The notes under the pieces are model-generated. The model saw nothing but the letters and a program-made list of their open reading frames with translations, made no database searches and had not been told where the DNA came from. Shown in pieces: positions 1-64,000 of a stretch of DNA of 64,000 bases. Numbering within the stretch: the stretch's first letter is position 1; every line of letters begins with the position of its first letter. Location of the stretch: positions 1 to 64,000 of the forward strand of contig JAKKUO010000001.1 of assembly GCA_021890795.1 (NCBI GenBank), given 5' to 3'. A program made the translations under genes and the position numbers. The stretch is from Bacillota bacterium (GTDB taxonomy: Bacteria > Bacillota > Sulfobacillia > Symbiobacteriales > ZC4RG38).

Positions 1-54
1 AGTCCTTCTGGCGGGGTGGATCAATTCCCAACCGGCGCCAGTGGATCACTTTGA

Positions 55-83
55 GGGGTCTTCGCCAGGTTTGGTGCAGAGGG
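55..83 (+). repeat. IS terminal inverted repeat, left
   Basis: Begins GGGGTCTTCGCCAGGTTTGG and pairs with the reverse complement of 1737-1765. The first 14 bases are identical and most of the rest match. It ends one base before the transposase stop codon. Confidence 0.8.
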
Positions 84-1661
84 TTATCGTCCGATCACTC
101 GTGCTCGCAACAATCCGAGACTTGCACGGCCATAGCCGAGCCGTTTCAGCAGCTTCACCCGGTGAATGTGCCCTTCCACCGGTCCGGTGCTCCAGGGCAA
201 CTCGATACCAGCCCGAATCGCTGCCACGTCCTCGCTCATGGTCTTGGCCAGGCGGCGGAAGGCAGACAAGTTGCTGGCGGCGGCAGCCTCTAACCAACGG
301 GCCAGTTCATCGGCCCTGCGCTCCCGGAGTAGGCGGCGGAACCACTGAGCCAGGGTATGAGCAAGTTTGAGAGGCGGGTTGAGGTCAAGGAGCAGAGCCA
401 AGTTTTCCTTCTGCTTGGCACAAAGTCGCTCCGGTACTGATAGGACCAGTCGGCGGACATCTCGCCACTGAAGGGGAGCCGGCGGGACAGGGTCTGATGG
501 CTGCCCTGAGCCCGCCCGCCAAGCGGATATAACCTGGCGAAGGGTACTCAGTGCACCGTCGTATCCCAGAGTGACCAGTTCCTCATAGAGGCGTCGGGCG
601 TTGTGACAGCCTGCCTCCCAGCGCTGGCGGAGATAGGAGAGGAAAGGGTCAATCTTGCGCTGGCGAGGAGCCCGGGGTGCATAAGCGGGAACCTCTCGTG
701 CCCGGAGGTACTTTCGGACCGTCCTGCGGTCGAGTCCCATCGTGCGGGCGATGGAACGGAGGCTCTCACCCTGTCGATATCGGCGATGGATTTCTTCGTA
801 CCGCTCTCGCCGGCGCTGTGCGACTGCCTCTTTCCGGGCCTGCTGGCGACTGACAAGTGCTCGCTTGCTGGCCTGGGGGTCGGGCGACGAATGGTGTTCA
901 GCCATGGCTGCAGGCTGAGGAAGAGTCCAGCGGCGGCTGTCCACGACTTCTTTCAGGGCGTCCATCACGTTGCGCACCAGATGGAATCGGTCCGCTACCT
1001 GGATGGCATGCGGGAGGGCCGTGTTCACTGCGTCGGCATAGCTGGTTGCTCGATCCCGCGCCACGATTTCGATCTCCGGATGCTCCTCCAGCCACCGCCG
1101 CACCGGTTCGGCGTTCCGGCTCCAGACGATGTCCACGGGCTCGCCTGTTTCCAGGTCACAGATCAAGGTGGCATAGGTCCGGCCCCGCCGCAGGGCAAAG
1201 TCATCGATGCCGACGACTCGGAGTTTACCCGGCGTTGGCTGACTCCGGTCTACCAGACGCAGCAGGGTACGGGGGCTGACTGGAATAGCCAGACGCTCAG
1301 CCAAGTAGGTGCCGACGTGGCTACTGACCCTGAGAATCAGGGCTCTCAAGATATCGGTCAGCCGTGAAGTTCTCTGGGCATAGCGTTCCGCCAACCCGTC
1401 CAACGGTTCCACAAAGGTCTTGCGGCGGCAGGACGGAACGCTGCATCGAAAGCGCCGTACCCGGACCCGAAGTTCAACTGGACAGCCTTGGAGAGGAAGG
1501 TCTCGTAACTGGCGAGTGTAGTGGCTGTGTACCTGCCGGCTTGGTGTAGAACACCCAGGGCAATAGGCTTCGGACCTTGTTGGGGAAATCGTGATGAAGA
1601 CGGTATTGCCCAGGTGGCTGGTTTCAAGAATGGTGAATCCAGGTAAGTCCAGAGCAAGCAT
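84..1661 (-). CDS. ISL3-family transposase
   Basis: A 525-residue DDE transposase that should cut and rejoin the ends of the surrounding IS. The N-terminus has Cys pairs (C34/C37 and C73/C78) of the zinc-binding domain found in ISL3 transposases. The catalytic core has a GIDDFAL motif (D153/D154), ARDRATSY (D203), VADRFHLVRN (D224) and, near the C-terminus, TGPVEGHIHRVKLLKR, which carries the last acidic residue. An inserted helix-turn-helix (SLRSIARTMGLDRRTVRKYL) lies near residue 310. Full length with an ATG start and no frameshift, so probably still functional. The codon use is less G/C-biased than in neighbouring genes, as expected for a mobile gene. Confidence 0.93.
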   Translation of the reverse strand: MLALDLPGFTILETSHLGNTVFITISPTRSEAYCPGCSTPSRQVHSHYTRQLRDLPLQGCPVELRVRVRRFRCSVPSCRRKTFVEPLDGLAERYAQRTSRLTDILRALILRVSSHVGTYLAERLAIPVSPRTLLRLVDRSQPTPGKLRVVGIDDFALRRGRTYATLICDLETGEPVDIVWSRNAEPVRRWLEEHPEIEIVARDRATSYADAVNTALPHAIQVADRFHLVRNVMDALKEVVDSRRWTLPQPAAMAEHHSSPDPQASKRALVSRQQARKEAVAQRRRERYEEIHRRYRQGESLRSIARTMGLDRRTVRKYLRAREVPAYAPRAPRQRKIDPFLSYLRQRWEAGCHNARRLYEELVTLGYDGALSTLRQVISAWRAGSGQPSDPVPPAPLQWRDVRRLVLSVPERLCAKQKENLALLLDLNPPLKLAHTLAQWFRRLLRERRADELARWLEAAAASNLSAFRRLAKTMSEDVAAIRAGIELPWSTGPVEGHIHRVKLLKRLGYGRASLGLLRARVIGR

Positions 1662-1736
1662 GGCAGGGCAGTTCTTTCTTTGAAGTGGTTAACCCTATGT
1701 TATCAATGGCTGCCATTGCCTGCAATGAACTTCTCC

Positions 1737-1765
1737 CGCTGTGCACGAAAGCTGGCGAAGACCCC
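1737..1765 (-). repeat. IS terminal inverted repeat, right
   Basis: The reverse complement starts GGGGTCTTCGCCAGCTTTCG, matching the left end. About 75 bp of non-coding sequence separate it from the transposase start at 1661. That stretch would hold the transposase promoter, but I could not assign one. Confidence 0.8.
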
Positions 1766-1907
1766 CAAAATTCCTCCACTATGGCCGGTGACAGTGCTTG
1801 AGACTGTGGACTGAGGGTGAGTGGCGTGCGGCCGAACCGGTTGAACGCTTTCGTTCCGGTCGGTGGGCTCGTAGGCCGCGCCCTGGAAGTGGATTCCCTG
1901 CTGGGCG

Positions 1908-2486
1908 GTGGCAGAAACCGTGTCCCTCATCTACCTGGTTAGGCACGCGCAGACCCAGCCGCTGACCGACCGCCCGCCCGCCGAATGGCCGCTCTCACCC
2001 CGCGGGGAACAGCAGGCCCTCGCCTTGGCGGACGTTCCCTTCTGGGGCGAGGTGACCGCCATCTACAGCAGCCCGGAGCCGAAGGCGGTAGCAACCGTCA
2101 CTCCGGCCCCCACCCGGTGGGGCCTAACCATCCACCTGGTCGACGACCTGCGGGAACTGGAAAGGCCTCCGGGGCTGGTCCCCGACTACGAGGCGGCGGT
2201 GGCCGCCTGCTTTGCTGCGCCGGAGCGGTCCGTCGGTGGCTGGGAGCCCGCCGGCCAGGTCCAGCGGCGCATGACCCGCGCCATCCGGCGGCTGGCGGAG
2301 GTCGCAGGGGGCCGGCCCATCGCCGTCGCCTCCCACGGGCTCTCCCTCGCCCTCTTCCTGGCCGGTCTGGAGGGCCGCCCGGCGCCCTCCCTTGACGAGT
2401 GGCGGGCGCTACCCATGCCCGGGTGGGCACTCCTGGACCTGGACACTGGCCGCTTGATCCGCCCCTTCTCAACTCTCAGCCTGTAA
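1908..2486 (+). CDS. Histidine phosphatase family protein
   Basis: A 192-residue member of the phosphoglycerate-mutase-like superfamily, which removes phosphate from small molecules or proteins through a phosphohistidine. The N-terminus has the signature LVRHAQT (RHG motif), followed by LSPRGEQQA. A second catalytic His is in IAVASHGLSLALFL near residue 145. Length is typical of the CobC/PhoE-like branch. The start is GTG at 1908, and a GTG at 1920 is also possible because no strong ribosome binding site is visible. It stands alone between the IS and the PTS operon, so context does not suggest a substrate. Confidence 0.85.
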   Translation: MAETVSLIYLVRHAQTQPLTDRPPAEWPLSPRGEQQALALADVPFWGEVTAIYSSPEPKAVATVTPAPTRWGLTIHLVDDLRELERPPGLVPDYEAAVAACFAAPERSVGGWEPAGQVQRRMTRAIRRLAEVAGGRPIAVASHGLSLALFLAGLEGRPAPSLDEWRALPMPGWALLDLDTGRLIRPFSTLSL

Positions 2487-2710
2487 GCGGCGGAAAGCCT
2501 CCCACCCCCGGGTCCCTGGGCCCGGGCCATTTCTGTGTCCGCATCCCGCCACCCCTCCCTCAGCCCCTGCCCACCGTCCGCCAAATGAGCCAGCCCCTTC
2601 CGCCCACCCAGCCACCACGCGCTCCGTTCACCCGCCCTTACCCATCCCCTGCCCATCCCCTAACCCCACCCATCCACCCCACCGGATCCCCTCATGAACC
2701 TTTTCCGATT
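2487..2710 (+). terminator. C-rich, G-poor tract, candidate Rho-dependent termination region
   Basis: The spacer after the phosphatase gene has a plus strand dominated by C with long stretches that contain almost no G (for example around 2545-2600 and 2620-2690), very unlike the rest of the window. Such C-over-G bubbles are the known signature of Rho utilisation sites. No intrinsic hairpin is visible here. Further on, TTGCAC at 2726 and ATGATC at 2750 (18-bp spacer) are a weak promoter candidate for the PTS operon. Confidence 0.35.
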
Positions 2711-2780
2711 CCATTCGGTTCAAACTTGCACTAACACCCGCCCCCCGAAATGATCTATCCTCTAATTGAGGCGGTGTCAT

Positions 2781-4745
2781 GTGCTGAGCCAGCGGCAGCG
2801 GGCGATTCTCGCCACCCTGATCGAATCCGGGGACTTCGTCGCCGTCGGGGAACTGGCCCGGCAGCACGCGGTAACCGACCGCACCGTCCGCCTGGACCTG
2901 GCGGCCATCGAGGCGTACTTGGCCGGGACGCCGTACCGCCTGGAGCGGCACAAGCGCCGGGGGGTCCGGCTCCGGGTGCCGCCGGAGGAGCGGCCGGCCT
3001 GGCTCGAGCGCCTCCGGCCCATGGCGGACGTGGCCTACCGGCTCTCCGCGGAGGAGCGGCAGCGGGCGATCCTGGCCGCGCTCCTCCGCCGGAGCACTCC
3101 CCTGAGTCTCGGCCGGCTGGCGGATGAGCTCTTTGTCAGCCGGCGGACGGTGGTGGAGGACCTGAAGCGGGTCGAGGGCTGGCTCCGGGACCGGGGGCTG
3201 CGCCTCCTCCGGCTTCCCACTGGGGTCAAGGTGGAGGGACCAGAGGGTGCCTGGCGGGCGGCCCTGGCAGAGCTGATCAGCCCCGGGCCGGGGGAAGCGG
3301 CCCGGGGGTATCCGGCGGCGCCCTTCCCGCTCCTCCCGCCGGAGGAGATAGCCGCCATCCGGGAGGCGGTGACCCGGGCGGCGGAGGCCCTGCCGTACGA
3401 GCTGGCAGACAGTGCTTACGAAGGGCTTGTCTACCATCTGGCGGTAGCCATCCTGCGCCTCCGGGCTGGCCACGACATCGCCATGGACCCGGAAGAGTTG
3501 GCAAACCTCGCACAGCGACCGGAGTGGGCGGTGGCCGGCCGGCTGGCGGCGGACCTCGAGGAGCGGCTGGGGGTGGCCATCCCGCCGGGGGAGCGGGGGT
3601 ACATCACCCTGCACCTCCTGGGCGCCAAGGCCATCGACCGGCGGGCCCGGCCGGGTGAGGCGGACCCGGACGCGCCCCTGGCGGAGGCGGTGGACGCCTT
3701 CATCCGGGCCACCGGTGCCCACCTGGGGATGGACCTCACCGGTGACGACGACCTGGTCCGGGGGCTGATCCTCCACCTCCGGCCGGCGGTCTGGCGGCTC
3801 CGGTACGGCCTCCGGCTGGTGAACCCCCTCCGGGACCAGATCATGGAGCGCTACGGCTTTCTCATGGCCGCGGTCCAGGCAGCGGCCCCCGCTCTGGAGG
3901 AGCGGCTGGGGATCCACATCACCGGGGACGAGCTGGCGTACCTTGCGATGCACGTGGGTGCGCACCTCGAGCGGGTCTCCGCCCGGCGGCCGCCCCGGGT
4001 GCTCCTGGTCTGCGGCAGCGGCATCGGCACCGCGCGGCTCCTCGAGAGCCGGATGGCCCGGGCCTTTCCCCACGTACGGGTGGCCGGGGTGCTGCCCGCC
4101 GCCCGGCTCGGCACCCAGGACCTCCGTCAGGTCGATCTCATCATCTCCACGGTGCCCCTGCCCGCCGGCCCGAGGCCGGTCGTGGTGGTCAACCCGTTTC
4201 TTACCCCCGAGGATGTGCGAGTGATCCGAGAGGCCCTCACCGGCGGCGAGGGCGGAGGCACCGTTGCGGAAAGGATGACAGGGCCGATGTTGGAAGAGGT
4301 GCTCACCCCGGAGCTGATTCGGCTCGATGTCGAGGCCCAGGACTGGGAAGACGCCATCCGCCTCGCCGGCGAGCCCCTGGTGGCTGCCGGCCGGGTAGAA
4401 CCCCGGTTTATCGACGCGATGGTCGAAGCCGTCCGCCGGGTCGGACCGTACATCGTGGTCGATCCTGGGGTGGCGATGCCCCACGCCCGCCCCGAGGACG
4501 GGGTCCGGTCGGTTGGGTTCAGCCTGATCCGGCTCCGGGAGCCGGTCCGCTTCGGCCACCCGACCAACGACCCGGTGCGGCTGGTCATTGGCATCGCCAG
4601 CCCCGACGCCGAAACCCACCTCCGGGCCCTGGCGGAGCTGGCAGAACTCTTAAGCGACCCGGCGGCCCGGACGACCTTCGAGCAGGGCTCCGTCGAGGAG
4701 ATCCTGGCGGTGATCCGGCAGCGGAGTTCGGCGCAAAGGAGGTAA
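2781..4745 (+). CDS. PRD-domain PTS transcription regulator (BglG/MtlR type)
   Basis: A large activator or antiterminator whose activity is set by PTS phosphorylation. Domain order: N-terminal HTH (SQRQRAILATLIESG and following), a second HTH near residues 80-140, two PTS regulation domains (His in YHLAVAILRL and ITLHLLGAKA; then ILHLRPAVWRL and YLAMHVGAHLER), an EIIB-like domain with active Cys in VLLVCGSGIGTARLL, and a C-terminal EIIA-like domain with active His in GVAMPHARPEDG. An in-frame TTG exists at 2766, but GTG at 2781 is preceded by GAGGCGG at a suitable distance and gives the expected N-terminus. The PTS EIIB gene begins 6 bp downstream, so it most likely controls that operon in response to sugar uptake. 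The transported sugar is not certain. Confidence 0.9.
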   Translation: MLSQRQRAILATLIESGDFVAVGELARQHAVTDRTVRLDLAAIEAYLAGTPYRLERHKRRGVRLRVPPEERPAWLERLRPMADVAYRLSAEERQRAILAALLRRSTPLSLGRLADELFVSRRTVVEDLKRVEGWLRDRGLRLLRLPTGVKVEGPEGAWRAALAELISPGPGEAARGYPAAPFPLLPPEEIAAIREAVTRAAEALPYELADSAYEGLVYHLAVAILRLRAGHDIAMDPEELANLAQRPEWAVAGRLAADLEERLGVAIPPGERGYITLHLLGAKAIDRRARPGEADPDAPLAEAVDAFIRATGAHLGMDLTGDDDLVRGLILHLRPAVWRLRYGLRLVNPLRDQIMERYGFLMAAVQAAAPALEERLGIHITGDELAYLAMHVGAHLERVSARRPPRVLLVCGSGIGTARLLESRMARAFPHVRVAGVLPAARLGTQDLRQVDLIISTVPLPAGPRPVVVVNPFLTPEDVRVIREALTGGEGGGTVAERMTGPMLEEVLTPELIRLDVEAQDWEDAIRLAGEPLVAAGRVEPRFIDAMVEAVRRVGPYIVVDPGVAMPHARPEDGVRSVGFSLIRLREPVRFGHPTNDPVRLVIGIASPDAETHLRALAELAELLSDPAARTTFEQGSVEEILAVIRQRSSAQRR

Positions 4746-4751
4746 CAGCCG

Positions 4752-5027
4752 ATGAAGATCTTGGCGGTCTGCGGCCTGGGTCAGGGCACCAGCCTGATCC
4801 TCCGCATGAACATCGAAGATGTCCTGCGGGAAATGGGGGTGAACGCCGAAGTTGACAACATGGACGTGAGCGCGGCAGCCAGCGAGCGGGCGGACTACAT
4901 CATCACCAGTCCGCAGCTCGCACCGCTGCTGGCCGGTCACAAGGCCAAGGTGCTGGTGGTGGAGAGCTTCCTCAACAAGGCCGAGATCCGGCGGGTGCTC
5001 CAGGAGCACCTGGCCCCCGGCTCCTGA
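4752..5027 (+). CDS. PTS EIIB component, ascorbate (Sga/Ula) type
   Basis: A 91-residue cytoplasmic phosphocarrier that passes phosphate from EIIA to the incoming sugar. The active Cys is in the N-terminal AVCGLGQGTSLIL loop. Length and fold match UlaB/SgaB-like EIIB proteins. It follows the regulator by 6 bp behind an AAAGGAGG site. The EIIA domain needed to charge it may be the one fused to the regulator, because no separate EIIA gene is seen nearby. Ascorbate is the known substrate of the family, but related systems carry other sugars or sugar acids. Confidence 0.88.
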   Translation: MKILAVCGLGQGTSLILRMNIEDVLREMGVNAEVDNMDVSAAASERADYIITSPQLAPLLAGHKAKVLVVESFLNKAEIRRVLQEHLAPGS

Positions 5028-5143
5028 CCCTCTCGGGTACTTTCCTCTCCAGGTCTTGTCCCGTCAGGAGGTCCCGGTGCCCGTCTTTCTCCCGACCCTG
5101 GCTGCATGTCCGACATCCGGTCTGTTAGATGGGGGGAGAACGC

Positions 5144-6463
5144 ATGGTCGCACTGGCGCAATGGCTGGCCAACAACATCTTCGGCCAGCCGGCGATCCTC
5201 ATCGGGCTCATCGTTCTCATCGGTCTACTGGTGCAGAAGAAGACGGCCAGCCAGGTGGCCACTGGCACCCTGAAAGCGGTGGTCGGGTTCCTGATCATCA
5301 ACGTCGGCGCCGGGACCATCGTCGACGCCCTGAACGTCTTCCAGCCCATGTGGGCCGAGGTCTTTGGCCTCAAGCAGCAAGCCCTGGGCAACTTCATGGG
5401 CTTTGAGGCCTTCAGCAGTAAGTACGGCGGCGCCGTGGCCCTCATCATGACCTTCGGTTTTCTGATCAACGTCCTGCTGGCCCGGTTCACCCGGTTCAAG
5501 TACATCTACCTCACCGGGCACATGATGTTCTGGACCACGGCCATCTTCGCCGGGATCATCCTGCAGACCGTCGGCCCCGACGCGCCGGTGAAGACCTGGG
5601 GACTCATCGCGTTCCTCTCGGTCTTCATGGGGCTGTACTGGACCCTGCAGCCCGCCCTCACCCAGCCCTTTATGCGGCTGGTGACCGGGGGCGATGAGAT
5701 CGCCCTGGGCCACACCTCGGCCTCGGTGGCGCTGCTGGGCGCCCTGGCGGGCAAGTACCTGGGGAACAAGGAGCAGGATGCCGAGAACCTGAAGCTCCCG
5801 AAGGGCCTCGACTTCCTGAAGGACTCCAACGTGGTCATCTCCCTGGTGATGGGCATCCTCTACGTCATCGGTGCGCTCATCGTCGGCGCCAAGAACACGC
5901 CGGAGGCCCAGGCCCTCGTCCAGCAGGCCGGGCAGAACAGCTTCGTCCTCTACTCCCTCATCCAGGCCTTCACCTTCGCCGCCGGCATCGCGGTGGTGCT
6001 CTTCGGGGTCCGGCTCCTCATCGGCGAGATCGTCCCGGCCTTCCGGGGCATCGCTACCAAGGTGGTGCCGGACGCCAAGCCGGCCCTGGACTGCCCGGTG
6101 GTCTACCCGTACGCCCCCACCGCGTCCATCGTGGGGTTCCTCGGCGCTTTCGTCGCCGCCCTCATCTGGCTGGTGGTGCTCGGGAAGACCGTTGGGTACG
6201 TCTTCGTGCCGACGATGATCGTCCTCTTCTTCCACGCGGCCACCGCAGGCGTCTTCGGCAACGCCACCGGCGGCGTCCGGGGTGCGTTCCTCGGCGGCGT
6301 CATCACCGCCACGGTGGTGGCCTGGGGCCAGTGGCTCATGGTCACCTACCTGCTGCCGGAGACCATCCCGGACACCGCCATGTGGGCCGGCGACAGCGAC
6401 ATGTTCATCCTCGGTCCGCTGGTGAAGCTCCTCGCTTCGGTCTTCCGGTTCCTCTTCGTGTAG
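5144..6463 (+). CDS. PTS EIIC membrane transporter, ascorbate (SgaT/UlaA) type
   Basis: A polytopic membrane permease of about 439 residues, the translocating subunit of the PTS. Hydrophobic helices run over the whole length (for example AILIGLIVLIGLL at the N-terminus and IAVVLFGVRLLIG in the middle). The sequence KTASQVATGTLKAVVGFLII is characteristic of the SgaT/UlaA family. An in-frame ATG lies at 5129, but ATG 5144 has GGGGAGA five bases upstream and is preferred. It works with the EIIB at 4752 and is followed by two strong hairpins that separate it from the enzyme genes. Confidence 0.9.
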   Translation: MVALAQWLANNIFGQPAILIGLIVLIGLLVQKKTASQVATGTLKAVVGFLIINVGAGTIVDALNVFQPMWAEVFGLKQQALGNFMGFEAFSSKYGGAVALIMTFGFLINVLLARFTRFKYIYLTGHMMFWTTAIFAGIILQTVGPDAPVKTWGLIAFLSVFMGLYWTLQPALTQPFMRLVTGGDEIALGHTSASVALLGALAGKYLGNKEQDAENLKLPKGLDFLKDSNVVISLVMGILYVIGALIVGAKNTPEAQALVQQAGQNSFVLYSLIQAFTFAAGIAVVLFGVRLLIGEIVPAFRGIATKVVPDAKPALDCPVVYPYAPTASIVGFLGAFVAALIWLVVLGKTVGYVFVPTMIVLFFHAATAGVFGNATGGVRGAFLGGVITATVVAWGQWLMVTYLLPETIPDTAMWAGDSDMFILGPLVKLLASVFRFLFV

Positions 6464-6473
6464 CGTCGGGTCG

Positions 6474-6520
6474 CCGGGCGGGCCTGCCGGCGGTGCGCCT
6501 CCGCCGGGCAGGCCCCCGGC
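6474..6520 (+). terminator. GC hairpin after PTS EIIC gene
   Basis: GCCTGCCGGCGG at 6482-6493 pairs with 6501-6513 (one bulged base), and outer CCGGG/CCCGG pairs extend the stem. No T-run follows. It may be a partial terminator or an mRNA-stabilising stem that lowers expression of the downstream enzyme genes. Confidence 0.5.
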
Positions 6521-6559
6521 CTCTCTACCCATGGAGTAGTCAACCAGCAGGCAAGCGCG

Positions 6560-6599
6560 GGGCAGGCCGCCCGCCCTCGGCCGGGGCGGCGGCCTGCCC
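6560..6599 (+). terminator. Second GC hairpin before phosphotriesterase-like gene
   Basis: GGGCAGGCCGCCCGCCC at 6560-6576 pairs with 6583-6599, with one mismatched position. The arms share GGGCAGGC with the 6474-6520 hairpin, so the two stems could also pair with each other as alternative structures. The next start codon is 21 bp downstream. Confidence 0.45.
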
Positions 6600-6620
6600 G
6601 TCGTCCATGGAGGTGCTGCC

Positions 6621-7598
6621 ATGGCCTTTGTCCGGACTCTCCTCGGGGACATCGACCCCCGGGAGATGGGGGTGACCTACTCCCACGAGCACATCGTCTG
6701 CCGGCCGCCCTACTGGGCCGAGCGGGGGGAGGACGACCTCCTCCTGGACGACCCGGAGAAGTCCCTCCAGGACGTGCTGCTTTTCGTCCAGGCCGGGGGC
6801 CGGACGATTGTCGACGCGACCTGCCCGGACTACGGCCGGGACGTGGCCGCGGTGGCGGAGGTCAGCCGCCGGGCCGGGGTGCACATCGTCGCCACCGCCG
6901 GCCTTAACAAGGGCTTTCTCTGGTCCGCCCGGCGGCCGGGGAGCGAGGAGACCTTTGCCGAGTGGGTCGACCGGATGAGCATCCGGGACCTCACCCGGTG
7001 GCTGGTGGAGGAGGTGGAGGTGGGGATCGAGGGAACCCCGTACCGGGCGGGGCAGCTGAAGTTCGGCACCGGCTACAATTCCATCCACCCCCTGGAGGAG
7101 AAGGTGCTCCGGGCGGTGGCCCGGGCCCACCACGAGACCGGGGCGCCCATCCACTCCCACACCGAGGCGGGGACCATGGCCCTGGAGCAGATCGAAATCC
7201 TCCGGGAGGAGGGGGTGGACCTCCGGAACGTCTCCTTCGGCCACATGGACCGCAACCCCGACCCCTACTACCACCTGAAGATCGCCGAGACCGGGGCGTA
7301 CCTGTGCTTTGACGGCATCGGCAAGGTGAAGTACTGGCCCGAGTCCACCCGGATCGCCTGCATCCTGGAGCTGGTCCGCCACGGCCACGAGCGGCAGATC
7401 CTGGTGAGCGGCGACACCGCCCGGAAGTCCTACTACCGGTCCTACGGCCACGGCCTGGGGCTCGATTACATCCTCCGGAAGTGGGTGCCCCGGTTCGTGG
7501 AGGAGGCCGAGCGGGCCGGCTTTAACGGCAGGCGACTGGTGAAGCTCTTCTTCGAGGAGAACCCCCAGCGGTGCTTTGCCTTCAAGAAGGGGGCGTGA
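6621..7598 (+). CDS. Phosphotriesterase-family metal hydrolase, probable sugar-phosphate lactonase
   Basis: A 325-residue amidohydrolase-superfamily enzyme. The binuclear metal site is complete: H22/H24 in YSHEHIV, K147 (the bridging, normally carboxylated lysine) in GQLKFGTG, H178/H180 in HSHTE, H208 in GHMDRN and D265 in VSGDTA. Members of this family found in PTS loci of Bacillota have been described as lactonases acting on phosphorylated sugar lactones. By position it could replace UlaG, the lactonase of the classical ascorbate pathway, which is not seen here. ATG start behind GGAGGTGCTGCC. The substrate is inferred from context only. Confidence 0.82.
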   Translation: MAFVRTLLGDIDPREMGVTYSHEHIVCRPPYWAERGEDDLLLDDPEKSLQDVLLFVQAGGRTIVDATCPDYGRDVAAVAEVSRRAGVHIVATAGLNKGFLWSARRPGSEETFAEWVDRMSIRDLTRWLVEEVEVGIEGTPYRAGQLKFGTGYNSIHPLEEKVLRAVARAHHETGAPIHSHTEAGTMALEQIEILREEGVDLRNVSFGHMDRNPDPYYHLKIAETGAYLCFDGIGKVKYWPESTRIACILELVRHGHERQILVSGDTARKSYYRSYGHGLGLDYILRKWVPRFVEEAERAGFNGRRLVKLFFEENPQRCFAFKKGA

Positions 7599-7712
7599 CG
7601 GCGTGGCCGGCGTGGGTGACGGCATGGCGGGGGGCCGGGACCGCGGGGCCGCGGGCCGTGAGGGCTTGGCGGCGGGCCGCACGGGCGGGGCCGCGGGCCG
7701 GTGCCGCGACCC
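7590..7712 (+). repeat. GC-rich low-complexity repeat spacer after the phosphotriesterase stop codon
   Basis: Starts at the last codons of the upstream gene. The phrase TGACGGCGTGG is echoed as TGACGGCATGG about 22 bases later, and CGGGGCCGCGGGCCG occurs at 7644-7658 and again at 7686-7700 (42-bp distance). It is translated in frame as a Gly/Ala/Arg-rich N-terminal extension of the next protein if that protein starts at 7603. Confidence 0.6.
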
Positions 7713-8490
7713 GTACGACATGGAGGCGATGACCGGCGAGGAGGCCCAGGCCCGGCTGCGGGAGACCGGGATTGCCCTCCTGCCCCTGGGCGCGGTGGAG
7801 ATCCACGGGCCGCATCTCCCCCTGGGGACCGACAACTACATCGCCCGGGCTATGGCCCGAAAGGTGGCGGAGCGGGTCGACGCCGTGGTGCTGCCGACCC
7901 TCGCCTACGGGCAGGTCTGGTCCCTCTACGGCTTTCCGGGCACCCTTTCGGTGGACGACCGGGCCCTGGCGGGGGTGCTGGTCGGCATCGGCCGGAGCCT
8001 GAGGGACCTGGGGGTCCCGATCTTCGCCATCGTGAACGCGCACTTGGGAAATGTCGCCGCGATGAGGGAGGCCGCCCGGGTGCTGGAGTCCGAGGGTGGG
8101 CCTCTCACCTTCTACTTCACCCACCCGGCCCTGGGGGAGGCGGCGGAGCGGGTGCGGGAGTCGCCCCGGTTCCACGGCAGCCTCTTCCACGCCTGCGAGC
8201 TGGAGACCTCGATGATGCTCTACCTGGCGCCGGAGCACGTGGAGATGTCCCGGGCGGTCCGGGAGATCCCCCAGGTGCCGCCGGACTTTGACTTCCGGCC
8301 GGTGCGGTGGCGGGAACTCACCCGTACCGGGGTGATGGGAGACCCCACCCTGGCGACCCCGGAGAAGGGCCGGGTGCTGGTGGAGGCCAGCGTGGACCGG
8401 ATGGTGGCGATCCTCGCCGAGGCCCGCCGGCGGGTGCGGGCCGGGGGCGGCGCCGGGGAAGGGGCAGACGCAGTAGAGAAGAAAGGATGA
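7603..8490 (+). CDS. Creatininase-family amidohydrolase
   Basis: A protein of the creatininase fold, a family of metal-dependent amidohydrolases. The metal and catalytic motifs are LPLGAVEIHGPHLPLGTDN (Glu, His, Asp), IVNAHLGN (a variant of the usual NGHGGN) and HACELETSMML (Glu). Family similarity begins only at about YDMEAMTGEEAQ. The preceding 38 residues are a Gly/Ala/Arg low-complexity stretch made by the repeat spacer. GTG 7603 follows the previous stop by 4 bp. ATG 7720 would give a normal family N-terminus but has no visible ribosome binding site. The substrate is unknown; it is placed between a lactonase-like enzyme and a SIS protein in one operon. Confidence 0.8.
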   Translation: MAGVGDGMAGGRDRGAAGREGLAAGRTGGAAGRCRDPYDMEAMTGEEAQARLRETGIALLPLGAVEIHGPHLPLGTDNYIARAMARKVAERVDAVVLPTLAYGQVWSLYGFPGTLSVDDRALAGVLVGIGRSLRDLGVPIFAIVNAHLGNVAAMREAARVLESEGGPLTFYFTHPALGEAAERVRESPRFHGSLFHACELETSMMLYLAPEHVEMSRAVREIPQVPPDFDFRPVRWRELTRTGVMGDPTLATPEKGRVLVEASVDRMVAILAEARRRVRAGGGAGEGADAVEKKG

Positions 8491-8517
8491 GGGCGACACG
8501 GAAAGGGGAGGCAGCCG

Positions 8518-9252
8518 ATGATCACCGCCTACTTCGACGCGATCCGGAAGCTCCTCGAGGCCGTGGAGCGGGACGAGGCGCAGGCCATGGAGGCCGCAGC
8601 CCAGGCCGTAGCCCGGTGCGTGACCGCCGGCGGCGTGGTCCACGCCTTCGGCTGCGGCCACTCCCACATGCTCTGCGAGGAGATCTTCTACCGGGCCGGG
8701 GGGCTGGCGTGCATCCACCCGATCTTTGACACGGGCCTGATGCTCCACGAAGGGGCCCTCCGGTCCTCGGACCTGGAGCGGACGGTGGGGTACGGGACCG
8801 CCCTCATGAAGCGGGTGGAGATCCGGCCCGGGGAGGTGCTCTTTGTCTTCTCCACCTCCGGCCGCAACCCGGTGCCGGTGGAGGTGGCCCTGGCCGGGAA
8901 GGAGAAGGGGGCCACGGTGGTAGCCATCACCTCCCGGGCCTACTCCGGCAGCCAGCCTTCCCGGCACCCCAGCGGCAAGCGGCTGATGGACGTGGCAGAC
9001 ATCGTCATCGACAACCACGTGCCCCCCGGCGACGCGCTCCTCGCCCTGCCGGGGCTGCCCACCCCCTTCGCCCCCGGCTCCACGGTGGTGGGGGCGGCGA
9101 TTCTCAACGCCGTTCTCGCCCGGGCGGTGGAGCTGATGGCCGAGGCGGGGATGGAGCCGCCGGTCTTCTTCAGCGGCAACCTGGAGGGGACCGACGAGCA
9201 CAACGCCGCCCTGGCGGAGCGGTACCGGCCCCGGGTGCCGGCGCTGCGGTAG
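8518..9252 (+). CDS. SIS-domain sugar-phosphate binding protein (UPF0309-like)
   Basis: A 244-residue protein with one SIS domain, the fold that binds phosphorylated sugars in isomerases. Key features are HAFGCGHSHMLCEEIFYR near residue 45 and LFVFSTSGRNPVPVEVA near 110, the Ser/Thr-rich phosphate-binding loop. It resembles the UPF0309 family, whose members often sit beside phosphotriesterase-like genes and ascorbate-type PTS genes, matching this operon. Probable role: isomerisation or binding of the phosphorylated product. The ATG has AAAGGGGAGG upstream. Its last codons form the start of the 49-bp tandem repeat. Confidence 0.83.
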   Translation: MITAYFDAIRKLLEAVERDEAQAMEAAAQAVARCVTAGGVVHAFGCGHSHMLCEEIFYRAGGLACIHPIFDTGLMLHEGALRSSDLERTVGYGTALMKRVEIRPGEVLFVFSTSGRNPVPVEVALAGKEKGATVVAITSRAYSGSQPSRHPSGKRLMDVADIVIDNHVPPGDALLALPGLPTPFAPGSTVVGAAILNAVLARAVELMAEAGMEPPVFFSGNLEGTDEHNAALAERYRPRVPALR

Positions 9253-9361
9253 GGGCAGGCCCCGGGCGGCAGCCGGCTGCTGGGCGCCGGTGCTGCGGTT
9301 GGGATGGGTCCCTGGGCGGCAATCGGCGCCGGGCGCCGGCGCTGCGGTGGGGTCGGGTCCT
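9237..9361 (+). repeat. 49-bp tandem repeat, about 2.5 copies
   Basis: Units begin GCCGGCGCTGCGGT at 9237, GCCGGTGCTGCGGT at 9286 and GCCGGCGCTGCGGT at 9335, so the period is exactly 49 bp and the copies are imperfect. The first unit includes the last codons and stop of the SIS gene. The array looks like a duplicated gene end plus spacer. Confidence 0.8.
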
Positions 9362-9372
9362 TTGCATGGGAA

Positions 9373-9410
9373 GAGGGAGGGCGGACCGGGGTCGGCCGCC
9401 CTCCCTCGTC
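9373..9410 (+). terminator. Bidirectional terminator hairpin closing the PTS operon
   Basis: Perfect 12-bp stem: GAGGGAGGGCGG (9373-9384) with CCGCCCTCCCTC (9396-9407), 11-base loop, then GTCTT. It lies between convergent genes, so it can serve both the PTS operon on the plus strand and the 10308-9430 gene on the minus strand. Confidence 0.75.
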
Positions 9411-9429
9411 TTGCCGGGCGCAGGACGCC

Positions 9430-10308
9430 TCAGACTTCCACCACCTGTCCGAAGACCTCCGGAAAGGCCGACTGCAGGTCCAAGACCAGGGGATAGATGG
9501 AGAGGAAGTCACCGATATCCCGGATACGGTTCCAGTACCGGTCGAGTGCCGCATGGGCCGCCTCCGGGGAGCCGCCACGCCCCGTCAAGATGCGTGCCAA
9601 CTCGTCGAGCACCGGCAACTGTCCCCGCTCGGCGAAAAACGTCCCCAGTCCTTCTGCCTTGCTCCGCTCCAGGCAAGCCCGGGCCGAATCCAGGATGGCG
9701 AAGATGTCGACTGACTCGTGCCATGCGGGGTCTCCCTGGCCGTCCGCGGGGAGCAGCAGGGCCTGAATCCCCTCGAACACCCCCAGCCGCAGGAGAGAGT
9801 AGGCCCGAATCAGGGGATGACGTGCGAGTTCGTCCAGGATGTCGTTGGGGTGGGCTTCCCGGGGATCCCCCAGCGGTACGCTCCGGTCCCTGGGCCGGCC
9901 GGGAACAAGACCACCCGCCAGGTCGGCTGCGTAGGTGAAAAGCCGGTGTGCCGTCTGCTTCTCCCCGGCCAGTGCCGCCATGACGGCGCCCATGTGGGTG
10001 ACGGGGCTCAAACCGGGCGCCAGGCGAGGCTGCAGGCGGGGCAGGATCCACTCCACGTAGTGGAGCGCAGATTCCGCCCCGCTGCGGAAGGCATCCGCAG
10101 CGGCTGACCGGTCCCCCTCCCAGTGCAGGGCCTGGCCGACGCGCCAGTAGTACTCGACCATGGCCCCTGTGCGCTCGTTCGGATCCCCATCTGTTCGAGC
10201 GAGAACCGCCTCCCGCCATTGCTCCTGCCGCTGCCGGGTCCGCTCCAGGTTCAAGGCCAACTGCGCGGCCCCGCCTCTGTACGCCCTGGGAGTCTGCGTC
10301 CCTGCCAT
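9430..10308 (-). CDS. Hypothetical helical-repeat-like protein
   Basis: A 292-residue protein that I do not recognise. It is predicted to be almost wholly alpha-helical, with TPR-like stretches (YYWRVGQALHWEGDRSAAAD near residue 55 and LARHPLIRAYSLLRLG near 160). No signal peptide and no catalytic motif. ATG start with GGAAGGGAG upstream. It begins 26 bp after the stop of the secreted protein gene at 11215, so the two are one transcript from the promoter at 11255-11284. It could be a cytoplasmic partner or immunity-like protein for the secreted product, but this is a guess from pairing alone. Confidence 0.6.
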   Translation of the reverse strand: MAGTQTPRAYRGGAAQLALNLERTRQRQEQWREAVLARTDGDPNERTGAMVEYYWRVGQALHWEGDRSAAADAFRSGAESALHYVEWILPRLQPRLAPGLSPVTHMGAVMAALAGEKQTAHRLFTYAADLAGGLVPGRPRDRSVPLGDPREAHPNDILDELARHPLIRAYSLLRLGVFEGIQALLLPADGQGDPAWHESVDIFAILDSARACLERSKAEGLGTFFAERGQLPVLDELARILTGRGGSPEAAHAALDRYWNRIRDIGDFLSIYPLVLDLQSAFPEVFGQVVEV

Positions 10309-10333
10309 CTCCAGCTCCCTTCCAGGTCTTCAC

Positions 10334-11215
10334 TCAAGGCGTATACTTCGACCAGACCAACCGAATCGGCACCTCGCGGCCGCCGAGTTGCATGATGGCA
10401 GTCGCTGTGCCGTCCTCCGTGAATAGTTCGGCCACTTCTCCTGTCAACGGAGCATCTAGTTCTAGGATGTCGGCAACGCCGTCGCCGTCCCGGTCGGCGG
10501 TGACCTCTCCGGGGTCGAGGGGGTGGCCGAGGGTCTCCAGCGCCTCGGTGGCCTTGCGCCAGGCATTGACGAGATGCTGGGCGCCGGACATGGCGTTGCC
10601 CTTCTCCAGCTGCCTGAGAGCCTGGTCGAAGGCGTGTTCGGCCTGCCGCACGGCGTTGCGGGCCGCTTGCCACTGGCTCGGGGGCACATCCAGGCCGTCG
10701 GGAGGCTCGTCGGGCACCTCACCGTCCCGGGCCCCCATCAGCGAGCGGGCATCGGTCAGGGCTGCCTCGGCTGCCTGCCGGAGGGCCAGGAGGAGATCGG
10801 TGAGGGCGGTGAGGGCAGCCGGGTCGGTCAGATTGCCGGACGTCCAGGCCGCGCTGATGGCCTGGGCGGTCTGGGCCATCTCCTCCAGAGTCTCCTGCTC
10901 GGTGATACGGGCCGGATCGTAGAACGCAGTCTCCAGGGCCGCCCGGAGACTGGGCAGGTGGTCGGCCCAGTTGCCCCGACCGCGGTCGCCCTCGGGGAGC
11001 TCCTCCAGGCCGTCGAGGGCTGCAGCCAGGTAGGCCTGAGCGTTCTGGGCATAGGACTCGGTGGCTGCCCGGGCCACCGCGGCCCGCAGTTGGTCGTCTC
11101 GCCCGCGGGTTACGTCGGCGGCCAGGGCGAGGGAAGGCAGCAGGCAGGTCGAGACCAGGGCCCAGGCCAGCAGAAGGGACAGAACCCGCCGGAGAGCGGC
11201 TCGCCTTCGTCGCAT
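10334..11215 (-). CDS. Secreted protein with a Ca-binding-like D-x-D-x-D loop, unknown function
   Basis: A 293-residue exported protein. The N-terminus MRRRRAALRRVL followed by a hydrophobic core and ALAAD is a clear signal peptide cut near residue 32. The middle is long amphipathic helices (residues 40-220). Near the C-terminus ADRDGDGVADILELD is an EF-hand/thrombospondin-type-3-like calcium loop. The ATG at 11215 lies 7 bases after AAAGGAGG. A longer frame from TTG 11236 would put that site inside the coding region, so it is not used. It is first gene of a two-gene operon. No enzyme family is recognised. Confidence 0.7.
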   Translation of the reverse strand: MRRRRAALRRVLSLLLAWALVSTCLLPSLALAADVTRGRDDQLRAAVARAATESYAQNAQAYLAAALDGLEELPEGDRGRGNWADHLPSLRAALETAFYDPARITEQETLEEMAQTAQAISAAWTSGNLTDPAALTALTDLLLALRQAAEAALTDARSLMGARDGEVPDEPPDGLDVPPSQWQAARNAVRQAEHAFDQALRQLEKGNAMSGAQHLVNAWRKATEALETLGHPLDPGEVTADRDGDGVADILELDAPLTGEVAELFTEDGTATAIMQLGGREVPIRLVWSKYTP

Positions 11216-11254
11216 CACAGGGCCTCCTTTCGGCAAGATGGTTGTGATGGGAAT

Positions 11255-11284
11255 ATTCTACACTTGTAGCGTATGATGGGTCAA
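11255..11284 (-). promoter_or_regulatory. Sigma-A-type promoter for the secreted-protein operon
   Basis: On the minus strand TTGACC (11284-11279), 18-bp spacer, TAGAAT (11260-11255). It lies about 40 bp before the start codon at 11215. On the other strand TATGAT at 11272-11277 resembles a -10 box, but no matching -35 is seen. Confidence 0.7.
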
Positions 11285-11627
11285 TTCGCGTTCGTGTGTC
11301 TATTGCGACGTCTAGGAGGCGTCAAACGGTCGCGAGGGGCGCAGGCCGGTCCGACCTGCTCCGGGTGGCCTACCTGCCTCCGGAGGTAAGCCGCGATCCC
11401 ACCGGCCCTGGAAGTGGAACCGTCGGCGGCCTTTCGCCAAGCGTACGAGGCGCAAGCCCCCGCCCGTCCGGGTCGGGGGCTTCCCTTTGCTTTGAGAAGG
11501 ATCCGCAGGGGCTCTTGCGTATTCTCTTTTGACAGCAATCACTTACTTTTCGCTCTGGGCAGGTCTGGAGGAAACGGCCTGCTGCAACAGGGGCGGCCCG
11601 CAGGGCCGCTCGCGAGGGGGAAGAGCC
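11285..11627 (+). other. Non-coding leader region upstream of the acyl-CoA dehydrogenase gene
   Basis: Holds several potential stems: CCTCCGGAGG near 11387, GGCG/CGCC around 11429-11442 and a terminator-like hairpin at 11454-11482. No plausible gene is present. The arrangement of a folded leader followed by a hairpin ahead of an operon is compatible with an attenuator or riboswitch, but I could not match a known class. The sequence TCTTTTGACAGCAATC near 11524 has a -35-like TTGACA without a convincing -10. Confidence 0.4.
11454..11490 (+). terminator. Terminator-like hairpin in the leader
   Basis: AAGCCCCCG (11454-11462) pairs with CGGGGGCTT (11474-11482), followed by CCCTTTGC. No gene ends just upstream on either strand, which makes an attenuator role possible. 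Confidence 0.55.
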
Positions 11628-13226
11628 GTGCGGTACCAGTCCTACGCCTATGGCCAGAACCACTGGGAGCGGGACCCGGACCTGCGCCACGTGCTGGCCC
11701 ACTACTGGCCCGGTTACACCGAGCACGAAGAGGAGCTGTACCGGTTCGGCGCCCTGGCAGGGAAGGAGGTCTACGAGGTCGCCTACCACGTGGACCACGA
11801 GGCTCCGCCGGTGCTGGTCATGCACGACCTGGACGGAAATCGTGTCGACCGGGTGCGCCTGTCGCCGGCCCAGGCGGCCCTCCTCTGGGAGTTGGCGCCC
11901 ATGAACCGGCCGCCCTATGAGGGCGGCAGCTGGCACCACCACTACGCCCTGGGGTACCTGGTGGCCGACCCGGGGATCTACTGCATCCTCACCATCACCA
12001 ACCAGACGGCTTACATCATTCACAAGTACGCTCCGGCGTTTGCCGAGTGGAAGGAACGGCTCCTCCGGGGGGAGTTCTGGGGCGCCACCTGGATGACCGA
12101 GGTCCAGGGCGGCAGCGACCTGGGGGCCAACGCCCTCAAGGCCACTCCGAACGGGGGAGCCTGGCGCCTCGACGGCGAGAAGTACTTCTGCAGCGGCGCC
12201 GGGCTGACCGACGTGGCTGTCGTCACCGCCCGGCCCGAAGGGGCGCCCCCCGGGCCCAAGGGGCTGGCCCTGTTTCTCGTCCCCCGGCTGAGCCGGGCCG
12301 GCGGGCTCAACTACCACGTCCGCCGACTGAAGGACAAGAGCGCCACCCGAGCCGTGCCTTCGGGGGAGGTGGATTTCCGGGGCAGCGAGGCCTTCCTGGT
12401 GGGCGAGGCGGAGCAAGGGATCTATTACACCCTCGAGGTGCTGACGGTCTCCCGGCTGGCCAACGCCATCGCGGCCATGGGCATCGCCCGCAAGGCCCAC
12501 CTGGAGGTGCTGGAGCGGGTGCGGCGCCGGCGGGCCTTCGGCCGGGCGCTAGTCGATCACCCCCTCGTCCGCCGGGACCTCACGGACATGGCGGTCCGCC
12601 TCGCCGGCGGCCTGATGCTGGGCTTCCACGCGGCCGACCTCTTCGAGAAGGCGTGGGTCGAGCGGCCGCCCTACACCGCCCGCTACCAGTACGCCCGGTT
12701 CCTCTCCCACCTGGCCAAGAACCGCACCGCCGACCACGCCGCCGAGGTGACCCGCCTTGCCATGGAGCTTTTCGGCGGCCTCGGGTTCCTGGAGGAGTAT
12801 GCGGTGGCCCGCTGGCACCGGGAGGCCCTCATCACCCCCATCTGGGAGGGCCCCAGCAACATCCAGGCCCTGGACCTCTTGGAGGCGATGCAGAAGAAGC
12901 GGGCCCACGAGGCCTTCCTGGCGGAGTTCATCCCGGTGCTGGAGAAGGTCGGCACCCCCGAGGCCCGGACGGCCCGGGAGGTGATTGAGGCCACCCTCGT
13001 CCGGCTGGCGGGCAGCCGGCCGGAGGAGGCCCAGTGGTATGCCAAGGATGCCACGGCCCGGCTGGCCGACGCCGCCCAGGTAGGCCTCCTCTACCGGCTG
13101 GCGGAGGCCGCGGGCGAGCGCTATGCCCACCTGGCAGCCCTTTACGCCCGGAGGTTCCTCCTGGGGGAGGAGTACCCGGCCTGGGCGCTGGAAAAGGCAG
13201 CGGTGTGGTCGGACGGTCAGGGTTGA
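11628..13226 (+). CDS. Acyl-CoA dehydrogenase family protein, AidB-like
   Basis: A flavoenzyme of about 532 residues that oxidises acyl-CoA esters (alpha-beta desaturation) using FAD. The family motifs are TWMTEVQGGSDLGANAL (FAD/substrate loop), EKYFCSGAGLTDVAVV, GIARKAHLEVLERVRRRRAFG and the C-terminal HREALITPIWEGPSNIQALD, which is typical of the AidB-like branch. The start is GTG 11628 with GAGGGGGAAG upstream; the frame is open from TTG 11529, but those residues are not conserved. It is followed after 15 bp by an acyl-CoA ligase, so the pair would activate and oxidise a carboxylic acid. Confidence 0.88.
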   Translation: MRYQSYAYGQNHWERDPDLRHVLAHYWPGYTEHEEELYRFGALAGKEVYEVAYHVDHEAPPVLVMHDLDGNRVDRVRLSPAQAALLWELAPMNRPPYEGGSWHHHYALGYLVADPGIYCILTITNQTAYIIHKYAPAFAEWKERLLRGEFWGATWMTEVQGGSDLGANALKATPNGGAWRLDGEKYFCSGAGLTDVAVVTARPEGAPPGPKGLALFLVPRLSRAGGLNYHVRRLKDKSATRAVPSGEVDFRGSEAFLVGEAEQGIYYTLEVLTVSRLANAIAAMGIARKAHLEVLERVRRRRAFGRALVDHPLVRRDLTDMAVRLAGGLMLGFHAADLFEKAWVERPPYTARYQYARFLSHLAKNRTADHAAEVTRLAMELFGGLGFLEEYAVARWHREALITPIWEGPSNIQALDLLEAMQKKRAHEAFLAEFIPVLEKVGTPEARTAREVIEATLVRLAGSRPEEAQWYAKDATARLADAAQVGLLYRLAEAAGERYAHLAALYARRFLLGEEYPAWALEKAAVWSDGQG

Positions 13227-13241
13227 GAGGGGGAGGGTCCC

Positions 13242-14861
13242 ATGCGGGAGCTGGTCGTCCATGAGGTGCTGCAGAACGGGCTGCACCACGGGCCGCGGGC
13301 GGAGATCGTCTACGGCGGGCGGCGGCTGACCTACGAGGAGTTGTACGGGCGGGTGCTGCGGCTGGCCCAGAGCCTGAAGAAGCAGGGGGTGGACCGGGGC
13401 ACGGTCCTGGGTGTGATGGACGTCAACAGCCACCGGTACCTGGAACTGCACTACGCCTCCTCCATGCTGGGGGCGGTGCTCCACACCGTCAACTTCCGCC
13501 TGCCCCCCGGCGACCTCCTCTACTGCCTCCGGCATGCAGGCGTGGAGTGGATGTTCGTCTGGGAGGGGTTCCGGGAGTCTGTGAGCCGGGTGCGGCCCCT
13601 TTTCCGGAACTGGGTCTGGCTGACGGAGGGCGACGGTTCCCCCGAGCCGGGCACGCCCACCCACGAGGAACTGGTCTCGGAAGGGCGGGCGGAGGTCCCA
13701 GAGGAGGCGGCCCGGGTCCGGGAGACCGATCCCTACTCCATCTTCTACACCACCGGCACCACCGGCCGGCCCAAGGGGGTGCTCTACCGGCACCGGGACA
13801 TGCTCCTGGCGTCCCTGGGGATCCTCCACCACCTGGCCCTCCATCCCACCGGGGCGGCCGCGGGCAGCCGGGACGTCTACATGCCCTGCATTCCCTTCTT
13901 CCACATCCACGGCTGGGGCACCGCCCTCTTCGTGCCCTACCTGGGGGCCAAGCTGGTGCTGCCGGGACGGGCGACCCCCGCCGAACAGCTGCGGCTGATC
14001 CTCGAGGAAGGGGTCACCTGGTCCAACATGGTGCCGACCCAGCTTCAGCTGCTCCTCGACGCCGCCGACCAGGCGGGGGTGGGGGAACTGAAGGGGTACA
14101 AGGTCCTCACCGGCGGCAGCCCGGTGCCCTCGGGACTTGCCCGCCGGGCCCGGGAGCGGGGCATCGCCTACAGCGTGATCTACGGCGGCTCCGACCAGCT
14201 GGCGGCGGCGATCTCCGTCGTCCCCCGGGGCGTGGCGCCGGGCAGCGACGAGGCCTGGGAGGCCCTGCGGACCAAGATGCTGCCCCTGGCCATGGTCGAG
14301 GTCCGGCTGGCGGACGAGGAGGGCAACCCCGTGCCCGCGGACGGGAAGAGCATCGGGGAAGTCTGGGTCCGCTCGCCCTGGCTCCCCGACGGCTACTACC
14401 AGGACCCGGAGGGGAGCCGCGGGGTCTACCTCGATGGCTGGTTCCGGAGCGGCGACCTGGGGGTGATGCACCCCGACGGGACCCTGTACGTGGTCGACCG
14501 GCGAAAGGACGCGGTCAAGAGCGGCGGCGAATGGATCCCCACCGGCGTTCTGGAGGCGGTCCTCTCCGAGCACCCGGCCGTGGCGGCGGTGGCCGTCATC
14601 GCCCGGCCCGACGAGCGCTGGGGCGAGCGGCCCCTGGCGGTGGTCCAGCCCCGGGGCGGCCTGGCCGGCGACGAGGCCCGGGCGCGGCTGGAAGCATCCC
14701 TGCGGGCCTATCTCGCGGCGGTGGTGGAGGAGGGGCGGCTGGCCCGGTTCTGGATCCCCGACGGGTTCGTCTTTGTCGCGGAGTTGCCCCTGACCAGCGC
14801 CGGGAAGATCAATAAGGTAGCGCTGCGACAGGAACTGGCCGCGCGGGAAGTGGGCACCTGA
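13242..14861 (+). CDS. AMP-forming acyl-CoA ligase
   Basis: A 539-residue adenylate-forming enzyme that makes acyl-CoA from a carboxylic acid, ATP and CoA. The AMP-binding P-loop-like motif is FYTTGTTGRPKGVLYRH near residue 170. GWFRSGDLGVMHPDG and VDRRKDAVKSGGEW are core motifs A8/A7, and the C-terminal catalytic lysine is in TSAGKINKVALRQEL. The length and VSRVRPLF/FFHIHGWG features suit medium- or long-chain fatty-acid ligases. ATG start with GAGAGGGGGAGGG upstream. It is in an operon with the dehydrogenase. Confidence 0.9.
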   Translation: MRELVVHEVLQNGLHHGPRAEIVYGGRRLTYEELYGRVLRLAQSLKKQGVDRGTVLGVMDVNSHRYLELHYASSMLGAVLHTVNFRLPPGDLLYCLRHAGVEWMFVWEGFRESVSRVRPLFRNWVWLTEGDGSPEPGTPTHEELVSEGRAEVPEEAARVRETDPYSIFYTTGTTGRPKGVLYRHRDMLLASLGILHHLALHPTGAAAGSRDVYMPCIPFFHIHGWGTALFVPYLGAKLVLPGRATPAEQLRLILEEGVTWSNMVPTQLQLLLDAADQAGVGELKGYKVLTGGSPVPSGLARRARERGIAYSVIYGGSDQLAAAISVVPRGVAPGSDEAWEALRTKMLPLAMVEVRLADEEGNPVPADGKSIGEVWVRSPWLPDGYYQDPEGSRGVYLDGWFRSGDLGVMHPDGTLYVVDRRKDAVKSGGEWIPTGVLEAVLSEHPAVAAVAVIARPDERWGERPLAVVQPRGGLAGDEARARLEASLRAYLAAVVEEGRLARFWIPDGFVFVAELPLTSAGKINKVALRQELAAREVGT

Positions 14862-14976
14862 GGTGAGCGCCTGAACAAGCCCTGTCCCGCACCGCCCGAC
14901 CGCTGCGACCCGATCCCCACCCTGCAGCGGCTGCCCACCCTTTCAGGTGAACAGTGCCGAATCGGAGGCTCCCGAC

Positions 14977-15471
14977 ATGACCGCGACGGACCACAACCTG
15001 AAGTCCAGCTACCGCGAAGCGCTCATTGAGCATCTCTTTGTGGGCGAACTGATGAAAGCCCTGTGGTTGCAGGGCAAGACGATGGAGGTCGCCAAGCCGC
15101 AGGTAGACGACAGCGGCTACGACCTCATCCTGGACTGCGGCGGCGTGACCCGGCATGTTCAGCTCAAGGCGTCCCACCGGGGCTCCCGAACCCAGCACGT
15201 CCTCGTCAACTTGAAATTGAGCCAGAAGCCCAGCGGCTGCGTGGTCTGGGTTCACTTCGATGACGGGACGATGGAACTTGGTCCCCTCTACTGGTTTGGT
15301 TCCGAGCCCGGAAAGCCGCTGCCCGACATCACCGGGATGAAGGTGGCCACCCACCAGAGGCGCAACGCCGAAGGCATCAAGCCGGAGCGGCCGAACATCC
15401 GCATCGTGCCGAAGTCGAAGTTCGAGGAAGTGAAGTCGATTCCCGAGCTGCTCACCAAACTCTTCGGGTAA
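14977..15471 (+). CDS. Small PD-(D/E)XK nuclease-fold protein, unknown role
   Basis: A 164-residue protein with the signature of the restriction-endonuclease-like fold: an N-terminal helix with Glu (REALIEHLFVGEL), then DDSGYDLILD and a beta strand carrying VQLKAS, which together form the E...D...(Q/E)xK arrangement. No DNA-binding domain is visible. The chosen ATG 14977 has GGAGG eight bases upstream; a GTG at 14947 is possible. It is not obviously linked to the acyl-CoA genes on either side and is closed by a strong hairpin, so it is probably an independent unit, perhaps from a defence or mobile locus. Confidence 0.6.
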   Translation: MTATDHNLKSSYREALIEHLFVGELMKALWLQGKTMEVAKPQVDDSGYDLILDCGGVTRHVQLKASHRGSRTQHVLVNLKLSQKPSGCVVWVHFDDGTMELGPLYWFGSEPGKPLPDITGMKVATHQRRNAEGIKPERPNIRIVPKSKFEEVKSIPELLTKLFG

Positions 15472-15579
15472 GATCTGCACACCGCCTGCGCGCCGGGCGG
15501 GGCTTCACGGGGGCTTTCCTGGGGGCCTTCCTGGTGAGCCTTCCGGCCCGGGCTGCTAGCGCCGATGTGGTAGCCCAAG

Positions 15580-15627
15580 GCGTGCGGCCTGCGGACGGCT
15601 GCCGTGGCCGGTCCGCAGGCCGCACGC
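15580..15627 (+). terminator. Strong hairpin after the nuclease-fold gene
   Basis: Perfect 17-bp inverted repeat: GCGTGCGGCCTGCGGAC (15580-15596) with 15611-15627, 14-base loop, then GCTCCTTCTC. Intrinsic terminator, although the T-tract is weak. Confidence 0.7.
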
Positions 15628-15660
15628 GCTCCTTCTCAAGAAGAGACCTCTTTTGCACAC

Positions 15661-15689
15661 TTGACGTGGATGTTCGTAGAGTCTACCTT
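15661..15689 (+). promoter_or_regulatory. Promoter for the acyl-CoA ligase/hydratase operon
   Basis: TTGACG (15661-15666), 17-bp spacer, TACCTT (15684-15689). The downstream leader 15719-15868 is about 150 nt, GC-rich and has no recognised element. The start codon used is GTG 15869. Confidence 0.6.
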
Positions 15690-15699
15690 ATTTGAAAAG

Positions 15700-15718
15700 A
15701 ACGTGTGCCGTGCACGTT
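15700..15718 (+). promoter_or_regulatory. Candidate operator overlapping the transcription start
   Basis: AACGTGTGCCGTGCACGTT: the ends AACGTG and CACGTT are perfect inverted repeats. It is about 10 bp after the -10 box, a common place for repressor sites. A TetR-type fatty-acid regulator would be typical, but none is encoded nearby. Confidence 0.45.
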
Positions 15719-15868
15719 CGACCGAATCCGACGACCATTCATCCCGGGGGGACCTGCTGCGGACTTCGGGCCGGAGCAGCCGCGGCGTGCGATCGTCCCG
15801 GGATGGGTTTTCCGACCGGTCCTTCCCGCGGCGGCTCGGACGGCAGGGATCCCGGGGGGAGAGAGGCG

Positions 15869-17485
15869 GTGTGGCCCGTGGAAAAGGCGTATTACCAGCC
15901 CCTGACGCCCCTCATGTTTCTGGAGCGGACGGCGGCCGTCTTCCCGGACAAGACGGCGGCGGTCGACGTGGGTCGCCGGCTGACCTACCGGGAACTGCAC
16001 CAGCGGGTTCACCGGTTGGCCGCCGCACTCCGGCAGGCCGGCGTGGGCAAGGGCGACCGGGTGGCTTGGCTTGCCCCCAACACCCTGTCGATGCTGGAGG
16101 CTCACCTGGGCGTCCCTCTGGCAGGCGGTATCCTGGTGCCCATCAACATCCGCCTTTCGCCTGGGGAGATCGAGTACATCTTGCAGCACTCGGAAGCCAG
16201 GGTGCTGGTGGTCGACGGCCAGTTCACCCACCTGGTCGAGCCCATCTACGGCCGGTGCTCCGCGCTCCAGCTTGTGGTCACCGACGATGCCGTGCCCGGT
16301 GGGGCCCCTCGCAGTTGGCCGGGCCCAACCTATGAGGAATTTCTCGCCGGTGCCCCGGCGGAGACGGTGGTGCCCCTCGTCGAAGACGAGATGGAGGTCA
16401 TCTGCATCAACTACACCAGCGGCACCACGGGCCAGCCGAAAGGCGTCATGTACCACCATCGCGGTGCGTTTCTGAACGCCCTCGCGGAGATCATCGAGAC
16501 CCGGATGGACTCCCGGTCCGTCTACCTCTGGACCTTGCCGATGTTTCACTGCAACGGCTGGTGCTTCCCCTGGGCCGTGACGGCGGTGGGCGCGACGCAC
16601 GTGCTCCTGCGGAAAGTCGACGCCGAACAGATCGTCCGGCTGATCGTGCGGGAGGGTGTGACCCACCTCTGCGCGGCCCCGACGGTGCTCCTCTCCCTGG
16701 CGACGTACCTGGAGGAGGCCGGCGAGAAGCTGCCCCATCGGGTCCACGTGGTCACCGCTGCCGCCCCGCCCAGCCCGGCCATCATCCGGACGATGGAGCG
16801 CCTGGGCGCGGAGCTGACCCACGTGTACGGGCTGACGGAAGTCTACGGTCCCTTCACGGTCTGCGAGTGGCATGAGCAGTGGGACCAGTTGCCCTTGGAG
16901 GAAAGAGCTCGAAAGAAGGCGCGGCAGGGCGTGCCGTACATCGGCCTCGGTGAGCTGATGGTGGTGGACGAGGCGATGCGCCCCGTGCCCAAGGACGGTG
17001 CCACCATGGGCGAGGTGGTGATGCGGGGCAACGGCGTGATGCTCGGTTACTACAAGAACCCCGAGGCGACGGAAGAGGCGTTCCGGGGCGGCTGGTTTCA
17101 CACCGGCGACCTGGCCGTCTGGCACCCGGACGGGTACATCGAGCTGCGGGACCGGAAGAAGGACATCATCATCTCCGGCGGGGAGAACATCAGCACCATC
17201 GAGGTGGAGCGCTGCATCGCCGAACACCCGGCGGTCCTGGAGGTGGCCGTCATCGGGGTACCCGACCCCAAGTGGGGCGAAGTGCCCAAGGCCTTCGTGA
17301 CCCTGAGGCCGGGGAAGGCAGCCACGGCCCAGGAGATCATCGACTTCTGCCGGCAGCGCATCGCCCATTACAAGTGCCCGCGCTATGTGGAGTTCACCGA
17401 GCTGCCCAAGTCGAGTACGGGCAAGATCCAGAAGTCCGTGCTGCGAGAGCGGGAGTGGCAGGGTTACGCGAAGCGTATCAATTAG
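15869..17485 (+). CDS. AMP-forming acyl-CoA synthetase
   Basis: About 538 residues, second adenylate-forming ligase of the region. Motifs: NYTSGTTGQPKGVMYHHRG near residue 175 (AMP binding), VYGLTEVYGP, GWFHTGDLAVWHPDG, DRKKDIIISGGENIS and the C-terminal lysine in KSSTGKIQKSVLRE. This pattern is that of fatty acyl-CoA synthetases. The frame is open far upstream, but GTG 15869 lies after GGGGGGAGAGAGG and gives a family-like N-terminus (VEKAYYQPLTPL). GTG 15878 is an alternative. It is co-transcribed with the enoyl-CoA hydratase 122 bp downstream. Confidence 0.9.
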   Translation: MWPVEKAYYQPLTPLMFLERTAAVFPDKTAAVDVGRRLTYRELHQRVHRLAAALRQAGVGKGDRVAWLAPNTLSMLEAHLGVPLAGGILVPINIRLSPGEIEYILQHSEARVLVVDGQFTHLVEPIYGRCSALQLVVTDDAVPGGAPRSWPGPTYEEFLAGAPAETVVPLVEDEMEVICINYTSGTTGQPKGVMYHHRGAFLNALAEIIETRMDSRSVYLWTLPMFHCNGWCFPWAVTAVGATHVLLRKVDAEQIVRLIVREGVTHLCAAPTVLLSLATYLEEAGEKLPHRVHVVTAAAPPSPAIIRTMERLGAELTHVYGLTEVYGPFTVCEWHEQWDQLPLEERARKKARQGVPYIGLGELMVVDEAMRPVPKDGATMGEVVMRGNGVMLGYYKNPEATEEAFRGGWFHTGDLAVWHPDGYIELRDRKKDIIISGGENISTIEVERCIAEHPAVLEVAVIGVPDPKWGEVPKAFVTLRPGKAATAQEIIDFCRQRIAHYKCPRYVEFTELPKSSTGKIQKSVLREREWQGYAKRIN

Positions 17486-17606
17486 GAGCATCGGCGGCCA
17501 ACAGCCTGGACTGTGCGGCGGGTGGCGCACCCCGACTGTGCGGCAGAGCGGCCGATCCCGGACCCTGCGGTATGGCGGCACATCCGTGACGAGGGGGGAC
17601 CCGGCG

Positions 17607-18449
17607 GTGGAGGGCATCGTTCTCTACGAAAAGCGCGGGCCAATCGGTACGGTGACCCTCAACTACGGTCACGCCTACAACACCCTGACGCTGGAGTCGA
17701 TGGAAGCCCTGGAGGCTACCCTCAAGGAGATCGCGGCGCGGCGGGAGGTGGCCGTGGTCATCCTGCAGGGCAACGAGAAGACCTTCAGCTCCGGGCACAA
17801 CTTCCGTGAGATTCAAGAGCTGGACCTCCAGGGGGTCTACGACCTTTTCCAGCGAAGCTTCCGTCTCAAGCAGACCATCCGCGAGATGCCCCAGGTGGTG
17901 GTGGCCAAGGTGCGGGGCATCGCCGTGGCCGCGGGCCTGGAGCTCGTGGCGGTGGCCGACCTGGCCGTGGCGGCGGAAAGCGCCCGCTTCGGCACGCCGG
18001 GCATCAACTGGGGGCTCTTCTGCAGCACGCCCGCGGTCTTCTTGAGCCGCAACGTCGGCCGGAAGAAGGCGGCGGAGATGCTCTTTACCGGCAACCTGTA
18101 CAGCGCCCGGGAGGCGGAGGGGATGGGCCTGGTGAACCGGGTCGTCCCTGACGAGGCGCTGGACGAAGCGACGGAGGCCCTCGCCCAGGCCATCGCCCGG
18201 CACAGCCTGGACGTGATCGCGATCGGGAAGCGGATGTTCTATCAGCAGCTCCAGATGCAGGACTTCGAAGCCCTGGCCTACGCCACGGAGGTTATCGTGC
18301 GCAACAGCAAGCACCCCGACGCCGTAAGCGGCATTCAGGCCTTCTGCGAAAAGAGGACACCGGTGTGGCACGACGGCATCGAGCGGGCCGCGGCAAGCAC
18401 CGAGGCCGCAGCCCGAGGCAGTCAGGTAGGGGAGCGAGCGGAAGGGTAG
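17607..18449 (+). CDS. Enoyl-CoA hydratase/isomerase family protein
   Basis: A 280-residue crotonase-fold protein. These enzymes hydrate enoyl-CoA in beta-oxidation or carry out related reactions. The first oxyanion-hole segment is FSSGHNFREIQ, and the second is RGIAVAAGLELVAVADLAVA. The second has Ala-Gly where Gly-Gly is usual. MGLVNRVVPDEALDEA is the typical distal motif. GTG 17607 is preceded by GAGGGGGG; an upstream in-frame GTG at 17586 is less likely. The operon with an acyl-CoA ligase fits fatty-acid degradation, but the exact reaction is not fixed by sequence. Confidence 0.85.
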   Translation: MEGIVLYEKRGPIGTVTLNYGHAYNTLTLESMEALEATLKEIAARREVAVVILQGNEKTFSSGHNFREIQELDLQGVYDLFQRSFRLKQTIREMPQVVVAKVRGIAVAAGLELVAVADLAVAAESARFGTPGINWGLFCSTPAVFLSRNVGRKKAAEMLFTGNLYSAREAEGMGLVNRVVPDEALDEATEALAQAIARHSLDVIAIGKRMFYQQLQMQDFEALAYATEVIVRNSKHPDAVSGIQAFCEKRTPVWHDGIERAAASTEAAARGSQVGERAEG

Positions 18450-18612
18450 CGGTGGTCCGGCGGTGAGAACCAGGGCAGCGATCCTACTGGAGATGGGGCG
18501 GCCGCGGCCTTATGCCGAGTCGCGGCCCGTGGTCGTGGACGAGGTGGAGCTGGCCTCAGGGAAGCCTGAGCGACTCTGGGAAGGGGGAGGGGGAGGCGAA
18601 ACCCCGGTGCCG

Positions 18613-18661
18613 GGGAAAAGGGCAGGTTCTCCAGGGCCGCCTGGGGAACCTGCCCTTTCCC
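18613..18661. terminator. Bidirectional terminator between convergent genes
   Basis: Long stem: 18613-18634 (GGGAAAAGGGCAGGTTCTCC...) pairs with 18641-18661 with one bulge and one G-T pair; loop GGCCGC. It lies between the enoyl-CoA hydratase gene and the DeoR gene. The rest of 18450-18725 holds nothing recognised. Confidence 0.75.
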
Positions 18662-18725
18662 GTGCCCAAAAGGGACCCCTGCCCGAGCGGGTGGCCGGAT
18701 CCGGCACCGCCGGGTGCCGGCGGCC

Positions 18726-19490
18726 TCAGACCAGCAGCACCTCAATGCCCTCCCGCCGCAGCTCTTCCACCAGGGCCGGCGGGGCGCCGGTGTCGGTGAT
18801 CAGGGTGTGGACCTGCCGGAGGGAGGCGAGCAGGGCAAAGGCGACCCGGCCGAACTTGCTCGAGTCCGCGACCACCACCGCCCGCCGGGCCCGGCTGAGC
18901 ATCAGCCGGTGGACCTGAGCCTCCTCCTGGTTGGGGGTGGTGAAGCCGAACTCCGGGGAGATGCCGTTTACCCCCACGAAGGCGATGTCCACCGCCACGC
19001 TCCGCAGGGCCTCCTCGGCGGTGGGACCCACCATGCAGAGGGACTCGTCCCGGACCCGGCCGCCGGTGACCAGCAGCTGCACCTCCGGCCGGAAGGAGAA
19101 CTCCCAGGCGATGTTCACCGCGTTGGTCACCACCGTCAGCCCGGACTTCCCCGCCAGGGCCCTGGCCACCGCCGCCACGGTGGTCCCCGCGCCCAGGGCC
19201 ACCGTGGCCCCCTCTTCCACCAGGGCCGCGGCCGCGGCGGCGATCCGCTGCTTCTCCTCCTGCCGGGCCTGCAGCTTGGACTGGAAGGGGACGTCCCGGA
19301 CCAGCGCGTGGGGGAGCACCGCCCCGCCGTGAAACCGCACCAGCAGCCCCTCCCGCTCCAGGGCCGCCAGGTCCCGGCGGATGGTCACCTCGGTCACGCC
19401 GAGTTCTGCAGCCAGCCGGGTCACGTGCACGGTGCCGTGCTGCTGGAGCCGCTGCAGGATCGCGGCACGCCGGTTCTCCGCATCGGCCAC
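18726..19490 (-). CDS. DeoR/GlpR-family transcription repressor
   Basis: About 254 residues. The N-terminal winged helix (RRAAILQRLQQHGTVHVTRL, then LGVTEVTIRRDLAALEREGLL) is the DeoR HTH. The C-terminal DeoRC sensor domain has VALGAGTTVAAVARAL and DIAFVGVNGISPEFGFTT, which bind a phosphorylated sugar. GTG 19490 is chosen because it has GAGGTGG upstream; a frame from 19565 would run through the operator. It is divergent from the aldolase operon and two GlpR-like palindromes lie between, so it likely represses itself and that operon, with a sugar phosphate as inducer. Confidence 0.9.
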   Translation of the reverse strand: MADAENRRAAILQRLQQHGTVHVTRLAAELGVTEVTIRRDLAALEREGLLVRFHGGAVLPHALVRDVPFQSKLQARQEEKQRIAAAAAALVEEGATVALGAGTTVAAVARALAGKSGLTVVTNAVNIAWEFSFRPEVQLLVTGGRVRDESLCMVGPTAEEALRSVAVDIAFVGVNGISPEFGFTTPNQEEAQVHRLMLSRARRAVVVADSSKFGRVAFALLASLRQVHTLITDTGAPPALVEELRREGIEVLLV

Positions 19491-19511
19491 GTTGCATCCA
19501 CCTCGTCCACT

Positions 19512-19531
19512 TATTTTCGATATCGTACACT
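19512..19531. promoter_or_regulatory. GlpR-like operator O1
   Basis: TATTTTCGATATCGTACACT. It matches the known E. coli GlpR operator pattern WATKYTCGWTAWCGMRCATW at 18 of 20 positions by eye. It is about 20 bp from the regulator start codon, so it fits autoregulation. Confidence 0.6.
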
Positions 19532-19611
19532 CTCTTTCCTCTTTGGTTCCGGCCCTGGAGCCCAATACCCCGGCCGAAGCATTTTCGGAAGGAAAAACGG
19601 AACCGGCGATG

Positions 19612-19631
19612 AATGTTCTTGATCGAACACA
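19612..19631. promoter_or_regulatory. GlpR-like operator O2
   Basis: AATGTTCTTGATCGAACACA, an inverted repeat (TGTTC...GAACA) that matches the GlpR pattern at about 17 of 20 positions. Its centre is 100 bp from that of O1. It is 75 bp before the aldolase start. Near-copies occur at 44471 and 44573. Confidence 0.65.
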
Positions 19632-19705
19632 AACCCCGGGGAAGGAGGGGGCCCGGCCCTGCCGTTCGCTGCCCTCCCATCCAACCCGCGCAGGAGGTCT
19701 TGACG

Positions 19706-20554
19706 ATGCCGCTGGTCACCGGCTTGGAGATCCTGGCCGCCGCCCGCAAGGGCGGCTACGCGGTGGGCGCCTTCAACTGCCACTACCTGGACATGATCCC
19801 CGCGGTGGTGGAGGCCGCGGTGGCCGAGGAGTCCCCGGTCATCCTCCAGTTCACCGAGGGGTCGATCCGGTCCGCGGGCTGGAGCCTGGTAAGCGCCGTG
19901 GCCCGGGAGGTGGCCATGGCCGCCCCCGTGCCCGTGGCCATCCACCTGGACCACGGTCCCTCCTTTCAGGCCGCCATGCAGGCCATCCGCCACGGCTTCA
20001 CCTCGGTGATGTTCGACGGCTCGGAGAAGCCCTTCGAGGAGAACGTCGCCCTCACCCGGCAGGTGGTGGCCGCGGCCCACGCCGTCGGGGTGACGGTGGA
20101 GGGGGAGATCGGCCACGTGGGCGGGGTGGAGGACGGTCAGGGCACCGAGCACGGCTGGCTCACCGAGCCCGAGGAGGCCCGGCGGTTCTGGCAGGAGACC
20201 GGGGTGGATTACCTGGCCACGGCTTTCGGCACCGCCCACGGCCTCTATAAGGAGGAGCCGCGGCTCGACCTGGAGCGCCTCCGCCGGATCCGGGATCTGG
20301 TGGACGCCCCCCTGGTGATGCACGGCGGCTCCGGCGTCCCCGACGACCAGGTCCGGGCGGCCATCGCCGCGGGAATCTGCAAGATCAACGTGGCCACCGA
20401 GTTGAAGGAAGCCTGGGCCCGGGCGCTCCGGCAGACCCTGGCGGAAAAGCCCGAGGAGAGCGACCCCCGGCGCCTGCTCGCTCCGGCCCGGGCGGCGGTG
20501 CAGGCGGTGGTCCGGGAGAAGATCCGGCTCTTTGGCTCCGCCGGCCGGGCTTGA
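19706..20554 (+). CDS. Class II fructose/tagatose-bisphosphate aldolase
   Basis: A 282-residue zinc aldolase that splits a ketohexose bisphosphate into DHAP and glyceraldehyde 3-phosphate. The motifs are AFNCHYLDMI at the N-terminus, VAIHLDHGPSF (Asp and zinc-binding His near residue 80), EGEIGHVGGVEDG, the second zinc His in FGTAHGLY, and HGGSGVPDDQVRAAIAAGICKINV with the phosphate-binding loop. ATG 19706 follows CAGGAGG. Length fits the FbaA/GatY/KbaY family. With PfkB and PGI/PMI in the same operon, fructose 1,6-bisphosphate is the most likely substrate, but tagatose bisphosphate is possible. Confidence 0.88.
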   Translation: MPLVTGLEILAAARKGGYAVGAFNCHYLDMIPAVVEAAVAEESPVILQFTEGSIRSAGWSLVSAVAREVAMAAPVPVAIHLDHGPSFQAAMQAIRHGFTSVMFDGSEKPFEENVALTRQVVAAAHAVGVTVEGEIGHVGGVEDGQGTEHGWLTEPEEARRFWQETGVDYLATAFGTAHGLYKEEPRLDLERLRRIRDLVDAPLVMHGGSGVPDDQVRAAIAAGICKINVATELKEAWARALRQTLAEKPEESDPRRLLAPARAAVQAVVREKIRLFGSAGRA

Positions 20555-20644
20555 GCGGGCCGGAAAGCCACGCGCGAGATGGGCGGAGAGCAGGCAGGCG
20601 AGGTGTCTGAGAAGGAGGACCGCAACACGAAAGGAGGCCTTTCG

Positions 20645-21715
20645 ATGACCATCGACCTGAATGATGCAGCGGCCATCCGGTCTGTGGACACCCTGAAGAT
20701 GATCGACCTCACGCTGGACTACCCCCGGCAGTTCCGGGAAGGGTATGAACTCGCCATGAACTTCCCCCTGCCGCCCCGGCCCGACCGGGTGGACGAGGTG
20801 GTGGTCCTGGGCACCGGCGGCGGGTCCGCGGCCAGCGCCGCCCTGGTCCGTTCCTATCTATTTGATCGGGCGGCGGTGCCCATCTACCTGGTCCAGGGCT
20901 ACAACGCCCCGGCCTTCGTGGACCAGCACTCCCTGGTCTTTGCCGTCAGCCACTCGGGGAAGACCGAGGAGATTCTCTCGAGCGTCCAGCAGTGCCTGGA
21001 GCGGGGGGCTACGGTGGTGGGTCTGGGCGCCGGCGGGCCCCTCCGGGAGCGGCTTAAGCAGGCCGGTGCGGCGTACCTGGCGATCCCCGGCGGGTTCATG
21101 CCCCGGATCGCGATCGGCTACCTGATGATGCCGCTCCTCACCTTCCTCCACCGGTGGGGCCTGGCGCCGGACTTCCGGGCGGAGTTTGAGGCGGCGGTGG
21201 CGGAGATGGCCCGGATCGGGGAGGAGTGCCGCCCCGAGACCCCCGTGGCCCAAAACCGGGCGAAGCAACTGGCCGAGGCCCTGGCCCCGTACATCCCGGT
21301 GATCTACGGCTTTGCGGATCACTACGACGCGGTGGCCTGGCGGATCAAGAACCAGCTCGGCGAAAACGGCAAGTACATGGCCTTCTGGAACACCATCCCC
21401 CACCTGCACCACGACGAGGCGGTGGGCTGGGAAATGCAGCCCGAACTCTGCCGGCACCTCGGGTTCCTCCTGCTCCGGGACCCGGAGGCGGAGAGCGAGA
21501 AGATGAAGAAGCGGTGGGAGGCCACGGAGGAGATCCTCCGGCAGCGGATGGGCCGGGTGGAGACCCTCTGGGCGTCGGGCCAGGGCCGCCTCGCCCGCAT
21601 GCTCTCGCTGGTGATGGTCGGGGACTTTTTCACCATCTACATGGCCATCCGCAAGGGCGTCGACCCGACGCCGGTGCCGATCATCGACCTCTTCAAGGCA
21701 AAGGTAGGGCAGTGA
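20645..21715 (+). CDS. Phosphoglucose/phosphomannose isomerase, SIS-domain type
   Basis: A 356-residue two-SIS-domain protein of the bifunctional PGI/PMI family that converts glucose 6-phosphate or mannose 6-phosphate to fructose 6-phosphate. The sugar-phosphate loops are VLGTGGGSAASAALV and FAVSHSGKTEEIL. PHLHHDEAVGWE resembles the catalytic His/Glu segment of the family. ATG 20645 is preceded by AAAGGAGG. It is the second gene of the aldolase operon and overlaps in function with the ROK kinase that starts 2 bp after its stop codon. Confidence 0.83.
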   Translation: MTIDLNDAAAIRSVDTLKMIDLTLDYPRQFREGYELAMNFPLPPRPDRVDEVVVLGTGGGSAASAALVRSYLFDRAAVPIYLVQGYNAPAFVDQHSLVFAVSHSGKTEEILSSVQQCLERGATVVGLGAGGPLRERLKQAGAAYLAIPGGFMPRIAIGYLMMPLLTFLHRWGLAPDFRAEFEAAVAEMARIGEECRPETPVAQNRAKQLAEALAPYIPVIYGFADHYDAVAWRIKNQLGENGKYMAFWNTIPHLHHDEAVGWEMQPELCRHLGFLLLRDPEAESEKMKKRWEATEEILRQRMGRVETLWASGQGRLARMLSLVMVGDFFTIYMAIRKGVDPTPVPIIDLFKAKVGQ

Positions 21716-21716
21716 G

Positions 21717-22733
21717 ATGAGCGGGCGCTGCGCGATCGGTCTCGATGTAGGCGGAACCAAGATCCTCGGGGGGCTGGTGGACGAGACCGGGCGGGTGCTT
21801 CTGAGCCGCCGGATCCCCACCCCGGTGGCCGAGGGTCCTGCCGGGGTCTTCGCCGCCATGCGGCGGCTGATCCGGGAGCTGCTGGACCAGGCCGGAGACC
21901 GGGAGGTGGTGGGCATCGGCCTCGGGATGCCGGGGCTCATTGACCGGCAGCGGGGCATTTCGGTCCACAGCCCGAACACCGGCTGGTCCAACGTCCCGGT
22001 CCTGCCCGAGTTTACGGAGTTTGGCCTCCCGGTGGACATGGAGAACGACGTCCGCTGCCACGCCCTCGGGGAGTACTGGTTCGGCGCGGGCCGGGGAGTG
22101 CGGCACTTTGTCCTCCTCACCCTGGGCACGGGCCTGGGGTCGGGGATCGTCGTGGACGGCGAGCTCTTCCAGGGCGGCTCTGGCATGCCCGGGGAGATCG
22201 GCCACGTGGTGGTGGACCCCCAGGGCCCGCCCTGCGGTTGCGGCAACCGGGGCTGCCTCGAGGCCCTGGTCGGGGGCCGGGGGCTTGCGCGCCGGGCCCG
22301 GGAGGCCGGGATCGCCCGGGACGTCCAGGAGCTGATCGCCCTGGCCCGGGCCGGGGAGCCCCGGGCCCTCGGCCTGGTGGAGGAGGTAGCCCGGCACCTG
22401 GGCTGGGGGATCAGCATCATGGCCAACCTCTTCAACCCCCAGCGGGTGATCCTCGGCGGCGGCCTGGCCAAAGCCCTGGGAGACCTGCTCTTCGGGTCTC
22501 TGCGGCGCTATGCGGAGGCGATGACCATGCCCGGGATCCGGGGCACTTACGACATCGTCCCCGCCGCCCTGGGGGAGGAGGCTGGGGTGGTGGGGGCGGC
22601 GGCCCTCTTCCCAGCCCTCACCGGCGGGGCAGCGACCATCGCGCCCGGGCCGGCGGAGCCCCGGGGACCCCTGGCGCCGCCGGGGTGCGGGGCCCCCGGG
22701 TCGCCGGCCGCCGGTGGGGAGGTGCGGCCGTGA
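21717..22733 (+). CDS. ROK-family sugar kinase (glucokinase-like)
   Basis: A 338-residue kinase that phosphorylates a free hexose with ATP. The N-terminal ATP loop is IGLDVGGTKILGGLV, the catalytic region is VDMENDVRCHALGEYWFG, and the ROK zinc motif CGCGNRGCLEAL is complete. No HTH is present, so it is an enzyme and not a ROK repressor. The last 35 residues are a Pro/Gly/Ala-rich tail not expected for the family, coded by GC-rich low-complexity DNA. Its ATG is 2 bp after the isomerase stop, and its stop overlaps the next start (GTGA), indicating translational coupling. Confidence 0.9.
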   Translation: MSGRCAIGLDVGGTKILGGLVDETGRVLLSRRIPTPVAEGPAGVFAAMRRLIRELLDQAGDREVVGIGLGMPGLIDRQRGISVHSPNTGWSNVPVLPEFTEFGLPVDMENDVRCHALGEYWFGAGRGVRHFVLLTLGTGLGSGIVVDGELFQGGSGMPGEIGHVVVDPQGPPCGCGNRGCLEALVGGRGLARRAREAGIARDVQELIALARAGEPRALGLVEEVARHLGWGISIMANLFNPQRVILGGGLAKALGDLLFGSLRRYAEAMTMPGIRGTYDIVPAALGEEAGVVGAAALFPALTGGAATIAPGPAEPRGPLAPPGCGAPGSPAAGGEVRP

Positions 22734-23665
22734 GGGCCCTCACCGTCACCCTCAATCCGGCGGTGGATGTCACCTACTTCCTGGACGGGTTCCGGCCCGG
22801 GGCGATCCACACCGCCCGGGAGGTCCTCCGGGTGGCCGGGGGAAAGGGGAACAACGTCGCCCGGGTCCTCCGGTCCCTGGGGGTGGAGGTGGCCGCGACG
22901 GGGTTCGCCGGCGGCGCCGCGGGGGCCTTCCTGGCGGAGGGCCTGCGCCAGGCCGGGGTGGAGCCGGCGTTTCACCCGATCCCCGGCGAGAGCCGGACCT
23001 GCCTCGCCCTGGTGGACCGGGAGACCGGCACCTGCACCGAGGTCCGGGAGCCGGGCCCCCGGATCTCCCCCGAGGCGGCGGACGCGTTTGTGGAGCGGTT
23101 TACCCGGCTGGTGGCCGGGTGCCAGGCCGTGGTCTTCTCCGGCTCGCTGCCCCCCGGGCTGCCGCCGGACTACTACCGCCGGCTGGTGGCCCTGGCCCGC
23201 CAGGCTGGCGCCTATGTGGTCCTGGACACCAGCGGCGAGCCCCTGGCCCGGGGGCTGGCCGCCGGGCCGGACCTGGTCAAGCCCAACCGGGACGAGCTTG
23301 CCGCCTGGGCCGGGCGGGAGCCGGGGGACCTCCAGGAAGTCCTGGCCGCGGCGGCCCGGATGCGGGCGGCAGGTGCCCGGGCGGTGGCGGTCTCCCTGGG
23401 GGCGGAGGGGTTGGTTTACCTGGGCCCCGAAGGGGCGTGGCGTCTGCGCCCGCCGGCCATCTCCGCCGTCAACCCCGTGGGCAGCGGGGACTCCCTGGTG
23501 GCCGGTGTGGTGGCCGGCCTGCTCCAGGGACGGCCTGTGGCCGAGGCCTTGCGCCTCGGGGTCGCCTGCGGCGCCGCCAACGCCACCACGCCGGCGGTGG
23601 CTACCTTCCCGCCGGAACTGGCGGCGCGGCTCGAGCCCGAGGTGCAGGTGGAGCCCCTCGGGTGA
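22730..23665 (+). CDS. PfkB-family hexose-phosphate kinase (1-PFK/tagatose-6-P kinase type)
   Basis: A 311-residue ribokinase-fold kinase. It has the N-terminal TVTLNPAVDVTYFL typical of FruK/LacC, the GGKGNNVARVLRSLG signature, and the C-terminal NPVGSGDSLVAGVVAGLL with the anion hole and catalytic Asp. The GTG start overlaps the ROK kinase stop by 4 bp and has GGGGAGG upstream. In this operon it most likely makes fructose 1,6-bisphosphate from a fructose phosphate for the aldolase at 19706. Tagatose 6-phosphate is the main alternative. Confidence 0.88.
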   Translation: MRALTVTLNPAVDVTYFLDGFRPGAIHTAREVLRVAGGKGNNVARVLRSLGVEVAATGFAGGAAGAFLAEGLRQAGVEPAFHPIPGESRTCLALVDRETGTCTEVREPGPRISPEAADAFVERFTRLVAGCQAVVFSGSLPPGLPPDYYRRLVALARQAGAYVVLDTSGEPLARGLAAGPDLVKPNRDELAAWAGREPGDLQEVLAAAARMRAAGARAVAVSLGAEGLVYLGPEGAWRLRPPAISAVNPVGSGDSLVAGVVAGLLQGRPVAEALRLGVACGAANATTPAVATFPPELAARLEPEVQVEPLG

Positions 23666-23731
23666 CCCGTCCCAACAACCGGGCGAGAGGCCGGTGTGAG
23701 AACGGGAGCAGCGCCGGGCAGGTCGCAGGTG

Positions 23732-23751
23732 TTCGGCATCAGGATGCCGAA
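23732..23751. promoter_or_regulatory. Perfect palindrome before the MFS gene
   Basis: TTCGGCATCAGGATGCCGAA: 8-bp arms and a 4-base centre, 62 bp before the start of the permease gene. It could be an operator or an RNA hairpin. No copy was noticed elsewhere in the window. Confidence 0.4.
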
Positions 23752-23813
23752 TCCCTGTCTGCGTCCCTGCGCTCGTCTTCCCTCTTCACACCTCAACAGG
23801 AGTCCTGGCTGCA

Positions 23814-25070
23814 ATGGCACTCTCCCTTTCCGACCTCCGCTCCCCGCACCGCCGGGATCCCCGCCGGTGGGGCATGCTGGTCTCTGCGGTGGAGGGCTGC
23901 TCCTTCAACGTCTGGATGACGGCCATGTCTGGCAACTTTCTCACCGGCCTGGCCCTCTTCCTGGGCGCCGGGGGGCTGGTCATCGGCGTCCTCGGCTCCC
24001 TCCCCGCCCTCGCCACCCTGCTCCAGGTGGTGGCGGCCCCGCTGGTGGCGGGGCTCGAGCGGCGGCGGGAGTTCATGGCGCTCCTCTGCGGCATTCAGCG
24101 TATGGGCGCGCCGCTGGCCGGGCTGGTGGCCCTGTGGCTGGGCCCGTCGCCGGCGGCCCTTGCGCTGCTGGTCGCCGCGCACCTCCTGGGCTGGCTCTGC
24201 ATGGCGCCTGCGGTCGTGGTCTGGCAAGGGTACATGTCCGACCTGGTGCCGCCGGAGATCCGGGGGCGGTACTTTGCCGCCCGGTACGCCTGGGGCCTGG
24301 CGGTGAGCACGGCAGCGACCCTGACCTTCGGGGCGGTCCTGGACTACTGGCAGGGCGCCACCGGCTTTCGGATCCTCAGCGGCATCGCCCTGGTGGCGGG
24401 AGCGGCCAACGTGCTCCTGTGGCTCCTGCACCCGCAGGTTCCCCAGGCCGAGCGCCGTCAGGAGCGGCCCTTCTGGGAGGCCCTCCGGGTTCCCCTCGCC
24501 CGGCCGGGAGTCCACCGGCGGGTGGCGGGCTTCCTGGCCGCATGGGCCTTTGCCCAGGGGCTGGCGGTGCCCTTCTACCCCATGGTCCTGCTGGACCACC
24601 TGGGGCTCTCCTTCTCTGCCGTCTCCTGGCTGAACACCGCCGCCACCCTGCTGGCGGCCGCCGCCCTCCGGTACTGGGGGCGGCGGCAGGACCAGGTGGG
24701 ACCGGGGAGAAACGTGGGGGTGCTCACCGGGATGCTGGCCGCGGCGCCCCTTCTGATGGTGGCGGCCCGGTACGCCGGGTGGCCGGTCCTGGTAGCGGCC
24801 CAGGTCCTCCACGGGGTGGCCTTCAACGCCATGACCGTGGCCCAGCAGACCCTCACCATGGAGCTGGCCCCCACCTCCGAGCGGGCCGCGTACTTCGGCC
24901 TCTTTGCCGCCGCGAGCGGTCTCACGGGGTTTCTCACCCCGGTGCTGGCCGGCCCCCTGGCCGACCACCACTGGGCGAGCCTCTTTGCCGGCGCGGGGCT
25001 GGCCTCCGCCGCCCTGAGCCTCCTGTGGCGAGCCCGGATTGGCTCCGCCCTCGGCCGGCAGGCCCGGTGA
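23814..25070 (+). CDS. Major facilitator superfamily permease
   Basis: A 418-residue membrane transporter with about 12 hydrophobic helices. The N-terminal part has NFLTGLALFLGAGGLVIGVL and ALATLLQVVAAPLV, with GLERRREFM as the cytoplasmic loop between helices 2 and 3. The charged central loop is near residue 210 (LHPQVPQAERRQERPFWEAL). ATG with CAGGAG upstream. It follows the glycolytic operon by 148 bp on the same strand, so hexose uptake or export is plausible, but sequence alone does not set the substrate. Confidence 0.82.
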   Translation: MALSLSDLRSPHRRDPRRWGMLVSAVEGCSFNVWMTAMSGNFLTGLALFLGAGGLVIGVLGSLPALATLLQVVAAPLVAGLERRREFMALLCGIQRMGAPLAGLVALWLGPSPAALALLVAAHLLGWLCMAPAVVVWQGYMSDLVPPEIRGRYFAARYAWGLAVSTAATLTFGAVLDYWQGATGFRILSGIALVAGAANVLLWLLHPQVPQAERRQERPFWEALRVPLARPGVHRRVAGFLAAWAFAQGLAVPFYPMVLLDHLGLSFSAVSWLNTAATLLAAAALRYWGRRQDQVGPGRNVGVLTGMLAAAPLLMVAARYAGWPVLVAAQVLHGVAFNAMTVAQQTLTMELAPTSERAAYFGLFAAASGLTGFLTPVLAGPLADHHWASLFAGAGLASAALSLLWRARIGSALGRQAR

Positions 25071-25187
25071 CCGCCGGGGGAACCGGGCGGCCAGCGGACG
25101 CCGCTCCCTTGGATCCGGCCCGCGCACACGAGGCGCCCGGCCGTCGGCGCGAGGAAAGCGGCCGGCGGTGGCGAGGCCGGCAGGACG

Positions 25188-25215
25188 ATCCCCGGGGCGA
25201 TGAGGCCCCGGGGAT
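25188..25215 (+). terminator. Perfect GC hairpin downstream of the MFS gene
   Basis: ATCCCCGGGGC (25188-25198), loop GATGAG, GCCCCGGGGAT (25205-25215), then TCCTCGTTCC. Nearly the same hairpin occurs at 29851-29878 beyond the helicase gene. The 25071-25446 spacer otherwise holds only the promoter below. Confidence 0.65.
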
Positions 25216-25297
25216 TCCTCGTTCCTGGTGTGGCCGTTCCGGCGGTGCCGGTCTCACGAGAACGGCCCACAGCCGCCCCTGGCACGACCCTGGCTGG

Positions 25298-25326
25298 TTG
25301 CGCAGCCTGCTTCTCAGTTGTATGTT
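25298..25326 (+). promoter_or_regulatory. Promoter candidate for the helicase-nuclease gene
   Basis: TTGCGC (25298-25303), 17-bp spacer, TATGTT (25321-25326), about 120 bp before the GTG start. Confidence 0.55.
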
Positions 25327-25446
25327 CTTTCCTGGGATTGCTCTGGAAAACGCGGCCGGTCCTGCTGGCCTTCGGGGGATCCTTTTCCGCATCCTGGTGG
25401 CGGCCTTGCCTGACCTTGACCGGTTCGGTCCGCAGGAGGGAACGAG

Positions 25447-28400
25447 GTGCAGAGCGTCCGTGACCGAAGTGAACTGAGAGACCGTACCATTCGCCTGTTT
25501 GAATTCATGAAGGCTGTCCGCGCGCTGCGGGAGCGCCCGGTGCGGGACATGCGGGAACTGCGGGAGCCCCTCTGGTGGCAGAGGGATCTCCCCCTGCATC
25601 CCGACGGGTGCATCCTGCATCCCGTCGATGACCCGGACCCCCGGGATGACGGGGCGCAGGACGCCTGGCTGACCGTTTGCCAACAGAGTGTGCCGCCTGC
25701 CCCGGCACTGCCGGCGGAGTTCCACCCCTGGGTGGACGATCCCGTTGACGATCCCGAGCGGGAACCGAGGCTCCTGGCTACCCCGAAGCGGGTTCCGGAG
25801 GCGGCGTTCGACCCCCCCGCCCCGGGCGGGGTGGTGACGGCCGATCCCGAACGCATCGGGCGGTGGGAGCGCTGGCTGCGGGAGGAGTGGCGTCCCTGGG
25901 CCGCCAGGGCCCTGGGGCCCTGGCGGGTGCAGCGGCTCTATCATCAACTCTTTCTCCTCAGACAGCGGCTGCAGCGGGAGCAGGACCTCATCGAACTGGT
26001 GTGGGGGCACGGGGTGCTCTCCTGGGAGATCCAGGGGGAACAGATTTTCTACCCCTTGCTGATCACCCGCATGGAACTCGACTTCGATCCCGAGGCCGGC
26101 CGCATCCGGGTGGTGCCGGGGAGCCGGCCGACGGCGCTGGAGACCGCGATGCTGGACGGTCTGGAGATCCCGGGCTTGCAAGGCCTCACAGCCCTGGCGG
26201 GGAGACTGGCGAATGAGCCCCCCGGTCCCTGGGACCTTGAGGGTAGCCTGACCCTCTATCGGAAGGTCGTAAAGCTTATAAGCCATGATGGTGAGGTCCT
26301 GGACGGGCCGCAGGTGCCGCCACCGGGGCCCCGCCCGGTGATTGTCGCGGCGTCGGCCCTGTTCGTCCGGCGCAAGCGGGCCGGCTACCTGGCCGACATC
26401 CAGAGAATCCTCGATGCCCTGCGCTCCGACCATCCGGTGCCGGCGCCCATCGCCTCGGTGGTGGCCTATGACCAGCGGCCGGAGGAAGAGGAGGCTCGCC
26501 GGTGGCGGTCAGTGGGGGAGGAACTGCTCCTGCCGCTCCCGGCCAACCCGGAGCAGGAGGAGATTGCCCGCCGGCTGGCCGCGCACCATGGGGTGACGGT
26601 CCAGGGTCCGCCCGGTACCGGCAAGAGCCACACCATTGCCAACCTCATCGGCCACCTGCTGGCCCACGGCAAGCGGGTGCTGGTCACCAGCCACACCGAG
26701 CGGCCGCTGCGGGTGCTGCGGGAGAAGATCCCGGAGCCGCTCCGGCCCCTTTGCATCCATCTGACCGGGACCGACGCGGATTCCCTCAAGCAACTCGAAG
26801 AGTCGGTCCAGGCCATGGCCGAGCGCCTCGGCTCGCTGGACCAGGAACTGGCCCAGCGCCGGGTTCAGGAACTGCGCCAGGAGCTGGACCAGGTGCGCCG
26901 GGAGATTGCCGATCTGCGCCGGCGCATCCGGGAGGTCTCCGAGCGGGAACGGCAGCGCTACCACCTGGACGGCCGTGACCTCAGCCCGTCGGAGCTGGGC
27001 CAGTGGCTCCGGTCCCACGAACAGGATCTGGGCTTTATCCCCGATGCCGTCCCGCCCGACGCATCCCCGCCCCTGACGCCCCAGGAGTTGGCGCGGGTCT
27101 ATGAACTGGCCCGGGACCTCGCGCCCCAGGACCGGGCGGCTGTGGCCCAGCACCGGCCGGATCCCGCGGAGCTTCCCCGCGGCCTGGCGCTGCAAGAGGC
27201 GGCCGCGGCGGTGGCAGAAGCGGACCGGGTGCTCGCCCAGGCGCCGCCGGCGGTGCGGGAATGGCAGCCGCCGCCCGCGGTGACGCCCGAGGACCTGGCG
27301 GAACTCCAGCGGCGGCTTTCCCAGGCCCAGGAGCAACTGGCCCGGTTTGAGGAGCCGTGGCTGGCGGCCATCCGGGAGGATGCCGCCCGGGGCGGGGCCC
27401 GACGGCAGCAGTGGGAGGACCTGGTCAGCGCGGTGGCAGTGGCACGGGACCGCATCCTGCAGTGGAAGTCCCAGGTGGCCGGCCGTAGCGTGACCCTCCC
27501 CGCCAACCAGCCGCTGGCCGAACTGGTGCCAGCCCTGGAGGCGCTGGCGCAGCATCTGGCTGCCGGCAAGGGGCTTAACTTCCTGGTCCTGCTGACCCGG
27601 CCGGCCCTGAAGCGGGTGGTGGCAAACTGCCGCATCGACGGCGCTCAGGTCCGGACGGCCGCCGACGCTCAGGTCCTCTTGGCGGAAGTCCGGCTGCGGC
27701 TGGAGCGCCACGGGCTGGCGGCCCGTTGGAACCAGATGGTGGGGGAGGTAAACGGGCCGCTGGTGGACGCCGCGCAGCCCCGAATGGAGATTGAGATCGA
27801 CGACCTGGCGGAGCAGATCCGCACCGCCTTGAACTGGGAGACGGCGGTGTGGGAGCCGCTGCGGGATGCGATTCGGAAACTGGGTTTGCCCGTGCCCGAG
27901 CAGGCCACGGCAGGCAGCCTGGACGCCCTCCGGCGCTCGCTGGAACTCGCCGGGCACCGGCTGGTACTGGTGCGCGCCCAGCACAAGTTCAGCGCCCTGC
28001 GGCGACGGCTGGAGACCGGCGCTACCACGCCGAATGCCAGCCCCCTGTGGGGCGCCCTGCTGGCGGCCCTCGAGCATTCCCGGTGGGACGACTGGGACGC
28101 GGCGCTCGCCGAGGCCCGCCGCCTCCAGTCCCTGGAGCCCCAGGTTCGGGAACTCGAGGACCTGGCCGACCGGCTCCGGCAGCAGGCGCCCCTGTGGGCC
28201 CAGCGCATCCTGGAAAGCCGCGGCAACCCGGCGGTGGCAGGTCCGCCGGAGCGGTTTGCCGAGGCATGGCGGTGGCGACAGGCGGAGACCTGGCTGAGCT
28301 GCCTGCTGGCCGACGACCCGGAGCCGCTGCAGCGGCGGCTGGAAGGGCTGCTGGAGCGGGAGCGCCGGATCGTTGTGGAACTGGTGGCGGAGTCGACCTG

Positions 28401-29802
28401 GCTGGCGCAGGCCAGGCGGGTGACCGACGAGCAGCGGCGGGCCCTCGTGGGCTGGCAGCAGCTCGTCCGGCGGATCGGCAAGGGAACGGGCAAGTACGCT
28501 GCCCGTTACCGGCGCCAGGCCCAGGAGCAGATGCGCCGGTGCCGTTCGGCGGTACCGGTCTGGATCATGCCCCTGGACCGGGTCGTCGAGAACATCGACC
28601 CGCTCGATGAGCCTTTCGACGTGGTGATCGTGGACGAGAGCAGCCAGTGCGACCTCTTCAGTCTCCTCGCGCTGTTCCGGGCCCGTCGGGCGGTGATTGT
28701 CGGCGACGACAACCAGATCAGCCCCCAGGCCGTGGGCGTTGACCACCACCAGGTGCACCTGCTCATCGAACAGTACCTCGAGGGCATCCCGAACCGGGAG
28801 CTCTTCGACCCGCGGCAGAGCCTCTACGACCTGGCGACCCGGGTCTTCCCGGGCGTGATCATGCTGCGGGAGCACTTCCGGTGCCTGCCGGAGATCATCC
28901 AGTTCAGCAACGACCTGATGTACGAGGGCCGGATCCTGCCCCTCCGGGAGGAATCCCGGGATCCCAGCTGGCAGCCGGTGGTGGCCCGGCGGGTGAGCGG
29001 GTACCGGGAGCCCGGTACCAACGTGAACCCGCCCGAGGCGGAGGCGCTGGTGGAGACGCTGGTGGCGTGCTGCCGGAACCCCGCGTACGCCGGCAAGACC
29101 ATGGGCGTCATCTCCCTGCTGGGCGAGGACCAGGCCCGTCTCATCGAGCAGCTCCTGTTGGAGCGACTGGGGCCGGTGGAGATGGAGAAGCGGAAGATCC
29201 TCTGCGGCGATGCCTACTACTTCCAGGGCGATGAGCGGGATGTGATCTTCCTCTCCATGGTCGAGGCCAGCGGCCAGCACCGCAAGGCCACCATGAACCG
29301 GCTCTCCGACCGGCAGCGGTTCAACGTGGCGGCCAGCCGGGCCCGGGACCAGATGTGGCTCTTCTACTCGGTCGACCCGTCCGAACTGCATCCCGAGGAC
29401 GTCCGGGTGCGGCTCATCCAGTACTGTGAGCAGCCGCACCGGATGACCCGGGAGTACGAGGATCTCGCCGCCCGGTGCGAGTCCGAGTTTGAACGGCAGG
29501 TGCTCAAGGAACTCATGGCCCGGGGCTACGCCGTGCGGCCGCAGGTGCGGGTGGGCCACTACCGCATCGACCTGGTGGTGGAGGGAATGCGGAGCCGCCT
29601 GGCCATCGAGTGCGACGGCGATGCGTTCCATGGCCCCGACCGCTGGGAGGCGGACCTGCGGCGGCAGATGACCCTGGAGCGGATGGGCTGGCGGTTCTTC
29701 CGCATCCGGGGCAGCGCCTTTTACCGGAACCGGGAGCGGGCCCTGGCCCCGCTGTGGGAGCGACTGCAAGAGCTCGGTATCGAGCCGATGCGGAGGTCCT
29801 GA
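25447..29802 (+). CDS. SF1 helicase with C-terminal PD-(D/E)XK (Vsr/DUF559-like) nuclease, putative anti-phage defence protein
   Basis: A 1451-residue protein. Residues 1-380 have no recognised domain. Walker A is GPPGTGKSHT at 387-396, and residues about 455-510 form a coiled coil rich in Glu, Arg and Gln. Walker B is VVIVDESSQCD (D1063, E1064), motif III is VGDDNQISPQAVG, REHFRCLPEI is motif IV-like, and motif VI is QRFNVAASRAR (1290-1300). The C-terminal nuclease has D1375 in YRIDLVV, E1388 and D1390 in IECDGDAFH, and a WRFFRIRGSAFY end, as in very-short-patch-repair-like endonucleases. GTG start after AGGAGGGAACGAG. Large helicase-nuclease fusions of this design are known single-gene defence systems (for example Hhe). 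No HEPN domain is obvious. It is transcribed alone. Confidence 0.85.
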   Translation: MQSVRDRSELRDRTIRLFEFMKAVRALRERPVRDMRELREPLWWQRDLPLHPDGCILHPVDDPDPRDDGAQDAWLTVCQQSVPPAPALPAEFHPWVDDPVDDPEREPRLLATPKRVPEAAFDPPAPGGVVTADPERIGRWERWLREEWRPWAARALGPWRVQRLYHQLFLLRQRLQREQDLIELVWGHGVLSWEIQGEQIFYPLLITRMELDFDPEAGRIRVVPGSRPTALETAMLDGLEIPGLQGLTALAGRLANEPPGPWDLEGSLTLYRKVVKLISHDGEVLDGPQVPPPGPRPVIVAASALFVRRKRAGYLADIQRILDALRSDHPVPAPIASVVAYDQRPEEEEARRWRSVGEELLLPLPANPEQEEIARRLAAHHGVTVQGPPGTGKSHTIANLIGHLLAHGKRVLVTSHTERPLRVLREKIPEPLRPLCIHLTGTDADSLKQLEESVQAMAERLGSLDQELAQRRVQELRQELDQVRREIADLRRRIREVSERERQRYHLDGRDLSPSELGQWLRSHEQDLGFIPDAVPPDASPPLTPQELARVYELARDLAPQDRAAVAQHRPDPAELPRGLALQEAAAAVAEADRVLAQAPPAVREWQPPPAVTPEDLAELQRRLSQAQEQLARFEEPWLAAIREDAARGGARRQQWEDLVSAVAVARDRILQWKSQVAGRSVTLPANQPLAELVPALEALAQHLAAGKGLNFLVLLTRPALKRVVANCRIDGAQVRTAADAQVLLAEVRLRLERHGLAARWNQMVGEVNGPLVDAAQPRMEIEIDDLAEQIRTALNWETAVWEPLRDAIRKLGLPVPEQATAGSLDALRRSLELAGHRLVLVRAQHKFSALRRRLETGATTPNASPLWGALLAALEHSRWDDWDAALAEARRLQSLEPQVRELEDLADRLRQQAPLWAQRILESRGNPAVAGPPERFAEAWRWRQAETWLSCLLADDPEPLQRRLEGLLERERRIVVELVAESTWLAQARRVTDEQRRALVGWQQLVRRIGKGTGKYAARYRRQAQEQMRRCRSAVPVWIMPLDRVVENIDPLDEPFDVVIVDESSQCDLFSLLALFRARRAVIVGDDNQISPQAVGVDHHQVHLLIEQYLEGIPNRELFDPRQSLYDLATRVFPGVIMLREHFRCLPEIIQFSNDLMYEGRILPLREESRDPSWQPVVARRVSGYREPGTNVNPPEAEALVETLVACCRNPAYAGKTMGVISLLGEDQARLIEQLLLERLGPVEMEKRKILCGDAYYFQGDERDVIFLSMVEASGQHRKATMNRLSDRQRFNVAASRARDQMWLFYSVDPSELHPEDVRVRLIQYCEQPHRMTREYEDLAARCESEFERQVLKELMARGYAVRPQVRVGHYRIDLVVEGMRSRLAIECDGDAFHGPDRWEADLRRQMTLERMGWRFFRIRGSAFYRNRERALAPLWERLQELGIEPMRRS

Positions 29803-29851
29803 CCGGTCGTTCATCCCGAGGTGAGCCAGGCCTTCCCTGAGAAGCGAACGG

Positions 29852-29882
29852 CCCCCGGGGCGATGCCGCCCCGGGGGTTTTC
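29852..29882 (+). terminator. Intrinsic terminator of the helicase-nuclease gene
   Basis: CCCCCGGGGC (29852-29861), loop GATGCC, GCCCCGGGGG (29868-29877), then TTTTCG. Perfect 10-bp stem followed by a short T-run. Convergent to the GH2 gene, which ends at 29891. Confidence 0.85.
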
Positions 29883-29890
29883 GCGCGTGC

Positions 29891-32800
29891 CTACAGTTCC
29901 CGTCCCGGCCGGAGCCCGGGGTCCCGGGCCAGTTCCACCAGCCGGTTGACCATGAGGGTGGCCAGGGGGTCCCGGCCGTAATGCCGGCCAAAGCGGTAGG
30001 TGCAGAGGAGGAGGACGCCCTCGCCGTGGCGGCAGGCCGCGATGGTGGCCACCGGGTACCGGATCCACCCGACGTAGTACCCGCCCAGGATGTCCCGGTG
30101 GTCGGCCGCCTCGTACCCGGTGATGACGTGTTCGGGGACGAGGCCGGCAAAGGGGAGATCCACCCGGGGGCCAAGGCCCAGGTCAGCGGTCAGCCGGGGG
30201 TGGAGCCAGTGCATCCCCTGCGCCCAGTTGCCCTCCCACAGGCTCCCGGCCCGCTTCCGGATCGCCAGGGGGAGTCCGGCGGGCAGCGCCTCTTCGCCTT
30301 CCGCCAGCAGCACCGCCCGGCCGCCCCGGCGGACAAAGGCTGCCACCTCCGGGTCCCACCGGGTGACCACCGCCACCGGCGGGTCCCCGGCGATCACCGG
30401 CGGATCCCCGGCGACCGCCCCAGGGTCCCCGGTGCTCACCCCATGGGCCCCGCCGGCCGCCGGGTGCACCCCTCCTACTGCCGGTGGGCCCCCGGCCGGG
30501 ACCGCCGTGCGCACCGGCACCGCCGGCGCCACCTGGGGGAAGAGGGGGAGAGGCACCCAGTTCCGGGCCAGGGCCTGGCCGCTCCGGGCCCGGAGGCAGA
30601 GGTGGAGGGTAGCCCGGACCGGGCGCTCCACCGCCGGCACCGGAATCCCGATCTCGCCCAGGGGGGTCACCTGGGCCGGGGGCAGTTCTGCTGGGCAGGG
30701 GAGCCGGCCCCGGAGGCCAAGCTCCGGCACCTCCCAGTCCACGGCGCAGCCCCGGAGCCGCCGGGAGGAGAAGTGGGAGACCAGCACCGCCACCCGGGCC
30801 GTCTCCCCCGCGGCATACCGGAACCGGTCCGGAAAGCCCAGGACCACGTCCGGGGCGTTGATCGCCGCAAACCGGTGGTGGAAGGCCTTCGGGTTCCGGG
30901 CCAGGTCCAACAGGCCGTTGCACTCCCAGTGGACATCGGTGAACTCGGTGATCACATACCCGGCAATCTCCCCGTGGCGGCGGATATCCTCGATCTCGAA
31001 TTTGAGGGCCTCGAACTCCGCCTCCTGGCTCTCAGCGATGAACCGGTCCCAGGTGCCGAAGACCTCCGCGAGCCCCCAGGCGGCGAACCGCTCCCGCACC
31101 CCCTTGGGGTGGACCACCCCGCCGTCCCACTGCCGGCCGGTCTCAAACCACCAGGGTTCCCGGCCGTCCGGGTCCAGCAGGTTGTGGACGTCGGGCAGCC
31201 CCCAGTTGCCGAACTCCGAGAGCACCAGGGGCTCGTCCCCCCGGCGGCAGCCGTCGCCGTGGGGAGAGAAGGTACGGCCGGGGTCCCGCACCCACCCCGC
31301 GGTGAAGCCGGTCCAGCCCTGGGGGCGGTCCGGCAGGGCCTGGTACCAGTGGAAGTCGTTCAGGTCCGACTTCACGTGGAAGTTCGGGGGGCAGGGGGAG
31401 TTGTCCACCACCAGCCGGGTGGGGTCCAGGGCTTTCAGCCAGTCGTACATCTCGACAAGCCAGGCCCGGTGGTCCGGCTCGCCGGGGAGGTCGGTGCCCC
31501 AGTCTTCGTTGACGATGGTCCAGACCACCAGGCTCGGGTGGTTGAAGTCCCGCTCCACCATCCCCGCCAGGGTCTCCCGGGCCCGCTTTCGGGCCGCCGG
31601 GGTCAGGGTGCGCCAGCTGGGCAGCTCGGCCCAGACCAGAAGCCCCAGCCGGTCCGCCCAGTAGAGGTAGCGGGGGTCCGGCACCTTGATGTGGCACCGG
31701 AGGAGGTTGAGCCCCAGTTCCTTTGCCCGCAGGAACTGGTCCCGGAGGAACTCGTCCGAGGGGGGCGTGCAGATGGTCTCCGGGTAGTAGTCCTGGTCGA
31801 GGGCCCCCAGGAGGTAGATCGGCCGGCCGTTGAGCCAGATCCGGCCCTCCCGGACCTCGATGGTGCGAAAGCCGAAGGTGTCCTCCCAGGCGTCGATGAC
31901 CGGTTCAGCGCCCCAAGCGTGGATGAACGGCCCGTCGCCCCGGGCGACGATGACCGGCCCGCCGCCGGCCACGGCGCCGGGGCCCGGGGCAGGGATGGCT
32001 GCTCCGAGCACGGCCCCGGAACCCGGAGAGGGGCTGGCCGCCCCGGCCTCGCCCCGCCCCCCGGGGGCCAGGAGGGTGAGCCGCAGGGTGTAGAGCCGGG
32101 GGGAATCCACATCCCAGGGCTGGGGGTTTGCCACCGTCAGGGCGAGGTCCACCTCCGTCTGGCCGGGGGCCAGAACCGGCCCCGGCTGCTCCCAGGTGGT
32201 CCGGCCGTCGGGGGCCACCACCTGGGCGAGGATCCGCTCCCCGCCTTCTGCCGGAGCGCCCAGCCGCACCCGGACCTGGACCCGGCCGGTCTTAAGGCAC
32301 CCGTGGATCCGGGCCCCCCGGATGAAGACCGGCCCGGTGGCCTCCAGCCAGACGCTCTGCCAGATGCCGCTCAGGGGGCCGTACCAGCTCTGCTTGCCGT
32401 GAGGGATCTCGTCGAAGGCGGGGAGGGGGGAGGGGGGAGGGGCCGTGCTGGCCGTCGCCGGGCCCCCGCCGGCCGGTGCCGGGTCACGGGGCGTATCGCC
32501 AGGGGGACCGCCGGCCGCCGCGGCAGGCTCCGGGGGCGCGGCCGGCGACTGCTCGGGCCGCAGGTCCGGGGGGTCGATGACCTGCACCGTCACCCGGCTG
32601 ACCTCCCCCGGGCGGACCAGGTGGGTAATCTCCAGGGCGAAGGGGAGGTAGCCTCCCTCGTGGGCGCCGGCGAACCGGCCGTTTACCCAGACCCGGGCCA
32701 GGTAGTCCACGGCGCCGAAGTGGAGCCAGACCCGCCGCCCCTGCCAGGCAGGGGGCAGGGAGAAGCTCCGCTCGTACCAGCCGATGCCGGCGCTCAGCCG

Positions 32801-32992
32801 GAGGTCGTCAAACTGGGCCTGCCAGGGGCCGGGCACCCGGATGGACCGGGGCTCGCCCAAAGCGGCGGTGCGGTCACCAGGGTCGAGGTAGCCGCTGCCG
32901 TCGGTCAGAAGGTCCACGCCGGCCGGCAGGGTGCGCATCCCGGGGTCCGGCCAGAAGCTCCAGGTGCCGTCGAGGCTCAACCGTTGCCGCAT
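29891..32992 (-). CDS. Glycoside hydrolase family 2 enzyme with low-complexity insertions
   Basis: A 1033-residue GH2 enzyme (beta-galactosidase, -glucuronidase or -mannosidase type). Domain order: N-terminal sugar-binding jelly roll (about 1-140, WYERSFSLP, VWVNGRFAGAHEGGY), Ig-like domain, TIM barrel from about 375 with acid/base E496 in WTIVNEDWG and nucleophile E593 in VLSEFGNWG, then C-terminal domains. No signal peptide, so intracellular. Three Pro/Ala/Gly-rich segments (about 144-190, 311-345 and 825-875) interrupt the conserved parts and are coded by GC-rich repetitive DNA. ATG start with AAAGGAG ten bases upstream. It follows the GH5-like gene by 58 bp in the same direction, so they form an operon. 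Confidence 0.9.
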   Translation of the reverse strand: MRQRLSLDGTWSFWPDPGMRTLPAGVDLLTDGSGYLDPGDRTAALGEPRSIRVPGPWQAQFDDLRLSAGIGWYERSFSLPPAWQGRRVWLHFGAVDYLARVWVNGRFAGAHEGGYLPFALEITHLVRPGEVSRVTVQVIDPPDLRPEQSPAAPPEPAAAAGGPPGDTPRDPAPAGGGPATASTAPPPSPLPAFDEIPHGKQSWYGPLSGIWQSVWLEATGPVFIRGARIHGCLKTGRVQVRVRLGAPAEGGERILAQVVAPDGRTTWEQPGPVLAPGQTEVDLALTVANPQPWDVDSPRLYTLRLTLLAPGGRGEAGAASPSPGSGAVLGAAIPAPGPGAVAGGGPVIVARGDGPFIHAWGAEPVIDAWEDTFGFRTIEVREGRIWLNGRPIYLLGALDQDYYPETICTPPSDEFLRDQFLRAKELGLNLLRCHIKVPDPRYLYWADRLGLLVWAELPSWRTLTPAARKRARETLAGMVERDFNHPSLVVWTIVNEDWGTDLPGEPDHRAWLVEMYDWLKALDPTRLVVDNSPCPPNFHVKSDLNDFHWYQALPDRPQGWTGFTAGWVRDPGRTFSPHGDGCRRGDEPLVLSEFGNWGLPDVHNLLDPDGREPWWFETGRQWDGGVVHPKGVRERFAAWGLAEVFGTWDRFIAESQEAEFEALKFEIEDIRRHGEIAGYVITEFTDVHWECNGLLDLARNPKAFHHRFAAINAPDVVLGFPDRFRYAAGETARVAVLVSHFSSRRLRGCAVDWEVPELGLRGRLPCPAELPPAQVTPLGEIGIPVPAVERPVRATLHLCLRARSGQALARNWVPLPLFPQVAPAVPVRTAVPAGGPPAVGGVHPAAGGAHGVSTGDPGAVAGDPPVIAGDPPVAVVTRWDPEVAAFVRRGGRAVLLAEGEEALPAGLPLAIRKRAGSLWEGNWAQGMHWLHPRLTADLGLGPRVDLPFAGLVPEHVITGYEAADHRDILGGYYVGWIRYPVATIAACRHGEGVLLLCTYRFGRHYGRDPLATLMVNRLVELARDPGLRPGREL

Positions 32993-33050
32993 GATCGTGG
33001 GGCTCCTTTGCAGGTGGATTGGCGGTCAGGGGGATGGGGAGGGAGAGGCT

Positions 33051-34634
33051 TCATCGGGGGGCGATGTACAGAGCGAGGCTCCGGTCGATGGCCGGCAGGT
33101 CGATAACCAGCCCCTCCGGGCCGGCCTCCAGGGTCCGTTCCGCCATCCGGACCCCGGCCCAGGTGTCCCAGAACTCGACCGCATACGTGCCGGGGGCGAG
33201 GCCCGCGACCGTCAGCCGGGGGCCCGGGACGCCGGGCGCGCCGCCGCCCGCCGCCGGCCCACCGGCCTCGGCCGGATCCCCCGCCCCGGAGGCGGGCGCC
33301 GGCCGGGTGTCCCGGAGGAGCCAGACCACCGCCCGGCGGTCGTCCCCGGTCCCCATGGCGATGAGCTGCGGGTCGGTCACCGTCAGCTGCTGGTCGATGT
33401 TCCGGTGACCGGTGAAGGCGAGCCAGTCCACCGCAGCGGCAAACCGGGCCATGGCCGCCTGGACCTTCCGGAACTCCGGCGGCAGGGTGTGGGGCTGGGT
33501 GTAGGGCCACCGGAGCCCCTGGCCGGCGCCGCCGCTTGCGAGGTGGGCCCAGCTCATGTTGTGGTAGTACTCCTGGTCAAAGTCCCGCTGGAGCGGCCAG
33601 CGGCTGATGGGGCCGCTCTCGGTGTCCAGGTACGGCCGGGGGTTCTCCCGGGTCTCCGCCAGGGCGTGGCGCACCCCGTGGTTGACCGCGAGGGCAGCAG
33701 AGATGGTGTCCGGGGGGTTGTTGACCGCGGGCTCATAGTAGAGGTGGGTGTTGGCAAAGTCGATGAGCGGGTGCCGGAAGACCAGGTCCGCCAGGAGCCC
33801 CGTAGGCTCGTTCTTGGCGACGGAGATGGTGATCAGGTGGTTCTTCCCCCAGCGCTGCCGCTCGTACTCCCGGACGAAGGCGGCCATTTCCTCGGCCCAC
33901 CGGAGGATCTCCTCCTCGGTGTTGCCCCACCACATCTCCACCTCGTTCATCAGTTCCCAGGCCAGGATGTTGGGGGAGTCGCCCCACCGGTCGATGATAA
34001 AGCGCCAGGTCTCCTTCTGGGCGGCGATCACCTCCGGGTCCCGGAGCCAGTCCCGGGGCTCCTCCAGGGGGCCGCCGTTGGCGGCGTACCAGGGATTCCG
34101 GTCCAGGTTCCGGAACATCCAGAAGGTATCCCAGGGGGTGAAGATGACGTAGATGCCGTAGCGCTCCGCCAGGGCAAAGAAATCGTCCCAGTACTGGACC
34201 GTCTCGGGGACAAAGGTGCCGATGGGGTTCTGGAGGTAGGAGAGATCGAACTGGCAGTACTCGGCCATCACCCGGATGGTATTCACCCCGTGCTCCTGGA
34301 GGGTGCGCAGGTACGCCTCCGTGACCTCGGGGTCGTTCCGGTTGTAGAGTTCCGCCATGTTGGGCCAGGTGATCGCCTCGTTCTGGCCGATGACGATAAA
34401 GGGCCGGCCGTCTTCGAACTGAAAATACCGCCCGTTCGGCGCCACCCGGATGTAGTTCAGCTTTTGCACCCGCCGGTGGTCCGCGAGGCGGCTGAGGTGC
34501 GGCCGGAGGGTGAAGCTTCCCAGGGTGAGGGCGGCCACTAGGAGTACGCCCCCGGCGACCCACAGGGGCCGCTGCGGCCGCCCTCGGGAGACGGCTCCGG
34601 CTGCGGAGGTGGCGGGTTCCGGTGTGAAGTCCAT
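33051..34634 (-). CDS. Membrane-anchored GH5-like glycoside hydrolase
   Basis: A 527-residue clan-A glycosidase. Residues 24-44 form a single transmembrane segment (PLWVAGGVLLVAALTLG) that would anchor the enzyme outside the membrane. The TIM barrel has the acid/base Glu in AWELMNEVEMWW (E231) and the nucleophile in YLDTESGPIS (E339), as in GH5 cellulase/mannanase-type enzymes. A Gly/Ala/Pro-rich linker near residue 445 precedes a small beta domain at the C-terminus. ATG with AAAGGGGG upstream. It is divergent from the ABC importer at 35011, so the products it releases may be what the importer carries. Substrate not determined. Confidence 0.8.
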   Translation of the reverse strand: MDFTPEPATSAAGAVSRGRPQRPLWVAGGVLLVAALTLGSFTLRPHLSRLADHRRVQKLNYIRVAPNGRYFQFEDGRPFIVIGQNEAITWPNMAELYNRNDPEVTEAYLRTLQEHGVNTIRVMAEYCQFDLSYLQNPIGTFVPETVQYWDDFFALAERYGIYVIFTPWDTFWMFRNLDRNPWYAANGGPLEEPRDWLRDPEVIAAQKETWRFIIDRWGDSPNILAWELMNEVEMWWGNTEEEILRWAEEMAAFVREYERQRWGKNHLITISVAKNEPTGLLADLVFRHPLIDFANTHLYYEPAVNNPPDTISAALAVNHGVRHALAETRENPRPYLDTESGPISRWPLQRDFDQEYYHNMSWAHLASGGAGQGLRWPYTQPHTLPPEFRKVQAAMARFAAAVDWLAFTGHRNIDQQLTVTDPQLIAMGTGDDRRAVVWLLRDTRPAPASGAGDPAEAGGPAAGGGAPGVPGPRLTVAGLAPGTYAVEFWDTWAGVRMAERTLEAGPEGLVIDLPAIDRSLALYIAPR

Positions 34635-34659
34635 CCCGACTGCCCCCTTTCCCCCTATT

Positions 34660-34680
34660 ACTTATGCAGTCTAAATAAGT
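34660..34680. promoter_or_regulatory. AT-rich palindrome in the GH5-like promoter region
   Basis: ACTTAT-N9-ATAAGT, a perfect 6-bp inverted repeat in an AT-rich island 26 bp upstream of the GH5-like start at 34634. It is a likely operator or promoter element. The 34635-35010 spacer separates divergent transcripts. Confidence 0.45.
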
Positions 34681-34858
34681 TTTCCTACCGGGGGCCGGCA
34701 GGTCGTCCAGAAAATCTGCGCGCCGCGGGCAGGAATTTGCCCGGCCGGCAGCAAATATGTTGCCTGGAAACCGCCAACAGGAGCCTGGTTTCCGTGAGGG
34801 CGGGGTCGCCCGGAGACTGGTCCCCGGCGCCTTCCGCCCCAGCCGTCCGCGGTCGGCT

Positions 34859-34885
34859 ATTAGTTTTGAAGCCTAAGGAACTAAT
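34859..34885. promoter_or_regulatory. Inverted repeat resembling ROK/XylR operators, upstream of the ABC importer
   Basis: ATTAGTT-N13-AACTAAT, perfect 7-bp arms. Known XylR sites have TTAGTTT...AAACTAA half-sites, so the ROK repressor encoded at 42994 is a candidate binder. It is about 125 bp before the importer start. I could not place a convincing -35/-10 pair. Confidence 0.5.
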
Positions 34886-35010
34886 CCGTGGGATGCAAAG
34901 GAAGGTGGTTGAGCGCCTGGAGTCCGGACCGTCACGACAGCGAGCGACGGCTGCCTGACACAACGCCTGCGAGACCCATAACGCCAGACGGAGGAAGGAG
35001 TGCCACGAAG

Positions 35011-36336
35011 GTGAGCAAGCGCACCCTCTCGCTGCTGATGGCCCTGGCCCTCACCGGCTCCCTGGTGGCCGGTTGCGGCGGGACACAGGGGCAGACCGGC
35101 GGCGACACCGGGTCCAGCCAGGGCGGCTCCGCTTCGGGGTCGGTGATCCAGCTCGAGTTCTGGAACGGCTTCACCGGCCCTGACGGTGAGGGCATGCAGA
35201 AACTGGTGGACCAGTTCAACGCCGAGCACAAGGGCCAGATCCAGGTCAAGATGCAGCGGATCCCCTGGGCCGAGTACTACGACAAGATCGTCACCGCGGT
35301 TGCCTCGGGCAAGGCCCCGGACGTGGGGATCATGCACCTGGACCACGTCAAGCGCTACGCCAAGCGGGGCGTCATTCTCCCGCTGGACGAGGACATCCAG
35401 GCCCTGGGCCTCTCCGCGGAGGACTACTTCCCCGCCGGCTGGGAGGCGGGCCAGCTGGACGGCCACCAGTACTCGATCCCCCTGGACTTCCACCCGCTGG
35501 CCCTCTACTACAACATCGACCTGCTGAAGCAGGCGGGCTACGACCGGCCGCCCGAGACCCCGGAGGAGTTCGTCGAGATGGCCAAGGCGGCCACCGACCC
35601 GAGCAAGGACCAGTGGGGCTTCATGCTCCAGGTCGGCTGGCCTACCCAGATGATCTTCGCGTCGGCCATCCACCAGTTCGGCGGCTCCCTCTACACCCCC
35701 GACGGCCAGCAGGCGGCGTACAACAGCCCGGAGGGCGTGGCGGCCTTCCAGTTCCTCTATGACCTGGTTTACAAGCACAAGGTCTCCCCGCCCAACGTCC
35801 CGGTGGACGGCGGCGTCACCGCGTTCCGGCAGGGTAAGCTCCTCTTCCACATCGACGGCATCTGGATGATGCAGGGCTTCAAGGAGCAGCAGGGCCTGAA
35901 CTTCGGCGTGGCGCCGGTCAGCAGCCTCTTCGGCACGAAGCAGAAGGCGGCCTGGGGCGGCTCGCACCAGTTCGTCCTGTTCAAGAAGAAGGACTGGACG
36001 GCGGAGCGGCGGCAGGCGGCTCTGACCTTCATCGACTGGATCGGCCAGCACTCGGTGGAGTGGGCCAAGTGGGGCCAGATCCCCGCCCGGAACGTCGCCC
36101 GGGAGAGCGAGGAGTTCAAGGCCCTCAAAGAGCAGTCGATCCTCGCCACCCAGTTGGAGCACGCGATCTTCTTTGCGGCTCCGAACAACCCGTGGGCGGC
36201 CCAGGGCACGGACCCGCTGGGCGATGCCATCAGCGCCGTCCTGACCAACAAGATGGGCATCAAGGAGGCCCTGGACCAGGCGGTGGCCCTCGGCAACAAG
36301 AACATGGAGGCCTCCCGCCAGCAAGAGGGCAACTGA
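35011..36336 (+). CDS. ABC sugar importer, substrate-binding lipoprotein
   Basis: A 441-residue solute-binding protein of the family-1 (oligosaccharide) type. Signal peptide with lipobox LVAGCGG (Cys near residue 22) for lipid anchoring, then a Ser/Gly linker and the conserved start IQLEFWNGFTGPDG. It delivers an oligosaccharide to the permeases encoded just downstream. GTG 35011 is the best start because it gives a normal signal peptide and follows GGAGGAAGGAG. The next gene is separated by a perfect hairpin. No ATPase gene is present; the MsmX-like protein at 60372 is the probable energiser. Confidence 0.9.
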   Translation: MSKRTLSLLMALALTGSLVAGCGGTQGQTGGDTGSSQGGSASGSVIQLEFWNGFTGPDGEGMQKLVDQFNAEHKGQIQVKMQRIPWAEYYDKIVTAVASGKAPDVGIMHLDHVKRYAKRGVILPLDEDIQALGLSAEDYFPAGWEAGQLDGHQYSIPLDFHPLALYYNIDLLKQAGYDRPPETPEEFVEMAKAATDPSKDQWGFMLQVGWPTQMIFASAIHQFGGSLYTPDGQQAAYNSPEGVAAFQFLYDLVYKHKVSPPNVPVDGGVTAFRQGKLLFHIDGIWMMQGFKEQQGLNFGVAPVSSLFGTKQKAAWGGSHQFVLFKKKDWTAERRQAALTFIDWIGQHSVEWAKWGQIPARNVARESEEFKALKEQSILATQLEHAIFFAAPNNPWAAQGTDPLGDAISAVLTNKMGIKEALDQAVALGNKNMEASRQQEGN

Positions 36337-36360
36337 CCGCTGGGAAACCAAACGCGGGAC

Positions 36361-36400
36361 GGCGGTGGGAAGAGGGCCGTGGGGCCCTCTTCCCACCGCC
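36361..36400 (+). terminator. Perfect 18-bp hairpin after the binding-protein gene
   Basis: GGCGGTGGGAAGAGGGCC (36361-36378) pairs fully with 36383-36400 around a GTGG loop. No T-run, and the permease gene starts 21 bp later. It most likely protects the 5' transcript segment so that the binding protein is made in excess, or ends part of the transcripts. Confidence 0.7.
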
Positions 36401-36420
36401 CCCACTGGGGGGACTGGCAG

Positions 36421-37359
36421 ATGCACCTCCTGCAGCAGGGTGAGGCCGGGCAGGTGTCCGCCCGGCGGAAAAAGCCCTGGCAGCAGCGCATCGTCCCGTA
36501 CCTGTTCATCGCGCCCCACCTGATTTTCTTCCTCACCTTTGTGGCCGCGCCGGTGGTCTACGGCTTCTGGCTCAGTCTCAACGACTGGGATTTCCTCGGC
36601 GAGCCCCGGTTCGTGGGGCTGCAGAACTACCTGAACCTCTTTGACAAGGAGACGGTCCAGGGCCTCTACTTCTGGAACGCCATGGGCAACACCCTGGAGT
36701 TCGTGCTCTACAGCGTCCCGCCCCTGGTCCTGATCCCCCTGGCGCTGGCCCTGGCCCTCGATTCCCGGCTCCCCGGCCGGGTGGCCTTCCGGACGGTCTT
36801 CTACGCGCCGACGGTCCTCTCGGTGGCGACGGTGGCCATCATCTGGCGCTGGCTCCTGGACACCAACGCGGGCCTGGTGAACTACTACCTGCGAACCTAC
36901 CTGGGGGTGGGGCAGAACATCCCGTGGCTGACAGACCTGCCCTGGGCCTGGATCGCCCTGGTGCTCATGACCGTCTGGTGGACCATGGGCGGCAACCTGA
37001 TCCTCTTCCTGGCCGGCCTCCAGGACATCCCCGAGACCCTCTACGAGGCGGCCCGGATCGACGGCGCGAACGGGTGGCAGCTCTTCCGGCACATCACCCT
37101 GCCGGGGCTGAAGCCCACCCTGCTCTTCGTCACGGTGATGACCACCATCGCCTCCTTCAACCTCTTCGGCCAGCCCTACATGACCACCGGCGGCGGCCCG
37201 AACCGGGCCACCCAGACGGTGATCATGCTGATCCGGGACGAGGCCTTCAAGGCCTACCGGATGGGCAGCGCCTCGGCCATGGCCTGGGTGCTGGGGATTG
37301 TCATGATGGTGGTCAGCATCTTCCAGTTCCGGGCCCTGCGCCAGCACATCGAGTACTGA
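36421..37359 (+). CDS. ABC sugar importer permease 1 (MalF type)
   Basis: A 312-residue membrane subunit with about six helices (YLFIAPHLIFFLTFVAAPVV at the N-terminus). The cytoplasmic ATPase-contact EAA loop reads LYEAARIDGANGWQLFRHITLPGLKPT. ATG 36421 is preceded by GGGGGGACTGG. It pairs with the second permease, whose start is 17 bp after its stop. Confidence 0.9.
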   Translation: MHLLQQGEAGQVSARRKKPWQQRIVPYLFIAPHLIFFLTFVAAPVVYGFWLSLNDWDFLGEPRFVGLQNYLNLFDKETVQGLYFWNAMGNTLEFVLYSVPPLVLIPLALALALDSRLPGRVAFRTVFYAPTVLSVATVAIIWRWLLDTNAGLVNYYLRTYLGVGQNIPWLTDLPWAWIALVLMTVWWTMGGNLILFLAGLQDIPETLYEAARIDGANGWQLFRHITLPGLKPTLLFVTVMTTIASFNLFGQPYMTTGGGPNRATQTVIMLIRDEAFKAYRMGSASAMAWVLGIVMMVVSIFQFRALRQHIEY

Positions 37360-37376
37360 CCCGGGGGGTGCCCGCG

Positions 37377-38237
37377 GTGTCTGACCGGAAATGGCTGCGC
37401 CGCCTCAGAAGAGACTGGCCCGTGTGGGTCCTGTTCCTCTTCATGCTGGCCCTGGCTCTTGTGTGGGCCGCCCCAATCCTGTACATGATCTCGACCTCTC
37501 TCAAGCCGGAGTCCCAGACCATCACCTGGCCCATCCGGTGGATCCCGGCTGAACCCACCCTGGAGAACTACCAGACCATCATGGCGGCCACCAGCGACCA
37601 GAGCCCGCTCCTCCGGTGGATGTGGAACAGCTTCTTCACCGCCAGCATCCACACGGCCCTGGTGCTCCTGGTCAGTTCCATGGCCGCGTACGCCTACGCC
37701 CGGATGGAGTTCCGGGGCCGGGACGTGCTCTTCGCCATCCTCATGGGCACCCTGATGGTGCCGTCGGTGATGAACTTTGTGCCCAATTACCTGATCGTGG
37801 ACCGGCTGGGGTGGCTGGACAGCTATGCGGCGCTCATCTTCCCCGGCCTCGGCGGCGTCTTCGGCGTCTTCCTGCTCCGGCAGTTCTTCCTGGGGATCCC
37901 CCGGGACCTGGAGGACGCCGCCCGGATCGATGGCGCCGGGCCGTTCCGGATCTACTGGACCATCGTCCTGCCCCTCGCGAAGCCCGCCCTGGTCACCCTG
38001 GCCATCTTCACCTTCATGGGCCACTGGAACGACTTCCTGTGGCCGCTCATCGTGATGAACGACCCGAACATGCTCACCCTGCCGCCAGGCCTCGCCATGT
38101 TCCAGGGCAAGTACGTCACCTTCTACGGCAAGCTGATGGCCGGCGCGGTCATCTCCGCCCTGCCGGTGCTGATCGCCTTCCTCTTTGCCCAGCGGTACTT
38201 CATCAAGGGTATCACCCTTACGGGCATGAAGGGGTAG
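37377..38237 (+). CDS. ABC sugar importer permease 2 (MalG type)
   Basis: A 286-residue membrane subunit. It has the MalG-like N-terminus WAAPILYMISTSLKPESQ and the EAA loop DLEDAARIDGAGPFRIYWTIVLPLAKP. The C-terminus RYFIKGITLTGMKG is typical of these permeases. GTG 37377 is preferred over GTG 37368 because GGGGGG sits eight bases upstream. Last gene of the importer operon, which ends in a strong terminator. Confidence 0.9.
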   Translation: MSDRKWLRRLRRDWPVWVLFLFMLALALVWAAPILYMISTSLKPESQTITWPIRWIPAEPTLENYQTIMAATSDQSPLLRWMWNSFFTASIHTALVLLVSSMAAYAYARMEFRGRDVLFAILMGTLMVPSVMNFVPNYLIVDRLGWLDSYAALIFPGLGGVFGVFLLRQFFLGIPRDLEDAARIDGAGPFRIYWTIVLPLAKPALVTLAIFTFMGHWNDFLWPLIVMNDPNMLTLPPGLAMFQGKYVTFYGKLMAGAVISALPVLIAFLFAQRYFIKGITLTGMKG

Positions 38238-38272
38238 GCCAGACCGGCGGCCGATGTGCCACCGAAAGCGAG

Positions 38273-38310
38273 ACGCCCCCGACCGGAGCGGTCGGGGGCG
38301 TGTTGTACTT
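38273..38310 (+). terminator. Intrinsic terminator of the ABC importer operon
   Basis: ACGCCCCCGACC (38273-38284), loop GGAGC, GGTCGGGGGCGT (38290-38301), then GTTGTACTT. Perfect 12-bp stem. Convergent with the GH1-like gene, so it may act in both directions. Confidence 0.8.
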
Positions 38311-38368
38311 GGGGGGAGGGCGGCGGCCGGGGGTGTGCCCTGGGCTGGGCGGGAGCGACGGCTGGCGG

Positions 38369-39661
38369 CTAGCCGCCGATCCGCCCCACCCGGGCGGGGG
38401 TCTCCGCCACCATCTGCCGGAACCGCTCGGCCACGGGCAGGGGGCGCCGGCGCAGGGTGCCATCGGGGTCGGGAACCAGGGCGTAGAGCCCCATGGGCTC
38501 CAGGTAGTGGGCCACGGGTTCGGTGCCCTCCCGGTAGTCCCAGTTGACCAGGTCGTACAGGGGCCACCAGGTGTAGCCGATGACCGGGATCCCCTCGGCC
38601 CGCAGCTCCCGCACCGCGGCCACGGACTCTTCCAGGTAGGTGAGGCGGTCGTGGCTCTTCTGGTTGGTGCTGGTCTCGGTGATGAAGATCGGCCGCCGGT
38701 GCCGGGCGTACCAGTCCCGGGCCAGGTCCTTCAGCCGCCCGGGTTGGACCACATTCCGCCGGCGGACCGTCCCGTCCGGGCCGGTGTAGAGTTCGGTGAC
38801 GGACATCTCCGGGTAGAAGTTCAGCCCCACCACGTCGATGGGGATGGCGTTGTCCCAGAACCAAGCCTCGTCCGCGGGGGTCAGGCCGTTTGCCCGGAGG
38901 TAGTCGTAGAGGAAGTGGCCCGGCACCACCCGCCCCTGGACCAGCTCGAAGAGGGTCTGGTGCCGGTCCATGATGAACCGGCACTGGGCCGCCAGTTCCG
39001 GCTCCCGGCTGAAGTGGTAGGTGCTGGCCTCCACGTGGACGAAGACGGCCTCGGGGTGGACGGCCCGGATGGCCTGGACCGTCCGGATCACCCCCCGGGC
39101 GCACTGGAGGGCGATGGCCACAAAGCCGGAATGGCCCTGGAGGTAGGGGGGCCACCGGCGGATCTCTCCGCAGAAGAGGGCGGTCACCAGGGGCTCGTTG
39201 AGGGGGGTGAAGTACCGGACCCCCAGGGGCCGGTACCGCTCTGCCACCGCCTGGGCGTAGGCGGCGACGTACTCGGGGTAGCGGGGGTGGAGGAAGGCGT
39301 TCTCCAGCCAGAGGGGCGTGCCGTAGTGGACCAGGTCGATGATCGGCTCGATCTTCTTCTCCCGGACCATGTACTCGAGGACCTGGTCCGTCCAGGACCA
39401 GTCGAAGACCCCGGGGGCGGGGTTGACCTTGTACCAGGGGATGCCGTAGCGCATCATGGTGACGCCGGTCTCGGCGGCAAGGTCCAGGTCTTCCCGCCAG
39501 AACCGGTAGTGCTGCTGAAGCTCGTACAGGTCAAGCCGCCGGCGCCCGGGCCAGGTCTCGGCCACGAAGGTGTCCTCGATGCCGGTGGCCCACCGGAAGT
39601 CCTCGGGCTCAGGGCCCAGTTCCAGCAGGGACTTGCGGGGGAAGGGGCTCTGGGTCGACAC
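38369..39661 (-). CDS. GH1-like beta-glycosidase
   Basis: A 430-residue TIM-barrel glycosidase. The acid/base is E156 in FTPLNEPLVTA and the nucleophile is E329 in IFITETSTNQ; this NEP and TE pair is that of GH1. The sequence is divergent from classical GH1 (compare the gene at 48791), so the specificity may differ. No signal peptide, so it is cytoplasmic. GTG 39661 has AAAGGAGG upstream; the frame is open further upstream but without support. It is the last gene of a minus-strand group with the M24-like and GH43 genes. Confidence 0.83.
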   Translation of the reverse strand: MSTQSPFPRKSLLELGPEPEDFRWATGIEDTFVAETWPGRRRLDLYELQQHYRFWREDLDLAAETGVTMMRYGIPWYKVNPAPGVFDWSWTDQVLEYMVREKKIEPIIDLVHYGTPLWLENAFLHPRYPEYVAAYAQAVAERYRPLGVRYFTPLNEPLVTALFCGEIRRWPPYLQGHSGFVAIALQCARGVIRTVQAIRAVHPEAVFVHVEASTYHFSREPELAAQCRFIMDRHQTLFELVQGRVVPGHFLYDYLRANGLTPADEAWFWDNAIPIDVVGLNFYPEMSVTELYTGPDGTVRRRNVVQPGRLKDLARDWYARHRRPIFITETSTNQKSHDRLTYLEESVAAVRELRAEGIPVIGYTWWPLYDLVNWDYREGTEPVAHYLEPMGLYALVPDPDGTLRRRPLPVAERFRQMVAETPARVGRIGG

Positions 39662-39725
39662 GGGGGTTCCTCCTTTTGCAGTCAGCCCTTGGCGCAGTTG
39701 GCATGGCGCAGCCAAGCGGAATTCC

Positions 39726-40826
39726 TCACCGGACCAGGATGGCCGGCCGGCCGTCCACCAGCGGCCAGTCCGGCACCGCGGTCAGCACCTCGGCGCCCGC
39801 CCCGGTGACCAGGATGGTGTCCTCGCTCTTCACCCCGGTGATGGACGGATTCCAGGCGAAGGCCTGGTTTTCCTCGACCACCTCGGTGCTCGCTGCGGTG
39901 GCCAGGTACTCCCGGGGGGCGTAGCCGATGGCTCCGCCCTGGTGGTGGAGCCGCCACTCCTCGGGATACCCCGCCGCGGCGTAGGCCCGGAGCCCCGCCG
40001 CAAAGACTTCTTTCACGGGGGTCCCCGGCCGGGTGGCCTCGATGAAGGCCCGGTCCACCGCCGCCACCGCGGCCTGCTTCCGCTCCAGTTCCAGCGGCAG
40101 CGGGCCAAAGTGGACCAGCCGGGTCGCCGCCGCGTGGAGCCCCCACTTCTCCGCGACGAGCACCACCATCAGATAGCGCTCCACCGGCCGGGGGGTGGGG
40201 AGGGGGTGGCGGTAGCGCCTGATTCGGTCGTCCCCGGCCACCAGCACCACCGCGGGGGTGATGCCGTCCGCGGCCAGGGCGGCGTGGACTCGGGCCGCCG
40301 CGGCGAGCTCCGACTCGCCGGGCTGGTGGGCCCGGCAGGCCTGGGCCACCGCGGCCCCGGTCCGGGCCCCGAGCCACCGCAGCCTCTCGACTTCCCCGGG
40401 GGTGAGCCGGTAGCGCAGCCGCCCAAGGTCCCGCGCCGGCGGCAGCCAGGGCCACCAGGGCACGTCCGCGGCGGCCCGCCGGCCCTTGAGGATCGACCGG
40501 AGGAGGGGCTCGGGGTCCTGGTCCCAGGGGTGGGCCGCGATCTCCCAGCCCAGGCTCCCGAGCTCCTCTTCCTCCAGCCGCCGGGCTTCGGGAACCCCGG
40601 TGACCGCGATCTTCCGCCCCTCGACAGTGTAAATGAGGGCCGCGGCGCCGCCCTCCTGGGTGGTGACCACCCGGGTCCGGGCCCCGGCGGTGAGCCAGGC
40701 GATGTTCGCCTCCCGGGCGAGCACCACCGCATCCAGCCCGTGCTGCCGGAGGTAGTTCCGGAGCCGGGCCTCTTTCTCCTCCCGCTCGGCGGCCAGCAGC
40801 GCAGCGTCCGGCGAGAAGTCGCCCAT
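39726..40826 (-). CDS. M24-family (Xaa-Pro peptidase/creatinase fold) protein lacking most metal ligands
   Basis: A 366-residue protein with a creatinase-like N-terminal domain (LRNYLRQHGLDAVVLAREAN, ALIYTVEGRKIAV) and a C-terminal pita-bread domain. In M24 peptidases the metal ligands are Asp, Asp, His, Glu, Glu. Here both Asp positions are lost (VVLVAEKWGLHAAATRLV), the His motif reads HHQGGAIGY, and the first Glu is Asn (FAWNPSITG); only SEDTILV keeps its Glu. So it is probably not a metallopeptidase. It could be a metal-independent hydrolase like creatinase, or a binding protein. ATG 40826 follows AAGGAGG and is the last of a series of possible starts in the repeat array. It sits within a glycan-use operon, which is odd. 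Confidence 0.75.
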   Translation of the reverse strand: MGDFSPDAALLAAEREEKEARLRNYLRQHGLDAVVLAREANIAWLTAGARTRVVTTQEGGAAALIYTVEGRKIAVTGVPEARRLEEEELGSLGWEIAAHPWDQDPEPLLRSILKGRRAAADVPWWPWLPPARDLGRLRYRLTPGEVERLRWLGARTGAAVAQACRAHQPGESELAAAARVHAALAADGITPAVVLVAGDDRIRRYRHPLPTPRPVERYLMVVLVAEKWGLHAAATRLVHFGPLPLELERKQAAVAAVDRAFIEATRPGTPVKEVFAAGLRAYAAAGYPEEWRLHHQGGAIGYAPREYLATAASTEVVEENQAFAWNPSITGVKSEDTILVTGAGAEVLTAVPDWPLVDGRPAILVR

Positions 40827-40980
40827 GACGCTCCTCCTTCCATACCGGTCTCCGTGCATGTCGGCCTCCTTCCGCAGGCCTCTTTTCACGCCGGTTCCTT
40901 CCACGCAGGTCTCCTTTCACGCCGGTCTCCGTCCACGCCGGTCTCGTTTCACGCCGGTTCCTTCCACGTCGTTGCCGTCA
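40824..40980 (-). repeat. ~16-bp tandem array of ribosome-binding-site plus start-codon units
   Basis: On the minus strand start codons occur at 40967, 40952, 40936, 40920, 40904, 40889, 40859, 40843 and 40826 (GTG six times, then ATG three times), spaced 15, 16, 16, 16, 15, 30, 16 and 17 bases. Between them are purine-rich segments such as GTGAAAGGAGACCTGC and GTGGACGGAGACCGGC. The array begins at the stop codon of the GH43 gene (40980-40978) and ends at the true start of the M24-like gene. Confidence 0.85.
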
Positions 40981-42879
40981 CCGGTCCGCCTGGCCCTGCC
41001 CCGAGCCGCCGCCTGGCTTGCCGGACGGCGCGGCCGCCGGGCCGATGCCCGTGCGCTCGAACCGGAGGACGCTGGCCTCCCCCGCGAGGGCCACCGGGCC
41101 GCAGCGTCCGGGGCCCAGGGCCGCTTCCGGCAGGTTCCGGAGCCGCCAGAAGGTCCCGTCCAGGTAGACCGCCAGGCTCCGCCCGGTCTTGACGGCCCGC
41201 AGGTGGTGGACCGCGCCGGGATCCCAGTCCAGGGGTAGGGGGTCGTACTGCCAGTCCGGGGTGCCGCTGGCGTCCTGGACCACGGTGGCCAGGTACCACC
41301 GGTCCTGCCGGCGCTGGAGGAGCGCCAAGGCCTCCGGGCCGCCGCCCTGCTCGGTCGACACCGGCCGCCAGGCGCAGAGGCCGGCGACGGCGCCGGGGCC
41401 CGCCAGCCGCAGTTCCATCTGCACCTCGTAGTCCGGCAGGGCCGTCCCCAGGAGGCGGCAGGCGGGTCCGTCGTCGGAGGCCGCCAGGTAGAGGGGATCG
41501 GAAAGGCGCAGGTGGGCGGTGACGGTGATGCCCGCGAACAGGGTGCACCCGCCCCGGCTGACCAGCGCCCACGGGCCGGGGAGGGGCCCGGGCAGCGGGA
41601 ACCGTCCAAGGAGCCGGCGGTCCAGCCAGACCTCTGCGCCGCCCGCCTGGATGTGGAGCAAGAGCTGATGGAAGGCGTCCTTCCGGAACCCCGCGGGGAG
41701 CGGGCAGGTAAAGCCGGTGCCCGTGGGGCCGGTCAGTTCCCCCCGCCGGTAGTCCACCAGGACCTCCACCCCCGGGGCCAGGGCCACCCCGGCCTGGGCG
41801 GTGTCGCTCTCCTGGGCGCAGAGGTTCACCTCGACCAGGGCCTCCGGGGGAAGCGGGGCCGGGAGGGGGTGGGTGCTGGCCACGGCGATGGGCCCCAGCT
41901 CCCGGAGCCAGGGCTGCCGGGGGAGCTCCGCCGGCCCCAGGGTGGGCCCCTCGATGTAGAGCCGGTCCCCGTGCCAGTGGATCCGGTCCAGGCACATCCG
42001 CCGGCCGGTCCGGTCAGGCTGCCAGGCGTGGTAGCAGCAGTACAGCTCCACGTTGTCCGGCCCTGGGGCTACCGAGTTGTGTCCCGGACCGAAAAGGAGG
42101 GGGCTGCGGGTCCGGAGGACCTTGCCGGGCTCCGTCTCCCCCGGCGGCACCCACGGGGTCCAGGGACCCAGGGGATGGTCGGCCACGGCGTAGCCGAGGC
42201 CGTAGTTGGCCCGGCCGTAATTGCCGCCGCTGTAAAGCTGGTAGTAGCGCCGGCCCCGGCGCAGGACGCAGGGCCCCTCGACGGTGTACCAGTCCACGCC
42301 GCCCTTCTCCGCCCGGGCCCGCATGAACTCCTGCCACTCGGCGCAGGGCCGGGTGACCTCCCGGGGGTCACCGGCCAGGGTGAAGGGGTCCACCAGCCGG
42401 TCCACCACGTTGCCGGAGCCGATGCGCTCCCCGTTCCAGAACTCGACGGTGTAGAAAAGGTAGAGGCTCCCGTCCTCGTCCTGGAAGGGGTGGGGGTCGA
42501 TGGCCCAGGGATGCCGGGAACCGGTCAGGTCCACCCCGGCATCCCGGTATGGCCCCGCCGGGTGGTGGCTTGTGGCGACCCGGATGTGATGGTCCCGGCC
42601 AAAGGCGACCACCGCGTAATAGAGGTAGAAGGTGCCGTTGAGGTAGATCACCTCTGGCGCCCAGTAGTCCCGGGCGGCCGGATCGGCGAGGGGCTCCAGG
42701 GCCCCGCCGAGGGGCGTCCAGTGGACCAGGTCCGTGGAGTGCAGCACCGGGAAGATCCGGCCGTCGGGGGCCGGGCCGGTGGCAAAGGCGTAGTACGCGC
42801 CGTTCCACTTGAGGAGAAACGGGTCCGCCATGGGAACCGGGTGGACGGGGTTGCAGCGAGTGCCGGAAAACCCTTCCAC
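40978..42879 (-). CDS. Glycoside hydrolase family 43 enzyme with C-terminal beta domains
   Basis: A 633-residue enzyme. The five-bladed beta-propeller has the three GH43 acids: base Asp in PMADPFLLKW (D19), D128 in AIDPHPFQDEDG and acid Glu in YTVEGPCVL (E201). GH43 enzymes are mainly arabinofuranosidases, xylosidases or arabinanases. Residues from about 330 onwards form beta-sandwich domains that likely bind sugar. No signal peptide. The GTG start follows GGAGG by seven bases. An operator-like palindrome lies just upstream, and the ROK repressor gene is next. The C-terminal tail is Gly/Pro/Ala-rich and merges into the repeat array. Confidence 0.88.
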   Translation of the reverse strand: MEGFSGTRCNPVHPVPMADPFLLKWNGAYYAFATGPAPDGRIFPVLHSTDLVHWTPLGGALEPLADPAARDYWAPEVIYLNGTFYLYYAVVAFGRDHHIRVATSHHPAGPYRDAGVDLTGSRHPWAIDPHPFQDEDGSLYLFYTVEFWNGERIGSGNVVDRLVDPFTLAGDPREVTRPCAEWQEFMRARAEKGGVDWYTVEGPCVLRRGRRYYQLYSGGNYGRANYGLGYAVADHPLGPWTPWVPPGETEPGKVLRTRSPLLFGPGHNSVAPGPDNVELYCCYHAWQPDRTGRRMCLDRIHWHGDRLYIEGPTLGPAELPRQPWLRELGPIAVASTHPLPAPLPPEALVEVNLCAQESDTAQAGVALAPGVEVLVDYRRGELTGPTGTGFTCPLPAGFRKDAFHQLLLHIQAGGAEVWLDRRLLGRFPLPGPLPGPWALVSRGGCTLFAGITVTAHLRLSDPLYLAASDDGPACRLLGTALPDYEVQMELRLAGPGAVAGLCAWRPVSTEQGGGPEALALLQRRQDRWYLATVVQDASGTPDWQYDPLPLDWDPGAVHHLRAVKTGRSLAVYLDGTFWRLRNLPEAALGPGRCGPVALAGEASVLRFERTGIGPAAAPSGKPGGGSGQGQADR

Positions 42880-42894
42880 GGCAAATCCTCCATC

Positions 42895-42915
42895 TTTGTA
42901 AAGGTAATTTACTAA
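42895..42915. promoter_or_regulatory. Operator candidate upstream of the GH43 gene
   Basis: TTTGTAAA-GGTAA-TTTACTAA: arms match at 7 of 8 positions. It is 16 bp upstream of the GH43 start. A TTTACTAA half-site recurs at 44318-44325 upstream of the ROK gene. Confidence 0.55.
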
Positions 42916-42993
42916 GTTCGGCGGAGGGGGGCGGTGCTGCGTCGGCCGGGGGAGGGGGGTGGCGGGATGCAGGGGTCCTTCCGCCCCACCGGG

Positions 42994-44235
42994 TCACCGT
43001 TCGATGAAGTCGAGGATCTGGGGTACGGTGTCCCCCCGGAAGAACCGCTCCAGCACCAGGCAGGCCGCGCCGATGGCGCCGGCATCGGCGCCGAGCTGGA
43101 TGGGCTCGACCGGCACCTCCCCCGGGAGGAGCCCCTCGGTGCGCTGGGCCAGGGTCCGGCGCAGGGGCTCCAAGAGCAGGTCCCCGGCCTGGGCAACGCC
43201 GCCGCCGATCAGGATCCGAGACGGGTTGAGGGTCTTGGCCAGGTTGGCGATGGCGATCCCCAGGTACATGCCGGCCTCGGCGAAGACCTGCCGGCTCAGC
43301 TCGTCGCCGGCCAGGGCCGCCCGGGCCACGTCTGCGGCCGCCAGGCTGTCCGGGTCCAGCCCCCAGTCGACGAGAAGGGAGGGGACGCCCTGCTTGAGCC
43401 GCCGGGCCGCCTGCCGGGCGATGGCCGGGCCGGAGGCCAGGGTTTCCAGGCAGCCGTAGTTGCCGCAGTCGCACCGGGGGCCTTCCACGTCCACGGTGAC
43501 GTGGCCGATCTCGCCGGCGATGCCGTCGGCGCCCCGGTACAGCCGGCCATCCAGGACAATCGCCGCGCCGATGCCGGTCCCCACCGCCACGCAGACCAGG
43601 TTCTCAATCCCCCGGGCAGCGCCGAACCAGAGCTCCCCCTGGGCCATGCACCGGACCCCGTTGTCCACCACCACCGGTCCGGGCAGGGCGGCGCCGAGGA
43701 GGTCGGCCACGGGCACGTTCCGCCACCCCAGGTGCGGGGCAAAGCGGAGTAGGCCCCGCTGGTGGTCCACCGGGCCGTGCAGGCCCACCCCGACGCCGAA
43801 GACCCGCCGGGGGCGGAGCTCGGCCAGCATCTCCCGGACGTTCCCGATCACCTGCTCCAGGACGTCTTCCGCAGAAGCGCCGGCGGCAATGGCAAAGCTG
43901 CGCCGGGCCTGGATCTGGCCCAGGAGGTTGACGGCCAGGATCAGGACCTTGGTGGGGCTGACGTTCACCCCCACGGCGATACCGGCCTGGGGGTTGAGGG
44001 CCAGGGGAACCGGCCGGCGGCCCACGCCGGACCCCGGCAGGGAAGCCTGCTCCACCAGGTATCCCTCTTCCAGCAGGCCCTTCACGATCACCCCCACCGT
44101 CGGCGGGGTCAGGCCGGTAATCCGGGCCAGGTCGCTGCGGGAAAGGCTGCCGTAGCGCCGGAGCGCGTCGAGGATCAGGAACTGGTTCAGCTCCTTGAGC
44201 AGGCTCGGGTTTCCAGGGGTCGGATTCCAACCCAA
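42994..44235 (-). CDS. ROK-family transcription repressor (XylR/NagC type)
   Basis: A 413-residue regulator. The N-terminal winged HTH (SLSRSDLARITGLTPPTVGV) is followed by a sugar-kinase-like ROK domain with GVGVGLHGPVD, AVGTGIGAAIV and the zinc motif CDCGNYGCLETL. It should release DNA when a sugar binds. TTG start with AAGGAGGAGAACC upstream. It is next to the GH43 operon and shares TTTACTAA elements with that promoter, so it is the likely local repressor of the glycan genes. Confidence 0.9.
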   Translation of the reverse strand: MGWNPTPGNPSLLKELNQFLILDALRRYGSLSRSDLARITGLTPPTVGVIVKGLLEEGYLVEQASLPGSGVGRRPVPLALNPQAGIAVGVNVSPTKVLILAVNLLGQIQARRSFAIAAGASAEDVLEQVIGNVREMLAELRPRRVFGVGVGLHGPVDHQRGLLRFAPHLGWRNVPVADLLGAALPGPVVVDNGVRCMAQGELWFGAARGIENLVCVAVGTGIGAAIVLDGRLYRGADGIAGEIGHVTVDVEGPRCDCGNYGCLETLASGPAIARQAARRLKQGVPSLLVDWGLDPDSLAAADVARAALAGDELSRQVFAEAGMYLGIAIANLAKTLNPSRILIGGGVAQAGDLLLEPLRRTLAQRTEGLLPGEVPVEPIQLGADAGAIGAACLVLERFFRGDTVPQILDFIER

Positions 44236-44470
44236 AGGTTCTCCTCCCTTCCCAACACCCGAGGCTTCCGCGAGCGGGCGCCGCCGGTCAGGGCCCGTCG
44301 GGAGTAATTAAGACACATTTACTAAATCAGGAAAACAAAAACCAACCAGCCCGCGGCCCGCCATGGCCGCGGCAACAGTTTACCACAGGTACGGGGGACC
44401 CGGCCAGGGGCGTTGGCCGCAAAGGGCGGAAAGGCAGCGGCGCGGAAACGGCCTGCGCCCGGGAGGCTGG

Positions 44471-44486
44471 TGTTCGAGATCGAATC
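44471..44486. promoter_or_regulatory. GlpR-like operator, first copy upstream of mglB
   Basis: TGTTCGAGATCGAATC. It matches the 44573 copy at 14 of 16 positions and the 19614-19629 operator at 12 of 16. Confidence 0.6.
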
Positions 44487-44572
44487 GTAACGGTGCGGAA
44501 CCGTACCCCTGGCCGTTACTTAGGGTTATGAGGATATTCCCTTTCGGAAGGAACGACGCACCTTGCGGCGTA

Positions 44573-44588
44573 TGTTCTAGATCGAAAC
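44573..44588. promoter_or_regulatory. GlpR-like operator, second copy upstream of mglB
   Basis: TGTTCTAGATCGAAAC. Matches 19614-19629 (TGTTCTTGATCGAACA) at 13 of 16 positions. It is 102 bp from the first copy, close to the 100-bp distance of the O1/O2 pair at 19.5 kb. Confidence 0.62.
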
Positions 44589-44942
44589 CAGCCCACCTGC
44601 GGCATCGCTGCCGGGGCATCGCCGTAGCATGCACTGCGGCCTCGTCGGCGCAGCGCCGGGGCCGTCTGGCCGGAGGGCAACCCGGCCAGCCGCGACCCAG
44701 CGGTGCCTGTGCCATCTATGACAGAACATTCTTACCGTGTACCTGGAACGCCTGCCCGGGTGGGCGACCGGGTGGGGGCGTGGCCGGCGGGGAGCCGGCG
44801 GACGGTACGTGCCAGCAATGCCAACCCGGGACGCAGGCGCCTGCGGTGGCCCGGCCACCGCAGGGTAGCCTGCGGCCCTTCCCATCCCAGCGCTACACCT
44901 TCATCATCACGCCCCATCATCCACGCAGAGGAGGATGAGGGA

Positions 44943-45986
44943 ATGAAGAGGAAGGTGCTTGCGATCCTGGCAGTGGCAGGTCTGGTGCTGACCGGGTGTG
45001 GCGGCGGCACCGGCGGCAGTGGCTCCGGCGGTGAGGGGGCCTCCGGGGACAAGCCAAAGATCGGCGTCACCATCTACAAGTACGATGACAACTTCATGTC
45101 CTTCGTCCGCCGGGCCATCGAGAAGAACGCCGACAAGGCGGAGCTCATCGTCGTGGACTCCCAGAACGATCAGGCCAAGCAGAACGAGCAGGTGGACACC
45201 CTCATCTCGAAGGGCGTCCAGGCCCTGGCCATCAACCTGGTGAACCCGCAGGCTGCCTCGGCCATCATCGCCAAGGCGCGGGCGGCCAACCTGCCGGTGA
45301 TCTTCTTCAACAAGGAGCCTTCCCAGTCCGACCTGCAGAGCTATGAGAAAGCCTGGTACGTCGGGACCGCTTCGGAAGAGTCCGGGATCATGCAGGGCCA
45401 GATCATCGTTGAGGCCTGGAAGGCTCATCCGGAGTGGGACAAGAACGGCGACGGGAAGATCCAGTACGTGATGCTGAAGGGCGAGCCCGGCCACCCCGAC
45501 GCCGAGGCCCGGACCAAGTACTCCATCGACACCGTGGTCAAGGCCGGCATCCAGGTGGAGAAGCTCGAGGAGCAGACCGGGATGTGGGACTCGGTCAAGG
45601 GCAAGGAGCTGATGGATGCCTGGCTGGCCAAGCACGGGGATAAGATCGAGTTCGTCATCGCCAACAACGACGCCATGGCCCTCGGGGCGATCCAGTCCCT
45701 CAAGGCCAACGGTTACTTCCGGGATGGCAAGTTCATGCCGGTGGTGGGGGTCGACGCCATCCCGGACGCCCTGACCCAGATCCGGGAAGGGTACATGGTC
45801 GGTTCGGTGCTGAACGACGCCAAGAACCAGGGGCAGGCGGTCTTTGACCTGGCCTACAACGCCGCCCTGGGCAAGCACCCCACCGAGGGGACCCAGTGGA
45901 AGCTTGGCGAGGACAAGGCGGTCCGGGTTCCCTACGTCCCCATCACCAAGGAAAACCTCCACATCGCGGAGGAGGCCTACAAGTAA
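44943..45986 (+). CDS. mglB: Galactose/glucose ABC importer, substrate-binding lipoprotein
   Basis: A 347-residue periplasmic-binding-protein-like lipoprotein. Signal peptide with lipobox LVLTGCGG, then a Gly/Ser linker. The fold is that of ribose/galactose-binding proteins. DKNGDGKIQYV near residue 165 is the EF-hand-like calcium loop typical of MglB, and VDSQNDQAKQNEQVD, NLVNPQAA and FVIANNDAMALGA line the sugar site. The ATG lies after GAGGAGGATGAGGGA. It is first in an mglBAC-like operon. D-galactose or D-glucose is the expected ligand from family knowledge. Confidence 0.9.
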   Translation: MKRKVLAILAVAGLVLTGCGGGTGGSGSGGEGASGDKPKIGVTIYKYDDNFMSFVRRAIEKNADKAELIVVDSQNDQAKQNEQVDTLISKGVQALAINLVNPQAASAIIAKARAANLPVIFFNKEPSQSDLQSYEKAWYVGTASEESGIMQGQIIVEAWKAHPEWDKNGDGKIQYVMLKGEPGHPDAEARTKYSIDTVVKAGIQVEKLEEQTGMWDSVKGKELMDAWLAKHGDKIEFVIANNDAMALGAIQSLKANGYFRDGKFMPVVGVDAIPDALTQIREGYMVGSVLNDAKNQGQAVFDLAYNAALGKHPTEGTQWKLGEDKAVRVPYVPITKENLHIAEEAYK

Positions 45987-46005
45987 CCCTGGCTGCCCAA
46001 GGGCT

Positions 46006-46045
46006 CCCGCCGGGCAGCGGCCTCCCGGGGCCGCTGCCCGGCGGG
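46006..46045 (+). terminator. Perfect 17-bp hairpin after mglB
   Basis: CCCGCCGGGCAGCGGCC (46006-46022) pairs with 46029-46045 around TCCCGG. As with the hairpin at 36361, it lies between a binding-protein gene and the rest of the importer operon and lacks a T-run. Confidence 0.7.
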
Positions 46046-46133
46046 CTGCCGGTGTTGAGGAGAGGTAACGGGGGTGCGCGCCCCTGGGGCAGATCGGCCC
46101 CCATACACCCTGTCTCCACGGGGAGGTGGGCCC

Positions 46134-47639
46134 GTGGCAGCGACTTCGACGTACCTGCTCGAGATGATCGGCATCTCCAAGGAATTCCCTGGGGTCCGGG
46201 CTCTGGACAACGTCACCCTGCGGGTGCGCCCGGGCACGGTTCACGCCCTGATGGGGGAGAACGGCGCCGGCAAGTCCACCTTGATGAAGTGCCTCTTCGG
46301 CATCTACCAGCCGGACGCCGGCGAGATCTACCTGGAGGGCCGGAAGGTCCGGTTCGCCTCGGCCCGGCAGGCCCTGGACAACGGGGTCTCCATGGTCCAC
46401 CAGGAGCTGAACCTGGTGCGGCAGCGGAGCGTGATGGAGAACATCTGGCTCGGCCGCTTCCCGAGAAAGGGCCCCTTTGTCGATCACCGGCGGATGTACG
46501 AGGAGACCCGCCGGATCTTCCAGGACCTCGAGATCGACATCGACCCCCGGGCCCTGGTCGGACACCTGTCGGTCTCCCAGCAGCAGATGGTGGAGATCGC
46601 CCGGGCGGTCTCCTGGGGCGCCCGGGTGATCGTGATGGACGAGCCGACCTCCTCCCTGACCGAGCGGGAAGTGGAGCACCTTTTCCGGATCATCCGGGTC
46701 CTCCGGGAGAAGGGCTGCGCCATCATCTACATCTCCCACAAGATGAACGAGATCCTGACCATCGCCGATGAGATCACCATCATGCGGGACGGCCGCTGGA
46801 TCGCCACCCGGCCGGCCGACGAGCTCACCCCGGACGAGATCATCCGGCTGATGGTCGGCCGGGACCTCACCCACCGGTTCCCGCCCAAGGAGAACCAGCC
46901 GGGGGAGGTCATCCTCCGGGTGGAGAACCTTACCGCAGCCCAGCAGCCTTCCATCCAGGACGTCTCCTTCGAGCTGCGCCGGGGGGAGATTCTCGGCGTG
47001 GCGGGGTTGGTGGGCTCCAAGCGGACCGACCTCCTGGAGACCCTCTTCGGTCTCCGCCGCCGGGCGTCCGGCCGGATCTGGCTCCACGGCCGGGAAGTCG
47101 AGAACCGCTCACCGGCCGAGGCGATGGCCAACGGCTTTGCCCTGGTGACCGAGGACCGGCGGGCCACCGGGATCTTTCCCATGCTCTCGGTGGAGTTCAA
47201 CACCCTGGTGGCCAACCTCCGGCGCTACGCCCGGCCCCTCGGCCTCCTGGACGAGAAGAAGGGGGCGGAGGAGACCGAGGAGATGCTCCAGTCCCTGCGG
47301 GTGAAGGCCGCCTCCCGGCGGGTGCCCATAGCCACCCTGTCGGGCGGCAACCAGCAGAAGGTGATCCTGGGCCGGTGGCTCCTGACGCAGCCCGAGATCC
47401 TGCTCCTCGATGAACCGACCCGGGGCATCGACGTGGGCGCCAAGTACGAGATCTACCAGCTCATCATCGACCTCGCCCGGCAGGGGAAGGCCATCCTCAT
47501 GGTCTCCTCGGAGATGCCGGAGCTCCTCGGGGTGACGGACCGGATCCTGGTGATGAGCAACGGCCGGGTCGCCGGCATCCTGGATACCCGGGAAGCCACC
47601 CAGGAAGAGATCCTCCGCCTGGCCGCCATGTACCTCTGA
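46134..47639 (+). CDS. mglA: Galactose/glucose ABC importer, duplicated ATPase
   Basis: A 501-residue double ATP-binding subunit of the MglA/RbsA type. The first half has Walker [14 protein letters not shown], the signature [14 protein letters not shown] and Walker [12 protein letters not shown]. The second half has a degenerate Walker A region ([17 protein letters not shown]), [15 protein letters not shown] and [13 protein letters not shown]. This degeneracy is normal for the family. GTG 46134 follows GGGGAGGTGGG. It energises the permease at 47680. Confidence 0.92.
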
Positions 47640-47679
47640 TCGGGCCGTCCAGCAGTTGTAAGGGAAGGTGGAGCAAGCC

Positions 47680-50131
<2,452 letters not shown>

Positions 50132-50152
50132 GAGCCCCCGAAGGATCTCCGC

Positions 50153-51259
50153 TCACAGGTCTCCCCAGACCTGCCGGGCCACCTCCACGACCAGGTGCAG
50201 CTTGGCCCACTGCTCCTCCTCGGTGAGGAGATTCCCCTCCTCCGTCGAGGCGAAGCCGCACTGGGGGCTGAGGCACAGCTGTTCCAGGGGCACGTACTTC
50301 GCCGCTTCCTCGATGCGCCGCCGGAGCAGGTCCGGGGATTCGAGCTGGCCGAACTTTGACGTCACCAGCCCCAGGACGATCCGCAGGTCCGGCCGGCGGA
50401 CGTACCGCAGGGGTTCGAAGCCGCCGGCCCGCTCCGAGTCGTACTCCAGGAAGAACCCGTCGACGGCGACCTGGGTGAAGAGCACCTCCGCCACCGGCTC
50501 ATACCCGCCCGAGGCGATCCAGGTCGACCGGAAGTTGCCCCGGCAGATGTGCATGGTGACGGTCAGGTCCGGCGGCCGGCCCGCCAGGGCCCGGTTGATG
50601 GCCTCGGCGTACCGCTCTGCCAGGCGATCCGGGTCCCAGCCCTTCTGGCGGATCCGCTCCCGCTCTTCCGGCGAGCACAGGTAGCCCCAGGAGGTGTCGT
50701 CCAGCTGCAGGTACCGGCAGCCGGCCTCGTAGAAGGCCCGGATGACCTGCCGGTAGGTGGCGGCCAGGTCTGCGAAAAACTCCTCTTCGTCCGGGTAGAC
50801 GGCGGGGTCCACGGTGCCCCGGAAGTGGAGCATGCTGGGGCTCGGGATGGTCATCTTCGGGAGGCTCTCGCCTGCCACGGCCTTCAGGAAGCGGAAGTGC
50901 TCCAGCATCGGGTGGCCGCTGAAGCCGAGCCGGCCCGTGACCCGGATCCCCCGGGGCTTGGTCTGGACGCCCTGGAACTGGATGCCGGCCTCGGCCGCGT
51001 ACCCCTCGACCCCGTCCAGCCCCTCGAGAAAGTCAAAGTGCCACCAGGACCGGCGAAATTCGCCGTCGGTGACCGCCTTGAGCCCGATCTCCTGCTGCCG
51101 GCGCACCACCCGGCGGATCTCTTCGTTCTCGATCTCGGTGAGCGCCTCCCGGCTGATCTCGCCCCGCTGCGCCTTCTGCCGCGCCGCCTTGAGGCGCTCC
51201 GGGCGCAGGAGGCTGCCGACGTGGTCGGCTCGAAAAGGAGGCCTGCTGCTGCGGGTCAC
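50153..51259 (-). CDS. Cobalamin-independent methionine synthase-like (MetE C-terminal domain) protein
   Basis: A 368-residue protein with the zinc-methyltransferase barrel of the MetE C-terminal half, as in the YxjG/YxjH group. The zinc ligands are visible: H237 and C239 in MHICRGNF, Glu in FFLEYDSERAG and Cys in SPQCGF. The N-terminal start RADHVGSLLRPE is a family motif. It lacks the MetE N-terminal half, so it probably uses a methyl donor other than polyglutamyl methyltetrahydrofolate. GTG 51259 has GAGGTGAGG upstream. No SAM or T-box motif was recognised upstream. Confidence 0.83.
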   Translation of the reverse strand: MTRSSRPPFRADHVGSLLRPERLKAARQKAQRGEISREALTEIENEEIRRVVRRQQEIGLKAVTDGEFRRSWWHFDFLEGLDGVEGYAAEAGIQFQGVQTKPRGIRVTGRLGFSGHPMLEHFRFLKAVAGESLPKMTIPSPSMLHFRGTVDPAVYPDEEEFFADLAATYRQVIRAFYEAGCRYLQLDDTSWGYLCSPEERERIRQKGWDPDRLAERYAEAINRALAGRPPDLTVTMHICRGNFRSTWIASGGYEPVAEVLFTQVAVDGFFLEYDSERAGGFEPLRYVRRPDLRIVLGLVTSKFGQLESPDLLRRRIEEAAKYVPLEQLCLSPQCGFASTEEGNLLTEEEQWAKLHLVVEVARQVWGDL

Positions 51260-51293
51260 CGGTTCCTCACCTCGCCTCACGATGTGGTGCCTG

Positions 51294-51332
51294 GCCGCCG
51301 ACCCCCGCCCACAGCGGGCGGGGGTCGGCGGC
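51294..51332 (-). terminator. Hairpin after the pepF gene
   Basis: Perfect 17-bp stem (GCCGCCGACCCCCGCCC at 51294-51310 with 51316-51332), loop ACAGC. It lies between the pepF stop and the MetE-like start, both on the minus strand. Confidence 0.65.
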
Positions 51333-51361
51333 GCCTGCTGACGCTCCTTGAATCCCGGACC

Positions 51362-53161
51362 CTAGAAGAGCCGCTCCAGCTCGTCGATCAGGGAGCCGAC
51401 GTAAGCCACCGCCTGCCGGATCGGCTCTGGCGAAGCCATGTCCACCCCGGCCATCCGGGCCAGTTCCAGCGGGCGCTTGGTGCCGCCGGCCTTGAGCACC
51501 TCGACCCACCGCTCCGCGGCGGGCCGGCCCTCTTCCCGGATCTGTTGGGCCACCCGGGTGGAGATGGTGAGCCCCGCCGCGTAGGTGTAGGGGTAGAGGC
51601 CCATGTAGTAGTGGGGCTGCCGCATCCAGGTGAGGGCGGCCCCTTCTTCGATCTCCACGGTGTCGCCCCAGAACTCCTTGAGGATGGCCGCCTTGGTCTC
51701 GCTCAGGGTGGTGGCGGTGATGGGCTCGCCCGCCTCGGCCAGGGCGTAGATCCGCCGCTGCAGCTCCCCCTCCAGCAGGTGGGTGACGAAGTTGTGGAAG
51801 TAGGTGCCGAGGAGGGTGGTGAGGATCCACCGGCGCATCCGGGGGTCATCGGTCCGGGCGAGGAGGTGGCCCGCCAGGAGCAGCTCGTTGAGGGTGGAGG
51901 GAGCCTCGATGAAGAAGGTGGTGGGCCGGTGGTTCACCAGCCGGTTGTACCGCTGGGCCAGGTAGAGGTGGCCGGCGTGGCCCAGTTCATGGGCGAGGAC
52001 GAAGGTCCCCCGCAGGGTACCGGTCCAGGTGATGAGGATGTACGGGTGGGCGCCGTAGGGGCTGGAGCAGAAGGCCCCGGTGGACTTGCCCACGTTGTCC
52101 GCCCGGTCGACCCACCGCTCGGTGAGGGCGGACCGGATCACTTGGGTGTACTCCGGCCCGAGAACCTCCAGGGCCCCGAGGATCAGCTCTGAGGCCTCCT
52201 CGTAGGTGACCGGCGGGTTGTAGTCGGGGTCCAGGGGGCTCTTCAGGTCGCAGACGTAGAGGGTGTCGAGCCCCAGGACGCGCCTGCGCAGCCGGGCGTA
52301 CCGCCGCATGTGGGGGGCGAGCTCGTGGAAGACGGTGTCGAGGACGTTCCGGTAGACCTCCTCGGTCACCTGGTGAGGCTGGAGCAGCATGTGGGTGGCG
52401 GAGGGGTAGCCCCGGAGCCGGGCCATGACCACGTTCTTCTTCACTTCCGCGGCGAAGGCGGCCCCGAGGGTGTGCTGGTAGCGGCGGAGCCCTGCAACGA
52501 AGGACCGGAAAGCCCGGCGGCGCAGCTCCGTGTCCGGGTGGAGCTCGTACCGGTCCTCGTAGAGGGCCAGAGAGTTAGGCAGTTCCTTCCCATCCCGGTC
52601 GGCGATGGGCTCCAGCTGGATGTCCGCTGCCTTGGCCCGCTGGTAGATCACGTAGGGCGCCTGGTGGATCTCGCTCAGGGCCGCCAGGGCCGCCTCGGTC
52701 TCCGGCGCCAGGGTGTACGGCTTCTGCTCCAGGATCTCCTCCAGGGCCTTCCGAAAGTCCCCCAGCCTGGGCTCCTCCTGTAGGTACCGCTCCACCGTGC
52801 CGTCGGGCAGGGCCAGGATCTCCGGCCGGAGGAAGGAGAGGGCGGCCCGGACCTCGGCCTCCAAGGCGTCGGCCCGGGCAGCGTCCGCCTGGTTCAGGGG
52901 ATCGCTCCCGTCCGCCGCGGCCCGGAGGTCCGCGTAGGTCGCGACCCGCACGAGGCGGGCGTAAAGCCGCTCGTAGGCCTCCAGGCACTCCAGGAGCACT
53001 CCTGCGCCCTCGCCGAACCGGCCCTTGTACTGGGTCACGGTCCCGACGTCCCGCCGGACCGCCTCCAGCTCCGCCTCCCACTCGGCCCGGCTGGGGAAGA
53101 GGTCGTCCAGGTTCCAGGTCTCAGCCACCGGCACCTCGGCCCGGGTGAGTCGCCTGGTCAT
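51362..53161 (-). CDS. pepF: Oligoendopeptidase F (M3 family)
   Basis: A 599-residue zinc endopeptidase that cuts short peptides in the cytoplasm. The HEXXH motif is in LAHELGHAGH (H391, E392, H395), followed by the third ligand region IEAPSTLNELL. The N-terminus VAETWNLDDLFPSRAEWEAE is a typical PepF start. ATG 53161 is chosen because the first in-frame ATG 12 bases upstream touches the AAAGGAG site. Transcribed alone or with the MetE-like gene. Confidence 0.92.
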   Translation of the reverse strand: MTRRLTRAEVPVAETWNLDDLFPSRAEWEAELEAVRRDVGTVTQYKGRFGEGAGVLLECLEAYERLYARLVRVATYADLRAAADGSDPLNQADAARADALEAEVRAALSFLRPEILALPDGTVERYLQEEPRLGDFRKALEEILEQKPYTLAPETEAALAALSEIHQAPYVIYQRAKAADIQLEPIADRDGKELPNSLALYEDRYELHPDTELRRRAFRSFVAGLRRYQHTLGAAFAAEVKKNVVMARLRGYPSATHMLLQPHQVTEEVYRNVLDTVFHELAPHMRRYARLRRRVLGLDTLYVCDLKSPLDPDYNPPVTYEEASELILGALEVLGPEYTQVIRSALTERWVDRADNVGKSTGAFCSSPYGAHPYILITWTGTLRGTFVLAHELGHAGHLYLAQRYNRLVNHRPTTFFIEAPSTLNELLLAGHLLARTDDPRMRRWILTTLLGTYFHNFVTHLLEGELQRRIYALAEAGEPITATTLSETKAAILKEFWGDTVEIEEGAALTWMRQPHYYMGLYPYTYAAGLTISTRVAQQIREEGRPAAERWVEVLKAGGTKRPLELARMAGVDMASPEPIRQAVAYVGSLIDELERLF

Positions 53162-53494
53162 CGCAGGTCCCATCTCCTTTCGCGGGTCTCTTACCACCGG
53201 AGGTACGCCAGTCCCGGCCGCCGCCTGGCCAGGCCTACTGAGGCCGCGGGCTTGTCCGCCCGCCGCGGACCGCGCCCCAAACGGCCTTACTGCCAGCCCG
53301 CTGCGGGCCATAGCTTTGCCCCAGTGGTTCGAAGTTTCACTTTCCTGGTGACCTTTCGGTATGTGGGCCGATTCTCCTGCCGGTGGCGCACCGCACACCG
53401 GGAGGCGAAAAGGAACCGGGTGGGGAGTCCCCACCCAGCCCGCGTGTATGCAGGGCCGCCCGAGCCCGGCCCGAGTCCCGGAAGAGCCTCAGCG
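53162..53494. other. Intergenic region upstream of pepF
   Basis: Holds the pepF ribosome binding site (AAAGGAG near 53180, minus strand) and a compact palindrome GGGTGGGGA-G-TCCCCACCC at 53418-53436. No gene and no clear promoter were recognised. Confidence 0.5.
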
Positions 53495-53713
53495 CTACCA
53501 GGGGCGGCCGCCCCAGGGCCGGCCCCACCAGGGCCGGCGCTGGCCCCACCAGGGCCGCCACCACTGATGTCCCCACCAGGGCCGGTTCCATCCCGGAAAC
53601 CCGCCCCACATGCCGCCGGGGAAACCGCCCATGCCGAAACCGGCGGGATCCATTCCAAAACCCATCCCGCCGAGGTTGTCGAGATCCAGGTCGTCGAACT
53701 CGCCGAACAGCAT
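53495..53713 (-). CDS. Small Trp/Gly-rich repeat protein, unknown
   Basis: A 72-residue protein. Acidic N-terminal head (MLFGEFDDLDLDNLGG), then a Gly/Met/Phe segment (GFGMDPAGFGMGGFPGG), then a C-terminal tail of WWG/RPW repeats with 12 Trp in the last 38 residues. The tail is basic. No signal peptide and no known family. ATG 53713 follows AAGGAGG at six bases, a strong translation signal, so it is probably real. The DNA of the tail is a tandem repeat of CCCCACCAGGGCCGG-like units. Short aromatic/glycine-rich proteins occur in spore coats, which is one possibility here. Confidence 0.65.
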   Translation of the reverse strand: MLFGEFDDLDLDNLGGMGFGMDPAGFGMGGFPGGMWGGFPGWNRPWWGHQWWRPWWGQRRPWWGRPWGGRPW

Positions 53714-53872
53714 GGGTACCCTCCTTTCGTCCAGTGCCGTTATCATCTTATGGGAACGGGGCGGAAGGGGTCTCTGGTCCGGCAAAGGAACCTCCCCGAG
53801 CCGGGGGCATTCCCCGGCCCGGAGAGGCCGGGCGCCGTCGGAAGCCGGGCGGAAAGCCGATAGGCGCGATAC

Positions 53873-53900
53873 GAGGCGGGGGCGCCAAGGCCCCCGCCTC
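53873..53900 (-). terminator. Terminator of the glycosyltransferase gene
   Basis: GAGGCGGGGGC (53873-53883) with GCCCCCGCCTC (53890-53900), loop GCCAAG. It is downstream of the GT2 gene on the minus strand. The 53714-54023 spacer otherwise holds nothing recognised. Confidence 0.7.
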
Positions 53901-54023
53901 TCGGCTGTCCGTCGGCTATCGAGGAGTTGTGAACGACTTCACTTGCCCCGCCGGCGGGCTCCCCGGCCGCCGCCGGCCACCGCACCGGCAGGCTCCTCTG
54001 CTGCCGGCCGCCACCTCACCGGG

Positions 54024-55268
54024 TCAACGGGTACTGCCCAGTTCCGACATCCGGATGGCCCGGGTGTGCTGGGTATGGGCCCAGTTGGTGTCGTTACGCC
54101 GGAAGAACCCGATGAACGCGATGGGGATCCAGGTGAGGCCGAAGAGGAGGTAGGAGAGGTAGTAGAGGTAGCTGCGCAGGGGCGCCCGGTCGGCGATCAG
54201 CCCTAGCATCGGGTAGCAGTAAACCCCCATGGCCAGGGCGGCGCCCAGGTTCGGAGGGATCCGGTGGAGGAGCGAGGTGTAGAGTTCGCCGTCCATGGCC
54301 GCGTTTGTCAGGGCCACCGCGCCGACAGCGGCGCCGAGGACGATGAGGAACGGTTGGAGCAGGTAGATGGCGGTGTCGGCATAGCGCCAGCGGCCGGTGC
54401 GCAGGAACCGCTCCAGGAGAGGACCGACGTACCGGAGCGCCACATTCCAGTGGCCGGCAAGCCAACGGGTCCGCTGCCGGAACGTCTGGGAGAGGGTGAG
54501 GGGCTTCTCGTCGTACACCCGGGCGTCGTGGGCCCATTCGACCCGGAGGCCGTGGAGGACCAGTTTGGCGGTGTACTCCAGGTCCTCGGTCAGGGTGGAG
54601 GTCCCCCACCCCAGCCGCTTCAGGGTTTCCACGTCAAGGCACATCCCGGTGCCACCCAGGGCCGCGGACAGGCCGAGGTGATGCCGGGCCAGCTGCCACA
54701 CCCGGTTGGTGCTCCAGTAGGCCACGGAGTAGCAGGCGCTGATCCAGCTGTCCCAGGGGTTCTTCGCATCCAGGTACGCCTGGACCGCTTTGGCCCCTGC
54801 CACCAGGTGGTTGTTCATCACCCGGAGGATGTTCGGGGAGACGAGGTTGTCGGCGTCAAAGACGCAGACCGCATCGTAGGGGCAGGGCTCTTTCAGCACC
54901 TGGGCGAAGGCCCACTCCAGGGCGAACCCTTTTCCCCGGCGCAGGGGATCCCGGCGCTCCAGGACCTTGACCCCCTGGGACTCATACCGCCGGGCGATGG
55001 CCGTGGTGCGGTCGGTGCAGTTGTCGCAGAGGATATAAATGTCAAACATCTCGCGGGGATAGTCGATCTGGAGCAGGCTCTCGATATGCGGGGCGATCAC
55101 CGCCTCTTCGTTGTGCGCGGCGGTGATCAGGGCAAAGCGCCGGCAGGGTGCGGCTTCTGGCGGACCGGGGCGGCGTTTGAGCCCCAGGAGGCCCACACCG
55201 ATGGTGTAGACGGTGTAGGCCAGTAAGATCCCCTCCAACGTGGTCATGATTAGATCTAGCATCCGCAT
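54024..55268 (-). CDS. Family 2 glycosyltransferase, processive type, membrane-bound
   Basis: A 414-residue transferase that adds sugars from a nucleotide donor to a polymer or lipid. One N-terminal helix (LEGILLAYTVYTIGVGLLGL), a GT-A domain with ALITAAHNEEAV, the DAD metal motif in VCVFDADNLV, TEDLEY as catalytic base, and the QRTRW motif (FRQRTRWLAGHW) of processive enzymes. Several helices follow at the C-terminus. ATG 55268 has GAGAGGAG some 13 bases upstream; ATG 55262 is an alternative. The product (exopolysaccharide or glycolipid) cannot be told. It has its own promoter and terminator. Confidence 0.85.
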   Translation of the reverse strand: MRMLDLIMTTLEGILLAYTVYTIGVGLLGLKRRPGPPEAAPCRRFALITAAHNEEAVIAPHIESLLQIDYPREMFDIYILCDNCTDRTTAIARRYESQGVKVLERRDPLRRGKGFALEWAFAQVLKEPCPYDAVCVFDADNLVSPNILRVMNNHLVAGAKAVQAYLDAKNPWDSWISACYSVAYWSTNRVWQLARHHLGLSAALGGTGMCLDVETLKRLGWGTSTLTEDLEYTAKLVLHGLRVEWAHDARVYDEKPLTLSQTFRQRTRWLAGHWNVALRYVGPLLERFLRTGRWRYADTAIYLLQPFLIVLGAAVGAVALTNAAMDGELYTSLLHRIPPNLGAALAMGVYCYPMLGLIADRAPLRSYLYYLSYLLFGLTWIPIAFIGFFRRNDTNWAHTQHTRAIRMSELGSTR

Positions 55269-55413
55269 GGCTCTTGCTGTGCTCCTCTCCACGTGCGAAG
55301 ACCCCCGGGGGCCCTTTCCGCCTGGCCGGGGGACAGGTGGGAAAGAAGCCGCTGGTCCACACGGCGGGTCGAACCGGCCGCTGAACGTGAACGGGGGAGC
55401 GCACTCCTGCACA

Positions 55414-55442
55414 ATTCTACGGAGGCTACCGGATCTTCTCAA
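55414..55442 (-). promoter_or_regulatory. Sigma-A-type promoter for the GT2 gene
   Basis: Minus strand TTGAGA (55442-55437), 17-bp spacer, TAGAAT (55419-55414). The transcript would have a leader of about 140 nt. The rest of 55443-55682 has no recognised feature. Confidence 0.7.
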
Positions 55443-55682
55443 GGGACAGGTCGGCATCCTGGGGCCGATGGCGACCCCTACCGTCGAGCGGCAGCGGTTG
55501 GGGGCCACGCGTCTCGTTCCTAGCCGTCCGCTCTCCCTGCCGCAGTCCTTCGCAGGCCCGCGCCGGAGGCCGGCGCCCGCCTACCTCCCCCCGGAGAGCG
55601 GATCGCGACCCGGGCGGGCCGGGGAGGCGTCACCCGGCGGCCCGCCCGGGGGAGTACGCGTACCGGCAACGGTCAGCCACCC

Positions 55683-56180
55683 TCACTGCACCACCTGGAG
55701 CCGGGCGAAGAGGGTCTCCCGCTCGGACCGGTCCCCGTCCTCCAGGAAGACCTCCTTGCGGATCCGGTAAAGCCCGGGCCGGAGATCGTCCGGCAGCCGC
55801 ACCCGCTCCGGCCCTGGGCCCGTCAGCCCGATCTGCTCGACGATGGGAGGGCCCAGCCGCAGGGGATGGACCCCCGGGGCCTCCCCGGGGGCCAGGGGGG
55901 TGAGGAGGGCGTACTCCGGGACCCAGTCCTGGCCGTCCCAGCGCTCCAGGTAGGAGTCGACCCCCCTCAGGATGGAGTAAGAACCGGCCCCTTCGATGGT
56001 GAGGTCCAGTTCCTCCCCCGGCCGGGCGGTGTCCTTGCTTAGGGCGAGGGAGACCCCCCGGGGGGAGACCGGGTCGGGCGGGGGCTCTGGGGCGGTGCGG
56101 CCGGCGGTGAAGCCGATCCCCGCCAACCCCAGTGCCAGCGCCAGCAGCACTCCCGGCAACCAGGTCCTGGAGAGGAGCAT
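55683..56180 (-). CDS. Exported protein with an immunoglobulin-like domain
   Basis: A 165-residue protein with an N-terminal signal or anchor (WLPGVLLALALGLAGIGFTA) and a single all-beta domain (VSLALSKDTARPGEELDLTI through LRPGLYRIRKEVFLEDG) resembling bacterial Ig-like domains that occur alone in Bacillota. No catalytic residues. ATG with AGGAGGG upstream. It is divergent from the LigD-polymerase gene with 179 bp between. Function unknown. Confidence 0.65.
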   Translation of the reverse strand: MLLSRTWLPGVLLALALGLAGIGFTAGRTAPEPPPDPVSPRGVSLALSKDTARPGEELDLTIEGAGSYSILRGVDSYLERWDGQDWVPEYALLTPLAPGEAPGVHPLRLGPPIVEQIGLTGPGPERVRLPDDLRPGLYRIRKEVFLEDGDRSERETLFARLQVVQ

Positions 56181-56359
56181 CTTCCGCGTCCCTCCTATCC
56201 CAGTAAGCTATCCGGTTAGACGAAAAAGGGCAGCCCGTGGTGACATGGGAGTGCCGCCAGGAGCCGGAAGCCGCCCCCGGGGGAGGCCCGTCACCATGGT
56301 GTTCGACCGGTCCAGCGGGCATCCTGAGGGTGTAAGGATGGCTCCCGGGAGGGACCGCC

Positions 56360-57274
56360 GTGCCCCCCAGGGATCCGGTGGTGGTCCAGGTCGGCAGCCG
56401 GCAGCTTCCGGTCACCAACCTGGAGAAGGTCTACTGGCCCGAGGACGGGATTACCAAGGGAGAGCTGATCGGCTACTACACCCGGATCGCCCCGGTGCTG
56501 CTGCCCTACCTCAAGGACCGGCCCCTGGTGCTCACCCGGTACCCCGAGGGCATCCACGGGCCGTGGTTCTACACCAAGAACGCGCCGGAGGGCCGGCCCG
56601 GGTGGCTGCGGACCTACACATACGTCCACCCGGCGGCCGGCCCGACGGAGTACCTCCTCGCGGACGAACCCGCGGCCCTGACCTACATCGCGAACCTCGG
56701 GGCCATCGAGATCCACCCGTGGACCGGGCGGGTCCAGGCCCCGGAGCGCCCCGACTTTGCCATCGTCGACCTGGACCCGGCCGAGGGGGCCACGTGGGAG
56801 GACACCCGGGAGGTGGCCCTCCTGGTCCGGGAAGTCCTGGACGCGGTGGGCATCCAGGGGTTTCCCAAGTGGTCCGGCGCGACGGGGATTCACATCTACT
56901 GCCCCTGCACACCGGACCACACCTATCGGGACACCGCGGCCTTCTGCCTCGCGATCGGCCGGCTGCTGGCCCGGGTCCACCCCCGGCGGGTGACCCTGGA
57001 GCGGCAGGTGCGGAAGCGCACGGGCAAGGTGTACGTGGACTACCTGCAGAACCGGCTGGGGCAGACCATCACGGCGGTCTACGGGGTCCGACCCCGGCCG
57101 GGGGCGCCGGTCTCGGTGCCGGTCACCTGGGAGGAGATCGCCCGGGGCACGGTGCCCTTCGTCACCCTCCGGACCATCTGGGACCGGCTGGAGCAGGTGG
57201 GGGACCTCTTCGCCCCGGTACTGCAGCTCCGCCAGGACCTGCGTCGGGCCACCCGGCAGCTAGAGGGGGTGTAG
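56360..57274 (+). CDS. LigD-type DNA polymerase/primase domain protein, stand-alone
   Basis: A 304-residue archaeo-eukaryotic-primase-like polymerase as found in the NHEJ ligase LigD. The typical N-terminus VTNLEKVYWPEDGITKGELI, PLVLTRYPEGIHGPWFYTKN, the two catalytic Asp in FAIVDLDP, WSGATGIHIYCP and a distal QNRLGQTI motif are present. It fills gaps or adds nucleotides at double-strand breaks. There is no ligase or phosphoesterase domain, and no Ku gene is seen in this window. GTG start with GGGAGGG upstream. A minor doubt is whether partners lie elsewhere. Confidence 0.88.
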   Translation: MPPRDPVVVQVGSRQLPVTNLEKVYWPEDGITKGELIGYYTRIAPVLLPYLKDRPLVLTRYPEGIHGPWFYTKNAPEGRPGWLRTYTYVHPAAGPTEYLLADEPAALTYIANLGAIEIHPWTGRVQAPERPDFAIVDLDPAEGATWEDTREVALLVREVLDAVGIQGFPKWSGATGIHIYCPCTPDHTYRDTAAFCLAIGRLLARVHPRRVTLERQVRKRTGKVYVDYLQNRLGQTITAVYGVRPRPGAPVSVPVTWEEIARGTVPFVTLRTIWDRLEQVGDLFAPVLQLRQDLRRATRQLEGV

Positions 57275-57332
57275 GGGCCCACCTAGGGTGCACCGCCGGT
57301 CCACTCCAGCCGGGGGCGCAAGGAAAGGCACG

Positions 57333-57360
57333 GCGCCCGCCCCTTGAAAAGGGCGGGCGC
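57333..57360. terminator. Bidirectional terminator between LigD-Pol and deacetylase genes
   Basis: GCGCCCGCCCCTT (57333-57345), loop GAA, AAGGGCGGGCGC (57349-57360) with one bulge. It lies between convergent genes. Confidence 0.7.
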
Positions 57361-57404
57361 GGCAGGAGGGAGCGAAGCCACTGGCGGCCGGCATCGGAGG
57401 GGGA

Positions 57405-58469
57405 TCAGCGGCGGTCGCCCCCCTCATCGGACGCCGGGGAGGTTCCCGGCGCTCCGGGGCTGAGCAGCTCTCCCAGGGGTACCACCCGGAGCTGCCGGCG
57501 GGCGAGTTCCTGAAGGGCCTGGTCCAGGGCCTGACGGGTGGCCGGGGTGGGGTGGAGAAGGACGATGTCCCCGTCCCGGGCCCCCGCCAGGATCCGGGCG
57601 ACGGTCTCCGGCGTGGCGCCTTCCATCCAGTCCCGGGTGTCCCGGCTCCAGAGGACGGTGGTGTACCCGAGGCTCCGGGCCAGGCGCACCATCTCTCCCT
57701 GGGGGTCCAGTTCACCCCGGTGGGGCTGGTAGAAAGTGGGAGCCCGGCCGAGGACCCCCGTCAGCACCCGGTGGGCCCGGTCGATATCGGCCCTGAGCTG
57801 CCCCTTCCGGTGGAGTTCGAGGGGTGACTGCCGGTCGTCGTAGCCGTGGCTGCCGATCTCGTGGCCGTCCTGGGCGATGCGGCGCAGGAGGTCCTGCCGG
57901 GCTTCAGCCCAACGGCCGGTGACCAGGAAGGTGGTCCGGACCCGGTGTCGGGCCAGGGTGGCCAGGATCTCAGGCAGGTGCTGGTCCCCCCAGGCCACGT
58001 TGAACAGCAGGGTCACCTGCTGCCGCCCCGGAGTCCCGGCCCGGACGGCTTGGACAGCCCCTTCGCCGCCGGGAGCCGCCGGCGTGGCCGTCGCGGCCGT
58101 ACCGGCCGGAACCCAGGCCGGGTGCACCGCGGTCCCCTCCGGCGCGGTCAGGACCCGGAGCAGGGTCGCTTCCACGTCCAGCACCACCGGCCCGGCCCCG
58201 TGCTCCGGCACGGACAGGGGGAGCCGGCCGATCTCCTCCACGACCTCTCGGGCTTCCTCCGCCGTCAAGCCACCCAGGTCCCACCCGAGGAGGCTCACCC
58301 CGGGTTCGACCCGCTCCGCTCCCCCCCGGAAGGGCAGCCGCTGTGCCAGCGGTACTGCCACCGCCACCAGGGCTGCCAGGGCCACCGCCGCGAGGGACCA
58401 GCGGCTGACCCGGACCACCCGGAAGCTCACCCGGGCCTCCCGTTCCATCCTCTCACCCCACCGCTCCAT
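57405..58469 (-). CDS. Membrane-anchored polysaccharide deacetylase (NodB/CE4 domain)
   Basis: A 354-residue protein. An N-terminal transmembrane helix (WSLAAVALAALVAVAVPLA) is followed by a short VanW/PG_binding_4-like segment (GVSLLGWDLGGLTAEEAREV) and a variable Ala/Thr/Pro-rich linker near residue 130. The NodB domain has LLFNVAWGD in place of the usual TFDDG, HEIGSHGYDD with the metal His pair, PHRGEL and DIVLLHPT. The NVAWG variant is known in sporulation-linked deacetylases. Probable substrate: peptidoglycan or another amino sugar polymer. ATG 58448 after GGTGAGAGG is an equally good start. Confidence 0.82.
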   Translation of the reverse strand: MERWGERMEREARVSFRVVRVSRWSLAAVALAALVAVAVPLAQRLPFRGGAERVEPGVSLLGWDLGGLTAEEAREVVEEIGRLPLSVPEHGAGPVVLDVEATLLRVLTAPEGTAVHPAWVPAGTAATATPAAPGGEGAVQAVRAGTPGRQQVTLLFNVAWGDQHLPEILATLARHRVRTTFLVTGRWAEARQDLLRRIAQDGHEIGSHGYDDRQSPLELHRKGQLRADIDRAHRVLTGVLGRAPTFYQPHRGELDPQGEMVRLARSLGYTTVLWSRDTRDWMEGATPETVARILAGARDGDIVLLHPTPATRQALDQALQELARRQLRVVPLGELLSPGAPGTSPASDEGGDRR

Positions 58470-58574
58470 CCCCGTCGGTCTTACGTGTACGTGACCGTCC
58501 CCCGGGATATGCGCCGGCAGCAGGAAGGTGCCCGGTGGAGGTCGAATGGTCTCGGCGGAGCGAGGGGGGTCCCT

Positions 58575-58895
58575 ATGAAGCTCGTGATTGCCGTGGTTCG
58601 GGACGAGTGCGCTGCCGGGGTGCAGGAGAACCTGACCCGGGCCGGTTTTGGGGTAACCAAGCTGGCCAGCACCGGGGGCTTTCTCAAGGCCGGAAACAGC
58701 ACCCTGCTCGTCGGGGTGGAGGCCGAGAAGGTGGACCAGGTGCTGGAGATCATCCGCCGCTCCTGTCCGCCGCCGGAGAGGGTGCAGCGGGACCTCCCCG
58801 CCGGGGAACCCACCCCGGGGCGCCGGCGGGCGGAGGTCGTCGTCGGCGGGGCGACGGTCTTCGTCCTGGGGGTCGACCAGTGGCTCAAGGTCTAG
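58575..58895 (+). CDS. Cyclic-di-AMP receptor, DarA/PstA family (PII-like)
   Basis: A 106-residue PII-like trimer protein that binds c-di-AMP. The start MKLVIAVVRDECAAGVQENL, the TKLASTGGFLKAGNSTLLVGV ligand segment and the end GGATVFVLGVDQW are family hallmarks. Output is unknown in the family. The ATG follows GCGAGGGGGG. It is monocistronic, with a strong terminator right after. Confidence 0.92.
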   Translation: MKLVIAVVRDECAAGVQENLTRAGFGVTKLASTGGFLKAGNSTLLVGVEAEKVDQVLEIIRRSCPPPERVQRDLPAGEPTPGRRRAEVVVGGATVFVLGVDQWLKV

Positions 58896-58919
58896 GGCTC
58901 AGGGCCTGGCCATAGGAAT

Positions 58920-58957
58920 ACCGCAAGCCGGCGCGGCTTGCGGTTTCTCCTTTTTTA
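58920..58957 (+). terminator. Intrinsic terminator of the darA-like gene
   Basis: ACCGCAAGCCG (58920-58930), loop GCG, CGGCTTGCGGT (58934-58944), then TTTCTCCTTTTTT. The clearest Rho-independent terminator in the window. Confidence 0.95.
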
Positions 58958-59007
58958 TTCGAAAGCGGCGCCGGGGAACTCAGCGGGCGCTGCGGGGGTG
59001 TGGAGGT

Positions 59008-59592
59008 TTGAACGCCGTCTGGCTGGTGCTGATCCTGATGGGCGTTGCCGTCGCGGGGGCCCGGGGCGAGGTGGGGGCCGTGACCGAGGCGGCCACCGCC
59101 GCCGCGGAAGGGGCGATCGAGACCGCCTTCCACCTGGCCGGGGTGATGGCCCTGTGGCTGGGGTTGGCCCGGGTGGCGGAGGAGGCCGGGATGATGCAGG
59201 GGCTGGCCCGGCTCTTGGGGCCCCTCACCCGGCGGCTCTTCCCCAGCGTGCCCCGGGATCACCCGGCCCTGGGCTCCATGGCGATGAATCTGAGCGCCAA
59301 CCTCCTGGGCCTCGGCAACGCGGCCACTCCTCTGGGGCTGAAGGCCATGCAGGACCTGCAGAGCCTCAACCGGGGCGATCCCCAGACCGCCACCCCGGCG
59401 ATGATCACCTTCCTGGTCCTCAACACCTCCTCCGTCACCCTGATTCCCGGAACCCTCATCGCCCTCCGGGCCGCCCACGGGAGTGCCAATCCCGGGGCCA
59501 TCGTCGTGCCGAGCCTGGTGGCCACCCTTCTCTCCGCGGCCGCAGGGCTGGCCACCGATGCCCTTTGCCGGCGGCTCTGGGGCCGGGAGTAG
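59008..59592 (+). CDS. spmA: Spore maturation protein A
   Basis: A 194-residue membrane protein needed, with SpmB, for full dehydration of the spore core in Bacillus. It has the nucleoside-recognition (Gate) fold with helices such as LAGVMALWLGLARVAEEAG, and the conserved MNLSANLLGLGNAATPLGLKAMQ. The TTG start is the best fit to the family N-terminus, although GGAGG is only one base away from it. The gene's last codons begin the 36-bp repeat. It strongly suggests an endospore-forming host. Confidence 0.92.
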   Translation: MNAVWLVLILMGVAVAGARGEVGAVTEAATAAAEGAIETAFHLAGVMALWLGLARVAEEAGMMQGLARLLGPLTRRLFPSVPRDHPALGSMAMNLSANLLGLGNAATPLGLKAMQDLQSLNRGDPQTATPAMITFLVLNTSSVTLIPGTLIALRAAHGSANPGAIVVPSLVATLLSAAAGLATDALCRRLWGRE

Positions 59593-59686
59593 CCGCGGGC
59601 AGGTCGGCGGCTCCGGGACCGGGAGTAGCCTGTGGCGGGTTGGCGGCTCTGGTGCCGGGAGCGACCGCCGGCGGGCCGGCCCTGCC
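59585..59686 (+). repeat. 36-bp tandem repeat between spmA and spmB
   Basis: Units start GGGAGTAGCC at 59585 and 59621 and GGGAGCGACC at 59657, so the period is 36 bp, with the third copy partial. The first unit holds the spmA stop codon (59590-59592). Confidence 0.8.
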
Positions 59687-59705
59687 GGGCAGGGGAGGGA
59701 ACGCG

Positions 59706-60236
59706 ATGGACTGGCTGAATGCGGCCTCCACCTGGGCCATCCCCGGAATGCTGGCTCTCATCCCCCTCTGGGCCCATCTGAAGGGGGTGCCGGTCTTCAC
59801 GGCCTTTGTCCGGGGTGCCGAGGAAGGGTTGCGGGTCTGCGTCCAGATCCTGCCCTACATGGTGGCCATTCTGGTCGCCCTCGGGATCTTCCGGGAATCC
59901 GGCGCCCTGGGGGCGGTGGCCCGGGCGGTCGCACCGGTGACGGACTGGCTGGGCTTTCCGCCGGAGGTCCTGCCCCTCATGGTGATCCGCCCCCTGTCGG
60001 GTTCGGGCTCCCTGGCGGCGGTGACCGACCTCATCCGGCAGCACGGTCCGGACAGCTTCGTCGCTCGGCTGGGGGCGGTGATGCAGGGGAGCACCGACAC
60101 GACCTTCTACGTCTTGACCGTCTACTTCGGGAGCGTGGGGGTGCGGCGCCCCCGGTACGCGCTCATCCCGGGACTGGTGGGAGACCTGGTGGGCTTCGCC
60201 GCGGCCCTGTGGGCCTGCCGGTGGTTCTGGGAATGA
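59706..60236 (+). CDS. spmB: Spore maturation protein B
   Basis: A 176-residue membrane protein, partner of SpmA. The Gate-domain motifs are ALIPLWAHLKGVPVFTAFV, ILPYMVAILVALGIFRESG and the conserved IRPLSGSGSLAAV and GSTDTTFYVLTVYFGSVGV. ATG after AGGGGAGGG. Expected to be expressed in the forespore in Bacillota. No sigma-G/F-type promoter could be assigned with confidence. Confidence 0.93.
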   Translation: MDWLNAASTWAIPGMLALIPLWAHLKGVPVFTAFVRGAEEGLRVCVQILPYMVAILVALGIFRESGALGAVARAVAPVTDWLGFPPEVLPLMVIRPLSGSGSLAAVTDLIRQHGPDSFVARLGAVMQGSTDTTFYVLTVYFGSVGVRRPRYALIPGLVGDLVGFAAALWACRWFWE

Positions 60237-60371
60237 CCGCGGTCAGCAGGGATTTGGGACCGGAGTCACGAAAGAAATTTCAAGGATACCCGGGTCGGCC
60301 GCTTTCGGAAGCGGTTCGTCCCACCTTGGGCAATCTTGTCGTGGCACTTGGGGCCAAAGGAGGAGTGTACG

Positions 60372-61493
<1,122 letters not shown>

Positions 61494-61566
61494 TCTCCAG
61501 CCTGCCGGTGCTCCAGGGCCGCGGTCTGGACCTGGGCCTGAATCAACGGCGATGGGGCCATGGCAG

Positions 61567-61598
61567 TCGGCGGCAGGAAGTCTTTTTCCTGCCGCCGA
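61567..61598 (+). terminator. Hairpin after the msmX-like gene
   Basis: TCGGCGGCAGGAA (61567-61579), loop GTCTTT, TTCCTGCCGCCGA (61586-61598). Perfect 13-bp stem. A second stem (CCACCGT/ACGGTGG, about 61624-61650) lies just before the RidA gene. Confidence 0.7.
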
Positions 61599-61689
61599 AA
61601 GTGTATCTCGCTGGGCAACATACCACCGTGGGGTCCACTGGCACGGTGGAGCCCCGCAACGACGGATCCCGGCAAGGAGGACAGCCTGC

Positions 61690-62151
61690 ATGAGTTACGA
61701 AGCCCGGCTGCGGGAACTCGGCATTGCCCTGCCCCCGGCGCCCCGGCCGGTGGCGGCCTACGTTCCCGCGGTGAAGAGCGGCAACCTGGTCTACACCTCC
61801 GGCCAGCTGCCCTTGGTGGAGGGTAAGCTCCCCTTCACCGGCAAGGTGGGAGCCGGTGTCACTCTGGAGCAGGGGCAGGAGGCGGCCCGCATCGCGGTCC
61901 TGAATGCCCTGGCGGTGGTGCGGGAGGCCGTGGGGAGCCTGGACCGGGTCACCCGGGTGGTGAAAGCCACGGTCTTCGTGGCCAGCGCCCCCGGGTTCAA
62001 CGGGCAACCCCAGGTGGCCAACGGCGCGTCCGAATTGCTCCAGCAGGTTTTCGGCGAGGCCGGGCGCCACGCCCGTTCTGCGGTCGGGGTAGCGGAACTG
62101 CCCCTGGACGCACCGGTGGAGGTCGAGCTGGTGGTGGAGGTGGCCGGTTAG
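61690..62151 (+). CDS. RidA/YjgF-family protein
   Basis: A 153-residue member of the RidA family, which hydrolyses reactive enamine/imine intermediates. It has the family features [14 protein letters not shown] near residue 35 and a C-terminal VEVELVVEV strand. The length is that of the ~150-residue subgroup (longer than the classic 125). The active-site Arg of RidA proper is not evident at its usual place near the C-terminus, so the role may differ. ATG with AAGGAGG upstream. Confidence 0.83.
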
Positions 62152-62201
62152 CCCGGCCGCCTTTCCCTGTTGGGGACCTTCCGGCCTGTTTCGTTGCCTG
62201 T

Positions 62202-62732
62202 CTAGCCGGGGCTTCCCTCCACCGGCGGCCCTGGACCCGCCCCCGGAGCCGGCGAACCGTCCTCCGGGGGTGTGCAGCCGCCCTCCCCGGGCCAGGACCC
62301 CAGGTCGATGAGGAACCGGCCCGGGAGCACCTGCTCCGCGAGGGTCGGGCTCAGGGGGATTTCCACCGGGCTCTGGTCTCCCCGGAGGAGCCGCAGCCGC
62401 ACCCCGGCGACGAGGGATGGCAGGTCCAGGAAGACGTTGGTGCGCAGCCCGAGGAAGACCGGCAGGCAGGGGGTCAGGTCGGCGGGGGTGAGCACCGCTG
62501 CCCGGGCCTGGTTGACCCCCAGGCCGGCTCCCTCGGCGTCGATCTGGCAAATATATGTCCGACCGGTGGCGGCAAGGCGCCGGCCCTGGCCGATGGTGAT
62601 GGCCAGGTGGTATTCGTCCCGGCCCAGGGACCGCCGGAGCGCACCGGTGGGCAGGGCGAGCCAGCTCTCAAAGAAGCTGCCCAGACGCAGCCGCACCGGC
62701 TCGTTGGCCAGCAGTTCGACGCCCATGCGCAC
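62202..62732 (-). CDS. Conserved-looking hypothetical protein
   Basis: A 176-residue protein that I do not recognise. Predicted beta-rich, no signal peptide or membrane segment. The body runs from VRLRLGSFFESWLALPTG to GRFLIDLGSWPGEG and ends in a Pro/Gly-rich tail. GTG 62732 is eight bases from AAAGGAGG; ATG 62726 is an alternative. It is divergent from the pseudouridine synthase gene with about 70 bp between. Confidence 0.6.
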   Translation of the reverse strand: MRMGVELLANEPVRLRLGSFFESWLALPTGALRRSLGRDEYHLAITIGQGRRLAATGRTYICQIDAEGAGLGVNQARAAVLTPADLTPCLPVFLGLRTNVFLDLPSLVAGVRLRLLRGDQSPVEIPLSPTLAEQVLPGRFLIDLGSWPGEGGCTPPEDGSPAPGAGPGPPVEGSPG

Positions 62733-62803
62733 GGGGCTTACCTCCTTTGCCGGGAGGCTGCCCCATCGTATTCCGGCGGCTGCAATCAGGTGAGGTGCAG
62801 AGG

Positions 62804-63769
62804 ATGGCAGGACAAAAGGGACCGCTTTACGGCCCCCAGCGGCTGCAGAAGGTGCTCGCCCACGCCGGCGTGGCCTCCCGCCGGGCATCGGAGCAGCTGA
62901 TCCTGGCCGGCCGGGTGAAGGTGAACGGCCAGGTGGTGACGACCCTGGGAACCAAGGTGATCCCCGGGGTCGACCAGATCGAGGTGGACGGCAAACCCAT
63001 CACCGCCCGGGAAAACCTGGCCTATTGCCTGCTCTACAAGCCCCGGAAGGTGGTGACCACCGTCTACGACCCCCAGGGGCGGACCACGGTCCTTGATCTG
63101 ATCGGCGACGCACCGGTCCGGCTCTTCCCCGTGGGCCGGCTGGACTACGACTCCGACGGGCTCTTGCTGCTGACCAACGACGGCGACCTCGCGTTTCGGC
63201 TGATGCACCCGTCCCAGAAGGTCTGGAAGACCTACGTGGTGCGGGTGCGGGGGGTGCCTTCTGAGGCCAAGCTCCGCCGGCTGCAGCAGGGGATCACCCT
63301 CGAGGACGGCCCCACCGCCCCCTGCAAGGTGCGGCTCCTCAAAGTGGTAACGGACCGCACCAACCCCCGGAACCAGGTGGCCTGGGTGGAGATCCGCATC
63401 TACGAAGGGCGCAACCGCCAGGTGCGCCGGATGTTCGCGGCCATTGGCCACGAGGTGATCGGCCTTACCCGCACCCGGCTCGGTCCCCTGCGGCTCGAGG
63501 GCCTCCAGCCCGGGCAGTACCGCTACCTCACCCCCGGGGAGATCCAGGCCCTCCGGCAGTACGTGGGGCTGCCGCCCCGGCCCCCGTACCCCCTGGCCCC
63601 GGTGCCCAAGGGGGTCCGGGGGGAGCCCTGGCAGCCGGCCCGGCCGGCGCAGCCAGCAGCCCAGCCGGCTCGGCCCGCGGCGGCGTCCGCCCGGTCCGCC
63701 ATCGCATCGGCCCCGCCGGCGGGCCGGCGGTTCCGGGCCTCCACCCGGCTGCGGGCGTCTGCAACCTGA
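62804..63769 (+). CDS. Ribosomal large-subunit pseudouridine synthase, RluB/RsuA family
   Basis: A 321-residue RNA modification enzyme. An N-terminal S4 RNA-binding domain (RLQKVLAHAGVASRRASEQL) is followed by the catalytic domain with Asp in VGRLDYDSDGLLLLTNDGDL and the ARG-like motif YEGRNRQVRRMFAAIGHEV. It should isomerise a uridine of 23S rRNA. The last ~70 residues are an Ala/Pro/Arg-rich, repetitive tail that is not part of the fold. ATG with GGTGAGG upstream. Confidence 0.92.
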   Translation: MAGQKGPLYGPQRLQKVLAHAGVASRRASEQLILAGRVKVNGQVVTTLGTKVIPGVDQIEVDGKPITARENLAYCLLYKPRKVVTTVYDPQGRTTVLDLIGDAPVRLFPVGRLDYDSDGLLLLTNDGDLAFRLMHPSQKVWKTYVVRVRGVPSEAKLRRLQQGITLEDGPTAPCKVRLLKVVTDRTNPRNQVAWVEIRIYEGRNRQVRRMFAAIGHEVIGLTRTRLGPLRLEGLQPGQYRYLTPGEIQALRQYVGLPPRPPYPLAPVPKGVRGEPWQPARPAQPAAQPARPAAASARSAIASAPPAGRRFRASTRLRASAT

Positions 63770-63794
63770 GGCCCCGGGCAGGGAGGGTAGGGGG

Positions 63795-64000
63795 ATGGCG
63801 GCGTGGTTCTTCCCGGCCCCCGGGGCGGAGGCCGGACTCCTCCCGGAGGAGCAGCTCTGGGCCATGGAAGCCACCGCCCTGGAGGTCCGGCGGCTCTGGT
63901 TCGGCGGTCAGGTGCAGCCCTTTTACGGGGGTGTCCTCCTGCGGGAGCTGGGCACCGAGCTGGTCGCCCTGCTCCGGGCGAGGCCGGAGGAGGCCCCCCG
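63795..64000 (+). CDS. Partial gene, unknown product, cut by the window end
   Basis: An open frame from ATG 63795 after GGGAGGGTAGGGGG to the last base, 68 codons, beginning MAAWFFPAPGAEAGLLPEEQ. It follows the pseudouridine synthase by 25 bp and is probably co-transcribed. No family recognised from this fragment. Confidence 0.55.
   Translation, partial: MAAWFFPAPGAEAGLLPEEQLWAMEATALEVRRLWFGGQVQPFYGGVLLRELGTELVALLRARPEEAP

Follow-up and report, generated by a model that had tools for sequence, protein, structure and literature searches.

Tandem repeats at bacterial gene junctions

The closest known kind of element to the repeat described here is the ordinary intergenic minisatellite, or VNTR locus. 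Mycobacterial interspersed repetitive units (MIRUs) are dispersed elements. A review describes them as repeats coupled to genes with a spacing of -4 nt (PMC12548453). In Beggiatoaceae and some cyanobacteria, direct repeats of TAACTGA lie upstream of many start codons in 169 sets, without Shine-Dalgarno (SD) character, and a translational role has been suggested for them (PMC4679880). A search of open-access papers found none on tandem Shine-Dalgarno arrays.

A tandem array at the GH43-M24 junction

The array studied here is located in the window, the whole stretch of 64,000 nucleotides. It lies in a co-oriented run encoding a ROK regulator, a GH43 glycoside hydrolase, an M24-like peptidase, and GH1, with sugar ABC-transporter genes adjoining. 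The features of the junction are as follows.

39726..40826, minus strand: M24/creatinase-like metallopeptidase gene (PF00557, PF01321); the start in homologues corresponds to ATG 40826
40824..40841, minus strand: M24-like ribosome-binding site (RBS) GAAGGAGGAG and ATG, resembling the array units (p 0.0065 vs random genomic stretches)
40834..40968, minus strand: tandem array, unit of ~16 bp with consensus GTGRAAGGAGACCGGC; higher-order period of 32 bp (GTGGAAGGA.. / GTGAAA.GAG..)
40857..40859, minus strand: ATG in the M24 frame with the strong SD AAGGAGG; 11 extra residues
40860..40873, minus strand: degenerate unit without a start codon, GGAAGGAGGCCGAC, which has lost the TG of the start
40978..42879, minus strand: GH43 glycoside hydrolase gene, upstream of M24; 151 nt separate its TGA from the M24 ATG

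On the minus strand, the array runs from 40968 to 40834 and is far beyond chance expectation. Tandem Repeats Finder assigned it a period of 16 (8.7 copies, score 130), while a period of 32 scored better (4.3 copies, score 151) because units of the GTGGAAGGA type and of the GTGAAA type alternate. The aligned units read GTG-RAA-GGAG-ACCGGC. Identity between units was 0.79-0.80 at lags of 2 and 4 compared to 0.71-0.72 at lags of 1, 3, and 5, and the longest exact repeat inside the array, the 22-bp sequence CGTGGAAGGAACCGGCGTGAAA, occurs in two copies 63 bp apart that carry the same one-base deletion. Taken together, the stronger 32-bp period, the spacing of the 22-bp repeat, and the higher identity at even lags indicate that whole blocks were duplicated. 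Repeats can be misassembled; however, the copies differ from each other and a 22-bp exact repeat is resolvable by ordinary reads, so that an assembly artefact is hardly credible.

At its downstream end the array meets the RBS of the M24 gene. The alignment of the last unit with this RBS was better than that of 99.3% of random stretches, and the M24 RBS and ATG at 40824..40841 are therefore probably themselves the last array unit. The GH43 stop codon was also considered as a unit zero and rejected, as its match to the unit was not significant (p 0.27).

Start codons, reading frames, and Shine-Dalgarno pairing

The original prediction described the region as a minisatellite whose unit consists of an RBS and a start codon, with nine minus-strand starts, each preceded by an SD-like segment and with successive starts in different frames. 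All nine start codons (GTG at 40967, 40952, 40936, 40920, 40904, and 40889; ATG at 40859, 40843, and 40826) were confirmed in the sequence. The single 30-base step in this ladder is due to the unit at 40873-40860, in whose start codon the TG has been lost. The tandem structure and the RBS-like unit thus stand, with the qualification that one unit is without a start and most have weak SDs. The frames vary less than was predicted: 40936, 40920, and 40843 are displaced from the M24 frame, whereas the other six of the nine (40967, 40952, 40904, 40889, 40859, and 40826) share it.

Only four of the nine starts (40904, 40889, 40859, and 40826) are both in frame and open into the M24 gene; the first three of them would add 26, 21, and 11 N-terminal residues, respectively. 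GTG 40967, which is positioned 10 nt past the GH43 stop, opens an ORF of 16 codons whose end overlaps GTG 40920 (GTGA); the reading from 40952 stops at the same TGA. Likewise, the ORF from 40936 ends at a TGA overlapping GTG 40889 (GTGA), which is in frame with M24. The remaining two starts open out-of-frame ORFs across the M24 gene, with 412 codons from 40920 and 224 codons from 40843.

To score SD strength, the 14 bases 5' of each start were paired with the tail of 16S rRNA, assuming the universal tail. Only two starts, 40859 and 40826, paired strongly (-12.3 kcal/mol, a value that 0.9% of random RTG sites attain); pairing at 40904 was moderate (-9.0 kcal/mol, attained by 7%). The values for the remaining six, -3.0 to -6.6 kcal/mol, were equalled or bettered by 18-59% of random RTG sites. 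For comparison, the medians were -10.4 kcal/mol for the called genes of the contig and -3.5 kcal/mol for random RTG sites. An SD-like segment before each start therefore holds only loosely, and the ATG at 40859 is the only credible alternative start of M24. Among the eight alignable units, a number that affords little power, the SD and start columns were as variable as the spacer, in which a CC is invariant; the start columns are retained in 7/8. Across the array the units are ~25% diverged, yet the start codon is intact in nearly every copy.

The array in relatives

In the one congener compared, the metagenome-assembled genome (MAG) ZC4RG38, the gene order GH43, M24, GH1 is the same, the gap between GH43 and M24 is 17 nt with a normal RBS, and the array is absent. 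It is also absent from a relative with 66% identity (a Symbiobacteriaceae MAG), where a different gene lies upstream of M24. The original prediction named as its refutation a spacer shared by relatives in which the distance from SD to start is not conserved; in the two relatives compared, the array as a whole is missing. When 154 genomes of the class were searched with a three-unit pattern, no further genome proved to have the array; two isolated matches were chance-like, the reversed control pattern also matching two genomes. Within its own genome there is no second good copy, the best match elsewhere being 86% over 36 bases. Derivation of the array from the short junction of the congener was considered and rejected, since the best match there (GGAGACYTGC, 9/10) is one that 25% of other 40-mers equal or exceed. 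Sequence identity between the two genomes is uneven, with 99% at the DNA level at window positions 8000-9254 and ~87% at the protein level at the M24 gene (39726-42879 locus), a pattern that suggests recombination or transfer.

Absence from the congener bears on all three roles initially proposed for the array. As a ribosome-loading platform or as a source of short peptides it finds no support, as the SD and start columns lack extra conservation and two of the starts open the 412- and 224-codon out-of-frame ORFs over M24. The third role was a phase-variable switch, in which a change in copy number would turn translation on and off or tune it. Tandem structure and block duplications do suggest instability. 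However, it is the downstream end of the repeats that holds the true M24 start with its strong SD. A change in copy number further upstream would thus leave both frame and RBS of M24 intact, and the ~25% divergence of the copies lowers slippage. We consider such a switch very improbable.

Repeat background and chance expectation

To estimate how unusual such an array is, intergenic tandem arrays (period 10-70, TRF score of 60 or more) were counted on one contig of 261 kb and in samples of other genomes. The contig holds 21 of them, or 8 per 100 kb, compared to 4 in 260 kb (1.5 per 100 kb) in another genome of the family with the same G+C. The congener is also array-rich, with 12 in the ~66 kb of its short contigs that could be read; genes are called less well on these. 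At a further array in the window, 59569-59680, the contigs of the congener break near the array. Arrays of this kind appear to come and go in the genus, as judged by these comparisons. Another intergenic array of the window, at 9224-9360 (49 bp x 2.8), occupies a gap of 173 nt here compared to 4 nt in the congener, with an upstream flank that is 99% identical.

A random 16-mer, when tandemly repeated, carries a properly spaced SD and RTG with a frequency of 2% if drawn from the genome, 4.6% if drawn from codirectional gaps, and 17% if drawn from around gene starts. With about 20 arrays in one contig and a chance of 17% near gene starts, one SD-start array is unsurprising. Genome-wide, SD-start doublets displayed no excess (16 matches compared to 15 for the reversed control pattern). 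Among all codirectional gaps of the contig, the array nevertheless has the most SD and start matches. Elsewhere in the same genome, a near-exact two-copy duplication of a 16-bp RBS and GTG was also observed 5' of a gene for a small membrane protein (L060:2140-2168; G000 contig C14); the congener keeps this duplication.

An RNA element was considered and rejected, as Rfam gave no match and the folding of the array is ordinary (z -0.92 vs shuffles). The same folding result argues against a purine-rich standby site or spacer that would keep the junction unstructured or bound by a protein (ribosomal protein S1 or similar), since the array folds at least as strongly as its shuffles. The sense strand of the array is indeed purine-rich, as are those of two 16-bp arrays at operon junctions of another genome (see below), but the other intergenic arrays of the contig are mostly without purine-rich, SD-like composition. 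We regard this role as very unlikely.

Parallel arrays in another Bacillota genome

Two 16-bp arrays were found in G488, a genome of another class of Bacillota. Between the PPTase and AMP-ligase genes (L121:9915-10108, contig C5) lies a 12-copy array that is unrelated in sequence to that of the window, has RTG in every unit, and includes several starts that open ORFs of 13 codons. About 5 kb away on the same contig (L121:15228-15520), an 18-copy purine-rich array is located 5' of an ABC-transporter gene. The two are mutually unrelated and lie with purine-rich sense strands at operon junctions. The 18-copy array is almost without RTG, which suggests that start codons in such arrays are incidental. 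Both junctions belong to one NRPS/siderophore-like cluster, and a third array (L121:2535-2677) lies within the same 20 kb; most other sampled stretches of G488 have few tandem arrays. In a search of 399 Bacillota genomes, three-unit ladders occurred without excess: the pattern matched 9 places in 7 genomes, whereas its mirror-image control gave 13 matches in 10 genomes, with one genus contributing four of these. This speaks against a general function. In the class of G488, the pattern matched 6 places in 5/83 genomes, none of which resembles a start ladder except that of G488 itself.

These ORF patterns could be read as a relay of termination and reinitiation, in which ribosomes that have left GH43 would resume at the nearby GTG and cross the 151-nt gap to M24 by way of mini-ORFs, each closing in a GTGA at a later unit; a period indivisible by three would keep the mini-ORFs short. 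The position of GTG 40967 and its 16-codon ORF, the GTGA handover from 40936 to the M24 frame at 40889, the 13-codon ORFs of the unrelated G488 array, and the gene-coupled spacing reviewed for MIRUs are all consistent with this relay. However, the chain from 40920 enters the 412-codon ORF and that from 40843 the 224-codon ORF, and both would be in competition with M24. In addition, the SDs are for the most part weak, the neighboring G488 array is almost devoid of RTG, and the array is not conserved in the congener. The relay is accordingly very unlikely. In its broader form, stop-RBS-start junctions would have been tandemly amplified more than once in Bacillota operons, independently and with periods that are not multiples of three (the window array and the G488 ladder), and would serve as self-terminating relays by which ribosomes reinitiate their way over a long gap; this is less likely still. 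If the relay existed, it would be a simple system, provided by nature, in which to study how ribosomes reinitiate between genes that lie far apart.

Origin of the array

The most probable explanation, to which we assign a probability of roughly 0.8, is that the array is an ordinary species-specific intergenic minisatellite that arose by a tandem expansion taking in the downstream RBS and start and that has little if any dedicated function. A local tandem duplication at the GH43-M24 junction of this sugar-utilisation operon, by replication slippage or unequal recombination, would have included the RBS and start codon of M24, which would explain why each copy bears an RBS/start-like sequence. 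Later rounds would then have duplicated blocks of 32 bp and ~63 bp. The RBS and start codon are the probable seed, with the reservation that neither the GH43 stop edge nor the congener junction matches the unit significantly. M24 is most likely translated from ATG 40826, which has a strong SD of its own. The copies upstream of it are probably tolerated because this stretch is rich in purines and lacks special structure; at most they may contribute minor initiation, chiefly at 40859, which would extend the N terminus by the 11 residues MHGDRYGRRSV. Any tandem repeat that grows from an RBS automatically yields a regular ladder of start sites, and the regularity of the ladder alone is therefore no evidence of a translational function. 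Against a plain minisatellite count the highest number of SD and start matches, the intact starts despite ~25% divergence, the G488 ladder, and the C14 duplication kept in the congener. Functional readings of the array find no support but retain a small probability.

Comparison with known repeat systems

Like TAACTGA repeats, the array is a short-period tandem repeat just 5' of a start codon. It differs in sequence, as inspection of the array revealed no TAACTGA heptamer, in its SD-like character, and in being a single array rather than 169 sets. With MIRUs it shares the intergenic position, the orientation along the operon, and starts overlapping stops (GTGA). In contrast to MIRUs, its unit is 16 bp, there is no family in other genomes and no sign of mobility, and the genome search revealed no dispersed homologous copies, only the 86% match over 36 bases. 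In addition, no repeat ORF overlaps the start of the downstream gene: the GTGA overlaps occur between units only, and there is none at the M24 ATG. The array most closely resembles bacterial intergenic minisatellites and VNTR loci, with which it shares short head-to-tail units, diverged copies, higher-order blocks and common indels as signs of repeated duplication, and presence or absence between close species, the array being present here and absent from the congener. It differs from them in that its unit happens to contain an RBS-like segment and a start codon.
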